Shown: one piece after another, positions 1 through 64,000 of the stretch
Numbering within the stretch: position 1 is the first letter of the stretch
Layout of the letters: every line of letters begins with the position of its first letter
Assembly (NCBI GenBank): GCA_947492995.1
Contig: CANLOU010000002.1
Location: 62,001 to 126,000 of the forward strand
DNA: 64,000 nucleotides
Reading direction: 5' to 3'
Source: an uncultured Litoreibacter sp.
Lineage (GTDB): Bacteria > Pseudomonadota > Alphaproteobacteria > Rhodobacterales > Rhodobacteraceae
Notes under the pieces: generated by a model
The model's input: the letters and a program-made list of their open reading frames with translations, nothing else
What the model was told of the DNA's origin: nothing
Databases searched by the model: none
Translations under genes and position numbers: made by a program

Positions 1-40
1 TTCCCTGCGCCGGGCGCTGCAGCCGTGGAGGGACTAGACG

Positions 41-958
41 ATGTCTGAGCCAAACCGACCGATAATCATCAATTCGAAACTCGGCTCCATGGGGCGCTTC
101 GCAAACAAGGCCTTTCAATACATGTTCCTGCGCACATACGCTGCCGAGCATAATTTTGACTTCGCCAACCTCCCGTGGGAGGGCGATGAGATGTACCATG
201 TCCGTCCCGGCGTTGATCCGCTGCCGGAGGTTGCGCGGGTGGTGGAGCAGACCAAATACGGGCTGGACGCGTGCGACATCGTAAACGCGTCCAAGCCTAT
301 CGGGGATGCGGATTTGCAAGGGTTTTTCCAGTATAACATGGGGTATTACGCACCTTACCGCGCCGAAATCGAGGCAGAATTCGCCCATAAAGGCCTTTAC
401 CTGAAGGCAGAGCAGGCGCTGCGGTCAGGGTTTGACGCATTGCCCGGCCCGGTCGCAGTGGTCCATCTGCGTCGGGGCGATTACGGCACGGATGTCTTTT
501 TCCTGCCGCCCAACGCCTGGTATGTCGACTGGTTGCGGACATTGCGCAAGGCGGAGCCTGATCTGCAGCTCTACATCGCCACCGACGATCCCACTGCGGC
601 AGGAACAGATTTTGACGAATTTCAGCGTGTGACGGTGGAGCAGCTGAATGTGCCGCCGGTTCCCCACGGTTTCTTCTACGACTTCACGGCGCTGCGTTTG
701 GGCGATCATATTGCCATCGCCAATTCCAGCTTCTCCTTCCTTGCCTCGGCCCTCAATAAAACGGCGCGCTCCACCATGCGGCCCGACCCGTCGGTGGGCG
801 CATTGGTGCCCTTTGAGCCGTGGACCTCTGACCCGCTGATCCGCAGCCACATCGCCGAGGAGATGGGCGAGACCTTTATGAGCCAACGCGCCAGATCGCG
901 GACGAAATATAAGACCCGCAAATTCTTCAAACGCCTGCTGCCATGGGGCCGCACATGA
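41..958 (+). CDS. alpha-1,2-fucosyltransferase-like (GT11-like) glycosyltransferase
   Basis: HLRRGDY motif and C-terminal HIAIANSSFSFLASAL, resembling GT11 motifs. Confidence 0.6.
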   Translation: MSEPNRPIIINSKLGSMGRFANKAFQYMFLRTYAAEHNFDFANLPWEGDEMYHVRPGVDPLPEVARVVEQTKYGLDACDIVNASKPIGDADLQGFFQYNMGYYAPYRAEIEAEFAHKGLYLKAEQALRSGFDALPGPVAVVHLRRGDYGTDVFFLPPNAWYVDWLRTLRKAEPDLQLYIATDDPTAAGTDFDEFQRVTVEQLNVPPVPHGFFYDFTALRLGDHIAIANSSFSFLASALNKTARSTMRPDPSVGALVPFEPWTSDPLIRSHIAEEMGETFMSQRARSRTKYKTRKFFKRLLPWGRT

Positions 959-1779
959 TCCCGATTTACTACATCAACCTTGATCGTGTCCCCGAACGCC
1001 GGGCCTTCATGGAGGACCAGTTTGCGCAGCAGGGCCTGACGGCGCATCGCGTGCCCGCCGTTGACGCCTTTGACGCGCCGCAGCCGCCGGAATACGCTCC
1101 CGCCAGTGGGCTGGAACGGTGGAGCCTGACCGCGTCAGAGGTTGCGTGTTTTGAAAGCCATCGCCTCGCGTGGCGTACAATCCGCGATGGCGAAGCGCCT
1201 TGCGGCGTGGTGATGGAAGACGATGCGATCCTGAGCGCGGGCTTTGCGGCGGCGCTTGCCACGCTCCCGCAGGCAGCACTGGCCGCTGACGTCATCAAAT
1301 TGGACGGGGCAAATCAGCGACGCCGTTTCGGGCCATTTGTCGAGATTGGGGGGGTGCCCCTGCGCGCGATTGAGCAAACAATCGGCAGCGCGGCAGCCTA
1401 TCTCATCAGTCGGGATGCGGCGGCCAAGCTGGAGGCGCGGGCTGCTCGGTATTGCGACCATCTCGACGACTACATTTTTACGCCAACGCGGGACTGGGCG
1501 CCCCTGCAGCTTGACCCGGCGGTCGCGGTGCAGGGGATGTTTGTGCAAGAAGATCGCGCCGCACGAGACCAAAGTGTCGACAAAAGCGAACGCACTTCCG
1601 ATGCGCGGATAAACGCCACAAAAATGCGTGGACCCCTGACGTATCGCCTGTCGAAAGAGATGAAGCGCGGCATACGAAAGCTACGTTGGGCGCTATGGGA
1701 TGACAAACGCAGGCTCGCCGGCGGCGGACTGATAGGGTGCCCGCCGCTGGCCGATGATTTGGGCCGTTACCGCAGTTGA
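943..1779 (+). CDS. glycosyltransferase family 25 (LPS biosynthesis-type)
   Basis: N-terminal IPIYYINLDRVPERRAFM and CGVVMEDDAIL motifs; overlaps the upstream gene. Confidence 0.8.
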   Translation: MGPHMIPIYYINLDRVPERRAFMEDQFAQQGLTAHRVPAVDAFDAPQPPEYAPASGLERWSLTASEVACFESHRLAWRTIRDGEAPCGVVMEDDAILSAGFAAALATLPQAALAADVIKLDGANQRRRFGPFVEIGGVPLRAIEQTIGSAAAYLISRDAAAKLEARAARYCDHLDDYIFTPTRDWAPLQLDPAVAVQGMFVQEDRAARDQSVDKSERTSDARINATKMRGPLTYRLSKEMKRGIRKLRWALWDDKRRLAGGGLIGCPPLADDLGRYRS

Positions 1780-1784
1780 GCAGT

Positions 1785-1831
1785 AAATTCCTTCTCCGAA
1801 GGAATTTGAATTTTCTTCGCAGAAGAAAATT
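1785..1831. terminator. twin perfect hairpins (1785-1807 and 1809-1831), probable bidirectional terminator
   Basis: aaattccttc-tcc-gaaggaattt and aattttcttc-gca-gaagaaaatt, 1 nt apart, between convergent genes. Confidence 0.75.
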
Positions 1832-1836
1832 ACCCC

Positions 1837-3795
1837 TCAAAGGGAGATGCGGAAACGCGCAAACCCATCTGGACCGTCACCCGCTTCTTCGATCGCGACG
1901 CCCGGCACATCCGCAGCATAGGCTTTGGCGGCTGGCCCTGTGTCAAACAGCACTGTCGTGCCTTCCATCGGCTTGAAGGACCAGTTGGCGTCGGCCCGCG
2001 GGCTGATGGTGCCCTTCTCGACAATGTAGCGCACGATCACGTCGCGGTTGGTGTCCGGCCCCTCGAAGATGGTGGTGTCAGGCGTAGCCCCCGGGAAGTT
2101 GCCACCGCCGCCCGCGCGGTAATTGTTGGTGGCGATGATGAATTCCGCCGCCATATCAAGCGGTTTGCCGTCATAGGTCAGCCCCGTGATCCGCGACGCG
2201 TCAGGGTTCAGCACCTCGCCCTTGGGGTCGTATTTCGATGGCTGCGACAGGTCGATCTGGTATTCGACCCCGTCGATCACGTCGAAATTGTAGCTGGGGA
2301 AGTCGGGGTTCAGCAGCACCACGTCCTGCGCGCCGGCCTCCACCTGGTTGAACATGCCCGCAGAGCGTTCCAGCCAGTCCTTCACCTGCGCGCCCGTCAC
2401 CCGCACGGCGCGGGCGGTGTTGGGATAGAGATACAGGTCCGAGACGTTCTTGATCGCCACATCGCCTTTGGGCACATCCGTGAAATACTCCGGCCCGCCC
2501 CGGCCTCCGGCCTTGAAGGGTGCGGCGGCGGACAGGATCGGCAGGCCCTCATGCTCGGTGCCTTTCATCATCTGCTCGATATACCAAAGCTGGGCAATCG
2601 ACACGATCTGCACCGACGGGTCATCGGCCACCAAAGCAAAATAGCTGTGCAGCGGGGCATCCGTCTTGCCGACCGCGCGGCGCACATAGGCCAGCGTTTC
2701 GTCATGCTCGGCCTGCACCGAGGCCAGCACCGCCGCGTCGCTTTCGACCAGCGCGGTGGTGGAGCGGTCCTCGTTGCGCTTCGAAATTGGTCGCGCCTCG
2801 GTCTCGGCCGAGACCACCCGCCAGTCATTGCCGTCCTTCTCGAGCAGCAGGTCGATCAGCCCCATATGGCTGCCCCAGAACCCGCCCATCGTGGCGGGTG
2901 TGCCCATCAAGGTGCCCGCGTCAATGTCGGTGCCGGTGAAGTTCTCGTAAGCGGGCGAGGGGAAGACCAGATGGCTGTGGCCGGTCAGGATGGCGTCGAC
3001 CCCGTCAAGGCCTGCCAACGGCACGGCGGCGTTCTCCATCCCGTCCTCAGCCGTAGGGGCGCCAATGCCGGAATGCGACAGCACCACGATGATGTCGGCG
3101 CCTTGTTCCTTCATCTGCGGCAGGTAGGCCTGCGCGGTCTCGATGATGTCGCGGGCCTGCACATTGCCTTCCAGATGGCGGCGGTCCCAGCCCATGACCT
3201 GCGGCGGCACAAAGCCGATGAGGCCGACCTTGATGTCATGCTCAGCGCCGGACCCGTCGGTCACCTTGTGGTCCAAAATCACGTAAGGCGGGATCAGCGT
3301 TGTGTCCTTGGTCGGGTCGCTGCCCATCTCTTTGACCACGTTGGCGTTGACCACCGGGAACTTCGCGCCTGCCAGCGCCTTCATCAGGAACTCCAGCCCG
3401 TAGTTGAACTCGTGGTTGCCCAGGGTGGAGGCGTCAAAGCCCAGCGTGTTCATGGCGGCGATGACGGGGTGCATGTCGCCCTCTTTCATGCCGCGCTCAT
3501 AGGCGATGTAGTCGCCCATCGGGTTGCCTTGCAGGAAGTCCCCATTGTCGATCAGCAGCGCGTTGGTGGCCTCGTCCCGAATGCCCCTAATCAGCGACGC
3601 GGTGCGCGCCAGCCCAACGGTGTCGCGCGGTTTGTCGGCGTAATAGTCGTAGGGGAACACATGCACATGCAGGTCGGTGGTCTCCATGATGCGCAGATGC
3701 GCCTGATTGGTGGCCGCATTGGCCGAGAATGGATGCAACGCGATAAAGCCAGCTGTGCTGGCCAGAAAGTGGCGACGGTTCAGCGTGATCGACAT
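1837..3795 (-). CDS. cpdB: bifunctional 2',3'-cyclic-nucleotide 2'-phosphodiesterase/3'-nucleotidase, periplasmic
   Basis: [30 protein letters not shown] and TGHSHLVFP metallophosphoesterase motifs; N-terminal signal; start chosen at [10 protein letters not shown]. Confidence 0.9.
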
Positions 3796-4012
3796 GGACG
3801 AATCCCCCCAAAATAAATTTTTCCAGATTGAGCCCGCCAAGTGTAATCGCGATATGACACATTACGAAATGGCGCGATCACGTACCGGCCGCGGACCGGC
3901 ATGTCCGCGCCGATGACAAAAAAATCGAACACAAAACGAATAATGCGTGCCGCTTGCGGGTTACCTGTGCAACCCCACCCCGTTTGGGCGGGGGATCACA
4001 GGGAGGCAACAC

Positions 4013-4612
4013 ATGCTCAATTCACTCAAATCACTCGCCTTGGCCACGGCCATCATCACCACCACATCCATGGCTTTTGCTGACGGCCATGCGAGCAACT
4101 GGACGCTGGATGGCGACAATTCCCGGCTGACATTCGGCTCCATCAAGGGCGACACCACCGGCGAGGCGCATAGCTTCGGCGCGATCTCGGGCGGCGTCAG
4201 TGCAGATGGTGCAACACTGATCGAGGTCGATCTGGCCTCTGTGCAAACCAATATCGACATCCGCAACGAACGGATGATCGAGCATGTTTTCAAAGGCGCG
4301 GGCACCGCGACGCTGGCAGCCAATATCGACATGGACGCGCTCAGCGCCCTGGAGGTCGGCGGCATGACCACCACTGAGGTCGAAGGCGTGCTGACGCTGG
4401 CGGGCACCGAAGTAGAGATCGAGGCCGAGATGTTCGCCGTCCGTCTGTCAGAAGGCACGGTTATGGTCACCACGAATGACATCATCTTTGTCGAGACCGA
4501 AGACCTTGGCATCACCGAAGGGGTCAACAAATTGATGGAATTGGCAGGGCTCGACTCCATCACCCGCACAACCCCGGTTGTGATGCGGCTGATCTTCAAC
4601 GTGGACGGCTAA
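4013..4612 (+). CDS. YceI family periplasmic protein
   Basis: Signal peptide followed by WTLDGDNSRLTFGSIK...EAHSFGAISGGV lipocalin-like YceI pattern. Confidence 0.75.
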   Translation: MLNSLKSLALATAIITTTSMAFADGHASNWTLDGDNSRLTFGSIKGDTTGEAHSFGAISGGVSADGATLIEVDLASVQTNIDIRNERMIEHVFKGAGTATLAANIDMDALSALEVGGMTTTEVEGVLTLAGTEVEIEAEMFAVRLSEGTVMVTTNDIIFVETEDLGITEGVNKLMELAGLDSITRTTPVVMRLIFNVDG

Positions 4613-4695
4613 AGGCCACTGGCGGGCCCATCTGCGGCGGTCTGCATGGATTTGACGGGCTTTCTGGCCTAGCGTTGGCATCGAAGGAGAATTCG

Positions 4696-5508
4696 ATGCC
4701 AACGCGCCGCCCTCTTGTCTGCCAAACACTGTCGCTGGCCCTTGTTATCTTGCTGTGCGCCGTGTCTGTCGGCTCGGCAGGGGAGGCCGTTGTGCAGCGC
4801 GGGGTGTCATATGGCAGTTCCGGTCAAAAGCTGGACGCTTGCACACCCAAAGGGCCGGCCCGCACTGTGTCGATTGTATTCATCCATGGCGGTGGTTTTT
4901 CGCAAGGAAGCCGCGCCGACATGCGCGGGTACTGCAGGCTATTTGCACAAGGCGGGTTTCGCAGCAGCACCATTTCCTACCGTTTGACCTCGCAGGGCCA
5001 CGCATTTCCTGCGGCTCTCACCGATGTGAAAGAGGCGGTGCACTGGATGCGCAAGGAGGCGCAGGGGCCGACCAAAGTCGTGCTGGTGGGCTATTCCGCA
5101 GGTGCCACGCTGGCCTTGTCGGCGGGGTTGGCCGACAGATCCGGCATCGCCGGTATCATCGAGGTCGCGGGGATCAGCGATTTCGAAACGGCGCGGGCGC
5201 AAACCCCACATCGCAGGCTTCGCAAAGACCTTGATGCCTATATTGGCGAGGCATCCCTGAAGGCCGTGTCGCCCGTGTACCATGTCAGCCGGGGCGACCC
5301 GCCTGTTTTCATTTTTCACGGTAAGCAGGACAATCTGGTGCCGGTGTCACAGGCCGTGATTTTGGCAAAAGCGCTGGAGCGTAACGGCGTCAAACACCTG
5401 CTGCGCGTGTTTGATGATGGCGGGCACGGGATCATGTTGCCGGGCAAGCATCTGAAACAATTGCTGCACGAAATGACAGGTTTTCTGGCGGCGATTGACG
5501 CGGGCTAG
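4696..5508 (+). CDS. secreted alpha/beta hydrolase (esterase/lipase)
   Basis: FIHGGGFSQGSR, GYSAGATLALS and C-terminal DDGGHGIM; AAGGAGA upstream of ATG. Confidence 0.8.
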   Translation: MPTRRPLVCQTLSLALVILLCAVSVGSAGEAVVQRGVSYGSSGQKLDACTPKGPARTVSIVFIHGGGFSQGSRADMRGYCRLFAQGGFRSSTISYRLTSQGHAFPAALTDVKEAVHWMRKEAQGPTKVVLVGYSAGATLALSAGLADRSGIAGIIEVAGISDFETARAQTPHRRLRKDLDAYIGEASLKAVSPVYHVSRGDPPVFIFHGKQDNLVPVSQAVILAKALERNGVKHLLRVFDDGGHGIMLPGKHLKQLLHEMTGFLAAIDAG

Positions 5509-6392
5509 CTTTGCATCGCGCCGACGCCCAAAAAGACAAAGGTCTCCCGCAACACGCGGTCGGGCAGTTCTTCCGCCAGATAATGCGCCCCGGGCAGTGA
5601 TTTGCCGGTGACCGTTTCAGCGCGTAATTTCCACAATTCCAGACAGTCGAAATAGGCCTCGATCGCGCCGTTTGCCCCCCACAAGACATGCGTGGGGCAG
5701 GTCAGCTTGCGCGCGCCATCCGCGTCGTCATGCTCAATGTCGATGGTCGCCGCCGCGCGGTAGTCCTCGCAGGATGCATGGATCACCGCCTTGTTGGAAA
5801 AGGCGTTGTGGTAGGCCGCCCGCGCTTCGGGGGCAAAAGGCCCGTCGCCCGCTGCGCCAAAGGTGCATTTTTTGTCCCAGAAGTCACGCGGGTCGGCCTC
5901 GATCATCCGCTCGGGCAGGGGATAGGGTTCGGTCAGGTAGAACCAATGCGCGTAGGTGCGCGCAAAGCCCAGCGTGGTGCCCGCATACATCTCCCGCGTT
6001 GGCGCGATGTCCAGAATGATGAGCTTGCGCACCGCATAGGGGCTGTCCATGCCCAGCCGGTGCGCGACGCGGGCTCCGCGGTCATGCGACAGGATGTCGA
6101 ATGTCTTGAACCCGAAATGTTTCATCAGCGAGATCATATCGGCGGCCATTTCGCGTTTGCTCATCTGGCTGTGGTCGGGCCGGGTGCGCGGGCAGGTGGA
6201 CGCGCCATAGCCCCGCAGGTCGGGGGCAATGACGGTGAACCGCTTCGCAAGGTCAGGCGCAATCTTGTGCCACATCACATGGGTTTGCGGGTAGCCATGC
6301 AGCAGCAATAGCGGCGGGCCGGACCCGCCTATGCGGCCATGGATTGTGACGTCGCCAATGGCGTGCGCGAAACTCTTGAAACCCTCAAACAT
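5505..6392 (-). CDS. alpha/beta hydrolase, haloacetate dehalogenase-like
   Basis: LLHGYPQTHVMWHKIAPDLAKRFTVIAPDLRGYGAS, SHDRGARVAHRLG, DPRDFWDKKCTF. Confidence 0.75.
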   Translation of the reverse strand: MFEGFKSFAHAIGDVTIHGRIGGSGPPLLLLHGYPQTHVMWHKIAPDLAKRFTVIAPDLRGYGASTCPRTRPDHSQMSKREMAADMISLMKHFGFKTFDILSHDRGARVAHRLGMDSPYAVRKLIILDIAPTREMYAGTTLGFARTYAHWFYLTEPYPLPERMIEADPRDFWDKKCTFGAAGDGPFAPEARAAYHNAFSNKAVIHASCEDYRAAATIDIEHDDADGARKLTCPTHVLWGANGAIEAYFDCLELWKLRAETVTGKSLPGAHYLAEELPDRVLRETFVFLGVGAMQS

Positions 6393-6414
6393 GGTCTCAC
6401 TATACGCATGCAAA

Positions 6415-6445
6415 AGGCGCGCACCAGATGGCGCGCGCCTCTTTT
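6415..6445 (-). terminator. GC-rich hairpin with flanking T/A runs after the AGCS symporter gene
   Basis: aggcgcgc...gcgcgcct stem between two minus-strand genes, T-run on both strands. Confidence 0.6.
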
Positions 6446-6460
6446 TGGTATCCGGCAAAA

Positions 6461-8014
6461 TTAGTGGGAATACTTCTTGATCTCACCCGATTTCAGCCGT
6501 GCCGCGTAGCTGTTCAGCTCGGTCTTCACCAGCTTCATCAGGAAGTAGAGGCAGAAGATGTTGACCACAGCCATCGCAAAGATCGCCGCGTCCGAGAAGT
6601 CGATGACGGGGCCAAGCGACGCCGCCGCACCGATCACGATGAACACGCAGAAGATCAGCTTGAAAATCAGCTCCGTGGTTTTGCCCTCGCCAAACAGGTA
6701 GGTCCACGCCTTCAGCCCGTAATAGCTCCATGAAATCATGGTGGAGAAGGCGAAGAGAACCACCGCAATGGCCAGCACAAACGGAAACCAGCTGATCCCG
6801 GAGGCAAAAGCCGCCGATGTCAGCGCCACGCCGGAATTGCCGTCCACAGTCGCAATCGCGGTGCCCGCTTCGTTCAGCACGTACAGGCCGGTGGCCTCAT
6901 CAATGATAAGCTGTTGCGAGATCACGATCACCAGCGCTGTCATCGTGCAGATGACCACGGTGTCGATCAGCGGCTCCAGCAGGGACACGAAGCCTTCGGT
7001 GATCGGCTCTTTGGTTTTCACCGCCGAATGCGCAATCGCCGCAGACCCAACGCCGGCCTCGTTCGAAAACGCCGCCCGCTTGAACCCTTGGATCAGCGCG
7101 CCGACCATGCCGCCGGCAACGCCCAGACCTGTGAAGGCCCCGCCGAAAATCTGGCCAAAGGCCCAGCCGATTTTGTCGTAGTTGACGATCAGGATAATCA
7201 ACGCTGCGCCGACATAAAGGATGCCCATGAACGGGACAATTTTCTCTGTCACGCGGGCGATGGATTTGACGCCGCCCACGATCACCACAAACACGATGGC
7301 CGCAAAGATGAACCCGGTGATGAGGCCAGAGAACTCAAAGCCCACCACGCCTTGGATCTGCGCATGCGCTTGGTTGGCCTGGAACATGTTGCCCCCGCCC
7401 AAGGCGCCCAGGATACAGAAGACCGAGAACAGCACCGCCAGAATTTTGCCGCCCGGCAGGCCCAGCTCGTTGAAGCCCTTCGAGATGTAGTACATCGGCC
7501 CGCCAGAGACGGTCCCGTCGGGGTACTCGTTGCGGTATTTCACGCCCAAGGTACATTCGGTGAACTTGGACGCCATGCCCAAAAGGCCCGCAAGGATCAT
7601 CCAGAACGTCGCTCCCGGCCCGCCGATGCCAACGGCAACGGCCACGCCTGCGATGTTCCCAAGCCCCACGGTGCCCGACAGGGCCGTTGCAAGCGCTTGG
7701 AAATGGCTCACTTCGCCTGCGTCCTCTGGGTCGGAATAGTCGCCCTTCACCAGCCCAATCGCGTGGCCGAAGAAGCGGAACTGAACAACGCCAAAATAGA
7801 CCGTGAACACGGTCGCTGCGATCACCAGCCACATAACGATCCACGGGAAATTGGTTCCCGGGAACGACATGAAGATGAAGTTCACAAACGGCCCGGTGGC
7901 GGCCGCAAAGGCTTCGTTCACTTTCTGGTCGAGGCTCATCGCCTCCTGCGCAAAGGCAGGTGACGCCAGAGCCGTCATCGCCGTCAAAGCGGCGGTTTTG
8001 ATATAGGTTTTCAT
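6461..8014 (-). CDS. alanine/glycine:cation symporter (AGCS) family protein
   Basis: SGTVGLGNIAGVAVAVGIGGPGATFWMILAGLLGMASKFTECTLGVKYR; multiple TM segments. Confidence 0.92.
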   Translation of the reverse strand: MKTYIKTAALTAMTALASPAFAQEAMSLDQKVNEAFAAATGPFVNFIFMSFPGTNFPWIVMWLVIAATVFTVYFGVVQFRFFGHAIGLVKGDYSDPEDAGEVSHFQALATALSGTVGLGNIAGVAVAVGIGGPGATFWMILAGLLGMASKFTECTLGVKYRNEYPDGTVSGGPMYYISKGFNELGLPGGKILAVLFSVFCILGALGGGNMFQANQAHAQIQGVVGFEFSGLITGFIFAAIVFVVIVGGVKSIARVTEKIVPFMGILYVGAALIILIVNYDKIGWAFGQIFGGAFTGLGVAGGMVGALIQGFKRAAFSNEAGVGSAAIAHSAVKTKEPITEGFVSLLEPLIDTVVICTMTALVIVISQQLIIDEATGLYVLNEAGTAIATVDGNSGVALTSAAFASGISWFPFVLAIAVVLFAFSTMISWSYYGLKAWTYLFGEGKTTELIFKLIFCVFIVIGAAASLGPVIDFSDAAIFAMAVVNIFCLYFLMKLVKTELNSYAARLKSGEIKKYSH

Positions 8015-8026
8015 GTGTATGTCCCC

Positions 8027-8464
8027 TTAACCCACGACCGTGACGGGCACGGAGGCTTCCATCACAAGATTCGCGGTTGAGCTGCCAAACAGCCGTTTCG
8101 ACAGGCTTTGATCGGTGGAGCGGGCCACCACGATCTGCGCGGCCCCGCTGTCCTTGGCCACCTTGTTCAGCGTGTCGGCGACGTTGCCATGTTTCACATG
8201 CCCCGTCACAGTCAGGCCCGCTTGGGTCAGTTTCGCAACCGCGGGGTCAACCACCCGTTCGCGCGCCAGGGAAATCTCCTCTTCGCGGCGCTTGTGGCGT
8301 TGTGCGTTTTCTTCCGCCGTCTGAAACGAGTAGGGCGACCACTCGATCACATAGACCACCAGCAATTCGCAGCTGCCGATTTGCTCGGCCAATGTGGTTG
8401 CGAAGTCCAGTGCGCGCTCGCCGGAACTGTGTCCATCCAGCCCGATCACTAATTTCGTAGACAT
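8027..8464 (-). CDS. universal stress protein (UspA family)
   Basis: MSTKLVIGLDGHSSGERAL; IVVARSTDQSLSKRLFGSSTANLVMEASVPVTVVG. Confidence 0.88.
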   Translation of the reverse strand: MSTKLVIGLDGHSSGERALDFATTLAEQIGSCELLVVYVIEWSPYSFQTAEENAQRHKRREEEISLARERVVDPAVAKLTQAGLTVTGHVKHGNVADTLNKVAKDSGAAQIVVARSTDQSLSKRLFGSSTANLVMEASVPVTVVG

Positions 8465-8807
8465 AATAATAGTCTCTCCTGTCCTGACCGCCCCGTGCAG
8501 TGCTGCGTCGAACATGGGCCATTTTGCGCGTTTTGATGCGCGTTCGGCGGGCAGCAAAGGCGGTCGAGTGTAATTTTTCGGCCCATCGTAACATCGTAGT
8601 GAAATTCACCGAGTATATGCGCTGATGCTGGGCCGAACGCAGGGAATTGACCCAAAAATCGGTGATATACGAGGCAAACTCTCCGATTCTCAATTTTTGA
8701 TACGAATGGCGAATCGTTAATACTGGTACTCTATCTCGAAACTGCTGCGGACCTATGCAAATTTCCACCGCGCTCGTCAGCAACCTCAATTTGCCGTCCG
8801 CAATTGG

Positions 8808-9548
8808 TTAGCCCGAGCGTCTTACCTGCATGTCCACATGATCGGTTTCGCCAAAGACAAACCGCTTGTTGTTGTCGTAGATATTGAGACGGCAAGAGTG
8901 GCGGTAACCGCCCGTATTTGTCCCTTTCAGCTTCTCGGAATGAATGCCGATCCAGCAGTACCCATGCACGGTCTTGAATGCACGTTCACTAATGCCGGTT
9001 GATGAACTGCCAATCAAATCAGGGATCACTTCTTTTTGGGGCAACAGCATTTTTTTTGCGTTGGACTGCCCAAACTTCTGAATGACTGATGGAGCCCTTT
9101 CCGCCATGGACCAAAGCGTGGGTCCTTCCAAGAGGATAGGTTCGGCCAACTTGCTCTCGCCCCTCTCATCAAGCGGAAGAAAGGCAGTGCAGGCATTGCG
9201 ACCATCTCGGCTTATCATTGGAAAAAATGGAACATTTGCGGCAACCGTTATTTGGGCACGCGACGGGTCGGAAAAACCGCCTTTCGCCATTTTTGTCTTC
9301 CCGACATTGAAGGCTTGTCTTGCAGATAGCGACAGTCCAGTTGCGCCCATGTTGACGGCTGTTTGCGCCAAACGTCGCGCGCCCAATCTAACGCCGAAGC
9401 CTATGGTCAAGTTTGCCAATGCCCATCCTAAAACGGGCCAGAATGCCTGTGCACCCGTAGGTATGGCCGTCGCAGCGCCCAGCATTCCGCCACCAATGAT
9501 GAAGGCGCGACGGTCCATCTGGTTATCAATCTTGTGTCCATGGATCAT
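8808..9548 (-). CDS. hypothetical exported protein (Tat-like signal)
   Basis: Intact ORF with MDRRAFIIGGGMLGAATAIPTGAQA leader; no recognised domain; ATGA overlap with upstream gene. Confidence 0.6.
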   Translation of the reverse strand: MIHGHKIDNQMDRRAFIIGGGMLGAATAIPTGAQAFWPVLGWALANLTIGFGVRLGARRLAQTAVNMGATGLSLSARQAFNVGKTKMAKGGFSDPSRAQITVAANVPFFPMISRDGRNACTAFLPLDERGESKLAEPILLEGPTLWSMAERAPSVIQKFGQSNAKKMLLPQKEVIPDLIGSSSTGISERAFKTVHGYCWIGIHSEKLKGTNTGGYRHSCRLNIYDNNKRFVFGETDHVDMQVRRSG

Positions 9549-9817
9549 CGGTCGTCCCTCCTAAGTTGGTTTAGTTCTGCCTGAATAGTGGCCTTTCTTG
9601 CATTGATCCGACGCAGCTCAGCGGTGTCTGTTGCGTTCCTGCGCTCGAGGCGCGCTAACTCGGCTTCCAAAGCAGTGATCCGTGCGTCGTATGATCCTGA
9701 TTGAATGCCCTTGATGCCCCCGAGAAAGCCGCCTGTACGCGGATCGGACCCATCAACACTGCCGCACGCGGTGAGCATAACACTGGCGAATAGGCCCATT
9801 GCACTTTGCTTAAACAT
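9545..9817 (-). CDS. small lipoprotein with coiled-coil C-terminus
   Basis: MFKQSAMGLFASVMLTACGS lipobox; heptad-like ITALEAELARLERR...LNQLRRDDR. Confidence 0.6.
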   Translation of the reverse strand: MFKQSAMGLFASVMLTACGSVDGSDPRTGGFLGGIKGIQSGSYDARITALEAELARLERRNATDTAELRRINARKATIQAELNQLRRDDR

Positions 9818-10430
9818 TGAATCTATCCTCCAGTGACGAGGCGGCAGCGAAGTTTTCGCCAAGACGTTGTAACTCGCGGTCGATCTCCTGCCGTTTTCTT
9901 AGTTCCGCTTGGGTTGTGGGCTTGGGGGATCTTGCGAGCACAGAGCGTGTCTTCCGCGCTTGGCGTTGGCCTGCCACCCTTGCTGCTCGAAGTCGCTTCA
10001 GTTGAGAAACAGAGGCGCGACCTTGCGCCAAAGCACGTTTCGCTCCTCGAATTTCGGAGGCCAAGGCGCTGTTTTTCTGACGTAGCGCGGCAATTTCGCG
10101 CTGAAGTCGATCTTCGCGTTGGACATATTTGCCTTTGGTGATAGCGACGCCGGTCCCGATCGCAGAGCCAAGAAACCCGCCAATCGCAGCACCTGCAGCA
10201 GCGGTTCGGCTGTCTCCAGTGGCAGCGCCAGCAAGGCCGCCAATTGTCGCTCCGATTAGAGCACCCTCGGCAATTGTTCGGCCACTATCCGTCCGCTTCA
10301 AGGCGTCGGTTTGTTCGGCACTGCAAGCACCAAGCAAGACGCACAGGAATAGAATAGCAATTGCCCTGATGGATGAAAAAAATATTGCTATCATTATGAA
10401 CCCCCACTCAAAAAACATACTAGTATACAA
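9810..10430 (-). CDS. glycine-zipper lipoprotein with coiled-coil region
   Basis: LFLCVLLGACSA lipobox and GALIGATIGGLAGAATGDSRTAAAGAAIGGFLGSAIGTG glycine zipper. Confidence 0.6.
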   Translation of the reverse strand: MYTSMFFEWGFIMIAIFFSSIRAIAILFLCVLLGACSAEQTDALKRTDSGRTIAEGALIGATIGGLAGAATGDSRTAAAGAAIGGFLGSAIGTGVAITKGKYVQREDRLQREIAALRQKNSALASEIRGAKRALAQGRASVSQLKRLRAARVAGQRQARKTRSVLARSPKPTTQAELRKRQEIDRELQRLGENFAAASSLEDRFNV

Positions 10431-10497
10431 CTTAAAATTTGGTCGCTCGGTCCTTTTTCAAGGTGGCTATGATCGAATTGTGGTTAAGATCTAAAAT

Positions 10498-10520
10498 GCC
10501 GAAATCTAATTTCGGCTTTT
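10498..10520 (+). terminator. Rho-independent terminator-like hairpin upstream of lolC
   Basis: gccgaaat-cta-atttcggc-tttt. Confidence 0.65.
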
Positions 10521-10596
10521 CCGTGGGTTTCCCCATGACTTGACCCCCTGCGTACAAAGGCGCAAACCTGCGTGCAGGCAGAGGCAGGAGACCAAC

Positions 10597-11886
10597 GTGG
10601 CCAAGATCACGGGCACCAAAACCGCCCCCTTCGCGGGGTTCGAGTGGATGATCGCATGGCGCTACATCCGCGCCAAACGCGCCGAGGGCGGCGTGTCGGT
10701 CATGACATGGATTTCGCTCATCGGCATCACGCTGGCCGTGGCCGCGTTGATTATCACCTTGGCCGTGCGGTCGGGCTTCCGCTACGAATTTGTCGACACC
10801 ATTCTGGGCGCAAACGCGCATGTGACCGTCTATGACGCAGGCGCAAACGCAGGCTCCGCGCGGGTTATTTCGGACTATGACGCGCGCGCCAAAGCCATTT
10901 CATCTGCCCAAGGCGTGGTCCGCGCCGCCCCCTTGGTCAAAGGCCAGGTCCTTGCCGCAGCCCGTGGCCGCAACGCGGGCGTCGAAGTTTTCGGCATGCG
11001 GGCAGAAGACTTCGAAGGCATCCGCCGCGTGATTGAACCCGAAGAAGCCTATGGCGACTGGTCGCGGTTCGAGGAAGGCATTGCCATCGGCTCAGGCGTG
11101 GCCCGCGAGTTGGGCGTAGGCCCGGGCGACAAGATCAGGCTCATTTCTCCCAATGGCACCAAAACTGCCTTTGGCACATCGCCGCGCGTCGTCGCCTACG
11201 AGGTCGTCTACGTCTTCCGGGTTGGCCGTTACGACATCGACCGGACGCGGGTCTACATGCCCTTCGCCAAGGCGCAGGACTACTTCAACCGCGAGGGCTT
11301 GGCCGACGAGATCGAGGTCATTCTCGACGACCCCGAAAACGTCGCCAAAGGCGAGATCGAGATCATGAAAGTGGCCGGTGACAACGTCCTGCTTTGGACA
11401 TGGCGCGACAGCTCGGGCGCCTTCCTGCAAGCGCTGGAGATGGAGGACAACGTGATGTTCCTCATCCTTGGCATCCTCGTCTTGATTGCGTCGATGAACA
11501 TCGTCTCGGGCCTCATCATGCTGGTCAAAAACAAGGGTCGCGACATCGGCATTCTGCGCACCATGGGGCTGTCAGAAGGCTCGGTGCTGCGCGTCTTCTT
11601 CATCTGCGGCGCGGGCATCGGCGTCATCGGCACCATCGCGGGGCTGATCTTGGGGTGCCTCTTCGCCATCTATATCGACCAGATTTTCAACGTGGTGAAT
11701 TACATTGCGGGCGGCGGGGTCTGGGACCCCTCGGTGCGGATGATTTCGAAACTGCCGGCACGGCTGGAGCTGAACGATGTGCTCTCCGCCATCTCGCTGT
11801 CGCTGTTCCTCAGCTTCGTGGTGACCATCTTCCCCGCCCGCCGCGCGGCGCGGATGAACCCGGTGGAGGCGTTGCGCTATGAGTGA
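10597..11886 (+). CDS. lolC: lipoprotein-releasing ABC transporter permease (LolC/E)
   Basis: [58 protein letters not shown] start after GCAGGAG. Confidence 0.9.
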
Positions 11887-12556
11887 CACGGCCCTCCATC
11901 TGCATGGCATCGAACGCCACTACAACAAAGGCAAGCCCAACGAGGTCGCGGTCCTGCGCGGCGTCAATATCGAGGTCAAAAAGGGCGAGGTCGTGGCCTT
12001 GGTCGCGCCCTCCGGCGCGGGCAAATCGACGCTGCTGCATATCGCGGGCCTCTTGGACACGCCTGACGCCGGAAAAGTGCAAATCGCGGGCGAGGATCTT
12101 ACCGGCCGCTCTGACCGGGCGCGCACCAATGCGCGGCGCAGCCAAATTGGCTTTGTCTACCAGTTCCACCACCTGCTGCCCGAGTTTACGGCGGCTGAGA
12201 ACATCATCCTGCCGCAACTCGCATCGGGCATTTCGCGCAAGGACGCCGGGGCCCGCGCAGTCGATCTGCTGGGCAAGGTCGGCGTTGAACATCGCGCGGG
12301 GCACCGCCCCGGAGAGCTGTCCGGCGGCGAACAGCAACGTGTCGCCTTCTGCCGGGCGCTGGCCAATGTGCCGGGCCTGATGCTGGCCGATGAGCCCACC
12401 GGCAACCTTGATCCGGCAACGTCGGATCAGGTGTTCGAGGCGTTGATAAAACTCGCCCGCGAAACCGGCCTCGCGGCTTTGATCGCCACGCATAACATGG
12501 ACCTCGCCGCCCGCATGGACCGCACGGTCAGGCTGGAAAGCGGGGTGCTGGTGTAG
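11879..12556 (+). CDS. lolD: lipoprotein-releasing ABC transporter ATP-binding protein
   Basis: Walker [34 protein letters not shown] signature; overlaps lolC. Confidence 0.93.
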
Positions 12557-12810
12557 CCGGAACGGCGAAGCACCGAACGGTCGGGCTACGTTTCGTTAAA
12601 TTCTGGTCGCTAGAACCTGTTCTCGGATATCCAATGGCAAAGATGTGGCATGAGGGCGCTGGTCGGGACGTGGCAGTTCCGGCGGACTTTGGCGCCCACC
12701 TTGCTTCACCGGTGAAGACTGACAGGTGCGGGGGTAAAGCCCCGTCTCGCGGCCACGATACTTTTGGCGGGCCCGCTTCCTACGATCCCCTGATGAGCAT
12801 GGCTGACAAG

Positions 12811-12883
12811 CCGGCGGGGAAACCCCGTCCGGCGCAAGAGTTTTGCAAAACTCTTGCAGTAAAATTTTTATCCTAAAAATTTT
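12811..12883. terminator. three consecutive hairpins between convergent genes
   Basis: ccggcgggg-aaa-ccccgtccgg (bulged); 24-bp palindrome 12834-12857; aaaattttta-tcc-taaaaatttt 12861-12883. Confidence 0.7.
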
Positions 12884-12894
12884 GCGCCCGAAGA

Positions 12895-13842
12895 TCAGCC
12901 GGCATGCGCCGCATAAAGCGCGCAGGCCTCGTCAAAGACGCGGGCGCGGGTCGCCTCGCATTCCATGGTGATTTCGTGTTCGCCGCCCTCAATGACAATC
13001 AGCTCGCCATTTGGCCAACGGCTCATGCGGTCATGGATGTTTGGCACATCCACAATTCGCTCGTTGGTGCCCACATAGGTCCGCGTCGGCACGTCAGGCG
13101 TCGGATGCGCCCGCAGCGCGCGACATTCGCGCAAGGCCTCGTTCAGCCAGGTCAGGCTCGGCCCGCCTATGGCCAGGTCGGGGTAGGTTGTCACCTGATC
13201 CTTCATGTAGTCGAACATTCTGGGGTCGGTGGTCAGCATGTTGTCGTCAAACGGGTTGGCCAGCACGTAGGTCTCCGGCACCGTCCCCGGTGTGATGACA
13301 TGGCCCAGCCCAAAATTATGCGCCAGGGTCGAGGCGACCCAGCCCATCGTCCGCTTTGGGATCGGCGCGGCAATGCCCCACATAGGTCCGGTGAACACAG
13401 CAGAGGTCACCGGCAGGCCCTCAATCAACGCCCGCAATCCAATGCAGCCGCCCATCGAATGGGCGAGCAATGACAGCGGTTTGGGCAAGGCCAGCTCTTC
13501 GACCAGTGCCAGCACTGCCGCCACATCCAATTGGTAATGCTTGAAGGACCCCACATGTCCCAGCGCGCGGTCGTCCAGCAACCGGTCCGCCAGCCCCTGG
13601 CCACGCCAATCCACCACCAAGCAGGCATAGCCGCGCGCGGCGAATTCCCCTGCCGCATGGCCGTATTTCTCGATATATTCTGTGCGGCCCGGGAACAGCA
13701 AAACCGTTCCCTTTTTGGCCGCGTCAACGCCCCACACCGCGGCGCGGATGCGCACCCCGTCGTCGCAGGTCAACCAATAGGCGGAGCCACCGTCGGGGCC
13801 GTGGGCCACGTCGTTGTGCAAAGGCGCTGGAACCGGTGTCAC
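12895..13842 (-). CDS. alpha/beta hydrolase, lysophospholipase-like
   Basis: VLLFPGRTEYIEKYGHAAGEFAARGYACLVVDWRGQG; LLAHSMGGCIG; GTG start overlapping the upstream stop. Confidence 0.82.
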   Translation of the reverse strand: MTPVPAPLHNDVAHGPDGGSAYWLTCDDGVRIRAAVWGVDAAKKGTVLLFPGRTEYIEKYGHAAGEFAARGYACLVVDWRGQGLADRLLDDRALGHVGSFKHYQLDVAAVLALVEELALPKPLSLLAHSMGGCIGLRALIEGLPVTSAVFTGPMWGIAAPIPKRTMGWVASTLAHNFGLGHVITPGTVPETYVLANPFDDNMLTTDPRMFDYMKDQVTTYPDLAIGGPSLTWLNEALRECRALRAHPTPDVPTRTYVGTNERIVDVPNIHDRMSRWPNGELIVIEGGEHEITMECEATRARVFDEACALYAAHAG

Positions 13843-14126
13843 GACAGAACGGCACCCAATTTCATGGCTTGGCCCATGTCGCCGTCCACCGACAATTTGC
13901 CCGACATAAAGGCGGCCGTCGGGTTCAGGTCGCCGCCCAAAATGGCTTCGAATGTCTCGGCATCGGCGGACATGGTGCATTCCGCGTCCTCGTCGCCCGC
14001 ACGGACGCCGGCGCTGTCGACCATGATCGCGCCTTCGCCTGCAATGTCGAACTTGACCGAGCCGTCAAAGCCGCCCTCCAGTTTGGCGCTCAGGGCTTCT
14101 ACCGCTTTGGTGATTACGTCGCTCAT
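13839..14126 (-). CDS. SCP2 sterol-binding domain protein
   Basis: KFDIAGEGAIMVDSAGV...GDLNPTAAFMSGKLSVDGDMGQAMKL. Confidence 0.85.
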   Translation of the reverse strand: MSDVITKAVEALSAKLEGGFDGSVKFDIAGEGAIMVDSAGVRAGDEDAECTMSADAETFEAILGGDLNPTAAFMSGKLSVDGDMGQAMKLGAVLS

Positions 14127-14199
14127 TTTCGGTCTCTCCTAAAATTGTGAGGTCTTGGCACTCGATTTTTTGCCCAAGCCCGCTAAACTCAACCCCGTT

Positions 14200-14760
14200 A
14201 TGAAGATTTCAGCACATATCCTCAACACTGTCGTTGCGGCATTTTTTCTTGCGATGCCGCTTTCTGCGCCCGCCGCCGCCGATGAGGTGGAGCTGAACAA
14301 GCTGTTCGACAGCCTCGCACAGCCTGAACAGGACAATTGGGAAAGCATCGAACGCGCCATTTGGCGCGAATGGTCCGACAGCGGCTCCAAGGCGATGAAC
14401 CTGCTACTCAATCGCGGGCGTCGCGCGATGAGCAACCGCAATTTCAGCGAAGCCATCGACCATTTCACCGCGCTGACCGATCATGCGCCGGAGTTTGCCG
14501 AAGGCTGGAACATGCGGGCGACCGCCTATTTCGGGGCAGGGCAATACGGGCTGTCCATTGCCGATATCCAACGCACGTTGGTTTTGAACCCCCGCCATTT
14601 TGGCGCGATGCAGGGCTTGGGCCGCATGCTGGAAGAGATGGACGACGCCAAAAACGCGCTGACCGCCTACGAGGCCGCTTACGCTATACATCCCCACCGC
14701 CCCGGCCTAAAAGAGGCGGTAGAGCGGCTGGGACAACAGGTGTCCGGCCAAGATTTGTAA
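14200..14760 (+). CDS. tetratricopeptide-repeat periplasmic protein
   Basis: Signal peptide; AIDHFTALTDHAPEFAEGWNMRATAYFGAGQYGLSIADIQRTLVLNPRHFGAMQGLG. Confidence 0.8.
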   Translation: MKISAHILNTVVAAFFLAMPLSAPAAADEVELNKLFDSLAQPEQDNWESIERAIWREWSDSGSKAMNLLLNRGRRAMSNRNFSEAIDHFTALTDHAPEFAEGWNMRATAYFGAGQYGLSIADIQRTLVLNPRHFGAMQGLGRMLEEMDDAKNALTAYEAAYAIHPHRPGLKEAVERLGQQVSGQDL

Positions 14761-14799
14761 CGCCGGTTTCGGCCCCAACCAGCGAAGCCTGCCCCTGTT

Positions 14800-17496
14800 A
14801 TGACTGGCAACGCACGGGTAACGGCGGTCTTAGGGCCGACCAACACCGGCAAAACCCATTACGCAATTGAACGCATGCTGTCCCACCGCACCGGTGTGAT
14901 CGGTCTGCCGCTGCGCCTGTTGGCCCGCGAGGTCTATGACCGCATTGTTGCCTTGCGCGGCCCGTCCGTCGTGGCTTTGGTGACGGGCGAGGAGCGTATC
15001 GTGCCCGACCGCGCCGCCTATTGGGTCTGCACCGTCGAGGCCATGCCCGACGGCATGGGCGCGGATTTTGTGGGCATCGACGAGATCCAGCTCTGCGCCG
15101 ACCCCGAACGCGGCCACGTCTTCACCCAGCGCCTGCTGCATACCCGCGGCCATCTTGAGACGCTTTTTATGGGCGCGGACACCATGCGTTCCGCCATCGC
15201 CGCGATGGAGCCCAAGGCGCAGTTTTTGAAACGGGAACGGTTCTCGGAACTCAGCTATACCGGCTCCAAAAAGGTCAGCCGGCTGAAGGCGCGGTCTGCC
15301 ATTGTGGGGTTCTCCGTCGAAAACGTCTATGCGATTGCGGAACTTATCCGCCGCCAAAAGGGCGGCTGCGCGGTGGTGATGGGGGCGCTGAGCCCGCGTA
15401 CGCGCAATGCGCAGGTTGAGATGTATCAAAACGGCGACGTGGATTATCTGGTGGCCACCGATGCCATCGGCATGGGGCTGAACCTTGATATTGACCACGT
15501 GGCCTTGTCGTCGCTGACCAAGTTCGACGGCCGCCGGATGCGGCCTTTGCAGCCCAACGAGCTGGCGCAGATCGCGGGCCGGGCAGGGCGCTACATGCAG
15601 CCCGGCACGTTCGGCGTCACCGGCGAGGCGCGGCCACTGGATGACCAGGTGGTCACGGCGATCACTGAATCGAAGTTCCGGCCCGTGACCAAGCTGCAAT
15701 GGCGCAATGACCGTTTGGAATATGGCTCGATTGATCGGCTGATCCGCTCGCTGGAGATGCGCACCGATGACGAATGGCTGTCTCGGGCGCGGGACGCGGA
15801 TGACCTGACCGCGCTCAAGGCGCTGTCTCAGATGACGGATGTCACCGCGCGGACCTCAACGCCGCAGGATGTCAAACTGCTGTGGGACGTCTGCCGTATC
15901 CCTGATTTCCGTGGCATTTCCAGCGGCGAACATGCGGGCATGTTGGAGGTGATCTACGGCTACCTGCATGACAATGGCCAGGTGCCAAACGACTACATGG
16001 CGCGACAAATCGCACGGATTGACCGCCATGACGGCGACATTGATACGCTGTCCAAACGGCTGGCCTATATCCGCACATGGACCTACGTAACCCAGCGCAA
16101 GGGCTGGGTTGTTGACGAAAGCCATTGGCGCGGCGAAACCCGTGCGGTAGAAGACCGCTTGTCAGATGCGCTGCATGGCGCGCTGACCCAAAGATTTGTC
16201 GACCGGCGCACATCGGTGTTGTTGCGGCGGTTGAAACAGAAGGAGAGCCTTGTGGCTGACGTGAATGAGACCGGTGAAGTAACTGTTGAAGGCGAGCTGA
16301 TCGGCAAGCTGGACGGGTTCCGTTTTAAGCAGGCGGATACCAGCTCCTCGGACGAGGCGAAGACCTTGAAACAGGCGGCTGTGGCGGCGTTGGCCCCCCA
16401 TTTCAACCTGCGGGCAGACAAGTTCTACAACGCGCCGGACACCGAGATGGATTTCACCGAACAAGGCGGCTTGATGTGGGGCGACATGGCGGTGGGCAAG
16501 CTGGCCAAGGGCGACGATCCGTTGAAGCCAACGGTTGAGCCTTTTGTGGATGACGAAGCCGGTGCCGACGTGGCCGAAAAGGTCAAACGCCGGTTGCAAC
16601 ATTTCATCGACCGCAAAATTGCGGCAGCTTTCGAGCCGATGATCGCCATGTCCGGCGACGAGACGCTGACCGGTCTGGCCAAAGGATTCGCGTTTCGAAT
16701 GTCGGAAGCCTTGGGCGTGTTGCCCCGCGACGCCGTTGCCAATGACGTCAAAGCCTTGGACCAGGACGCACGCGGCGTGCTGCGCAAGCACGGCATCCGG
16801 TTTGGTCAATTCACCATCTTCATGCCGCTCCTGTTGAAACCCGCGCCGACGCGCTTGCGTCTGGTGTTGTGGTCCTTGCAGCAGGGCTTGAGCGAATTCC
16901 CCGAAGCGCCGCCCCCCGGTCTGGTCACCGTGCCAGCGGTCAAGGACGCGCCCGAGGGCTACTACACGAACGCCGGCTACCGCCTTGCCGGCGAACGCGC
17001 GATCCGCATCGACATGCTGGAACGGCTTGCCGACCAGCTGCGCTCCGAGGATTCGCGCGGCGGGTTTGAAGCCAAGCCCGACATGCTGTCGATCACCGGC
17101 ATGACGCTGGAGCAATTCGCCGATCTGATGGGCGGTCTGGGCTACAAGGCCGAAAAAGGCGAGCGCGTGAAGGTGAAGGCGGTTGTGGAGAAGCCCGCTG
17201 AGGAGGCCAAACCTGAAGGCGACGCCACTGAGGCTCCGGCTGAAGAAGCGAGCGCCGAGACGCCGCCGGAAATGGAAGTGTTCTACACCTTCAAATGGGG
17301 CGGCAATCGCGGCGCAAAACCGCAGCGCCCGCCGCGCAAAGATGGCGGCAAGCCGCAGCGGGGCAAGCCAAAGGGCAAAGGGGCACCGCGCGATACCAAA
17401 GCGCAGAGCTTTAAGGCCCGTCCTCCGAAGAAGGAGAAGGCGATTGATCCCGACAACCCGTTTGCGGCAGCCCTGATGGGGCTGAAGAAAGACTGA
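14800..17496 (+). CDS. SUV3-like DEAD/DEAH RNA helicase
   Basis: LGPTNTGKTHYAIERML, IDEIQLCADPERGHVFT, QIAGRAGRY; K/R-rich C-terminus. Confidence 0.88.
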   Translation: MTGNARVTAVLGPTNTGKTHYAIERMLSHRTGVIGLPLRLLAREVYDRIVALRGPSVVALVTGEERIVPDRAAYWVCTVEAMPDGMGADFVGIDEIQLCADPERGHVFTQRLLHTRGHLETLFMGADTMRSAIAAMEPKAQFLKRERFSELSYTGSKKVSRLKARSAIVGFSVENVYAIAELIRRQKGGCAVVMGALSPRTRNAQVEMYQNGDVDYLVATDAIGMGLNLDIDHVALSSLTKFDGRRMRPLQPNELAQIAGRAGRYMQPGTFGVTGEARPLDDQVVTAITESKFRPVTKLQWRNDRLEYGSIDRLIRSLEMRTDDEWLSRARDADDLTALKALSQMTDVTARTSTPQDVKLLWDVCRIPDFRGISSGEHAGMLEVIYGYLHDNGQVPNDYMARQIARIDRHDGDIDTLSKRLAYIRTWTYVTQRKGWVVDESHWRGETRAVEDRLSDALHGALTQRFVDRRTSVLLRRLKQKESLVADVNETGEVTVEGELIGKLDGFRFKQADTSSSDEAKTLKQAAVAALAPHFNLRADKFYNAPDTEMDFTEQGGLMWGDMAVGKLAKGDDPLKPTVEPFVDDEAGADVAEKVKRRLQHFIDRKIAAAFEPMIAMSGDETLTGLAKGFAFRMSEALGVLPRDAVANDVKALDQDARGVLRKHGIRFGQFTIFMPLLLKPAPTRLRLVLWSLQQGLSEFPEAPPPGLVTVPAVKDAPEGYYTNAGYRLAGERAIRIDMLERLADQLRSEDSRGGFEAKPDMLSITGMTLEQFADLMGGLGYKAEKGERVKVKAVVEKPAEEAKPEGDATEAPAEEASAETPPEMEVFYTFKWGGNRGAKPQRPPRKDGGKPQRGKPKGKGAPRDTKAQSFKARPPKKEKAIDPDNPFAAALMGLKKD

Positions 17497-17504
17497 CCCG
17501 GCGT

Positions 17505-17602
17505 GATCCAAATGGGCGCTTCGCGCGCATGATGTTTTGCGTTCTTGGGGGAGCTTTGCTCCCCCGCCACGCGGGCATCCCCCTCAGGATATTTTTGGAA
17601 CA
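17505..17602 (+). repeat. dispersed intergenic repeat, copy 1 (hairpin plus ATATTTTTGG tail)
   Basis: Near-identical to 39924-40028; stem gggggagc-ttt-gctccccc. Confidence 0.75.
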
Positions 17603-17983
17603 ATGATGGGGGACGCGGCGCGCGAGACCATTCGGTTGGACAAATGGCTGTGGCAGGCGCGGTTCTTCAAGACGCGCACATTGGCCGCATCGGTCGTGAA
17701 GGCTGGCAACGTCAGGGTAAACGCCACAAAGATCGCCAAGCCGGCGTTTCAGGTGGGGGAAGGCGACGGAATAACCTTTCCGCAAGGCAGCCAAACCCGC
17801 GTGGTGGTCGTGGCCGCTTGCGGGACGCGGCGCGGCCCCGCGCCCGAGGCGCAGGCGTTGTACCACGACAAGACCGTGTTCGAGGAAAAGGTTCCGCGCA
17901 CCGTCACGCCGTGGGGAAAAGGTCGCCCGACCAAGAAAGATCGCCGCACCCTGGACCTTTCGCGCAAGCCCCCGCTTGAATGA
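17603..17983 (+). CDS. S4-domain RNA-binding protein, Hsp15-like
   Basis: IRLDKWLWQARFFKTRTLAASVVKAGNVRVNATKIAKPAFQVGEGD. Confidence 0.88.
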   Translation: MMGDAARETIRLDKWLWQARFFKTRTLAASVVKAGNVRVNATKIAKPAFQVGEGDGITFPQGSQTRVVVVAACGTRRGPAPEAQALYHDKTVFEEKVPRTVTPWGKGRPTKKDRRTLDLSRKPPLE

Positions 17984-18034
17984 TCCCCGATTGGGGATTA
18001 CCACAATGCCAACAGCCATTTTCGGACAACAGCC

Positions 18035-18370
18035 ATGACCTATATCGTCAATGACGCCTGCATCGCCTGCAAATACACCGACTGCGTAGAAGTCTGCCCC
18101 GTGGATTGCTTCTACGAGGGCGAGAACATGCTGGTGATCCACCCTGATGAGTGCATTGATTGCGGCGTCTGCGAGCCGGAATGCCCCGCCGACGCCATCC
18201 GCCCCGACACGGAGCCGGACATGGACAAATGGGTGGAATTCAACCGCAAATACTCCGAGAAATGGCCGGTTATCATCACCAAGAAGGACCCGCTGCCCAC
18301 CGCTGACGAGATGGACGGCAAAGAGGGCAAGATGGAGCTGTTCTCGGAAAATGCGGGCGAAGGCGGCTGA
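18035..18370 (+). CDS. fdxA: 7Fe ferredoxin
   Basis: [55 protein letters not shown]. Confidence 0.95.
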
Positions 18371-18420
18371 TTCGCCCCCTTTCCGGCCCCAACGGCCCAT
18401 ATTCAACGTGGTATGAGCCG

Positions 18421-18447
18421 CGCCCCACTTTAAGGGGGGGCGTTTTT
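18421..18447 (+). terminator. Rho-independent terminator after fdxA
   Basis: cgcccc...ggggcg stem followed by ttttt. Confidence 0.7.
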
Positions 18448-18592
18448 GTGCTATGTGTACGCCAAGGATGACAGCGTGTGGCCGCCTTACGGAGCGGGGA
18501 GAAACCGGCGCTTAACCATATGAAAATGATATCGGATGTGACCGGGGGGCTCTCCACCGGCCCTGTCCGTTTCGCTGTGAAAGTGAGTACAT

Positions 18593-19102
18593 ATGAGCAA
18601 GAAGAAGCAAGACTTCAGCCCAAACGAATTTGTGGTCTACCCCGCGCATGGCGTTGGCAAGGTGGTCAGCATCGAGACGCAGGAAGTGGCCGGCATCGAG
18701 CTGGAACTGTTCGTCGTTTCCTTCGAGAAGGACAAGATGACCCTGCGCGTGCCGACGCATAAAGCGTTGGAAGTGGGCATGCGGCCCTTGTCCTCGCCAG
18801 ATCTGGTGGGCCAAGCGTTCAAAACGCTGAAGGGCAAGGCCCGCGTCAAACGCGCGATGTGGTCGCGCCGGGCGCAGGAATATGAGCAAAAGATCAACTC
18901 GGGCGATTTGATTGCGATTGCCGAGGTGGTGCGCGACCTGCACCGCCATGGCGACCAGCGCGAGCAAAGCTATTCCGAGCGTCAGCTGTATGAGGCCGCG
19001 TTGGAGCGTCTGACCCGCGAAATCGCGGTGGTGCAAGGCAATGACGAGCCGTCCGCGATGAAGGAAATCGACGACGTGTTAATCAGCCGCAGCGCGGCTT
19101 AA
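18593..19102 (+). CDS. carD: CarD-family transcription regulator
   Basis: FSPNEFVVYPAHGVGKVVSIETQEVAGIELELFVVSFEKDKMTLRVP. Confidence 0.93.
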   Translation: MSKKKQDFSPNEFVVYPAHGVGKVVSIETQEVAGIELELFVVSFEKDKMTLRVPTHKALEVGMRPLSSPDLVGQAFKTLKGKARVKRAMWSRRAQEYEQKINSGDLIAIAEVVRDLHRHGDQREQSYSERQLYEAALERLTREIAVVQGNDEPSAMKEIDDVLISRSAA

Positions 19103-19120
19103 CGCCCACAAAACCTTTGC

Positions 19121-19149
19121 AAACGCCGCGCCTTCGGGGGCGGCGTTTT
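19121..19149 (+). terminator. Rho-independent terminator after carD
   Basis: aaacgccgc...gcggcgttt with T tail. Confidence 0.7.
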
Positions 19150-19154
19150 GCGTT

Positions 19155-19916
19155 TCAGGAGGCGACCAAGGCGACCAAGACCGCCGCTTCGGTCATTTGC
19201 TGAGTGGCCCCCAGCACGTCACCGGTTTGGCCTTCGATTTTGGAGCGTGCGATAGAGCGGACCGCGAGGCTGGCAAGACCCGCAGCCGCGGCAACCCACA
19301 ATGCGGCAAGGCCGGAAAACAGCAACGCGGCGACGGCCGCAATGGCAAGGGCCGCCAGCATCACGTCGCGGCTTGGCCGCCCCGTCTTGCTGGACAGCCC
19401 ACCCTCGCGCGCATGCGGCAGCGCATGCATCACATGCACCATTGCGGCCCGCGACACGATTGGGGCCAACAGCAGCGCCCAGACCGCGCCATTCGCGATA
19501 AGCGACGTGTAAAGCGTCCAACGAACCCCTGTGACAAGGATCAGCGCCAGCACGCCATAGGTGCCGATGGCGCTGTCCTTCATGATCTCCAACCGGCGGG
19601 GCTTGTCCCAGCCGCCCCAGAACCCGTCGGCGCAATCGGCCAAACCGTCCTCGTGCATCGCGCCGGTGCTCATCACCAAGCTGGCCAGCAAGATCAGCGC
19701 CGCGACCGGGGCGGGGATGCCCAGCCACAGCGCACTCATCGCCAGAACGCTGGCCAAAACGGCGACCACAAGCCCTGCAACCGGGTAGGCCCATGCGGCC
19801 TGCGCAGCAGAGCGGTCGGCGTCTGACCAATCGGCCTGCGGCACCGGCAACCGGGTCAAAAGGCTCAGCGCCATCTTAAGGTCGTTCCACAGAATTTGGG
19901 GCGAGGGCAGGGGCAT
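19155..19916 (-). CDS. cobS: adenosylcobinamide-GDP ribazoletransferase
   Basis: [50 protein letters not shown]. Confidence 0.95.
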
Positions 19917-20013
19917 GTCGGTTTTAGGCCACTCCGGGGCGTGCAGGGTCTTTAGGTCGGGCCACGCTAAGGCTAGAAGGGCCGTGAATACAATCTCAAA
20001 CAGGTGGCCTCTG

Positions 20014-21024
20014 ATGACCGCTCCGTTCTCGACCCTCGCTGAATTTCAATCGGTTCTTGCCGCGCAGACCGGGCCCGACAGCCGGGCGCTCAAAGGGGCG
20101 CAGGACCGCAACGGGCAGTTGACCAAGCCGCCGGGCGCGTTGGGCCGTCTCGAAGATCTGGCGATCTGGTACGCGTCATGGCGCGCCGACCCGCGCCCCT
20201 CGGTCGAGGCCCCGCAGGTGATTATCTTTGCGGGCAACCACGGGGTCACGGCGCAGGGCGTGTCGGCCTTCCCGTCCGAGGTCACGGCGCAAATGGTCAT
20301 CAACTTTGAGCATGGCGGGGCGGCGATCAACCAGCTGTCCAAGGCGTTTGGCGCGACAATGGATGTCCATGCGCTGGAGCTGGACCGCCCCACCAGGGAC
20401 TTCACGGCAGAACCCGCCATGTCGGAGACCGACTGCGTGATCGCGCTGCGCACCGGCTGGGATGCGGTGAACCCGAAGGCCGATCTGCTGGTCACGGGCG
20501 AGATGGGCATCGGCAACACCACTTCGGCGGCGGCCATTGCCTGCGCGCTGTTTGGCGGGGAGGCCAGCGACTGGACCGGGCGAGGCACGGGCGTGGACGA
20601 CGCGGGCCTCGCCATCAAGACCCGCGTGGTGGCCGACGGCCTGGCGCTTCATGACACGGCGGACCCGTTGCAGGCGCTGCGCTGCCTTGGTGGCCGCGAA
20701 TTGGCGGCAATGGCCGGTGCGATTGCGGCCGCGCGCCAGCATGACATCCCGGTGATTCTGGACGGCTTCATCTGCACGGCAGCGGCGGCGGTGCTGGCAA
20801 AGGCGCAAGACGGCGCGTTGGATCACACTGTCGCAGGGCATCTGTCGGCCGAGGGCGCGCATGACAAGATGCTCAAGGCGCTGGGCAAAGAGCCGCTCCT
20901 CGCCCTTGGGCTGCGCCTTGGGGAAGGTTCGGGCGGCGCCTTGGCCATTGGCGTCCTGAAGGGCGCGGTGGCCTGCCATTCGGGCATGGCGACCTTTGCC
21001 GAGGCGGGCGTGGCGGACGGCTAA
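20014..21024 (+). CDS. cobT: nicotinate-nucleotide--dimethylbenzimidazole phosphoribosyltransferase
   Basis: [59 protein letters not shown]. Confidence 0.95.
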
Positions 21025-21084
21025 CTCAACAAGATTTGTGAAGGGCACCCGCGCTAGGCTTGGCATGTCCCAGCTTAGGAGCGC

Positions 21085-21470
21085 ATGATGCTTGATATGA
21101 CCCCAACCCCTGATCCCGTTGCCGCGGCTTTTGCCGATATGCCAGCCTCCGAGGCGGCCAAACTTATGGAGGCCCACGCGCTGATCCATGCCGAGGCCGC
21201 AAGGCTGGGCATTGGCCCGTTAGAAGACACGCTGAAATGGGGGCAGCCGTCTGTTGTGCCGCCGAAGACATCCGGCACCACGATCCGGCTGGGCCTCTTG
21301 GGCGGGAAGGCCGCCGTTTTCGTGCATTGCCAGACGTCAATCATCGAAACTGCCCGCGAGACGTTTGGCGGGGTCGCTGAATTCTCCGGCAATCGCGCCT
21401 TGGTGCTGGGGGCGACGCCCGCGCCACCACCCATGTCATTTGCGCGGCGCTCACCTACCACCAGCGTTAA
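21085..21470 (+). pseudogene. DUF1801-like protein, apparently frameshifted near its C-terminus
   Basis: LGIGPLEDTLKWGQPSVV...GNRALVLG in frame 1; shifted frame continues GDARATTHVICAALTYHQR* ending 21470, interleaved with the stop of the convergent gene. Confidence 0.65.
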
Positions 21471-22294
21471 ACCATCGCGAAGATGCGGGCGGGTCCGCCG
21501 GTGCCGCCGGCATGTTTGGGCGCGCCAATGATGAGCGTGGCGCCAGCGACAGGGACGCGGTCGAGATTGGCGAGGTTCTCGATGCCGAACCGGCCTGCTG
21601 GCAGCCACGCGTAATGGGTCGCAAAATCCGGCGACGGCCCATGGTCGAGCGACAGCGTGTCGACCGCAATCGAGCCCGCCTGCGTCTCCAGCAACATCTG
21701 CGTGGCCTCAATATGGAAGCCCGGGTAGTGCTGCGCCTGCCCGTCAAAGCCGCGAAACGCGTCGCTTCCCGTCTTGGATCCCCAGCCGGAATGCATGGCC
21801 ACGCAGGCATGTGCGGGGATGTCGCCATGGGCGTCGATCCAGGCCTGAATGTCGTCAGGCGTCACTTGCGTGTCCGCGTCGCCCTCGGCGCGGGCGGCAA
21901 TGTCGATCACGCAAAGCGGGGCCACAAGGTTCGATACCTCGATCTCGTCCACCGACAGCCCGTCAGCGGAGAAATGCAGCGGCGCGTCGATATGGGTGCC
22001 GGTGTGCTCGTCAATCGACAGGTTGAACAGGTTGAACCCGTCTTTGGAGAATTCGAACTGCTGGGTCATCGCGATGCCCGGCTCCCCGCCCCATGTCGGG
22101 AACGCGGCGCTCAGCGAATGCGTCATGTCCTCAACGGTGGCATGGCCGGCCGCCAATGCGGGCGGCGCGGTGATGGCCCCCGCGACGGCGGCGGCTCCGG
22201 TCAGGGCCGCCCCTTTGAAGAAGGACCGGCGCGACAGCATCTTTTCTTTAACGGAATTCATCACACAGACATCACACATATTGAAAACTCCCAT
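21467..22294 (-). CDS. cyclase family protein (kynurenine formamidase-like), Tat-exported
   Basis: SRRSFFKGAALTGAAAVAGA Tat leader; NLSIDEHTGTHIDAPLHF cyclase motif. Confidence 0.82.
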   Translation of the reverse strand: MGVFNMCDVCVMNSVKEKMLSRRSFFKGAALTGAAAVAGAITAPPALAAGHATVEDMTHSLSAAFPTWGGEPGIAMTQQFEFSKDGFNLFNLSIDEHTGTHIDAPLHFSADGLSVDEIEVSNLVAPLCVIDIAARAEGDADTQVTPDDIQAWIDAHGDIPAHACVAMHSGWGSKTGSDAFRGFDGQAQHYPGFHIEATQMLLETQAGSIAVDTLSLDHGPSPDFATHYAWLPAGRFGIENLANLDRVPVAGATLIIGAPKHAGGTGGPARIFAMV

Positions 22295-22441
22295 TTGTTG
22301 AATGCCACCATCCTGCGGCGCGTCACGGTGGAAATCAACTCAAGCGCCCTTGCGGCACGCGGTGGGCCGTGCGAGGCCCGCACTCAATTCAGCTTGAAAC
22401 CGGCACGTGGCGGCTGTTGTGTGGGGGCAAAGGGGACGCAT

Positions 22442-22984
22442 ATGCCCAATATCGAAATCGTCAGCTATTCCGGCACCGGCAACACCACCAGATTGGCCGA
22501 AACTATCGCGCAAGCCTGTGGCGCGCGCATCTGGACTATCCCGCATGATGGCGAGGTCAAACGCAAAATGTGGGGCGCCTTGGACGATGCCGATACAATC
22601 CTGTTTGGCAGCCCCACCTATATGGGCGGCCCGGCCTGGCAGTTCAAACGCTTCGCCGATGCCACCGGGGACCGGTGGTATAATCGTGATTGGCAAGACA
22701 AGCTGGCGGGCGGGTTCACAACGTCAAGCTCCACCAATGGCGATAAGGGCGAATGCCTGTCTTATTTCATCACCTTGGCCAACCAGCATGGGATGATTTG
22801 GGTGTCGTTGGGCCAAAGCTCGCCCCCCAGTCGCGCCACCCCTCAGACGGCCACCAATTGGACAGGCGGCAATGGCGGTGTGATGGCGATCACAGGGCGC
22901 GAGGGCCTGCCAGAGGGCGATCTGCAAAGTGCCCACGACTACGGCACACGGGTCAAACAGCTCACAGACCGGTTCACAGCCTAG
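22442..22984 (+). CDS. flavodoxin / NAD(P)H-dependent oxidoreductase family
   Basis: IEIVSYSGTGNTTRLAETIAQ; FGSPTYMGGPAWQFKRFAD. Confidence 0.82.
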   Translation: MPNIEIVSYSGTGNTTRLAETIAQACGARIWTIPHDGEVKRKMWGALDDADTILFGSPTYMGGPAWQFKRFADATGDRWYNRDWQDKLAGGFTTSSSTNGDKGECLSYFITLANQHGMIWVSLGQSSPPSRATPQTATNWTGGNGGVMAITGREGLPEGDLQSAHDYGTRVKQLTDRFTA

Positions 22985-23020
22985 GTTTCTTTCTGCCCAA
23001 AATATGCCCGCCGGAGGCGT

Positions 23021-23067
23021 AAGAATTTTCGCCGAAAATTCTTCAAATTTCTTAGTCTAAGAAATTT
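23021..23067. terminator. twin perfect hairpins (23021-23043 and 23045-23067)
   Basis: aagaattttc-gcc-gaaaattctt and aaatttctta-gtc-taagaaattt between convergent genes. Confidence 0.75.
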
Positions 23068-23080
23068 CCACCGCCAAAAA

Positions 23081-23542
23081 TCACAGGGTCTTAAACATCC
23101 GAAAATTCGGAATATCAACACCGTCTCGCTGCACGACCTGTGCCGCCTCAACCTGCCAGCCCTGCCGTTCGAAGAACGGCTTGGCCAAATGGCTGGCCTC
23201 GACCGTCATCTTGATAAGCCCCTGCCGCCTGATATGCGCTTCTATGGCGTCATATAGCTCCAACGCCGTGCCTTTGCCCATCTGGTCGGGGGCGACATAG
23301 GCCATGTCGATCTGCGCCCAGTCCAGCACGGACATGAAGCCCAGGACCCGGCGGTCCAGCTCGGCCACAAAGGTCGTCGCATGGCCCAGCTTCTCCGCCC
23401 AGCCATCGGGCAGGCTGTCATGCGGGGCCCAGGCTGCGCGCTGCGCTGCGGTGTAGCGGGCTTTGGCCCCCTCGCGCACGGCGTCAAAGAAGACCTGATA
23501 TGTGGCACTTGCATCCTCTGGCTCAAAGCGTCGGATCGCCAT
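23081..23542 (-). CDS. GNAT family N-acetyltransferase
   Basis: MAIRRFEPEDASATYQVFFDAV; YVAPDQMGKGTALELYDAI; YFxRQGW-type C-terminus (PFFERQGW). Confidence 0.85.
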   Translation of the reverse strand: MAIRRFEPEDASATYQVFFDAVREGAKARYTAAQRAAWAPHDSLPDGWAEKLGHATTFVAELDRRVLGFMSVLDWAQIDMAYVAPDQMGKGTALELYDAIEAHIRRQGLIKMTVEASHLAKPFFERQGWQVEAAQVVQRDGVDIPNFRMFKTL

Positions 23543-23546
23543 CAGA

Positions 23547-24302
23547 TCACACCTGACCGCCCGCAATTTCGATGGTTTGCCCGTTGACGCTGCCCGAGCC
23601 TGCGCCGCAAAGCCACGCGGCGGCCGCGCCAATCTCGGCGGCTTCGATCAACCGCTTGTGGCGGTTGGAGCGCACCATTGTGCCCAAGGCGTCCTCCTTG
23701 GAAATTCCGGCGCGCGCGGCGATGTCGTCGGTGTTGCGGGTGACAATCGGCGTGTCGACATAGCCCGGGCACAGCGCGTTGAATGTGTACGGCCCGCCCA
23801 TGTAATCCTCCGACAGCCCCCGGATAAGCCCGATCAACCCGTGTTTGGAGGCCGAATAGGCCGGCGCGCCGCGCAGGCCCCGCACCCCCGCGATCGAGGC
23901 CACGGCAATCACCCGGCCCCAATCGGTGCTCAGCATCGAGGGCAGGCAGGCCTGGATTGTCAACATTGCACCATCCAGATTGGTTGCCATCGTCCGCCGC
24001 CAGAACGCCAAATCCATCTTCGAGATGGATTTCCCCTCCGCAATCCCCGCATTTGGTACGCAAATCTGCACCGGCCCGTTTCGTGCCACGGCGGCCTCGA
24101 CCACCGAGTGTGTGGCGTCGGCATCCGTCACGTCCAGCGCAAGAGGCAGGCCGCCGAAGGACGCGGCCGCGTCCTCTAACACCTCGATGCGTCGCCCCGT
24201 GATGGTGACCGCCGCCCCCTGCGCGGCCAGCGCCTGTGCGATGGCCAATCCAATGCCGGTGCCGCCCCCGGTGATGAATGCGTGTTTGCCCGATAGGTGC
24301 AT
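23547..24302 (-). CDS. short-chain dehydrogenase/reductase
   Basis: GKHAFITGGGTGIGLAIAQALAAQGAAVTITGR; YSASKHGLIGL; NALCPGYVDTPI. Confidence 0.9.
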   Translation of the reverse strand: MHLSGKHAFITGGGTGIGLAIAQALAAQGAAVTITGRRIEVLEDAAASFGGLPLALDVTDADATHSVVEAAVARNGPVQICVPNAGIAEGKSISKMDLAFWRRTMATNLDGAMLTIQACLPSMLSTDWGRVIAVASIAGVRGLRGAPAYSASKHGLIGLIRGLSEDYMGGPYTFNALCPGYVDTPIVTRNTDDIAARAGISKEDALGTMVRSNRHKRLIEAAEIGAAAAWLCGAGSGSVNGQTIEIAGGQV

Positions 24303-24494
24303 GATGACCCCCCTTGTTTGGGCCAGATTACCCGGTCCCACCGTCAAATCCAGCAAGTCATAATATTGCATCCAGCGGTAATGTTGCGACATTTTGTTAC
24401 TCTCTTAATGCGGCCACTTTACGTTTCCGATAGGCGGCGATAGGAACAAGGTTCTGCGAGTTACATTTCATTTGAGCCACAAAAGGAGGGCCAC

Positions 24495-26069
24495 ATGAAA
24501 ATCGGGGCACCCAAAGAGACATTTGCCGGTGAAAACAGGGTCGCGATGACCCCTGAAAGCGCGGTATTGCTGCAAAAGCTGGGCCATGAATGCGTGATCG
24601 AATCCAAGGCGGGCGCTGCCGCCGGATTCTCTGACAAAGCCTATAAGGACGCGGGCGTTGAGGTGGTGAAATCTGCCGCCGCGCTGTGGAAGGCCGCGGA
24701 CATTGTTGTCAAAGTCCGCCAGCCCACCACCACGGAGCAAAAGAAGCTGGCAGCGGGACAGACCCTGATCTCCTTCTTTAATCCCGCCGCCAATGAAAAA
24801 GGCATGAAGGCCGCCGCTGATGCTGGCGCGACCGTGATTGCGATGGAAATGGTGCCACGCATCAGCCGCGCCCAAAAAATGGACGCGCTGTCCTCCATGG
24901 CCAATATTGCGGGCTACCGCGCGGTCATTGAAGCCGGTAACAATTTTGGCCGCTTTTTCACCGGTCAGGTGACAGCCGCCGGTAAAGTGCCGCCAGCCAA
25001 GGTGCTTGTCGTAGGCGCGGGCGTTGCGGGCCTTGCTGCCATCGGCACCGCGACGTCGCTGGGTGCCATCACCTACGCGTTCGATGTGCGCCCCGAAGTG
25101 GCGGAGCAGGTCGAATCGATGGGCGCTGAATTCGTCTTCCTCGACTTCGAGGAAGAGCAGGCCGACGGCTCCGCCTCCGGCGGCTACGCGGCGGTCTCAA
25201 GCCCTGAATTCCGCGAGGCGCAACTCGCCAAGTTCCGTGAGCTGGCCCCTGAGGTCGACATCGTCATCACCACGGCGCTGATCCCCAACCGCGAGGCGCC
25301 CGAGCTGTGGACCGAGGATATGGTCAAGGCCATGAAACCCGGATCGGTCATCGTGGACCTCGCCGCAGAGAAGGGCGGCAACTGCAAGCTGACCATCATG
25401 GACGAGAAAATCGTCACCGACAACGGCGTCACCATCATCGGCTACACCGACTTCCCAAGCCGGATGGGCGCGCAGGCATCTTCGCTTTACGCCAACAACA
25501 TCCGCCACATGATTGCAGACCTGACGCCCGAAAAAGACGGCGTCATCGTGCATGACATGGAAGATGACGTCATTCGCGGCGCGACTGTAACCCACGACAA
25601 AAAGGTCACATGGCCACCCCCGCCGCCCAAAGTGGCGGCGATTGCCGCAGCGCCCAAGAAGGAAAAGCCCAAAGAGCTGACGGCGGACGAAAAGCGCGCG
25701 GCCGAGGCCGCGGCCTTCAAGCAAGAGACCAAAACTCAAGTCACGCTGATCGCCGCAGGCGCGGCGCTGCTCTTGGCTGTGGGCCTCGTGGCCCCGGCCA
25801 GCTTCATGCAGCATTTCATCGTCTTCGTGCTGGCGGTCTTTGTGGGATTCCAGGTCATTTGGAACGTGGCCCACTCGCTGCACACGCCTTTGATGGCGGT
25901 GACCAACGCGATTTCGTCGATCATCATCTTGGGCGCGTTGACCCAGATCGGGTCGGGGTCATTCCTTGTGGTCCTGCTCGCGGCGGCGTCGGTCTTTATG
26001 ACCGGCATCAACATTTTCGGTGGCTTTCTCGTGACACGGCGCATGCTCGCCATGTTCCAGAAGTCGTAA
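24495..26069 (+). CDS. pntA: NAD(P) transhydrogenase subunit alpha
   Basis: [44 protein letters not shown]-terminal TM segments. Confidence 0.95.
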
Positions 26070-26081
26070 GGGGTAGGGATC

Positions 26082-27515
26082 ATGGAATTCGGATTTACAA
26101 CAGCGGCTTATGTGGTCGCAGCGGTCCTCTTCATCCTGTCGCTTGGCGGCTTGTCGGGGCAGGAAAGCGCCAAACGTGCGGTGTGGTACGGCATTGTCGG
26201 CATGGCGCTGGCAGTGGCCGCGACCCTGATCGGGCCGGGCTCGGGCTATTGGCTGTTCTCGGTCGTGCTGATCGGCCTTGGCGGCATGATCGGCTACCAG
26301 TTGGCAACGCGGGTGCAGATGACCCAGATGCCCGAACTGGTGGCGGCGATGCACTCCCTCGTGGGCCTCGCGGCTGTCTTTGTGGGCTTCATCGCGCATT
26401 TTGAACTGAACCGCGTTTTGGGCCTGTCAGGCGACGAGACCAAGGACCTTGGCACTTTCGCGGCCCTGCTGGCCAAGAAGTCCGGTGTCGAGATCTCGAT
26501 CCTGCGGGTTGAGCTGTTCCTCGGCATTTTCATCGGGGCAGTGACCTTCACCGGCTCGGTGATTGCCTATGGCAAACTGGCGGGCAAGGTGAGTTCTTCG
26601 GCTGAAAAGCTGCCGGGCGGCCATATGCTGAACGCGGGCGCTGCGGCTTTGTCGCTTCTGTGCCTGATCTGGTATTTCAACACCGGCGGCTTCTTCCCGC
26701 TGTTTCTGATGACATTGGCGGCGCTGTTCATCGGCTACCACCTCATCATGGGCATCGGCGGCGCGGATATGCCGGTGGTGGTGTCCATGCTGAACTCGTA
26801 TTCGGGTTGGGCGGCGGCGGCGATCGGCTTCTCGCTGGGCAACGATCTGCTGATCGTGGTCGGTGCGTTGGTCGGCTCGTCGGGGGCGATCCTGTCCTAC
26901 ATCATGTGTAAGGCGATGAACCGGTCCTTTGTGTCCGTCATTCTGGGCGGCTTCGGCGGCCCGGCGGGCGAGCAGATGGCCGTGGAGGGCGAACAGGTTG
27001 CCATCGACGCCGACGGCGTGGCGACGGCCCTGAACGAGGCCGATAGCGTCATCATCATCCCGGGCTACGGCATGGCCGTGGCGCAGGCGCAGCAGAACGT
27101 GGCCGAGCTGGTCCGCAAGCTGCGCGCCAAAGGCAAGAACGTGCGCTTTGCCATCCACCCCGTCGCGGGGCGGTTGCCGGGCCACATGAACGTGCTCTTG
27201 GCGGAGGCCAAGGTGCCTTACGACATCGTCATGGAGATGGACGAGATCAACGAGGACTTCCCCGACACGGACGTCGCGATTGTCATTGGCTCGAACGACA
27301 TCGTGAACCCTGCGGCGCAGGATGACCCGAACTCGCCCATTGCGGGCATGCCGGTTCTGGAATGCTGGAAGGCCAAGCAGGTGTTTGTCTCCAAGCGGGG
27401 GCAGGGCACCGGTTATTCCGGCATCGAGAACCCGCTGTTTTTCAAGGACAACACGCGGATGTTCTATGGCGACGCGAAGGCGTCGTTGGACACATTGCTG
27501 CCGAAGATCGACTAG
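26082..27515 (+). CDS. pntB: NAD(P) transhydrogenase subunit beta
   Basis: [58 protein letters not shown]. Confidence 0.96.
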
Positions 27516-27516
27516 G

Positions 27517-27585
27517 AAGCCGCTTGCAAGCGGCTTTGCGCGCCGCGGCCTTCGGGCCGCGGCGCAAGGCGTTTTGAAACGCCTT
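27517..27585. repeat. three consecutive hairpins after pntB, the middle one with a UUCG loop
   Basis: Palindrome aagccgcttgcaagcggctt; cgccgcggcc-ttcg-ggccgcggcg; aaggcgttt-tg-aaacgcctt. Confidence 0.75.
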
Positions 27586-27688
27586 TCCCCCTTCATCTGC
27601 CCAGTGTGCGCTGAGGCAGGGGCACCCTGCCTTGCGGGCAGCGCGGGAAAAAGGTTTGCTACAGCCAAATCCCAAAGGAGAACGCGCC

Positions 27689-28552
27689 ATGAAAGACGAA
27701 TACACCCCTCCCAAGGTCTGGAAATGGGAGGCCGAAAACGGCGGCGAATGGGCCAAGCTGAACCGCCCCATCGCAGGCGCCACCCATGACAAGGAGCTGC
27801 CCGTCGGCAAGCATCCTTTGCAGCTATATTCGTTGGCCACGCCCAACGGCGTCAAAGTCACGGTCATGCTTGAGGAGCTGCTGGCCGCAGGCCATAGCGG
27901 GGCCGAATATGACGCATGGCTTATCCGCATCACCGAAGGAGATCAGTTCGGGTCGGGCTTTGTCGACATCAATCCCAACTCCAAGATCCCCGCGATGCTG
28001 GACACCACCACCAACACCCGCGTGTTCGAAAGCGGGTCGATCCTGTTCTATCTGGCCGAAAAATTTGGGGCGTTCCTGCCAGAGGACCATGCCGCGCGGA
28101 CCGAGACGATGAACTGGCTGTTCTGGCTGCAGGGCTCGGCCCCTTACCTCGGCGGCGGGTTTGGCCATTTCTACGCCTATGCGCCCTACAAGATGGAATA
28201 CCCGATTGACCGCTTCACGATGGAGGCCAAGCGCCAGCTTGACGTGCTGGACCGCCATTTGGCGGAGAATGAGTTTCTTGCCGGCGATACTTATACCATC
28301 GCCGACATGGCGACCTGCCCGTGGTACGGGCGCACGGTTGCGGGCGAAAGCTACAATGCGGGCGAGTTTCTGGATGTGGGCATCTACAAGAATGTGTTCC
28401 GCTGGTACGAACACATCAGCGGCCGCCCCGCCTATAAACGCGGGGCCATGGTGAACAAATCCTTCGGCCCGCTTGAGGGGCAGCTGCACGAGCGCCATGA
28501 CGCAGCAGATTTTGACACCCAGACGCAGGACAAGCTGCAAGGCGAGGCGTGA
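27689..28552 (+). CDS. yghU: glutathione S-transferase family protein, YghU-like
   Basis: YTPPKVWKWEAENGGEWAKLNRPIAGATHDKELPVGKHPLQLYSLATPNGVKVTVMLEELL. Confidence 0.9.
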   Translation: MKDEYTPPKVWKWEAENGGEWAKLNRPIAGATHDKELPVGKHPLQLYSLATPNGVKVTVMLEELLAAGHSGAEYDAWLIRITEGDQFGSGFVDINPNSKIPAMLDTTTNTRVFESGSILFYLAEKFGAFLPEDHAARTETMNWLFWLQGSAPYLGGGFGHFYAYAPYKMEYPIDRFTMEAKRQLDVLDRHLAENEFLAGDTYTIADMATCPWYGRTVAGESYNAGEFLDVGIYKNVFRWYEHISGRPAYKRGAMVNKSFGPLEGQLHERHDAADFDTQTQDKLQGEA

Positions 28553-28652
28553 TACGATTTGCGCCGCGCTGTCGCGCGTCGCGGTGATGGAGGGGCGCTG
28601 CCCCTCCAAACCTCCCCGGGATATTTTTGAACGAAGGAAGAGAGACCCCGCT

Positions 28653-29123
28653 ATGACAGATATTCAGGGTATTGCAGCGGGCTTTCGCTTCACGCTTTCG
28701 ATCGCGGGAGAAGACGGCATGCAGGGCAGTTTCTCCGACGTGTCCGGGCTGCGCGCTGACATTGAGGCTGTGGAGGCTCAAGAGGGGAGCGAGAACCGCT
28801 TCAAGCACCGACTGCCCAAACCGGGGAGGGGTCCGACCCTGATTATGAAGCGCGGCGTGCTGACCCGCTCGGGGCCATTGGTGGCGTGGCTCCGTGACAC
28901 TTTGGAGGGCCAGTCGGGACAGTTCAGCCCCAAAGACCTGACAGTTTCGTTGATGGACATGGCTCAGGCCCCGACCATGCAGTGGACCATTTCAAGAGCC
29001 TCGCCTCTGAAATGGACCTTAGGGCGCTGGGATGACAGGACAGGCGAGGTCGCGGTTGAGGCCGTCGCGTTTGTCTACAACGACATTCGGCGGGTGTTGA
29101 TCCCGCGTGATCCGGCCAGCTAG
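28653..29123 (+). CDS. phage tail tube / contractile injection system tube-like protein (T4 gp19 family)
   Basis: GFRFTLSIAGEDGMQGSFSDVSGLRADIEAVEAQEGSENRFKHRLPKPGRGPTLIMKRGVLTRSGPLVAWLRD pattern. Confidence 0.75.
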   Translation: MTDIQGIAAGFRFTLSIAGEDGMQGSFSDVSGLRADIEAVEAQEGSENRFKHRLPKPGRGPTLIMKRGVLTRSGPLVAWLRDTLEGQSGQFSPKDLTVSLMDMAQAPTMQWTISRASPLKWTLGRWDDRTGEVAVEAVAFVYNDIRRVLIPRDPAS

Positions 29124-29240
29124 CTGCGCGCCCCGTTTAGGTATACAATTGCACACCTCTAACACTCGGAAATTATTATATTTTTCTTTACAACTGGTGG
29201 GCATCAACTAGGTTGCCCCTAAGGTAACGAAAGCATAACG

Positions 29241-30536
29241 ATGCCACCGATTGAAGATCACCCGCTGCGCTATGCGCTGTCCAATGAATTGCATGCGCGG
29301 CCGTTCCCCTCCCTCAAGGCTCCCTGTCACGCCGCTTTTTTGGCGATTAAACAAGAGGTTGATGCGTCGTCGCGTGACCGCGACGCGGATCGCGCGCATT
29401 TGCTGGCGCTGCTGGACCGCTACGGCGCGGCGCATCCGCAGCCGGGTGCGACGCATTGGTTTGGCAAGCTGGGCCGGTTCGAGCTGAAATGGGAAAGCCA
29501 CACCGAATTTGTGACCTACACCTTGTTTGGCGAAGGGGTGGCGGAGCGGGCGTTTGACGGGTCGACCTTCGCGGCATTCCCGGAGGATTGGCTGGCCGAC
29601 GCGCCCGGGGTGCGCATGACCTCCGCCTTGGTGCGGGTGATGCCCCATCCCGGCGATGACGCGGTGTTTGACACGTTGGGCGACTGGTTTGTGCCTGAAA
29701 GCCTGGCCTGCTCGCGGGTGCTGGATGACAGCGTCACGGTCGCGGGCGATTTTCGCATCGACGAAAACGGCCATATGCGCTTTGCCGTCTTTGTGGGGGC
29801 GGAGTGCGGGCCGCGCCGCCTTGGCCGCGTGGTGCAGCGCTTGTGCGAGATTGAAACGTACAAATCCATGTCGATGCTGGGGCTGAGCCGGGTGCGGTCG
29901 ATGGGGGGCACCTTGACCGGCATAGACGAGACGCTGACCCATATTATGGGGCAGATGACCGGCCAGATGGCCGGCGGCACGACGCCTGCCGATGACACGT
30001 TGGACAGCCTGTTGCAGGTCTCCTCGGAATTGGAGGCGCTGGCGGCCAAGGCGTCATACCGCTTCGCGGCCACGGGCGCCTACGAGACGCTGGTGAACCA
30101 GCGCATCGACGTGCTGCGCGAGAAACGGTTTCGCGGACTGCAGACCTTTGGCGAGTTCATGATGCGCCGCTTTGATCCGGCCATGCGCACGGTGAAAGCC
30201 ACGGAACGGCGCATTGCGGCCATGTCGGCGCGGGCCTCGCGCGCCAGTGACCTGCTCAGGACGCGGGTCGATGTTGAACGCTCGGCGCAGAACCAGACGC
30301 TGCTGGAAAGCATGGACAAACGCGCGGATTTGCAGCTGCGGCTACAAAAGACGGTCGAGGGGCTGTCGGTGGTGGCCATCAGCTATTACGCCGTCAATCT
30401 GGTGCTCTACATGGCCGAGCCGCTGGGCGAGGTGGCCGGTCTGTCCAAGCTGGTGCTGACCGCTTTGCTGACGCCGCTGGTGATCCTGGGCGTCTGGTGG
30501 CTGGTGCGCCGCATCCGCGACCAAATGGAGAAATAG
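29241..30536 (+). CDS. DUF3422 family membrane protein
   Basis: HPLRYALSNELHARPFPSLKAPCHAAFLA; two C-terminal TM segments. Confidence 0.85.
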   Translation: MPPIEDHPLRYALSNELHARPFPSLKAPCHAAFLAIKQEVDASSRDRDADRAHLLALLDRYGAAHPQPGATHWFGKLGRFELKWESHTEFVTYTLFGEGVAERAFDGSTFAAFPEDWLADAPGVRMTSALVRVMPHPGDDAVFDTLGDWFVPESLACSRVLDDSVTVAGDFRIDENGHMRFAVFVGAECGPRRLGRVVQRLCEIETYKSMSMLGLSRVRSMGGTLTGIDETLTHIMGQMTGQMAGGTTPADDTLDSLLQVSSELEALAAKASYRFAATGAYETLVNQRIDVLREKRFRGLQTFGEFMMRRFDPAMRTVKATERRIAAMSARASRASDLLRTRVDVERSAQNQTLLESMDKRADLQLRLQKTVEGLSVVAISYYAVNLVLYMAEPLGEVAGLSKLVLTALLTPLVILGVWWLVRRIRDQMEK

Positions 30537-30664
30537 CCGGGCATATGGGGATTTAGCGCCTTAGTTTCCCCGTTTTATCCCGCCGCGTCATCTTTACGTT
30601 ACAGACCTGCATTAGACTGGGGCGGCAGCTGCATGCCCCCGGTTGCGTGATGGGGAGAGTGACG

Positions 30665-30949
30665 ATGGAAACTGTTTTGATACATGTCTTTGGTGGCGTT
30701 CTTGGCGGCTCTGCAGGCGGCAAACTGAACGCGACATCCCATATGGGGCATGTCGGCAATGTGCTGGCAGGAGCTGTTGGCGGGGCTGCGGGCGGCAATC
30801 TGTTTGGCGGGCTGCTTGGCGCGGTGACGGGCGACGTGGCCTTTGGGGCCGGCGTCGTGGTTATTGTGACGCATCTGCTGGCCAGCGGCATGTCGGGCCT
30901 GTTTGCGCAAATGATCGCGGGCATGGTGAAGCACAGCATCACCCAGTAG
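30665..30949 (+). CDS. small glycine-zipper membrane protein
   Basis: GGVLGGSAGGKLNATSHMGHVGNVLAGAVGGAAGGNLFGGLLGA; tandem paralog at 31105. Confidence 0.7.
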   Translation: METVLIHVFGGVLGGSAGGKLNATSHMGHVGNVLAGAVGGAAGGNLFGGLLGAVTGDVAFGAGVVVIVTHLLASGMSGLFAQMIAGMVKHSITQ

Positions 30950-31104
30950 GCCCTGTCGGGCACCCCGATTGCGCCTATGGGGGAGCGAATGGGGGTATTT
31001 CCCCTTTCCAACATAGATGCTGAGTGGGACTGTCCTCAGGGCCCAACATCTGGGCGATACCGCCGCAAAAGGTGGGCATCTAAATAAGGGACGGAGACGA
31101 CATC

Positions 31105-31389
31105 ATGGAAAACATTCTGGCACAGGTCATCGGCGGCGCTATTGGCGGCACGGCGGGCGGCAAGGTCAATGAAGGCTCAAGCATGGGCGGCATTGGCAAC
31201 CTTATCGCAGGCGGCGCGGGCGGCGTTGTGGGCGGTCAGTTGCTGGGCGGCCTGTTGGGCGGCGCAGCGGGTGACGCGGGCGCGGGCATGGATATCGGGG
31301 CCATGGCGGGCAATCTGGTTGGCGGCGGCGTCGCTGGCATGGTGGTGCAGATGGTCGTCGGCATGGTCATGAAGAAGATGCGCGGCTAA
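31105..31389 (+). CDS. small glycine-zipper membrane protein (paralog)
   Basis: MENILAQVIGGAIGGTAGGKVNEGSSMGGIGNLIAGGAGGVVGGQLLGGLLGG. Confidence 0.75.
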   Translation: MENILAQVIGGAIGGTAGGKVNEGSSMGGIGNLIAGGAGGVVGGQLLGGLLGGAAGDAGAGMDIGAMAGNLVGGGVAGMVVQMVVGMVMKKMRG

Positions 31390-31421
31390 GCGCTCTACGG
31401 ATGAATGACTGAGTAGATTGT

Positions 31422-31451
31422 CCCCGTCGGAGCCTCCGGCGGGGATATTTT
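31422..31451. terminator. hairpin followed by ATATTTTTT
   Basis: ccccgtcgga-gcc-tccggcgggg (one U-G pair) then atatttttt. Confidence 0.65.
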
Positions 31452-31494
31452 TTAACATGGGAAGGGCAGGGCGCGCGTTAACCTTAATATGGGG

Positions 31495-32403
31495 TTAGCG
31501 GCCGCGGATACGTGGGTCGAGCGCGTCGCGCAGCCCGTCCCCCATATAGTTGACCCCCAGCACCGTCAGCGAGATCATCAGCCCGGGCCAGATGGCGCGT
31601 TCGGGATATTGCTGCAGGAAGTCGGTGCCGTCGCGCAGCAGCCGTCCCCAGGTCGGGAAATCGGGCGGGAAGCCAAGGCCAAGGAAGCTGAGCGAGCTTT
31701 CCGTGATGATCGCCGTGGCAATCCCCAGCGTGGCCGACACCATGATCGGCGACAGCACATTGGGCAGCACATGGCGGGTAATCATGCGCCGGTTCGGCGT
31801 GCCGATGGACCGCGCGGCCAGCACAAATTCCCGCTCCTTCAACGACAGCACGTCGCCGCGCACAATGCGCGCGGTCTGCATCCACGAGGTGATGCCGATG
31901 GCCGACACCATCAAGATGAAGATGCCGCCCTCGGGGCCGAACCGCGCCGACAGGGTCTCGCGAAACAGCATGATGACAACCAGCAAAAGCGGCAGCAGCG
32001 GCAGCGCCAGAAACAGGTCGGTGGTGCGCATCAAGATGCCGTCCAGCCGTTTGAAATAGCCCGCCAGCACCCCAATAAACGTGCCCAGCACTAGCGCGAT
32101 GAACATCGCCGTCAGCCCCACGGCCAGTGACACCCGCCCGCCGATCATCACCCGCGCAAACGTGTCGCGGCCCAGCTGGTCGGTGCCCATCGGGTGCCCC
32201 CAGCTGGGGCCCTGGTTGCGCGACCGGATGTCGATGGTGGTGGCGTCATAGGGCCACAGCAGCGGGCCGATCAGCACGCCAAACAAGATGATGACAAAGA
32301 AGATGGCCCCCAGCATCGCCCCCTTGTGCGACTTGAACTGGTCCCAGACGTCCCACCACTGGCTGCGGGCGGCTTTGCGGGTTTCCACGGGCGTATCAGT
32401 CAT
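31495..32403 (-). CDS. peptide ABC transporter permease (DppC/OppC)
   Basis: HPMGTDQLGRDTFARVMIGGRVSLAVGLTAMFIALVLGTFIGVLAGYF. Confidence 0.95.
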   Translation of the reverse strand: MTDTPVETRKAARSQWWDVWDQFKSHKGAMLGAIFFVIILFGVLIGPLLWPYDATTIDIRSRNQGPSWGHPMGTDQLGRDTFARVMIGGRVSLAVGLTAMFIALVLGTFIGVLAGYFKRLDGILMRTTDLFLALPLLPLLLVVIMLFRETLSARFGPEGGIFILMVSAIGITSWMQTARIVRGDVLSLKEREFVLAARSIGTPNRRMITRHVLPNVLSPIMVSATLGIATAIITESSLSFLGLGFPPDFPTWGRLLRDGTDFLQQYPERAIWPGLMISLTVLGVNYMGDGLRDALDPRIRGR

Positions 32404-33421
32404 ATCGGATCCTCGGGTCCAGCAGCCCGTACAAGACGTCTGCGATGAGGTTGAACAGCACGATCAGGATCGCAAAGATGAAGGTCAGCGTCTGCACCGT
32501 CGGCACGTCGCCGCCCTGGATGGCGATAATCAGCAGCTGCCCCAGCCCGTTCACCTTGAACACCTGCTCGGTGATGATGGCGCCGCCAAAGATGCCGGGG
32601 ATGCCCAGCGCAATAACCGTCACCACCGGGATCATGGAGTTGCGCAGCACATGCACCATCACCACGCCGCGTTCGCGCACGCCCTTGGCCCGCGCGGTGC
32701 GCACGTAATCCTGATTGAGGTTGTCCAGCATGGACGCCCGCGCGAAGCGCGAAATTTGCGCCGTGATCTGCAACGCCAGCACCATCACCGGCATAATCAT
32801 CTGGCGGAACTGGAATTTGAAGCTCTCCCAATCGGTGACCTGATGGGTGGTGTCGTAGATGGAGGGCAGCCACCAGAAGCTGTCATTGGGGATCATCACC
32901 GAGAAGATCACGATCACCAAAACCCCAGAGAAAAACGGCGGCACCGAGAAACCCACCATCGACACGAATGTGCCGGCCTGATCGAAGATCGAGTATTGCT
33001 TGTAGGCGGAATAGATGCCGATGGGCACCGCGATCAGGATGCCCACCACATAGGCAGTGCCGACCACCCACAGCGTTTGCGGCATGCGCTGCCAGATCAA
33101 ATCCATCACCGGCGAGCGGGTCTGGTAGGAAATCAGCCGCACCTCGCCTGCGGTGCCAAGGTCCCAGCCAAAGGCGGTCTCTAGGTAGATGCGCGGTTCC
33201 AGCCAGAAAAACTGCTTGAGCCAGAGGAAATACTGGAACAGCAGCGGCTTGTTGACCCCAAGGCTCTCGCGGATTTTTTCGCGGACCTCGGGGGGGATGG
33301 TCAAAGGAAGGTTCGACGTCGGGTCGGACGGCGACAGCTTCACGATCAGAAAGATCACGAAAGAAATGAACAGAAGCGTCGGGATCGTCAGGATCAGCCG
33401 GCGGATCGTGTATGTCAGCAT
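32396..33421 (-). CDS. peptide ABC transporter permease (DppB/OppB)
   Basis: RRLILTIPTLLFISFVIFLIVKLSPSDP; DYVRTARAKGVRERGVVMVHVLRNSMIPVVTVIAL. Confidence 0.95.
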   Translation of the reverse strand: MLTYTIRRLILTIPTLLFISFVIFLIVKLSPSDPTSNLPLTIPPEVREKIRESLGVNKPLLFQYFLWLKQFFWLEPRIYLETAFGWDLGTAGEVRLISYQTRSPVMDLIWQRMPQTLWVVGTAYVVGILIAVPIGIYSAYKQYSIFDQAGTFVSMVGFSVPPFFSGVLVIVIFSVMIPNDSFWWLPSIYDTTHQVTDWESFKFQFRQMIMPVMVLALQITAQISRFARASMLDNLNQDYVRTARAKGVRERGVVMVHVLRNSMIPVVTVIALGIPGIFGGAIITEQVFKVNGLGQLLIIAIQGGDVPTVQTLTFIFAILIVLFNLIADVLYGLLDPRIRYD

Positions 33422-33460
33422 GGGGCGACGCCTCGGTTCAGGTCTTTACGAATGGAGGGA

Positions 33461-33525
33461 GTAGGGCGGGGAAAACCCCCGCCTTACCGATGGTTTAGGC
33501 CGTAGGGTGCGTGATTTCACGCACC
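33461..33525. repeat. two REP-like hairpins between the substrate-binding and permease genes
   Basis: gtagggcgggg/ccccgccttac and ggtgcgtga-tt-tcacgcacc. Confidence 0.6.
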
Positions 33526-33532
33526 GCCACGT

Positions 33533-35248
33533 TTATTCCGGTACGCGGTACCAGTCCTTGATGTTCCACAGCTCGGAATCCCAGTCAGAGATCAAGACGC
33601 CGCCCAGAGTGTTGGCATGGGCCGACACGCCGCCACGGTGAACCAGCGGGATGATCGAGTAGCTGGCCATCAGCATGTCGTTCATCTCTTTCACAATCGC
33701 CGCGCGGGCCTCGATGCCAGCGGTTTGCGCCAGCTTGTCGACCAATGCGTCATATGCCGGGTCACAGAACCGCTGCATGTTGGACCCCTGCCACTGTGTC
33801 TCGGGGCTTGGGATCTCGTTGCAGCGCCAGTTGGCCATATAGGCTTCCGGGTCCACGCCTGCGAAGTTGTTGGTGTACATCTCCACGTCGGCAAAGAACT
33901 TCTGGAACGTGTCCGGGCTGGCCGGGTCGCCGCCAAAGAACACCGACGCGTCGATGTTGCGCAGCTCGGCGTTGATGCCGATCTCGGACCACCACTGCTT
34001 GATAAGCGCCTGGGTGTCCTGACGGACCGCGTTGGTCGAGGTCTGGTAGGTCACGCTCAGCTCGTTGCCGTCCAGCTCGCGCACGCCGTCGCCATTGGTG
34101 TCGACGATGCCCGCCTCATCCAGCAGCGCGTTGGCGCCGGCGATGTCTTGGGTTTTGCAGCTGTCATTGGCGGTCGAGGCGTACACCTCAGGCGCCGGCA
34201 GCACGTTGCAGGTGACCTGACCACCGGCGCCGTAGCCGATGTCAACGATCAGGGAACGGTCAATCGCCATCGACATGGCTTGGCCGATGCGCTTGTCGGT
34301 CAGGAATGGGTGAGGGTGCTTCAGCGTCGCACGCTCGTCGCCCAGGGCCGGGTCGGGGTTCGACTGGTTGATGTGCAGACGCTCAACGGATGTGCCAAAC
34401 GCGGTCTTGACGGAGCCAAGGCCCTTGCTTTCCATCTCGGCCAATACGGTTGGGTCGATCTGCAGGTTCCACGCGTAGTCAAATTCGCCTGTTTCCAAAA
34501 CCGAACGCGCCGCAGCCGCAGCGTCGCCGCCGCCTTTGAAGTTCACGCTTGAGAAGGCGGGCTTGCCCTCTTCGCGGAACATGTCGTTGGCTTCGAACTG
34601 GATCACGTCATTGGCTTTGAATTCGGTGACTTTGAACGGGCCGGTGCCGATGGGGCCAAAGTTGGCGTCGGTGCAGGTTGGGGCGTTCGCGCCAAGGCAG
34701 TCCTTGAACTGCGCCTCTTGCAGGATCGGGCTTTCGCCACCAACAAGGGCGGTATACGGGAACGGCTTGGGCGCGTTGAAGGTGATCTTGATGGTCAGAT
34801 CGTCCACGGCCTCGACGCTTTCTACGCCGTCAAAGTAGCTGGCCTGTGCGCAGCCGCCATTCGGGTCGGTGCAGTATTTCCAGGTGAACACCGCGTCGCT
34901 GGCTGTCAGGTCGGTGCCGTCGGACCACTTGACGCCCTCTTTCAGCTTCCAGGTGATCGAAGTCAGGTCCTCGGCCACGCCGCCATTGTCGACCGTGGGG
35001 ATTTCGGCGGCCAGCCAAGGCAGCAGCTCACCCGTGTTCGAGAACCGGCCCAGCGATTCCAGCACCAACGAGGCGCTTTCCACCTCTTTCGTGCCGCCCG
35101 ACAGATACGGGTTCAGCGTCGATGGCGCTTGCCAGTAAATGATGTTGAGCTGGCCGTCGCGGCCCCGCTCGCCTTCATGGCCGTCGGCAAATAGCGGCGA
35201 AGCCGCCATCATCGCCGCAGCGCCCAATAATGTTGCTCTTAAAGTCAT
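33533..35248 (-). CDS. peptide ABC transporter substrate-binding protein (SBP family 5)
   Basis: Signal peptide; LNIIYWQAPSTLNPYLSGGTKEVESASLVLESL; VKWSDGTDLTASDAVFTW. Confidence 0.93.
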   Translation of the reverse strand: MTLRATLLGAAAMMAASPLFADGHEGERGRDGQLNIIYWQAPSTLNPYLSGGTKEVESASLVLESLGRFSNTGELLPWLAAEIPTVDNGGVAEDLTSITWKLKEGVKWSDGTDLTASDAVFTWKYCTDPNGGCAQASYFDGVESVEAVDDLTIKITFNAPKPFPYTALVGGESPILQEAQFKDCLGANAPTCTDANFGPIGTGPFKVTEFKANDVIQFEANDMFREEGKPAFSSVNFKGGGDAAAAARSVLETGEFDYAWNLQIDPTVLAEMESKGLGSVKTAFGTSVERLHINQSNPDPALGDERATLKHPHPFLTDKRIGQAMSMAIDRSLIVDIGYGAGGQVTCNVLPAPEVYASTANDSCKTQDIAGANALLDEAGIVDTNGDGVRELDGNELSVTYQTSTNAVRQDTQALIKQWWSEIGINAELRNIDASVFFGGDPASPDTFQKFFADVEMYTNNFAGVDPEAYMANWRCNEIPSPETQWQGSNMQRFCDPAYDALVDKLAQTAGIEARAAIVKEMNDMLMASYSIIPLVHRGGVSAHANTLGGVLISDWDSELWNIKDWYRVPE

Positions 35249-35271
35249 TGGTAGTCTCCCAGTTTGGATGC

Positions 35272-36300
35272 TCATAAGTCCTCGGCTGTCGCCTTAACGG
35301 CGATCTCGTCTACGTCATTATAGTGGTGGCAAGACACGAAGCGGCCCGGCAGGACCTCCCGGAATGTGGGCTCTTCGCGTTTGCAAATGTCCATGACCGC
35401 TGGGCAGCGGGTGCAAAAGTTGCAGCCTCGCGGCGGGTTCGAGGGCGACGGCACGTCGCCCGTCAAAATCACCCGCTCGACCTTGGATTCGATGCTCGGG
35501 TCCGGCTCCGGCACCGCCGAGAGCAGCGCCTTGGTGTAGGGGTGCAGCGGCTCGGAATAGATGTCGTCGCGCGGGGCCAGCTCCACAATGCGGCCCAGAT
35601 ACATCACCGCCACGCGGTCGGCGATGTGGCGCACCATGGACAGGTCGTGGCTGATAAACAGATAGGTCAGCCCCATCGTTTCCTGCAGCTCTTCCAGCAG
35701 GTTCACCACCTGCGCTTGGATCGACACGTCCAAAGCGGCAATCGGCTCGTCGCACACGATGAATTTGGGGCTCAACGCCAGGGCCCGCGCAATCCCGATG
35801 CGCTGGCGCTGCCCGCCGGAAAATTCGTGGCTGTACCGTTTCGCAAAGTCGCGGTTCAGCCCCACCTGGTCCATCAGGTCGCCCACGCGGTCCTCGCGTT
35901 CCAGCTTGGTCATCTTGAGGTGTTCGCGCAGCGGCTCGGCAATGATCTCGCCCACGGTCATGCGCGGGTTCAGCGACGCCTGCGGGTCCTGAAAGATCAT
36001 CTGCATCGTCGGCCGCATCTTGCGCAGCTTCTCTGGGCTGGCATGCGCAATGTCGTAGTCGTCAATCTTAACGGTGCCGTCGGTCAGCTCGTACAAGCGC
36101 AGCAGCGCGCGGCCCACGGTGGATTTGCCGCAGCCGGATTCCCCAACCAAACCAAGGGTTTCGCCCTCCTTGATCTCGAACGAGATCCCGTCCACCGCCT
36201 TCACCTCCCCAACCCGGCGGCGCAGCAGCCCGCCATAGATCGGGAAATGCATCTTCAGGTTGTCGACCTGCACCAAGGGCTTCAACGGGTCATCCAGCAT
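35272..36300 (-). CDS. peptide ABC transporter ATP-binding protein (DppF/OppF)
   Basis: [53 protein letters not shown]. Confidence 0.94.
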
Positions 36301-37289
36301 CAGGCGCCCCCGAAATCATGGTGGCAGGCGGCGTCATGCGACGGCCCCACGGGGCGTCGCAAAGGGTTCTCAACGTCGCAGCGCTCAAAGCGGTGCGGGC
36401 AGCGGTCGCGGAACGGGCAGGCGGCGGGCGCGCCCGCCAAAATCGGCGGCTGGCCCTCGATCACGTTCAGCTTCTCGGCCCGTGTCCCGCGCACCGATGG
36501 AATCGTTTCAAGCAAGGCCCGCGTGTAGGGGTGCTGCGGGTTGCCAAACAGCTCCCGCACCGGGGCCTGTTCGACCACTTGGCCGCCATACATCACCATC
36601 ACGCGGTCCGCGATGCCCGCAATCACGCCAAGGTCATGGGTGATCCAGATGATCGCCATGCCCAGCTTTTCGCGCAGGTCTTTGACCAGCTCGATGATCT
36701 GCGCCTGAATGGTCACGTCCAGCGCGGTGGTCGGCTCGTCGGCAATCAGCACTTTGGGGTCGCAGGCCAGCGCAATCGCGATCATCACCCGCTGCCGCAT
36801 GCCGCCGGAAAACTGGTGTGGGAAGTCCTTAAGACGCCGCGCGGCGTCGGGGATGCCGACCAGTTCCAGTAGTTCAACCGCCCGCGCCCGCGCGGCGGTC
36901 TTCTTCATTCCCATATGTATCCGCAACGGCTCCATGATCTGGGAGCCGACATTGAACACCGGGTTCAGCGAGGTCATCGGGTCCTGAAACACAAACCCGA
37001 TCTTGCCGCCGCGGACATGGCGCAAATCATTGTAGGGGATTTTCAGCAGGTCTTGGCCGTCAAACAGAACCTCGCCGTGTCGCACGTCGGCGGGGGGCGA
37101 GGGCAGCAGCCCGATCAGCGACATCATGGTCACCGATTTGCCGGAGCCGGACTCGCCCACAACGCCCAGCAATTCGCCCGGTTTCACGTCAAAGCTGACA
37201 GAATTGACGGCGTGAACCTCACCCCCACGGGTTTTGAACACGGTCTTCAGGTCTTTGACGTCAAGGACTGGCAGCGCCCCGTCTGGCAT
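36300..37289 (-). CDS. peptide ABC transporter ATP-binding protein (DppD/OppD)
   Basis: [54 protein letters not shown]. Confidence 0.94.
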
Positions 37290-37520
37290 GTAATTCCCCT
37301 TGCTGGCCCTGATATATGGCGTCGTTTCATCGCGCCAGGTGCCGTTCGTAAGCCCTGACGTTAACACTCTAAAATCATCTGGCAACGCATTTTTCCCATA
37401 CCTTGCGTCAGGTTGCGGCATATGCCTGTTTCTTACGCAGATACCGCGTGGCTTGACCTTTGCGGGGCGCAGGCCCACGGTCAGGCCATATCATTCTTTC
37501 CCGCCCCTCGGAGGTTTCTC

Positions 37521-38672
37521 GTGGACGCACGCGCATTGATGGACAAGCTGGTGTCATTCCCGACGGTCAGCAAGGTGTCGAACCTCGATCTGATTGATTG
37601 GGTGGAGGACTATCTCGACGGCCACGGCGTCAAGGCCACCCGCGTCTATAATGACGACCGCACCAAGGCCAATCTTTATGCCAATGTCGGGCCAGAGGTC
37701 GCGGGCGGGGTCATCCTGTCGGGCCATACCGATGTGGTGCCCGTTGAGGGGCAGGCCTGGGACACCGATCCCTTCACAGTCACGCAGGTGGGCGACAAGC
37801 TCTACGGGCGCGGCACGTGCGATATGAAAGGCTTCGACGCGCTGGCGCTCGCCGCCGTGCCGCTGGCCTTGGACCGCGGCATCAAACGCCCGATCCAGAT
37901 CGCGCTCAGCTATGACGAGGAAGTCGGCTGCGTCGGGGCCCCCTTCATGATCGCCGAGATGCGCAAGCATATGCCGCCCGCATCCGCCGCCATCATCGGC
38001 GAGCCGTCGATGATGAAAACCGTCTCCGGCCACAAGGGCGGCTACGGCTGGGGCATCCACATTCACGGGTTCGAGGTGCATTCCTCCCTGATGCACACCG
38101 GCGTCAACGCAATCATGGAAGGCGCGCGGCTGATCGGGTGGGCCAACGATCTGAATGACGAGATACGCGCCCGCACCCCGTCCGAGGTCGCCGCGCAGTT
38201 CGAACCGCCCTTCACCACTTGCCACACCGGCATGATTGCGGGCGGCACCGCGCATAATATCACCGCCAAGGATTGCGTCTTCAGCATTGATTTCCGCCTC
38301 GTGCCCAGCGACGACATTGCGGAGTACCGCGACCGCCTCATGGCCAAAATCGCGGAGGTCGAGGCGCAGATGCAGGCAATCGTCCCCGAAACCCGCATCG
38401 AGGTCGCGCAGCGCTTCCACGTCCCGGGCCTCAAGCCCGAAGAAGACGGCGAGGCCGAACGCCTCGTGCGCCAACTCACGGGCGACAACGGCAATCACGT
38501 CGTCAGCTACGGCACCGAGGCCGGCCAGTTTCAGGAAAAAGACTACAGCGCCATCATCTGCGGCCCCGGCGACATCGCGCAGGCGCACCAACCCAACGAA
38601 TTCATTTCCATCGACCAATTCAAACAAGGCGAGCAGTTTATCGCCAAGCTGGTTGACCATCTGGCCAACTGA
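37521..38672 (+). CDS. argE: acetylornithine deacetylase-like M20 hydrolase
   Basis: VILSGHTDVVPVEGQAWDTDPFTVTQVGDKLYGRGTCDMKGFDAL; GTG start after CGGAGG. Confidence 0.85.
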   Translation: MDARALMDKLVSFPTVSKVSNLDLIDWVEDYLDGHGVKATRVYNDDRTKANLYANVGPEVAGGVILSGHTDVVPVEGQAWDTDPFTVTQVGDKLYGRGTCDMKGFDALALAAVPLALDRGIKRPIQIALSYDEEVGCVGAPFMIAEMRKHMPPASAAIIGEPSMMKTVSGHKGGYGWGIHIHGFEVHSSLMHTGVNAIMEGARLIGWANDLNDEIRARTPSEVAAQFEPPFTTCHTGMIAGGTAHNITAKDCVFSIDFRLVPSDDIAEYRDRLMAKIAEVEAQMQAIVPETRIEVAQRFHVPGLKPEEDGEAERLVRQLTGDNGNHVVSYGTEAGQFQEKDYSAIICGPGDIAQAHQPNEFISIDQFKQGEQFIAKLVDHLAN

Positions 38673-38764
38673 CCCAATTTACAGTGAGACCCTCATGCGC
38701 ATGAAAACCGCATGAAATACACATCAAATACATATTTGAGATTTTCCTCGAAAGGACCGCCTCC

Positions 38765-39925
38765 ATGCCCGTCAAAAACCGCTTTTCCGAGATGCTGCCA
38801 GAGATCACCGCCTGGCGGCGTGATATCCACGAAAATCCGGAGATTCTGTTCGAGACGCACCGCACATCGGCCCTTGTGGCCGACAAGCTGAAGGAATTCG
38901 GCTGCGACGACATCGCCACCGGCATTGGCCGCACGGGCGTGGTGGGCGTCATCAAAGGCAAGTCAAATAAATCGGGCAAAACCATCGCCTTACGTGCCGA
39001 TATGGACGCGCTTCCGATCTTTGAGGCGACGGGGCTGGACTACGCCTCCAAGACCGATGGGGCCATGCATGCCTGCGGCCATGACGGCCACACCGCGATG
39101 CTTTTGGGCGCTGCCAAATATCTGGCCGAGACCCGCAATTTTGACGGCACCGTGGTGGTCATCTTCCAACCCGCCGAAGAAGGCGGCGGCGGCGGCAAGG
39201 AGATGTGTGACGACGGCATGATGGACCGTTTCGGCATTGACGAGGTCTACGGCATGCACAACTGGCCCGGCAAACCCGTAGGCTCCTTCGCCATCCGCCC
39301 CGGCGCGTTCTTTGCGGCCACAGATACGTTTGAAATCAAGGTGATAGGCAAAGGCGGCCACGCCGCCAAGCCGCAGGAAACGGTCGATACAACCGTGATG
39401 GCGTCGCATCTGGTGATCGCTTTGCAGACGCTTGTGTCGCGCAACGCCGATCCGGTGCAGCAGATGGTGGTTTCCGTCACCTCCTTCGAGACCGAAAGCA
39501 AAGCCTTCAACGTCATCCCCGAGACGGTCACCGTCAAAGGCACCATCCGCACCATGTCGCCCGAAATGCGCGCGCTGGCCGCCAAACGCCTGCCCGAGAT
39601 CGCGCAAGGCGTCGCGGCGACCTTCGGCGGGACGATGGATATCAATTACATGAACGGCTACCCCGTCATGGTAAACCACGAGGAACAAACGGAATTTGCG
39701 GCCTCCGTCGCGGCCAAAGTGTCCGGAAATTGCGAGGACGCGCCGTTGGTGATGGGCGGCGAAGATTTCGCCTTCATGCTCGAAGAACGCCCTGGCGCCT
39801 ACATATTGGTCGGCAATGGCGACACCGCCCCGGTCCATCACCCCGAATACAACTTCAACGACGAAACCATCCCCGCAGGCTGTTCGTGGTGGGCAGGCAT
39901 TGTCGAAGAACGGCTGGCCGTTTGA
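38765..39925 (+). CDS. M20 amidohydrolase (hippurate hydrolase-like)
   Basis: WRRDIHENPEILFETHRTSALVADKL; HACGHDGHTAMLLGAAKYLAE; VIFQPAEEGGGGGKEM. Confidence 0.92.
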   Translation: MPVKNRFSEMLPEITAWRRDIHENPEILFETHRTSALVADKLKEFGCDDIATGIGRTGVVGVIKGKSNKSGKTIALRADMDALPIFEATGLDYASKTDGAMHACGHDGHTAMLLGAAKYLAETRNFDGTVVVIFQPAEEGGGGGKEMCDDGMMDRFGIDEVYGMHNWPGKPVGSFAIRPGAFFAATDTFEIKVIGKGGHAAKPQETVDTTVMASHLVIALQTLVSRNADPVQQMVVSVTSFETESKAFNVIPETVTVKGTIRTMSPEMRALAAKRLPEIAQGVAATFGGTMDINYMNGYPVMVNHEEQTEFAASVAAKVSGNCEDAPLVMGGEDFAFMLEERPGAYILVGNGDTAPVHHPEYNFNDETIPAGCSWWAGIVEERLAV

Positions 39926-40028
39926 TCCAATTGGGCGCGTCCCGCGCGTTTGATGTTTTGCGTTCTTTGAGGGAGCTTTGCTCCCTCAGCCACGCGGGCA
40001 AACTCCCTCAGCATATTTGTAGCAAAAA
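39924..40028 (+). repeat. dispersed intergenic repeat, copy 2
   Basis: Near-identical to 17505-17602; stem tgagggagc-ttt-gctccctca. Confidence 0.75.
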
Positions 40029-40035
40029 GAAGCGG

Positions 40036-41040
40036 TTAGCCGCCTGTATGGCTCATATGACGGGTCATTTGGCCGCCCAGTTCCTGACGGGAATAGTCGA
40101 AATCATGGCCTTTGGGTTTCAGCCCGATGGCCGCGCGAATGGCCTCTTCCAGGGGGGCATCCGCCTCGGACGACCGCAAAGGCGCCCGTAGGTCGGATTT
40201 CCCTTCCTGCCCAAGGCAGGTGTAAATCTCACCGGTGCAGGTCACCCGCACCCGGTTGCAGCTTTCGCAGAAGTTGTGTGTCAGCGGGGTGATAAGCCCA
40301 ACCCGCTGCCCGGTTTCTTCCAGCCGCATGTAACGCGCAGGCCCGCCGGTGCGGTCAGGCAGGTCGGTCAAAGTGAATTCTTCATCCAGCTTGGTGCGCA
40401 GGTCTTTCAGCGACCAGTATTGGCCAATGCGGTTTTCGTTGCCGATGTCGCCCATCGGCATGACTTCGATGAAGGTCAGATCCATCCCCAATTCGGCGCA
40501 CCACGCGGCGATGAAAAACAGCTCGTCCTCGTTGAAGTCTTTCAGGGCCACGACGTTGATCTTCACCTTCAGCCCGGCCTTCAGCGCCGCGTCAACGCCG
40601 CGCAGAACCTGCGCGAGGCGGCCCCAGCGGGTGATTTCGGCGAATTTCGCCTCGTCCAGCGTATCCAGCGAGATATTCACCCGCCGCACGCCCGCGGCGT
40701 ATAGGTCATCGGCAAACCGCTCCAGCTGCGACCCGTTGGTCGTCAGCGTCAGCTCTTTCAAATCGCCGCTGTCCAGATGCCGCTTCATGCCGTCAAAGAA
40801 GGTCATGATGCCGCGCCGCACCAATGGCTCGCCCCCGGTGATGCGTAGCTTTTCAACGCCCAGCCGGATAAAGCTGGAACACAAGCGGTCCAGCTCCTCC
40901 AGAGACAGCAGCTCTTTTTTCGGCAGGAATGTCATGTTTTCCGACATGCAGTAGACGCAGCGGAAATCGCACCGGTCCGTGACGGACAGGCGCAGATAGG
41001 TGATGGCGCGTTGGAACGGGTCGATTAAGGGGGCGGTCAT
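40036..41040 (-). CDS. moaA: GTP 3',8-cyclase (molybdopterin cofactor biosynthesis)
   Basis: [18 protein letters not shown] radical SAM motif; [36 protein letters not shown]. Confidence 0.96.
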
Positions 41041-41125
41041 GCCCAGACCCTAGCGGTGGCAAAGCCCCGCCACAAGCGCCAGATGATACGTTGAAGCGGT
41101 CGTGATTTGGGCCTACGGTTCGCCC

Positions 41126-41650
41126 ATGATGACCTTGATGCGCCCCGTGGCCCCGCTTGTAGCTTGCACCTTTTTGATCGCCTGCGAAGGCGGGTTCCAG
41201 AACCCGTTCGACCAGTCCGAGACGCCAGCGCCAGTGATCGTCGAAGACGTGGCCGCTGATGCGCCGCTTGACGCAACCGGTGGCGCAATCGCAGGCGAGA
41301 CCGAAGTGGTCGAGGTCGGGGCAGGCGGCGCCAATGCCGAAACCCTGGACACCACAACCGAGGCCGAAAAAGCGGCCGCCACCAATGTCAGCGCGCCCGC
41401 CAGCGGGTTGCTGGGGGAAACGGTCGCGTCGCTGGGGGATCCGACCAAGCCGGGGTTCTGGCTGAAGACGCCCCTGGTGTCGGAGGAACGCGAAGGCCGC
41501 ATCGAACGCGAGGGCGGGGCCGTTGCGCAGGTGACGCTGCTGCCGCTGGATGGGCCCGATACGGGCGGCAGCCAGATTTCGCTGTCGGCGATGCGTGCGC
41601 TTGATATTTCGCTGACCGATCTGGCGACGTTGAAGGTCTATTCAAACTAG
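41126..41650 (+). CDS. hypothetical lipoprotein
   Basis: APLVACTFLIACEGGFQNPF lipobox. Confidence 0.6.
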   Translation: MMTLMRPVAPLVACTFLIACEGGFQNPFDQSETPAPVIVEDVAADAPLDATGGAIAGETEVVEVGAGGANAETLDTTTEAEKAAATNVSAPASGLLGETVASLGDPTKPGFWLKTPLVSEEREGRIEREGGAVAQVTLLPLDGPDTGGSQISLSAMRALDISLTDLATLKVYSN

Positions 41651-42322
41651 CTTGCGTGCCGCCTCTTTGGCCGCAAACGGCTTCAGCTTGTCGCCGTAAG
41701 CCCCCAGAAACGCTCGGGTTCTGTCGGGGTCATGCTTGGACAGCTCGCGCAGCCACCATGCCACGGCCTTCTGGATGAACCACTCATGGTCCTCTACCAA
41801 ACTGGCCGCCCAACCCAGCACCCGGTCGCGGGTCTCCAGATCAGCGGGCTTGGGATGGTTCTGCTTGGTCCAGGGCAAAGTCACAACCAGCGCCGCCCGG
41901 CGGATCCACATATGGTCAGATCGGTGCCAATGTTCGATTTCGTCAAGTCGGGCGGGCTGCCAAACGAGCCGTTTCTGCCCCGCCATGCAGGCGTGGTCTG
42001 CAATGGCCCATGCGTCAAAATCGGGGGCCCATGACATAATCAAATCCCAGGCCGATTGGTCGCTGGGGCGCAGCCGCGCCTGCGTCAGCAGCTTGGCCGC
42101 CAGAACGCGCGCCTCGTGGCCGTCCGTGGTCCAAAGGGCGCTGGCAAGCCGCACCCGGTCCTCGACATCCATCAAGGGCCGCCAGCTTTTGGCCAGCCCG
42201 TCCAGCTGGGGGTTGGCCACCCCCAGATAAGTCCTTGATGCTTTGTGATAAGCCGCCATTTCGGCGGCCTTGGTCGGGTTGCCCAACGCCTCTAGCTGCG
42301 CGATGGCGTCGGCGGGGGTCAT
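41642..42322 (-). CDS. DNA alkylation repair (AlkD-like) protein
   Basis: GVANPQLDGLAKSWR; DHMWIRRAALVVTLPWTKQ; EWFIQKAVAWWLRELSKHDP. Confidence 0.85.
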   Translation of the reverse strand: MTPADAIAQLEALGNPTKAAEMAAYHKASRTYLGVANPQLDGLAKSWRPLMDVEDRVRLASALWTTDGHEARVLAAKLLTQARLRPSDQSAWDLIMSWAPDFDAWAIADHACMAGQKRLVWQPARLDEIEHWHRSDHMWIRRAALVVTLPWTKQNHPKPADLETRDRVLGWAASLVEDHEWFIQKAVAWWLRELSKHDPDRTRAFLGAYGDKLKPFAAKEAARKLV

Positions 42323-44142
42323 TCCACCGTGACGGATTTGGCAAGGTTGCGCGGTTGGTCCACGTCGGTGCCTTTGGCGACTGCTGCGTGGTAGCTCAAA
42401 AGCTGCGCGGGGACGGCGTATAGAATGGGCGCAAGGAACGGCTCGCAGGTCGGCATCACAAGCGTTTGCCATACCCCGTCCGAGGCCTGTCTGGCCCCCT
42501 CAACATCCGTCACCAGCACCACTTTGCCTTCGCGGGCCATGACCTCCTGCATGTTCGAAATTGTCTTGTCGAACAAGGCGTCCATGGGGGCCAGAACCAC
42601 CACTGGCATCTTTTTGTCGATCAGGGCGATGGGTCCGTGTTTCAGTTCACCCGATGCATAACCTTCGGCGTGTATATAGCTGATTTCTTTTAGTTTTAAT
42701 GCACCTTCCAATGCCATCGGGTACATCGGGCCGCGGCCCAGATAGATGGCGTCGGTCGAGGCCGCGATTTTGCGCGCGGCGCTGCGGATTTTCGGTTCGA
42801 TCGCGAGGGCCTGATTGATAAGGCCGGGCATGTTGCGCAGGGCGTCCAGCTTCTCGGTCAGATCCGCCGCGCTGATCGTGCCGCGTTGCCGCGCCGCTTC
42901 CAAAGCCAATAAAACCAAGACGGTAAGCTGGCATGTGAAGGCTTTGGTCGAGGCCACGCCGATCTCGGTGCCGGCCAGAATTGGCAGGGCCAAATCGCTT
43001 TCGCGCGCAATCGAACTTTCCGGCACGTTGACCACCGACAGAACCTTTGCCGCGCGCTCGGAGGCGTAGCGCAGGGCGGCCAGCGTATCCGCCGTTTCGC
43101 CCGACTGGGACACAAACAGCGCGAATGACTTGTCCGAAATCGGCGGCTGGCGGTAGCGGTATTCCGAGGCAATATCGACCTCAACCGGCAGCCCGGCCAA
43201 TTGCTCGAACCAGTATTTGGCGACCTGGCAGGCGATGAAGGCGGTGCCGCAGGCCACCATGGTGATGCGGTCGCAGGCGGTGAAATCTATCTCGCCGCCG
43301 GGCAGGGTGATCGTGCCGCCCGACTTGCCCGCATAGGCGGCGATGGCGTCGGCCAGAACCACGGGCTGCTCCGCAATTTCCTTTGACATGAAATGCTTAT
43401 GCCCGCCCTTTTCGACCTGCGAGGCCTCCAGCTTGATCTTCTTGACCTTGCGGTTGGCGCGGCGGCTTGCGGCGTCGAAAATGTCGACGCTGGTACGGGT
43501 CAGGACGGCGCGGTCGCCTTCCTCCAGATAGGTGATGCGGTCGGTCATCGGGGCCAGCGCGATGGCATCCGAGCCCACGAACATTTCCCCGTCGCCATGC
43601 CCGATGGCCAGCGGCGAGCCCTTGCGGGCGGCGATCATCAAATCATCCTCGCCTTTGAACAGGAAGCACAGGGCAAATGCGCCCTCAAGGCGGGCAATGG
43701 TTTTCTCGGTCGCCTCTTGCGGGGTGGCGCCCTCGTCAAGGAAATGGCGGGCCAGCATCGCGACTGTTTCGGTGTCGGTGTCGGTTTCGAACTGCAGACC
43801 TTTGGTGGAAAGTTCGTCCCGTAACTCCTTGAAATTTTCGATAATTCCGTTGTGGACAACGGCCACAGAGCCGGATTGATGCGGATGCGCGTTGGCGGTG
43901 TTCGGCGCGCCATGCGTGGCCCAGCGCGTGTGCCCGATGCCCGACTTGCCCGCCAGTGGCTCATGCACCAACAGGTCGGACAGGTTGACCAGCTTGCCCA
44001 CCGCGCGGCGGCGGTCCAGCACGCCGTCATTCACGGTCGCAATGCCCGCGCTGTCATAGCCGCGATATTCCAAACGCTTGAGAGACTCCACCAACAAGGG
44101 GGCGACCTCATGCTTTCCAAGAACTCCAACAATCCCACACAT
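42319..44142 (-). CDS. glmS: glutamine--fructose-6-phosphate aminotransferase (isomerizing)
   Basis: MCGIVGVLGKHEVAPLLVESLKRLEYRGYDSAGIA; C-terminal PRNLAKSVTVE. Confidence 0.98.
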   Translation of the reverse strand: MCGIVGVLGKHEVAPLLVESLKRLEYRGYDSAGIATVNDGVLDRRRAVGKLVNLSDLLVHEPLAGKSGIGHTRWATHGAPNTANAHPHQSGSVAVVHNGIIENFKELRDELSTKGLQFETDTDTETVAMLARHFLDEGATPQEATEKTIARLEGAFALCFLFKGEDDLMIAARKGSPLAIGHGDGEMFVGSDAIALAPMTDRITYLEEGDRAVLTRTSVDIFDAASRRANRKVKKIKLEASQVEKGGHKHFMSKEIAEQPVVLADAIAAYAGKSGGTITLPGGEIDFTACDRITMVACGTAFIACQVAKYWFEQLAGLPVEVDIASEYRYRQPPISDKSFALFVSQSGETADTLAALRYASERAAKVLSVVNVPESSIARESDLALPILAGTEIGVASTKAFTCQLTVLVLLALEAARQRGTISAADLTEKLDALRNMPGLINQALAIEPKIRSAARKIAASTDAIYLGRGPMYPMALEGALKLKEISYIHAEGYASGELKHGPIALIDKKMPVVVLAPMDALFDKTISNMQEVMAREGKVVLVTDVEGARQASDGVWQTLVMPTCEPFLAPILYAVPAQLLSYHAAVAKGTDVDQPRNLAKSVTVE

Positions 44143-45483
44143 TTAGCTGTCTCTCTTCATCTTACGGGCGCGCAAAATCTGCATCAGCTTGCGGGCGAAT
44201 CCGGGTTTGTGAATGGTCTCGGCGCGGCCAATCGCCATCGCGCCGTCTGGCACGTCCTTGGTCACCACGGTGCCGGACGCGGTCATGCTTTCGCAGCCCA
44301 TTTTGACCGGGGCAACCAGCAAGGTGTTGGACCCGACAAAGGCGCGCGCGCCGATCTCGGTGCGATGCTTCATCACCCCGTCATAGTTGCAGGTGATGGT
44401 GCCCGCGCCGATATTTGCGGCCTCGCCCACGGCGGCGTCGCCGACATAGGACAGGTGGTTCACCTTCGCGCCTGTCGCGATGGTGGCATTCTTGATTTCC
44501 ACGAAGTTGCCGACCCGTGCGGAGGCCGCCAAATCGGCGCCTGGGCGCAACCGCGCAAACGGCCCGACCCGCGTATCAGGCCCGACATGGCAACCTTCCA
44601 GATGGCAAAACGCCCGAATTTCGGCACCTGTTTCCACCGTGACGCCCGCGCCAAACACCACCGACGGGCCGACCCAAACATCCGGCGCAAGCGCCGTGTC
44701 ATGGCTGAAATAGACGCTTGCGGGCTCCGCAAGGGTCACGCCATTTGTCATAGCCTCCAGCCGCGCCGCTTGTTGAAAGACGGCCTCGGCCTCGGCCAGT
44801 TGCACGCGGGAATTGATGCCCATCGTCTCTTCCTCGGCGCAGGTCACAACCGACGCGCGCAGCCCCTTCGAGGTCGCCCGCTCAACAACGTCCGTCAGGT
44901 AGTATTCGCCGCTGGCATTGTCGTTGCCAACGCCGGAAATCAGGTCAAACAACGTCGCGCAATCGGCTGATATGACGCCGGAATTGCACAGTGTGATGCT
45001 CAGCTCCGCGGGGGAGGCATCCTTCGCCTCCACAATCCGCGCCAGTGCGTCGCCCTCAACCACCAGCCGCCCGTATTTGGCAGGATCCGCGGCCTCAAAG
45101 CCCAGCACGGTGACATCCGCGTCGCTGTCGCTCATCTGCTGCAATGTCCCCGCCGAGATAAACGGCGTGTCGCCGTATAAAACGATCACTTGCCCCTCAA
45201 AGCCCGCCAGGGCGTCGCGCGCCTGGTCCACCGCGTGGCCCGTGCCCAGCTGTTCCGTCTGGCGCACGCAGACCGCGTCGGGGTCCAGTCGGGCAACGAC
45301 CGCCTCGACCGCCTCCGCCCCATGGCCCGTCACCACGACGGTCCGCGCGGGCGCCAGCGCCGCGCCGGATTTCATTGCATGCCCGATCAAGGGCAGGCCC
45401 GCCACGTCGTGCAGCACTTTGGGTTTGGAGGATTTCATTCTGCTGCCCATGCCTGCGGCCAGAATGACGAGTGCGGTTTGCAT
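44143..45483 (-). CDS. glmU: bifunctional UDP-N-acetylglucosamine pyrophosphorylase/glucosamine-1-phosphate N-acetyltransferase
   Basis: VILAAGMGSRMKSSKPKVLHDVAG; left-handed beta-helix C-terminal half. Confidence 0.96.
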   Translation of the reverse strand: MQTALVILAAGMGSRMKSSKPKVLHDVAGLPLIGHAMKSGAALAPARTVVVTGHGAEAVEAVVARLDPDAVCVRQTEQLGTGHAVDQARDALAGFEGQVIVLYGDTPFISAGTLQQMSDSDADVTVLGFEAADPAKYGRLVVEGDALARIVEAKDASPAELSITLCNSGVISADCATLFDLISGVGNDNASGEYYLTDVVERATSKGLRASVVTCAEEETMGINSRVQLAEAEAVFQQAARLEAMTNGVTLAEPASVYFSHDTALAPDVWVGPSVVFGAGVTVETGAEIRAFCHLEGCHVGPDTRVGPFARLRPGADLAASARVGNFVEIKNATIATGAKVNHLSYVGDAAVGEAANIGAGTITCNYDGVMKHRTEIGARAFVGSNTLLVAPVKMGCESMTASGTVVTKDVPDGAMAIGRAETIHKPGFARKLMQILRARKMKRDS

Positions 45484-45597
45484 TGTTGCTTTCCTTGTCT
45501 TTGTGCTCGTTCTACCTTCACCGCAGGGCAACGCAAGGGCGCGGCCCTCAAAACACGTTACGCCGCATTACAAGCGGGCGACCAAGAGGCAGGGCAC

Positions 45598-46263
45598 ATG
45601 CGCACCGTAGTTTTCGATTTGGACGGCACGTTGGCCGATACCAGCGGCGATCTGTTGGATGCGGCAAACGCCGTCTTCCGGGCGGCGGGGCATGGCGACG
45701 TTCTGGAGCATCCCCGCGACGCGGGCACGGCGCTGCGCGGCGGGCGGGCCATGCTGACGCTGGGCTACGAGCGGCTGGGGCTCGCGGTCACGCAAGACGA
45801 CATCGACGCGGGCTACCCGGTTTTGCTGCAGGCCTATGACGCGCAAATCAACGACAAAACCACGCTCTACGATGGCGCGCGGGCGGTGGTCACGCGGCTG
45901 AAGCTGGCGGGCTACAAGGTGGCCATTTGCACCAACAAGCCGATCGCGCTGGCCGAAAAGCTGCTGAAAGAGATGGCGTTTTACGACGTGTTCGACGCGG
46001 TGGTCGGCGCCAAAACGCTGCCCGTCAGCAAGCCGAACCCCGAGCCGTATATTCTGGCGGTCAAGCTGGCGGGGGGCGACGTGGAGCAATCGGTGCTGAT
46101 CGGGGACACGGCCACCGACCGCAAGACCTCGACGGCGGCGGATGCCAAAAGCATCCTCGTCACCTTCAGCCCGGCGGGGCAATCGGTCAAAGAGCTGTTC
46201 CCCGACGACACAATCGACCATTTCGACGAGCTGGACGCCGCCGTGGCCAAGCTGATCGGCTGA
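45598..46263 (+). CDS. gph: HAD hydrolase, phosphoglycolate phosphatase-like
   Basis: MRTVVFDLDGTLADTSGDLLDAANA; VLIGDTATDRKTSTAADAKS. Confidence 0.85.
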   Translation: MRTVVFDLDGTLADTSGDLLDAANAVFRAAGHGDVLEHPRDAGTALRGGRAMLTLGYERLGLAVTQDDIDAGYPVLLQAYDAQINDKTTLYDGARAVVTRLKLAGYKVAICTNKPIALAEKLLKEMAFYDVFDAVVGAKTLPVSKPNPEPYILAVKLAGGDVEQSVLIGDTATDRKTSTAADAKSILVTFSPAGQSVKELFPDDTIDHFDELDAAVAKLIG

Positions 46264-46291
46264 AGCGCCCCCACACATGTCTGGCGCAATA

Positions 46292-46312
46292 CGAATTTTC
46301 GACGAAAATTCG
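46292..46312. repeat. AT-rich 9-3-9 hairpin
   Basis: cgaattttc-gac-gaaaattcg. Confidence 0.6.
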
Positions 46313-46453
46313 GGCGCCCGTGGCGGGGCTGGGGTTTCACATTTCCGAAATGCCGCGTGTTGGGCGGCCAAAAAGGGCGCTTTGCGGCGTCGCCGCGCGT
46401 TGACGCCCGCGCGCGGCGGCCCCACCATTGCGCCCAACAAAAGGACGCGCGCC

Positions 46454-47662
46454 ATGCAAGAAAAGTTCACCGGATCCTTCACCCAGCAAGAGCCGATCCC
46501 CGATGCGGGGATCAAGGCTGCAATGGACGTGCTGCACCATGGCCGCCTGCACCGCTACAACGTCGCCGAAGGCGAGCTGGGCGAAACCGCGCTGCTGGAG
46601 CAGGAATTCGCTGCGCTAACGGGGGCAAAATACGCGCTCGCCGTGGCCTCTGGCGGCTACGCGATGGGCTGCGCCATGCGCGCGGTTGGCGTCAAGGCGG
46701 GCGACAAGGTGCTGTCAAACGGCTTCACGCTGGCTCCGGTGCCGGGCGCCATTGCCTCGCTTGGCGCCGAACCGGTCTTTGTGGAGGTCACCGACAGCCT
46801 GACCATCGACCTGCAAGACTTGCAGGCCAAAATCGCAACCTCCGGCGCCAAAACCCTGCTGCTCAGCCATATGCGCGGGCATCTTGTGGATATGGATGCG
46901 CTGATGGCGATCTGCGACGCGGCAGGGGTGCAGGTGATCGAGGACTGCGCCCACACCATGGGCGCGTCATGGCGCGGCACCCATTCGGGGCGGCACGGCG
47001 TGGTTGGCTGCTATTCGTGCCAGACCTACAAACACATCAATTCCGGCGAGGGCGGGTTTTTGGTCTCTGACGATGACGCGGTCATGGCCCGCGCCATAAT
47101 GCTCTCCGGCAGCTACATGCTGTATGAGCGCCACGCCGCAAGCCCGCCTGCGGCGGTGTTTGAGCGGGTGAAATACGACACGCCCAACATCTCGGGCCGG
47201 ATGGACAATCTGCGCGCCGCCATCCTGCGCCCGCAGCTGACCACGCTTGATGCGCAGGTCGACAAATGGAATGCCCGCTACAAAGCCGTCGAGGACGGCC
47301 TGCGCAACTGCCCTGGCCTGCACGTGATCGACCGCGCGCCCGAGGGGCGCTTTGTGGGATCGTCCATCCAGTTCCGTCTGCCGGGCTATGCGCCCGCCCA
47401 GATCGAGGGCTTCGTGCAAGGCTGCGCGGGCAGGGGGGTCGAGCTGAAATGGTTCGGCGCAGCCGAACCCAAAGCCTTCACCTCCCGCTATGACAGCTGG
47501 CGGTATGCGCAAAAGCAGGCGCTGCCGGAAACCGACCGCATTCTTGCGGGTCTCATCGACATGCGCCTGCCGCTGACCTTCAGCGAGCACGATTGCAAAA
47601 CCATCGCCCGTATCATCACGGACGAAGCCCTGACCCTGTCGCAAACAGTGGCTGTGGAGTAA
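46454..47662 (+). CDS. DegT/DnrJ/EryC1/StrS family aminotransferase
   Basis: YALAVASGGYAMGCAMRAVGVKAGDKVLSNGFTLAPVPGAI; EDCAHTMGASWRG; KHINSGEGGFLVS. Confidence 0.87.
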   Translation: MQEKFTGSFTQQEPIPDAGIKAAMDVLHHGRLHRYNVAEGELGETALLEQEFAALTGAKYALAVASGGYAMGCAMRAVGVKAGDKVLSNGFTLAPVPGAIASLGAEPVFVEVTDSLTIDLQDLQAKIATSGAKTLLLSHMRGHLVDMDALMAICDAAGVQVIEDCAHTMGASWRGTHSGRHGVVGCYSCQTYKHINSGEGGFLVSDDDAVMARAIMLSGSYMLYERHAASPPAAVFERVKYDTPNISGRMDNLRAAILRPQLTTLDAQVDKWNARYKAVEDGLRNCPGLHVIDRAPEGRFVGSSIQFRLPGYAPAQIEGFVQGCAGRGVELKWFGAAEPKAFTSRYDSWRYAQKQALPETDRILAGLIDMRLPLTFSEHDCKTIARIITDEALTLSQTVAVE

Positions 47663-47684
47663 AATTTTTCGATCGAAAAATTTT
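47661..47684. terminator. 24-bp perfect AT-rich palindrome after the DegT gene
   Basis: aaaatttttcgatcgaaaaatttt, between convergent genes. Confidence 0.7.
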
Positions 47685-47695
47685 GCCGCCCGCCC

Positions 47696-48433
47696 TTATC
47701 TGGCGATGCGCTCCGGAAACGCCACCACATTGCCTGTGCCAATCCGCGACGACCGCTGCGCGGGCGGGGCCAGCCCCCGCGACCGCGTCGCCATGCGCGT
47801 GGGCGCGCTTGCGCGCACCCCGTCTGCGGGACCGGCTGCAAGATGTGACAGAACCGCCGCGGCGCCGTTGCGGGCGGCGGTCAGGCCGCCAGCGAAGGTG
47901 CCCGAGCCCGGAAAGACCGGGGTGCCGCTGAAGATCGTGCGGGGCCGCGCCAGCGCCTTGCGCCCGTGGCTGACCTGTTGGGCGGCAAGATAGGTGCGGT
48001 TGTGCTCTTCGATCACCCGCTTCAAATCGCCCGGCGCATAGGTATGCGCGTCGGCCAACCCCATGGCGCGGGCGCATAGCTTGGAGCAGAACCAACGGTC
48101 CGCCGTGTGGCGGCGCAAATTGATGAACTGCGTCATCAGCAGCCCCCAATAGTCGTAGCCTTGGCCAATCAGGCGCTGCGCGCGTTCGAACGTGTCGGCG
48201 GGCGCCCAGGGCACGGGCACGAACTCGTAAGCGCCTTCGCGGAAGGTGATGTCACGCATGTAGACGCCGCCGTATTTTCCGGCGGCCGAGATGCAGCGAT
48301 GGGTTTCTCCGGGAAGGGGCGGCAGGTCACTCAAAAATAATTCACAATGCGAAAACTCCGAGCGCGTGACGCGCTGCACCAGAGTGTCGCTCAAAAACCG
48401 GCCCTCACCCCGGTAAAAGGCAAGGTATATCAT
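47696..48433 (-). CDS. hypothetical, possible permuted NlpC/P60-like (YiiX-type) cysteine peptidase fold
   Basis: EFSHCELFLSD ... GYDYWGLLMTQF ... WFCSKLCARAMGL. Confidence 0.5.
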   Translation of the reverse strand: MIYLAFYRGEGRFLSDTLVQRVTRSEFSHCELFLSDLPPLPGETHRCISAAGKYGGVYMRDITFREGAYEFVPVPWAPADTFERAQRLIGQGYDYWGLLMTQFINLRRHTADRWFCSKLCARAMGLADAHTYAPGDLKRVIEEHNRTYLAAQQVSHGRKALARPRTIFSGTPVFPGSGTFAGGLTAARNGAAAVLSHLAAGPADGVRASAPTRMATRSRGLAPPAQRSSRIGTGNVVAFPERIAR

Positions 48434-48774
48434 GATCGTTTCGTCGTCCCAGGTGTTAATGTGTCAAAAATGGGGCAGTTGGCATCTGCAGGCAAGAAAA
48501 AACTAAGAAATTGTTAAGGTTACGGGGTTTAGTGGGCACAGGGGCGCGCCTTATTTTGGTCATATTCTAGCGGAAGACGCCTTGCTATTGGGCGCATCCG
48601 CACAGGTGACGTGCGCGGAAGGCTTATTTTGTTGGCCCATCCGGCAATGTCTTTGAAAAGGTTGAAAAATTAACCTTTTCGATTTCTTGAAAATGATTTC
48701 ATTGAATTGGTTAACTGGTTAACGCCTTTTTTGCCTGAACAGGGGCCATGCCGGTCGATAAACTGACATTACGA

Positions 48775-48817
48775 TTGACCCGATGGGGGATTCGTATGTT
48801 ATATGAACGTATGTTCA
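48775..48817 (+). promoter_or_regulatory. candidate liu operon promoter with dyad TGAACgtatGTTCA
   Basis: TTGACC, ~18 nt, TTATAT, then tgaac-gtat-gttca at 48804-48817, 32 nt before the ivd ATG. Confidence 0.4.
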
Positions 48818-48849
48818 ATTAACTCAAAACACAGCCGGAGCCAACCGCC

Positions 48850-50013
48850 ATGTTCACAGCCTCAATGACGTTTGATCTGGGCGAAGACGTCAACGCGTTG
48901 CGCGACATGGTGCACCGCTGGGCGCAGGACCGCGTGGCCCCCATGGCCGCCGAGATCGACAAAACCAACGCGTTCCCCCCGGAGCTGTGGACCGAGATGG
49001 GCGAGCTTGGCCTTTTGGGCATCACGGTTGACGAGCAATATGGCGGCGCGGGCATGTCCTACCTCGCCCATGTCATCGCCGTCGAAGAAATCGCCCGCGC
49101 CTCCGCCTCCGTGTCGCTCAGCTACGGGGCGCATTCCAACCTCTGCGTCAACCAGATCAAGCTGAACGGCACCGAGGCGCAGAAACAGCATTACCTGCCC
49201 AAGCTGATCTCGGGCGAACATGTCGGCGCGCTGGCCATGTCCGAGGCAGGCGCAGGCTCCGACGTCGTGTCGATGAAGCTGCGGGCCGAAAAGCGCAACG
49301 ACCATTTCCGGCTGAACGGCACCAAATACTGGATCACCAACGGCCCCGACGCCGCCACCCTCGTGGTCTACGCCAAGACCGACCCCGATGCGGGCAGCAA
49401 GGGGATCACCGCGTTTCTGGTTGAAAAATCCATGGCAGGCTTCTCCACCTCGCCGCATTTCGACAAGCTGGGCATGCGCGGCTCCAACACCGCCGAGCTC
49501 ATCTTCGAGGATGTCGAAATCCCCTTCGAAAACATCCTCGGCGAGGAGGGCCGCGGCACTCGCGTCCTGATGTCCGGCCTCGACTATGAGCGCGTGGTGC
49601 TGGCAGGCATCGGCACCGGCATCATGGCCGCCTGCATGGACGCGATCATGCCCTACATGGCGGAGCGCCGCCAGTTCGGCCAGCCCATCGGCAGTTTCCA
49701 GTTGATGCAGGGCAAAATCGCCGACATGTACACCGCCATGAACACCGCGCGCGCCTATGTCTACGAGGTCGCCAAGGCCTGCGACGCAGGCACCGTCACC
49801 CGTCAGGATGCCGCCGCCTGCTGCCTTTATGCGTCCGAGCAGGCCATGACCCAGGCCCACCAGGCCGTGCAAGCCATGGGCGGCGCGGGCTTTCTGAACG
49901 ACGCCCCCGTCGCACGCCTGTTCCGCGACGCCAAGCTGATGGAGATCGGCGCAGGCACGTCCGAGATCCGCCGCATGCTGGTGGGTCGCGAATTGGTGGG
50001 GGCGATGGGGTGA
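48850..50013 (+). CDS. ivd: isovaleryl-CoA dehydrogenase
   Basis: Acyl-CoA dehydrogenase family ([44 protein letters not shown]); co-located with mccB, mccA, mvaB and an enoyl-CoA hydratase. Confidence 0.95.
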
Positions 50014-50627
50014 AGGCCGGGGATCGAAGCTCTCAATACCTAGATCTGCTGGGGCTGTCCGCTGACAATGTGACCGAGAACATAGCCGAACTCGTGTCTG
50101 ACCGAACTGATGACGAACATAAGATCCGCTCATCAATCTTGGATATTCATTTTACCACTGAATTTGAGCTTAAGCGCTTTCTTTACCATTCTTTGCGGAG
50201 CACTATCTCGTTTGCCGATAAGTCTGATCGGGATACGAAAGCCGCAAAACTCAATAGATCAGTCTCCAAGCTGTCGATGGGTGGTGTGTTGAGCCTGTTG
50301 GAAGCGGGCTTAAGGGATCCCACGTGGGCCGCTCTTGAATTTGCGTGGTCGATCAATGGGACGCGGAACAAACTAGCTCACAAAAGCGACCTTAAAGAGG
50401 TGTTGTATAAAGGACGGTCTCCATTTTTAGAGCCCGATTGCCTCGCCCAAATGTACATTGACCTTTGGGACGCGAGCCAGAGCTTTGCAAAGGCGTTTGA
50501 GTTCAAAATCGAAATGCCGCTTGTCATGGCACGATATTACCACGCGGTTGCTGAGATTTATGAGACGAAGTACGGACCTCTGAGCAAAGAGGAACGACCT
50601 TCTATTCCGGACTACCCAGAATGGTGA
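50010..50627 (+). CDS. hypothetical protein with HEPN-like Rx4H motif (RNKLAH)
   Basis: GTG start overlapping the ivd stop (GTGA); visibly lower GC than neighbours; [21 protein letters not shown]. Confidence 0.6.
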
Positions 50628-50977
50628 CCCGCCTCCGCCCCCTCCACTACGCGGTCATCACGCTGCTCGCGCTCTTCGCGCTGCTGGCTGCCGCGCAATA
50701 CCAACGGGCCAGCCTGAAGATCACGGAAACCCAAATCATCGAGACCTACGCGTCTCAATATCTGGCCGCAGCGCCCCAAGGCGCAAAACTGACCGACTGC
50801 CGCGCCAAACCGGGGCAAAATACGGCCACCCGCATGGTTGTCATTTGCGGCCCCGACCGCTTTGATGCGGCGCGACATTATGAATTTCACGTGGACCCGC
50901 TGGGCCGCCTGATCGTCAAACACGGGCCCGGTGACTGGGCCACGCAGGACCCCGTCGCCGGACGCGACAAGGCCTGA
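50624..50977 (+). CDS. hypothetical membrane-anchored protein
   Basis: N-terminal TM segment LHYAVITLLALFALLAAAQY; ORF overlaps the upstream gene; GTG start assumed. Confidence 0.6.
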   Translation: MTRLRPLHYAVITLLALFALLAAAQYQRASLKITETQIIETYASQYLAAAPQGAKLTDCRAKPGQNTATRMVVICGPDRFDAARHYEFHVDPLGRLIVKHGPGDWATQDPVAGRDKA

Positions 50978-50978
50978 C

Positions 50979-51485
50979 ATGCAAGGACACAAGATGCTGA
51001 AACCCACCCTGATCGCGGCGCTGAGCGCCCTGACATTCACCGCCCTCGCGCAGGCTGCTGAGCCACTCATCGCCGAGGACAAGGTCCTTGTGCTGGGCTG
51101 CCTTGAGCAGATTGAACAAGGCACCACCTGGCGGCAATGCGTGAACCTGATGTTCGAGCCATGTGCTGCGCAAACGCCGGGCACCGACGGCCATGTCGCG
51201 TGCCTGAACGGTGTGCGTGGCGAGTGGTCCGAGACAGTGCAAACGCTGCAGGTCGAGGTGATGGACGCCGTCACCCTCACAGGGCAGTCGCAAATCAGCG
51301 ATCTGATGGACCTCTGGAGCAAATTCGTCGTGCAGAAATGCAACGAGGTCGCCATCGCCAAGCCCACCGGGGCCGAAAGCGCCCGTCTGGGCTGCGAAAT
51401 CAGTGAATTCGCGGGGCTTGCAGACGAGTTCGCCGCCTGCCTCGAAGGCCGCTCTACCGCTGATTATTGTGAAATTAAGGAGTAA
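50979..51485 (+). CDS. hypothetical exported cysteine-containing protein (possibly LprI/DUF1311-like)
   Basis: Signal peptide; GTDGHVACLNGVRGEWSETVQTL ... RLGCEISEFAGLADEF. Confidence 0.55.
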   Translation: MQGHKMLKPTLIAALSALTFTALAQAAEPLIAEDKVLVLGCLEQIEQGTTWRQCVNLMFEPCAAQTPGTDGHVACLNGVRGEWSETVQTLQVEVMDAVTLTGQSQISDLMDLWSKFVVQKCNEVAIAKPTGAESARLGCEISEFAGLADEFAACLEGRSTADYCEIKE

Positions 51486-51487
51486 CG

Positions 51488-51943
51488 TTGCGCCCCCTGC
51501 TTATCTCCTGCTGTGTCATTATGGCGTCTGGGTCTGCTGCGGCGGATCAGGCCAGTGTGATGTTGGCAAACATCGAAGCGCAACGGGTCTGTCTAAGCGC
51601 GCTTGAGATATTGCCCAACGACCGCATCGACGGGAACGCGGTGAAGGTGTGTTTGCGCGACCACCATGTGTGCGTGGGAACAGACATGCTCAACTGCTGG
51701 CGACCAGCTGCTGTTGCGTTGGAGGCGGCGGTCGCGGATTTTAGTGAAACCTACACTGGCACGGACCGTGTATGGGTGGATCAAGTCTTGCGCGATATCG
51801 AGGTCTCAGCCCGCAACTGCAAGTATCGCGCCACCGCCACTGTCAGCGATTTGTCTTCTGTCAGAAGAATTTGCGAGTTTACCGCCGCGCAAGCAGGGTT
51901 TGCCGAGCTGGTTCTGTTCAGTCGCTCTCGGGAAAATCAATGA
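51488..51943 (+). CDS. hypothetical exported cysteine-containing protein, distant paralog of 50979-51485
   Basis: [22 protein letters not shown] ... [16 protein letters not shown] cysteine spacing like the upstream gene. Confidence 0.5.
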
Positions 51944-51977
51944 ACTCGGGAAACCCAATGAAACTGGCCTCCATCCT

Positions 51978-53603
51978 ATGAAACTCACATCAGCCATATC
52001 GCCGAACTCCGAGGATTTCCGCACCAACGAGGCCGCCAATCTCGCCGCGTTAGACGTGGTGCAACAGGCCGCCACGCAGGCCGCTTTGGGCGGTGGCGAG
52101 CGGTCGCGCGACCGCCACGTATCTCGCGGCAAAATGCTGCCACGTGACCGCGTTGCCAACCTGCTGGACCCCGGCAGTCCGTTTCTGGAGGTCGGCGCGA
52201 CGGCCGCGCATGGGATGTATGAAGATGCCGCGCCTTGCGCGGGGGTGATTGCGGGTGTTGGCTATGTCTCCGGCAAGATGGTGATGGTGGTCTGCAACGA
52301 CGCGACGGTGAAGGGTGGCACTTACTACCCCATGACCGTGAAGAAACATTTAAGGGCGCAGGAGATTGCCGAAGAAAACCATCTGCCCTGCATCTATCTG
52401 GTCGATAGCGGCGGGGCCAACCTGCCCAACCAGGACGAGGTCTTCCCCGACCGCGACCATTTCGGGCGCATCTTCTACAATCAGGCTCGTATGTCGGCCA
52501 AGGGCATCGCGCAAATTGCCGTGGTCATGGGGTCGTGCACCGCGGGCGGCGCCTATGTTCCGGCCATGTCGGACGTCACCATCATCGTCAAAGAGCAGGG
52601 CACGATTTTTCTGGCAGGCCCGCCTCTGGTCAAAGCCGCCACCGGCGAGGTCGTCTCTGCCGAGGATCTGGGCGGGGGCGACGTGCACACCCGATTGTCG
52701 GGGGTCGCGGATTATCTGGCCGAGGACGACGCCCATGCCTTGGCACTGGCGCGGCGCGCCATGCAGAGCGTCAAGAATTCTGTACAAAATGGGTTTGAAG
52801 GGTCTGAAAACATCCCCAATTTGTACAATTTAGACCCGCCCGCCTACGATCCGGACGAATTGCTGGGCGTCGTGCCCGCATCCTTAACAACCCCTTACGA
52901 CATCCGCGAAGTCATCATGCGCCTTGTGGACGGCTCGCGCTTTGACGAGTTCAAAGCCCGGTTTGGCGAGACCCTCGTGACCGGATTTGCCGCCATTTGC
53001 GGGATGCAGGTGGGCATCGTGGCCAATAATGGCGTGCTGTTTTCCGAGGCCGCGCAGAAAGGCGCGCATTTTGTCGAGTTATGCTCGCAGCGCCGCATCC
53101 CATTGGTTTTCTTGCAAAATATCACAGGCTTCATGGTCGGCCGCCAGTATGAAAACGAAGGCATCGCGCGGCACGGGGCCAAGATGGTGACCGCCGTTGC
53201 GACCACCTCGGTGCCCAAAGTGACCATGATCGTGGGCGGCTCGTTCGGGGCCGGCAATTACGGCATGGCAGGCCGCGCCTACCAGCCCCGCTTCATGTGG
53301 TCCTGGCCCGGGTCCCGCATCTCCGTGATGGGTGGCCCGCAAGCCGCGGGCGTGCTTGCCACCGTCAAACGCGACGGGTTGGAGCGCAAGGGCGAGACCT
53401 GGTCCGAGGCAGAAGAAAATGAATTTAAACAACCGGTTATCGACCAATTTGAAGAGCAATCGCACCCGCTTTATGCCTCCGCACGGCTGTGGGATGACGG
53501 GGTGGTCGACCCGCGAAAGGCCCGGGATGTTTTGGCCCTGTCCCTGACGGCCGCACTCTGCGCCCCGATAGAAGAGACACGTTTTGGCGTGTTCCGCATG
53601 TGA
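51978..53603 (+). CDS. mccB: methylcrotonoyl-CoA carboxylase carboxyltransferase (beta) subunit
   Basis: [60 protein letters not shown]. Confidence 0.95.
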
Positions 53604-53643
53604 TGGGGTGCGATCTTACGGGGCATCGAGCCCCGACAATCGC

Positions 53644-53698
53644 AGAGGCTGGCGCAGCCTCTCGTGCCTCCGGCGGGCATATTTTTGGCAAAAAGAAG
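53644..53698 (+). repeat. hairpin plus GCCTCCGGCGGGCATATTTTTGG tail in the mccB-mccA gap
   Basis: agaggctg-gcg-cagcctct followed by gcctccggcgggcatatttttggcaaaaagaag. Confidence 0.6.
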
Positions 53699-53711
53699 CT
53701 GGAGGGCGTTG

Positions 53712-55625
53712 ATGTTTAACAAAATCCTGATTGCCAATCGCGGCGAGATTGCCTGCCGCATCATCGACACCTGCCGCCTGCTGGGGGTCCGAACGGTCGC
53801 CGTTCATTCCGACGTTGACGCCTTGGCGCGCCATGTTGAAATGGCGGATGAGGCGGTGTCACTTGGCGGGCAGACGCCCGCCGAAAGCTATTTGCGCATG
53901 GACACGGTCATTGAGGCCGCCATGGCAACGGGCGCGCAGGCCATACATCCGGGCTACGGCTTTTTGTCAGAGAACCCGGATTTCGTGGACGCTGTTGAAA
54001 ACGCGGGGCTGGTGTTCATCGGTCCGTCGGCCAAGGCCATCCGCGCGATGGGCCTGAAGGACGCGGCCAAGGCGCTGATGCAGGATGCAGGCGTTCCTGT
54101 TGTTCCGGGCTATCATGGTGCGGCGCAGGACAATCTGGCGGCTGAGGCCGATGCCATTGGCTATCCCGTTTTGATTAAGGCAGTGGCCGGCGGCGGCGGA
54201 AAGGGCATGCGGCGGGTTGACCACGCAGACGCGTTTGCGGATGCCTTGGAGGCCGCCAAGTCGGAGGCTCTGAAAGCCTTTGGCAATGACGTGGTCCTGA
54301 TTGAGAAATACGTCCCCAAGCCGCGCCATATCGAGGTGCAGGTGTTTGGTGACGGCAAGACAGCGGTGCATCTGTTTGAGCGCGACTGCTCGCTGCAGCG
54401 GCGTCATCAGAAGGTGATCGAGGAGGCCCCGGCGCCCGACATGACGCCTGAAATGCGGGCGGCGATGGGGCAGGCTGCAGTGCGTGCCGCACAGGCCGTT
54501 GGCTATGCAGGTGCGGGGACGGTGGAGTTCATCGTGGATGCCTCTGACGGGCTGTTGCCCGACAAGTTTTGGTTCATGGAGATGAACACGCGGCTGCAGG
54601 TGGAGCATCCCGTCACTGAGGCAATCACCGGCGTTGACCTTGTTGAGTGGCAGTTGCGCGTGGCCTCTGGCGAGGCATTGCCGATGGCGCAGGATGCCTT
54701 GTACATCGAAGGCCACGCCTTTGAGGCGCGGATCTATGCAGAAGATGTGCCGGCGGGTTTTTTGCCTGCAACAGGGACGCTGGAGCATTTGGAATTTGCC
54801 GATGCCCGTGTTGATACAGGCGTCCGGCAGGGCGATGTGATAAGCCCGTTTTATGACCCGATGATCGCGAAGATGACTGTGCATGGTGCGGACCGGGCGG
54901 AGGCATTGGCCAAGCTGGATCGCGCTTTGGGCGACACTCAGATCGCGGGGACGGTGACCAATATCGCGTTCCTCAAAGCCTTGGCGCAGCATCGGGGTTT
55001 TGCGGCTGGTGATGTTGATACCGGGCTGATCGAACGAGACTTGGAGATACTCACGCATGTGGCAGAGCCGTGCATACGGTGCCGCGCAATTGCGGCGGTG
55101 GCGGCCCATGGGGCCACGCTGGACGGGTTCGCGCTGTGGGACCCGTTGGAGCAGACGGTTTTGATGCGCTGGGGGGAGGAAGACATATCCGCCCGTGTCG
55201 CAACTTTGGGGGGCGAAACGTTTCGGGTGTCGCTCGACAAGGCCCGCGTCCATGTGGCACGGATTGGCGAGGGCTGGTCCGTTGATGGCGCAAAAGTGGC
55301 GGCGAAAACCACATGTGGCAAAGCTGGTGTGACGGTCTTTTGGGGCAATAGCTACCGCTTTGGTCTTGTGGACCCTTTGGACCGGGCAAGTTCCAACTTG
55401 GGCGGCGACGCGACACTTGCGCCGATGCCGGGCCTGGTGAAGTCCGTGTTTGTGGCGGTCGGCCAAGAGGTCGCCGAGGGCGACAAGCTGGCCGTTCTGG
55501 AGGCGATGAAGATGGAACATGTCTTGCGCGCGTCCCGCGCCGGGGTTGTGGCCGCGGTGCAGGTCAGCGAAGGGTCCCAAATCGCCGCAGGTGATGTGAT
55601 GATTGCGTTGGAGCCGGACACGTGA
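53712..55625 (+). CDS. mccA: methylcrotonoyl-CoA carboxylase biotin-carrying (alpha) subunit
   Basis: MFNKILIANRGEIACRI biotin carboxylase N-terminus; VLEAMKMEHVLRA biotinylation motif. Confidence 0.95.
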   Translation: MFNKILIANRGEIACRIIDTCRLLGVRTVAVHSDVDALARHVEMADEAVSLGGQTPAESYLRMDTVIEAAMATGAQAIHPGYGFLSENPDFVDAVENAGLVFIGPSAKAIRAMGLKDAAKALMQDAGVPVVPGYHGAAQDNLAAEADAIGYPVLIKAVAGGGGKGMRRVDHADAFADALEAAKSEALKAFGNDVVLIEKYVPKPRHIEVQVFGDGKTAVHLFERDCSLQRRHQKVIEEAPAPDMTPEMRAAMGQAAVRAAQAVGYAGAGTVEFIVDASDGLLPDKFWFMEMNTRLQVEHPVTEAITGVDLVEWQLRVASGEALPMAQDALYIEGHAFEARIYAEDVPAGFLPATGTLEHLEFADARVDTGVRQGDVISPFYDPMIAKMTVHGADRAEALAKLDRALGDTQIAGTVTNIAFLKALAQHRGFAAGDVDTGLIERDLEILTHVAEPCIRCRAIAAVAAHGATLDGFALWDPLEQTVLMRWGEEDISARVATLGGETFRVSLDKARVHVARIGEGWSVDGAKVAAKTTCGKAGVTVFWGNSYRFGLVDPLDRASSNLGGDATLAPMPGLVKSVFVAVGQEVAEGDKLAVLEAMKMEHVLRASRAGVVAAVQVSEGSQIAAGDVMIALEPDT

Positions 55626-56272
55626 TCCGGCTGCACCATGTGCATCAGGCGCGGTCAATGCGCAGCCTGTGGCTGCTGCATGAGCTGGGCGTTGATTTCG
55701 AAACAGTCGTGCATGCGTTTGGGAAGAACCTGCGCTCGCAGGAATATCTTGCGCTCAACCCGGCGGGCCGTGTGCCCGCGCTGGAGATCGACGGGAAGGT
55801 CCTTTTTGAAAGCGGGGCAATCACCGAGTATTTGTGTGACCTCTATCCCGAAAGCGGGATGGGCCGCGTGGCGGGCGACGCCGATCGGGCGGAGTGGCTG
55901 GTCTGGCTTCATTTTGCAGAAACGGTGACCCAGCATGTCGCGGCGCTGACCCAGCAACATATCGCGTTATATGACGACACGATGCGTTCCCCGATCGTGA
56001 TGAAGCTGGAGGCCGCGCGGCTTGGCAAGTGCTACGGCGCGTTGGATCAGCGGCTTCATGGACGCAAGTATCTGCTGGATAGCGGGTTTTCGGCGGTGGA
56101 TGTGTCCTGCGGCTACGCGGTCTATTCCGGCAGCCATTACGTCAAGCCGCACGCCTATCCGCGATTGGCCGAATGGTACGGGCTTTTGCGAGAGCGGCCT
56201 GCGTTTCAGGCGTCCCTGCCTCCAGAGGGTGCCCGGCTCTACGCGCAGGACTTCTATCCGGTGCCCGAATGA
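55622..56272 (+). CDS. glutathione S-transferase family protein
   Basis: VHQARSMRSLWLLHELGVDFE; LNPAGRVPALEIDGKVLFESGAITEYLCDLYP. Confidence 0.88.
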   Translation: MIRLHHVHQARSMRSLWLLHELGVDFETVVHAFGKNLRSQEYLALNPAGRVPALEIDGKVLFESGAITEYLCDLYPESGMGRVAGDADRAEWLVWLHFAETVTQHVAALTQQHIALYDDTMRSPIVMKLEAARLGKCYGALDQRLHGRKYLLDSGFSAVDVSCGYAVYSGSHYVKPHAYPRLAEWYGLLRERPAFQASLPPEGARLYAQDFYPVPE

Positions 56273-57123
56273 GCGGACCTGTCGAGATATTTGAAGTCGG
56301 CCCGCGCGATGGGTTGCAGAACGAAAAGGCGCTGATCGCGACGAAGGCGAAGGTGGCGCTTGTTGATATGCTCTCGACCGCCGGGTTCAGGCGGATCGAG
56401 GTGGCGAGCTTTGTTTCCCCAAAATGGGTGCCTCAGATGGCCGATAGCACGGATGTGCTGGCGGAAATCCAGCGGGCGCAAGGCGTGTCCTATGCCGCGT
56501 TGACGCCAAATATGCGGGGCTATGAGGGCGCAAAGGCTGCGAAGGCCGACGAGATTGCGATTTTTGGCAGCGCGTCGGAGGGGTTTTCCAAGGCCAACCT
56601 CAATGCCACGATTGACGATGCGTTGGCGCGGTTCAAACCCGTGGCCGAGGCCGCTTTGACTGACGACATCCCCGTGCGGGGCTATGTGTCATGCGTCACG
56701 GATTGCCCCTATGACGGACCGACGGAGCCGGGTGATGTGGCGCGGGTCGTGGCGGCCTTGCGCGACATGGGCTGTTACGAGGTGTCGCTAGGCGACACGA
56801 TTGGCAAAGCCACGCCAGAGACGGTGAGCGCGATGCTGGATGCGGTGCTGCAGGAGCTTCCAGCAGAGAAGCTGGCCGGACATTTCCACAACACTGGCGG
56901 CAGGGCCTTGGACAATGTCGACGCCTCTTTGGCACGCGGCATCCGCGTGTTTGACGCAGCCGTTGGGGGGCTTGGCGGCTGCCCATATGCGCCGGGCGCG
57001 TCGGGCAATGTCGCAACGGAAGCGGTGGCGGCGCATTTGGCCGCTGGCGGGTATGACACCGGGTTGGATTTGGATGTGATCGGGCAGGCCGCCCGCATGG
57101 CACAGGAGATGCGTGATGTTTGA
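56269..57123 (+). CDS. mvaB: hydroxymethylglutaryl-CoA lyase
   Basis: VEIFEVGPRDGLQNEKALIATKAKVALVDML; VSLGDTIGKATPETV; GLGGCPYAPGASGNVATE. Confidence 0.95.
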   Translation: MSGPVEIFEVGPRDGLQNEKALIATKAKVALVDMLSTAGFRRIEVASFVSPKWVPQMADSTDVLAEIQRAQGVSYAALTPNMRGYEGAKAAKADEIAIFGSASEGFSKANLNATIDDALARFKPVAEAALTDDIPVRGYVSCVTDCPYDGPTEPGDVARVVAALRDMGCYEVSLGDTIGKATPETVSAMLDAVLQELPAEKLAGHFHNTGGRALDNVDASLARGIRVFDAAVGGLGGCPYAPGASGNVATEAVAAHLAAGGYDTGLDLDVIGQAARMAQEMRDV

Positions 57124-57898
57124 GACCTTGCTGCTGGAGGCCGATGCGCGTGGCGTGGCGACGCTGACTTTGAACCGGCCAGAGAAGCGCAACGCGATGT
57201 CCGGGCAGATGATCGGCGAACTTCACCAAGCGGCCGACCGTCTCAGCGCGGATGACACAGTGCGGGCGGTGGTTCTGCAGGGCGCACAAGGCAGTTTCTG
57301 CGCGGGCGGAGACCTGAACTGGATGAAGGCGCAGATCAACGCGGATGGCGCGACTCGGGCGCGGGAGGCAGGCAAACTGGCCGCAATGCTGGGCGCGTTG
57401 AACACGCTGCCCAAACCGCTGATTGCCCGCATCGAAGGTGCGGCTTTTGGCGGTGGCGTCGGCCTTGCGTCGGTCTGCGATGTGGCCCTCTGCGCGCCGG
57501 ATGCGAAATTTGGCCTGACGGAAACCAAGCTGGGCCTGCTGCCCGCCACCATCGGGCCATATGTCATCGCCCGCATGGGCGAGGGGCATGCCCGCCGCGT
57601 GTTCATGTCGAGCCGCCCGTTCGGGGCGGAGGAAGCGCGGTCTTTGGGGCTGATTGCGACAATCTCGCAAGATCTGGACGCCGCGGTGGACGCCGAAATC
57701 AAACCCTACCTGTCCTGCGCGCCTGGCGCGGTGGCGGAGGCCAAGGCGCTGGCACTCAAGCTGGGCGGTGCGCCGGGTCCTGCCGACGTCAAGCTGAGCA
57801 TTGACGCGCTGGTCGCGCGCTGGGACAATGACGAAGCCGCCGAAGGCGTGGACGCGTTTCTAAGTAAGCGAAAACCAAACTGGGCGGAGACGAGCTAG
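57116..57898 (+). CDS. enoyl-CoA hydratase family protein (methylglutaconyl-CoA hydratase candidate)
   Basis: LNRPEKRNAMSGQMIGEL; GSFCAGGDLNWMK; IEGAAFGGGVGLASVCDVALC; liu operon context. Confidence 0.9.
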   Translation: MFETLLLEADARGVATLTLNRPEKRNAMSGQMIGELHQAADRLSADDTVRAVVLQGAQGSFCAGGDLNWMKAQINADGATRAREAGKLAAMLGALNTLPKPLIARIEGAAFGGGVGLASVCDVALCAPDAKFGLTETKLGLLPATIGPYVIARMGEGHARRVFMSSRPFGAEEARSLGLIATISQDLDAAVDAEIKPYLSCAPGAVAEAKALALKLGGAPGPADVKLSIDALVARWDNDEAAEGVDAFLSKRKPNWAETS

Positions 57899-57922
57899 AG
57901 GCACATAAAAAGGGGCAAACCC

Positions 57923-59071
57923 ATGATCGCGCAGGCATTGAACCGACGTAACTTTCTTCTTCTATCCGGAGCAGCTACGCTGCAGGCCTGCGGGTCCAGC
58001 AGGCTTGGGACCGGCCCCGCAAGCGCCGCGACAGTGTCAGCAGTTGCCGACCCCGCCGCGCGGATCGTCCCCAACGCGGGTTGGAGCGCGTGGGTCGCGG
58101 CCTTCAAAACCCGTGCCGTGTCAGCAGGTATTTCGCAAAGCGTCTTGAACCGTGCCTTCCAGGGCGCGGGCTTCCTGCCCGGCGTGATCGAACGCGACCG
58201 CAACCAGACGGAATTCAAACGCAGTTTCGAGGACTACCTCGCCATTGTCGCCAATGACGACAAGATCTCCCAAGGCCGCGTGGCCTTCGCGCGCCAACGC
58301 TCAAGGCTGAACGCGATCGAGGCCAAATACGGCGTTCCGGCCAATGTGGTCTGCGCGATCTGGGGCGTTGAGAGCAATTTCGGCACGCGGCGGGGCACCA
58401 TCCCTGTGGTGTCCGCCACCTCGACGCTGGCCTTCGAGGGGCGGCGCGGGGCGTTCTTTGAAAAGCAGCTGATGGCGGCGCTGAAGATCCTGCAAACCGG
58501 CGACACCACGCCTGACAAGCTGGTGGGGTCCTGGGCTGGCGCGATGGGGCACACGCAGTTTATTCCCACGTCCTATCAACTATTTGCGGTGGATTTCACC
58601 GGCGACGGGCGGCGCGACATCTGGTCGGAGGACCCCTCCGACGCGCTGGCCTCAACAGCGGCCTATCTGTCGCGGTCGGGCTGGCAGCGCAGCCAGCCAT
58701 GGGGCAGGGAAGTCACATCGGGCGGCTTGCAGCCTGACCCGGGCGGGCCACGGTTCTCCGTCGGCCAGAACTTCCGCGCCATCAAGCGCTACAACAATTC
58801 CGACAATTACGCGCTGGGGGTGGGCCATCTGGCTGACCGTCTGGCGGGCGGCGGGCCGTTGAAGACCCCGTTCGGGCCGGACAAATATGGGCTGACGATT
58901 GACCAGCGCAAACTGCTGCAAACGCGGCTGACCGCCAAAGGGTTTGACACTGGCGGGGCCGACGGGGTGCTGGGGCCGAAATCCAAGGCCGCCGTGGCGG
59001 CCTACCAGCGCAGCGTCGGATTGGAGGCCACGGGCAACCCGTCTCCGGCGTTATTGGCGCAGCTGGGCTAG
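57923..59071 (+). CDS. lytic murein transglycosylase (MltB-type) with C-terminal peptidoglycan-binding domain
   Basis: AIWGVESNFGTRRGTIPVVSATSTLAFEGRRGAFFEKQL; GAMGHTQFIPTSYQLFAVDFTGDGRRDIW. Confidence 0.93.
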   Translation: MIAQALNRRNFLLLSGAATLQACGSSRLGTGPASAATVSAVADPAARIVPNAGWSAWVAAFKTRAVSAGISQSVLNRAFQGAGFLPGVIERDRNQTEFKRSFEDYLAIVANDDKISQGRVAFARQRSRLNAIEAKYGVPANVVCAIWGVESNFGTRRGTIPVVSATSTLAFEGRRGAFFEKQLMAALKILQTGDTTPDKLVGSWAGAMGHTQFIPTSYQLFAVDFTGDGRRDIWSEDPSDALASTAAYLSRSGWQRSQPWGREVTSGGLQPDPGGPRFSVGQNFRAIKRYNNSDNYALGVGHLADRLAGGGPLKTPFGPDKYGLTIDQRKLLQTRLTAKGFDTGGADGVLGPKSKAAVAAYQRSVGLEATGNPSPALLAQLG

Positions 59072-59074
59072 CCC

Positions 59075-59743
59075 TTGGGCTGGTTCGGGCGATACGACGT
59101 CTCTGACGACGTACAGGACTGGATCGAGGACAATTTCGACTGGGCCGCCATGAATAAGATCATGACGCCCGCAACGCCTTTGGTGCTGCCAACGAAGGAC
59201 TTCTTCACTGCCCGAAAGGGCGACCCCGACACCGTTGTCGCGGGGCTGGTGGACAACCTCAAAGACATTTTGGGCCTGCAAAGCTTGAAGGTCACCTTGG
59301 CCCCGATTGACAACGTGTCGCCCGAATTACGCCATAGCTATCAAAGCCTTGGCGCAGTGGCGGGCACGTGGCAGGGCAACGCGATGGGGGGCCATATCCG
59401 CTACGACCCCGCGTTGATTGCGCAGCCGATGACGCTGATCTCCATGCTCGCGCACGAACTGATGCACCAACGGTTGGCGCGTTCTACCGGCGATTGGCCC
59501 GGCGGTGCGGAGGCGGAGGAACTCGCCACAGACCTGCATGTCATCACGGCAGGTCTTGGGGTGATCGAGCTGGCAGGCGCGGAGCAGGCGGGCTGGCAAG
59601 GCTATATGCGCCAGCCATCTCGCGCCCATGCGCTGGCGGTGTTTCTGGCGCGGCAGGGGATGGGGCCGGAACAGGCGCTTGCGCATCTTCCGCCGAGGGC
59701 TGCGAAATATCTCAAACGCTCGATCAAGGAACTGGCGCGGTGA
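59075..59743 (+). CDS. hypothetical protein with HExxH metalloprotease-like motif
   Basis: MLAHELMHQRLARSTGDWPGGAEAEELATDLHVI; TTG start. Confidence 0.6.
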   Translation: MGWFGRYDVSDDVQDWIEDNFDWAAMNKIMTPATPLVLPTKDFFTARKGDPDTVVAGLVDNLKDILGLQSLKVTLAPIDNVSPELRHSYQSLGAVAGTWQGNAMGGHIRYDPALIAQPMTLISMLAHELMHQRLARSTGDWPGGAEAEELATDLHVITAGLGVIELAGAEQAGWQGYMRQPSRAHALAVFLARQGMGPEQALAHLPPRAAKYLKRSIKELAR

Positions 59744-60201
59744 GCATCAGCTCGCCGCTTTGGATGCGGGTGACGTGGGTGGGCATGCTGTTGGCCGCGT
59801 TCTACATGCCGCTGTATTTTCTGGGGATCGAGATCAAGGGCAGCGAAAACTGCGCGCCGGACATCCCGTGGTCAGATTACGAAGCCGTGCGAAGGCTGGC
59901 CAAATGGACGTGGGCGGGGTCGTTGGTCTCCGTCGGTGTTTTGCTTGGTTTGGCGCTCAGATACGCGCCGTCGCGCCTGCCTGCAAAGCCGGTCCTGGCG
60001 GCGTTCATCCTTTGGAAAGCCTTGACGCTGGCGCTGTCCTTCATCACGTCGCCCTCCTGTTTCGAGTCCTACGGCACCGAGGGCGCGTATAACCATCCCT
60101 TGGAGGCGACATTCACATTCGCCGGCATATTTGCATGGGCGCTGCTGTTGATTCTAATCTTCGTTGGCTTCGTCATGGGGCCGAGACACCCGAACGACTA
60201 A
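59740..60201 (+). CDS. hypothetical membrane protein
   Basis: Three to four hydrophobic segments; GTG start overlapping the upstream stop. Confidence 0.6.
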   Translation: MSISSPLWMRVTWVGMLLAAFYMPLYFLGIEIKGSENCAPDIPWSDYEAVRRLAKWTWAGSLVSVGVLLGLALRYAPSRLPAKPVLAAFILWKALTLALSFITSPSCFESYGTEGAYNHPLEATFTFAGIFAWALLLILIFVGFVMGPRHPND

Positions 60202-60845
60202 AGTGCCTCCAACGCATCGAGGTCGCAGGCTTGCAGCGCGGGCAGGGCGGCTTCGATCTTCTCTGCTGGCCAATCCCACCAATTGAGCTTCAGCAGGCGG
60301 GCGCGGGTGGCCTCGTCGAAGCGCATTTTGACCACTTGTGCGGGGTTGCCAGCTACCACCGCGTAGTCGGGAATGTCACCTGAGACCACGGCACGCGACG
60401 CGACAATAACGCCATTGCCAATCTTGGCAGACGGCATCACCATCGCCTCTCGCCCGATCCAGACATCATGGCCGATCACCACGTCCGCGCCCCGTCTGAG
60501 CGTCCTGCGGTAGCGGCCGATCTGTTCGGGATCGAAGATTGCAAACGGGTAGGTCGTCAGCCCCGACATGTCATGATTGGCGCTTTCGGTGATGATCTGA
60601 ACGCCCTCGGCGATCTGGCAGAACTTACCGATATGGATATGCTCCGGCACGCCGGGGAAGGTGTAGGGCGCAAGGCGGGCGGCAATGTCTGTGTCCCCGG
60701 TCAGGGTGTTGTCCGAATAGTAGGTGAACGCGCCGACATGGATGTTGGCGTGGTCCAGCGCCTCTGCCAGAAAGACGGTGCCGGGGTAGGTGGCACCATC
60801 GGGAAAGGTGACGGGGTTGCGTTTGGTGGGGTCAGGGAAGGTCAT
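60198..60845 (-). CDS. CatB/Vat-like hexapeptide-repeat acetyltransferase
   Basis: IHIGKFCQIAEGVQIITESANHDM; DVVIGHDVWIGREAMVMPSAKIGNGVIVASRAVVSGDIPDYAVVAGNPAQVVKMRF. Confidence 0.88.
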   Translation of the reverse strand: MTFPDPTKRNPVTFPDGATYPGTVFLAEALDHANIHVGAFTYYSDNTLTGDTDIAARLAPYTFPGVPEHIHIGKFCQIAEGVQIITESANHDMSGLTTYPFAIFDPEQIGRYRRTLRRGADVVIGHDVWIGREAMVMPSAKIGNGVIVASRAVVSGDIPDYAVVAGNPAQVVKMRFDEATRARLLKLNWWDWPAEKIEAALPALQACDLDALEAL

Positions 60846-61783
60846 GCGGTACCTGCTGTAATACGTTCCAGCCCCTCGCGCGGAGCCTCGCTGGTTGGGG
60901 TCTTGATGTCCCATGCGAGCCCGATGGCCTCCAACGCACGGATGAACCAAAAGCCTGGGTCCAGTTGCCCGCACTCGACCCCTAATTGAGCGGAATGCGG
61001 AAAGGCGTGGTGGTTGCCGTGCCAGTTCTCGCCAAAGCTCAGCAGGCCAAGCCCCGGCAGGTTGTAGCCCTGCACCGGCAGTCCCGCGATGCGCCAGCCC
61101 TGATGGCCTTGCCGGTGCGCATAGTGGCCGACCATCCAATGGCCGGTCAGCGACACGAAGACGCGCATGCAGACGCCCCACAGCACCCATGCCCAGCCAC
61201 CGGTTGCGAAAAGGATCAGGGCGAGCGGCAGCTGTTGCGCGAGCCACGTCCGTTCCACAAAGCAGTAGAACGGGTCGGAGGCCGTGGGCTGCTCGATCGT
61301 GAAGACGGGCGGCGCGTCCAGCCGGTATTCGCAATGCAACTGCCACCATGCGTCGCGCCAAAACCCCGCGCCGTGGCTTGGGTGGGGCGGGCAATAGGTC
61401 TGGCGCTGATGCCAGTCGCGGATGTCATGAGCGCGGATCATGCCGAAAGGTCCGGCCATGCCAACCAGAGTGCCGAGCCAGACCAGGAGCCGCTCCAGCC
61501 ACAAAGGCGCGGCGAAGCTGCGATGGATCAACAGCCGGTGCATACCCACCGAATGGCCCGCGCACAGGGTCACCGCAGATAAGGCCAGAAACACCAACAC
61601 CGCGCTCCAGTCCAAGAAAAACACGATGGCCAAAACCGCGCCCAACAGATGAAAAAAGTACCAAAGCGATTTCACGGGCACCCAGACAATGAGCCCCTTC
61701 GACGTGTCCGTCTCAGCCTGCGCCACGGCGCGCTCTGTTGAAATGAGGTGGGCACCTTGGGGGGCGCCAATGGCACTGGTCAT
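60842..61783 (-). CDS. fatty acid desaturase
   Basis: CAGHSVGMHRLLIHRSF and ENWHGNHHAFPHSAQLG histidine boxes; several TM segments. Confidence 0.82.
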   Translation of the reverse strand: MTSAIGAPQGAHLISTERAVAQAETDTSKGLIVWVPVKSLWYFFHLLGAVLAIVFFLDWSAVLVFLALSAVTLCAGHSVGMHRLLIHRSFAAPLWLERLLVWLGTLVGMAGPFGMIRAHDIRDWHQRQTYCPPHPSHGAGFWRDAWWQLHCEYRLDAPPVFTIEQPTASDPFYCFVERTWLAQQLPLALILFATGGWAWVLWGVCMRVFVSLTGHWMVGHYAHRQGHQGWRIAGLPVQGYNLPGLGLLSFGENWHGNHHAFPHSAQLGVECGQLDPGFWFIRALEAIGLAWDIKTPTSEAPREGLERITAGTA

Positions 61784-61825
61784 GCCGGGCAGGGTTGCTT
61801 GAAATCTACGAAATCGCAAGCGGCG

Positions 61826-63139
61826 TCAGCTGGCGCGTTTCAATGGACCGAGAAGCCCTTGCAAGGCACCACCTGTTTCCTCGCCCCGAAGCGCTGCCCG
61901 GATGCGCTGGAACTTCGGCTTCCCCCGTGTCGGTCCGGCAGACACAATCGTGACAGGTTGGGACAGCAACATCTGTGCGACACGGGACAGGTCCTCCAAA
62001 GTGACGGATTGGTAGGTGTCGCTGATCTCTTGAAAATTTTGCAGCGCACCGGTTTCCGCCAAATCGTACCGCATGTGGTCGACGCGAGAGGTCGGACGAT
62101 CGAGGCTCATATGCATGGCTGCGAATTGGCGCTGCTTGGCGCGGTCCAGTTCTTGCGCTGTCGGGTGCTTCGCGAAATCGCACAGGGTTGAGATCATCAG
62201 ATCCGTAATCTCCGGCATGTTGCGGGCTTCCCCAGTCGCCTCAAACGCCACCAGGCTTTGCCCTACAACGGTGTAGCATTCCGACCACGCGTCATAGACC
62301 AGCCCGCGGTCTTCCCGCAGCGTGTTCATGAACAGCGAATAGCCGTGCCCGCCAATGATGTCGTAATAAAGCTCGGCCACCAACTTGTCGCGCGTGGTGA
62401 ACGCGTGCATCGGGAAAATGAGCCTCAGCGTGCCTTCGTCTCCGCTATGGCCGATATGCAATTCGCCAGCGGCGTAGTTGAGCGGGGCGAGCACGCTTGG
62501 CTGGCCCATTGGCAGGTGCCCTAGTTCGCGATCAACAATGGCCACAAGTTTCGTGTGATCGACATTTCCGCAGACCGAAACGGTGATGTTCTCGCCGACA
62601 TAATTGGTGCGATGATGCGCCCGCAGATCGTCAATCGAGAGACTTGCAACCGTATCTTCGAATCCGATGATGGGCTGGCTTAAAGGGTGCTCCGGAAAAG
62701 CCTGATCATACATGGTTTCGCGCAAAGTGCAGTTAGGACATCCCCGGCAGCTTTCACGCTCAACAATTTTCTTTTCCAGCTCCAAATCCTCGGCGTTCAG
62801 CCGAGGTTGGCTGACCATCTCGCACATCAGCGCGACAGCATGGTCCACGTCCTGATGCAAAACCATGCCCTGATACACGGTGGAGTCCTCGTCGGTGACG
62901 GCATTTAGGTAGCCACCAGATAGGCCAAATGCCTGTTGAAGCTCATCGCCGGAGCGTTTTTCGGTGCCTCTGAACGCCATGTGTTCGAGAATATGCGAGA
63001 TACCTGCCTGGTCCTCCGACTCGTAGGCTGACCCGATATCGACAGCGATGGCTATCGCCACGCTTTGGAAATGCGGTGCGCTGTCGGAAAGAACGGTAAT
63101 GCCGTTGGCTAGGGTGCTGTGGTGTTGTTGCGGCTACAT
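61826..63139 (-). CDS. M16 family zinc peptidase; ATG at 63139-63137 followed by in-frame TAG (possible pseudogene; longest open frame begins GTG at 63061)
   Basis: HILEHMAFRGT HxxEH motif; conserved N-terminal strand LANGITVLSDSAPHFQSVAIAIAVDIGSAYE lies between the TAG and the GTG. Confidence 0.7.
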
Positions 63140-63317
63140 AATGACCTCAAATGAAATTTTGGTGGACCTTGCCGACTGAATACGTCGGTTTTTTGGCACG
63201 ATTGCGGTGCGAATTGGCGCTTCCGTCGCATTGACCCTCTGGACGCGCACGCGTAAAGATCACCCCAAGCCGCAAAGGCCCTGTCCGTCGAGGGGCAGGA
63301 ACACCAAGGAGACACCC

Positions 63318-63683
63318 GTGGACGAGCTGCTACGCGAATACTTACCCATCCTTATTTTACTGGCGATTGCGATTGGTTTGGGTCTGATCCTGATCCTTGC
63401 CGCCGTGGTGCTGGCGGTACGGAATCCCGACCCCGAAAAAGTGTCTGCCTATGAATGCGGTTTCAACGCATTTGACGATGCGCGGATGAAGTTTGACGTG
63501 CGCTTCTACCTCGTCTCAATTCTCTTCATCATTTTCGACCTCGAAGTCGCCTTCCTGTTCCCATGGGCCGTGGCCTTCAAGGATGTGGGGTTGCTGGGCT
63601 TCTGGTCGATGATGGTTTTCTTGGGCGTGCTGACAATCGGCTTCGCTTATGAGTGGAAAAAAGGAGCTCTCGAATGGGAGTGA
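63318..63683 (+). CDS. nuoA: NADH-quinone oxidoreductase subunit A
   Basis: [48 protein letters not shown]. Confidence 0.96.
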
Positions 63684-64000
63684 TGGCTGGCGCAAACACG
63701 GCTGGGTGGGACAAGGACGTTGCAACCCAAGAGCTGAACGCGGAACTGCAGGACAAGGGCTTCCTTGTCACCTCGACCGAGGACATCATCAATTGGGCGC
63801 GCACCGGGTCGTTGCACTGGATGACCTTCGGGCTGGCCTGCTGCGCGGTTGAGATGATGCACACTGCCATGCCGCGCTACGACATGGAACGGTTTGGCAC
63901 TGCGCCGCGCGCCTCCCCCCGTCAGTCGGACCTGATGATTGTTGCTGGCACGCTGACCAACAAAATGGCGCCTGCGTTGCGCAAGGTCTACGACCAGATG
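63674..64000 (+). CDS. nuoB: NADH-quinone oxidoreductase subunit B (partial, runs off the window)
   Basis: [37 protein letters not shown]. Confidence 0.95.

Follow-up and report, generated by a model that had tools for sequence, protein, structure and literature searches.

A probable recent nonsense mutation at codon 2 of an apparently horizontally acquired M16B peptidase gene in an uncultured Litoreibacter

Bacterial pseudogenes that carry one nonsense codon include failed horizontal transfers (PMC11078800). A start codon with a stop codon directly behind it has also been met in other settings. Ribosome profiling in Campylobacter jejuni revealed putative start-stop sites, and the same study refers to E. 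coli (PMC11955535). In E. coli, termination-reinitiation has been shown at start-stop sites (PMC9841429), and reinitiation is frequent in bacteria (PMC5972666).

The window examined here is a 64,000-nucleotide stretch of a contig from an uncultured Litoreibacter sp. (CANLOU010000002.1, assembly GCA_947492995.1). The initial annotation had pointed out that on its minus strand an M16 peptidase gene begins with an ATG (63139) followed directly by an in-frame TAG (63136), behind a good Shine-Dalgarno sequence at normal spacing. This reading is borne out (Table 1): positions 63148-63134 read GAGG-TCATT-ATG-TAG, within the minus-strand context ...CATTTGAGGTCATT-ATG-TAG-CCG-CAA-CAA-CAC-CAC-AGC-ACC-CTA-GCC-AAC-GGC-ATT..., and TTTGAGG ahead of the ATG is common to the window and its nearest orthologue. 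The string ATGTAG is found 19 times when both strands of the window are counted, in four cases with a Shine-Dalgarno-like tetramer upstream. The string itself is thus unremarkable, and what gives this copy its meaning is its position exactly at the start of the orthologues. A promoter scan found no sigma-70-like site, which carries little weight here, and an Rfam search found no known RNA family at 60000-64000.

Table 1. Features of the M16 peptidase locus and its neighbours (window positions)
Feature	Position	Strand	Evidence and remarks
Fatty acid desaturase-like gene, directly downstream of the M16 gene	60842..61783	-	Pfam FA_desaturase; also adjoins nuoA in sister genome G006, without the M16 gene
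Remainder of the M16B peptidase frame, 435 sense codons and TGA	61826..63133	-	Open reading frame; no other lesion
Glu127, putative third zinc ligand, then C-R-G-C-x-x-C	62729..62755	-	Shared without change by the five orthologues; missing from the 16 further M16 proteins that were aligned
Zinc motif HILEH (HxxEH)	62981..62995	-	H47, E50 and H51 invariant in the five-orthologue alignment A1
GTG, first later ATG/GTG/TTG, codon 27; sole such restart site before the zinc motif	63059..63061	-	Energy +1.9; no Shine-Dalgarno
24 codons from the TAG to the first later GTG, including conserved STLANGITV...APHFQS	63062..63133	-	13/19 identical to L155 from STL on
In-frame TAG, codon 2	63134..63136	-	Codon 2 is CAG in orthologue L155
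ATG, putative ancestral start codon of the M16 gene	63137..63139	-	14 codons to NGI, as from the ATG of L155 and L158
Shine-Dalgarno core GAGG, 5 nt upstream of the ATG	63145..63148	-	Sequence; duplex energy -6.8 kcal/mol; TTTGAGGGG precedes the ATG of the nearest orthologue, L155
nuoA, divergent neighbour	63327..63683	+	Oxidored_q4, E 1.7e-39; in 33/37 relatives searched

The frame beyond the TAG is that of an M16 protein, as had been proposed. Both domains are matched (Peptidase_M16, E 3.8e-32; Peptidase_M16_C, E 4.5e-26) and the conserved N-terminal segment is present. With both domains, the HxxEH motif and a downstream Glu, the encoded protein belongs to peptidase family M16, subfamily B; the ligand role of Glu127 is assigned by analogy with the M16 family. 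The zinc ligands and CRGCxxC are intact in the window copy, and the latter suggests a metal- or redox-sensitive site beside the active centre. The best PDB matches of the protein are 8q1b and 3hdi. The rare M16B subfamily to which it belongs, with five members recovered from the genome samples at family and order level, is two residues shorter near the CRGCxxC/Glu site than other M16 proteins.

M16 genes are found at four places in the host genome. A family-wide sample of 397 genomes contains four true orthologues of the window gene, in G571 (44.6% identity), G787 (43.9%), G554 (39.8%) and G730 (37.5%). The remaining M16 proteins of that sample stand well apart, at 32% identity or less. The orthologous loci are labelled L155-L158, of which L155, from G571, is the nearest, and their neighbour genes differ from those in the window. 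There is no orthologue in the 20 other genomes of the genus that were searched, nor in viral contigs. A class-level sample (385 genomes) yields distant M16 proteins alone, at 27-29% identity, and the contigs and plasmids of relatives give full-length matches at about 21-32% identity and none closer; over the relatives, genus and class samples the range is about 20-33%. A search of an order-level sample (395 genomes) with an orthologue profile recovers no further member, and scores fall from 736-758 bits for the two members in that sample to 294. One further locus, L051, was rejected as an orthologue; it reaches 42% in its best segment only and contains a masked stretch.

The orthologues indicate which start is ancestral. 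The gene in G571 begins ATG-CAG-ATC-GAC-CGC-CGT-CAC-ACG-ACG-CTT-TCG-AAC-GGG-ATT, those in the other three genomes GTG-ATT-GAC-CGC... (G787), ATG-TAC-GAC-GTT... (G554) and ATG-AAA-AAT-ACT... (G730). Counted from the start codon to the Ile of NGI, there are 14 codons in G571, 13 in G787, 15 in G554 and 14 in G730, against 14 in the window; the window distance recurs in L155 and L158, L156 falls one codon short of it and L157 exceeds it by one. Because these counts agree to within one codon, the ATG at 63139 can be taken as the orthologous start. Alignment of codon 2 across relatives, the check proposed at the outset, gives a sense codon in all four orthologues (CAG, ATT, TAC and AAA) and no stop near the start, so that the window has an in-frame stop exactly where its four orthologues have sense codons. 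This favours a nonsense mutation or a sequencing error. The lost codon was most simply CAG (Gln), which a single C-to-T change turns into TAG, although this assignment draws on one relative and codon 2 is variable among the orthologues.

The stretch between the TAG and the GTG at 63061 points in the same direction. It is the best-conserved part of the M16 protein: beside the identity to L155 given in Table 1, which compares with 173/410 (42%) in the rest of the protein, the residues from STL to the GTG are identical to L156, L157 and L158 at 11, 11 and 9 of 19 positions, each above its own rest. A segment that had long been untranslated would not be conserved in this way, and it was therefore presumably translated until recently. 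The GTG was correctly named as the first later ATG, GTG or TTG, as none lies earlier in frame. Had homologues begun at its equivalent, lacking the LANGITVL strand, the interpretation would have been different; the strand is present in all four orthologues, and the codons at the GTG position are GTC, GTG, ACA and ATT.

Taken together, the locus is probably best explained by a recent nonsense mutation in the second codon of an M16B zinc-peptidase gene gained by horizontal transfer, the leading option of the initial annotation and the one that the orthologues support by placing the ancestral start at the ATG, with a sense codon behind it. The ATG at 63139 would be the true, ancestral start of the acquired gene, and in the sequenced lineage a single, recent C-to-T change would have turned a sense codon 2, most simply CAG, into TAG. 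Ribosomes would still start at the Shine-Dalgarno/ATG and terminate at once, little or no peptidase would be made, and the gene would thus be freshly broken. The position, the frame, the orthologous start, the CAG of the nearest orthologue, the conservation and the intact remainder are seen in the sequences; the reality of the change, as opposed to a miscalled base, its recent date and the loss of expression are what we infer from them.

The state of the remaining gene can be examined for signs of decay. The 435-codon frame has no second stop and no visible frameshift. There are 3915 possible single changes in this frame and 127 of them (3.2%) lead to a stop; by a rough uniform calculation, the absence of any stop in the remainder keeps free drift below about 7% per site. 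Among the five copies, that of the window has the longest terminal branch (0.80; L155 and L156, measured from the same node, have about 0.56-0.59), and it differs at 36 of the 128 positions that are invariant in the other four, which could reflect an older relaxation or its lone position in the tree. Relative-rate (Tajima) tests give no significant acceleration (p 0.07 to 0.93). A single lesion and non-significant rate tests are as expected if the nonsense mutation is very recent.

The genomic setting suggests a gene that can be lost. In the sister genome G006, a GNAT-like acetyltransferase gene (named from sequence; L145 5333-6045) lies between the desaturase gene and nuoA, with no M16 gene. 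DNA similarity between the window and G006 ends at about 61834 and returns at about 63200, with sharp edges. Two further members of the genus, G020 and G002, were compared, and there the desaturase and Vat-like genes lack similarity as well. The best reading is that the M16 gene is a horizontally acquired orphan in an exchangeable slot beside nuoA. It appears dispensable, because it is absent from the 20 other genomes of the genus and a GNAT gene takes its place in G006; exchangeable, dispensable acquisitions are a kind of gene that is often lost. The desaturase-like gene is probably cotranscribed with the M16 gene, and the stop codon could have polar consequences for the desaturase and acetyltransferase genes that lie downstream.

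As a separate observation, the desaturase-like gene is paired beside nuoA with a gene for a Vat/CatB-like hexapeptide acetyltransferase (together 60198-61783, minus strand), and the same pair is found in G006. A search of 100 other genomes met a desaturase relative in just 5. The Vat/CatB-like acetyltransferase scores far below resistance-family cut-offs.

A base-call or assembly error, behind which the real genome would have a sense codon and an intact gene, is the foremost alternative and is unlikely. One base would account for everything, the remainder of the gene is intact and conserved, and the base was read from this one assembly. However, the assembly is of good quality, in 13 contigs with 99.14% completeness and 0.16% contamination, and consensus substitutions are rare in assemblies of this kind.

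It is rather improbable that the gene is leaky, with some protein still made through reinitiation at the GTG or near-cognate readthrough of the UAG, as in some bacterial pseudogenes. The GTG lies upstream of the HxxEH motif, and both the frequency of bacterial reinitiation (PMC5972666) and the start-stop case in E. coli (PMC9841429) offer a precedent. Yet the GTG stands 75 nt past the TAG with no Shine-Dalgarno sequence, it is not conserved in the orthologues, and a product started there would be without the conserved N-terminal NGITV segment. As for readthrough, the 36 tRNAs from a family search include no suppressor with a CUA anticodon, although this is weak evidence since the list is incomplete and also lacks tRNA-Tyr and tRNA-Ile. 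Pattern searches for tRNA-Tyr or its suppressor form found no tRNA, and a sub-threshold match at C1:644151 is not a tRNA according to ARAGORN. The missing tRNA-Tyr and tRNA-Ile of the host genome were probably overlooked by the search or lie in unassembled repeats. A related idea, to which we give only a slim chance, is that the TAG has become fixed in the species, with conditional UAG readthrough or restart at the GTG supplying the peptidase in a controlled amount, so that the start-stop pair would throttle translation of a newly acquired protease gene. If the TAG were fixed and protein still made, the locus would offer a natural example of translation being strongly throttled.

The other options that had been listed (an ATT start, readthrough and a regulatory AUG-stop element) gain no positive support. 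A minimal AUG-stop ORF regulating the peptidase, or the desaturase behind it, could be imagined from the good Shine-Dalgarno sequence and the sites reported in C. jejuni (PMC11955535), but an ATG-stop is found in none of the four orthologues, the ATG is apparently the gene's own ancestral start and no known RNA family lies nearby, which makes such an element very improbable. It is scarcely credible that translation starts at the ATT at 63100, the only rarer start codon ahead of the GTG, or has long started at the GTG, leaving ATG-TAG unused: both codons are in frame, but neither has a Shine-Dalgarno sequence (anti-Shine-Dalgarno pairing +1.2 and +1.9) and the sequence ahead of each is conserved in orthologues whose own start lies at the ATG position.

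As it stands, the locus would represent an ordinary recent gene inactivation, a well-made example of a common kind of broken gene. A gene finder that works from start to stop would shorten the M16 gene to the GTG, minus a conserved strand; a true start broken at codon 2 appears to be the better reading.

Compared with known systems, the M16 protein resembles M16B peptidases of the mitochondrial processing peptidase beta or bacterial processing protease type in keeping both domains, HxxEH and the downstream Glu. It differs in belonging to a rare subfamily, with C-R-G-C-x-x-C close behind the third-ligand Glu and two residues fewer there. With the start-stop sites of Campylobacter (PMC11955535) and E. 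coli (PMC9841429) the locus shares a start and an immediate stop, with a Shine-Dalgarno sequence, but the E. coli sites use overlapping frames and UGA, and the start-stop of the window, unlike both, stands in place of a long gene's start and is common to no orthologue. The locus would also resemble those bacterial pseudogenes that carry one nonsense codon, failed horizontal transfers among them (PMC11078800), as a dispensable gene of recent acquisition that is intact apart from a single premature stop. In contrast to those, the stop here falls at codon 2, so that not even an N-terminus would be made, and no decay is visible past one base.
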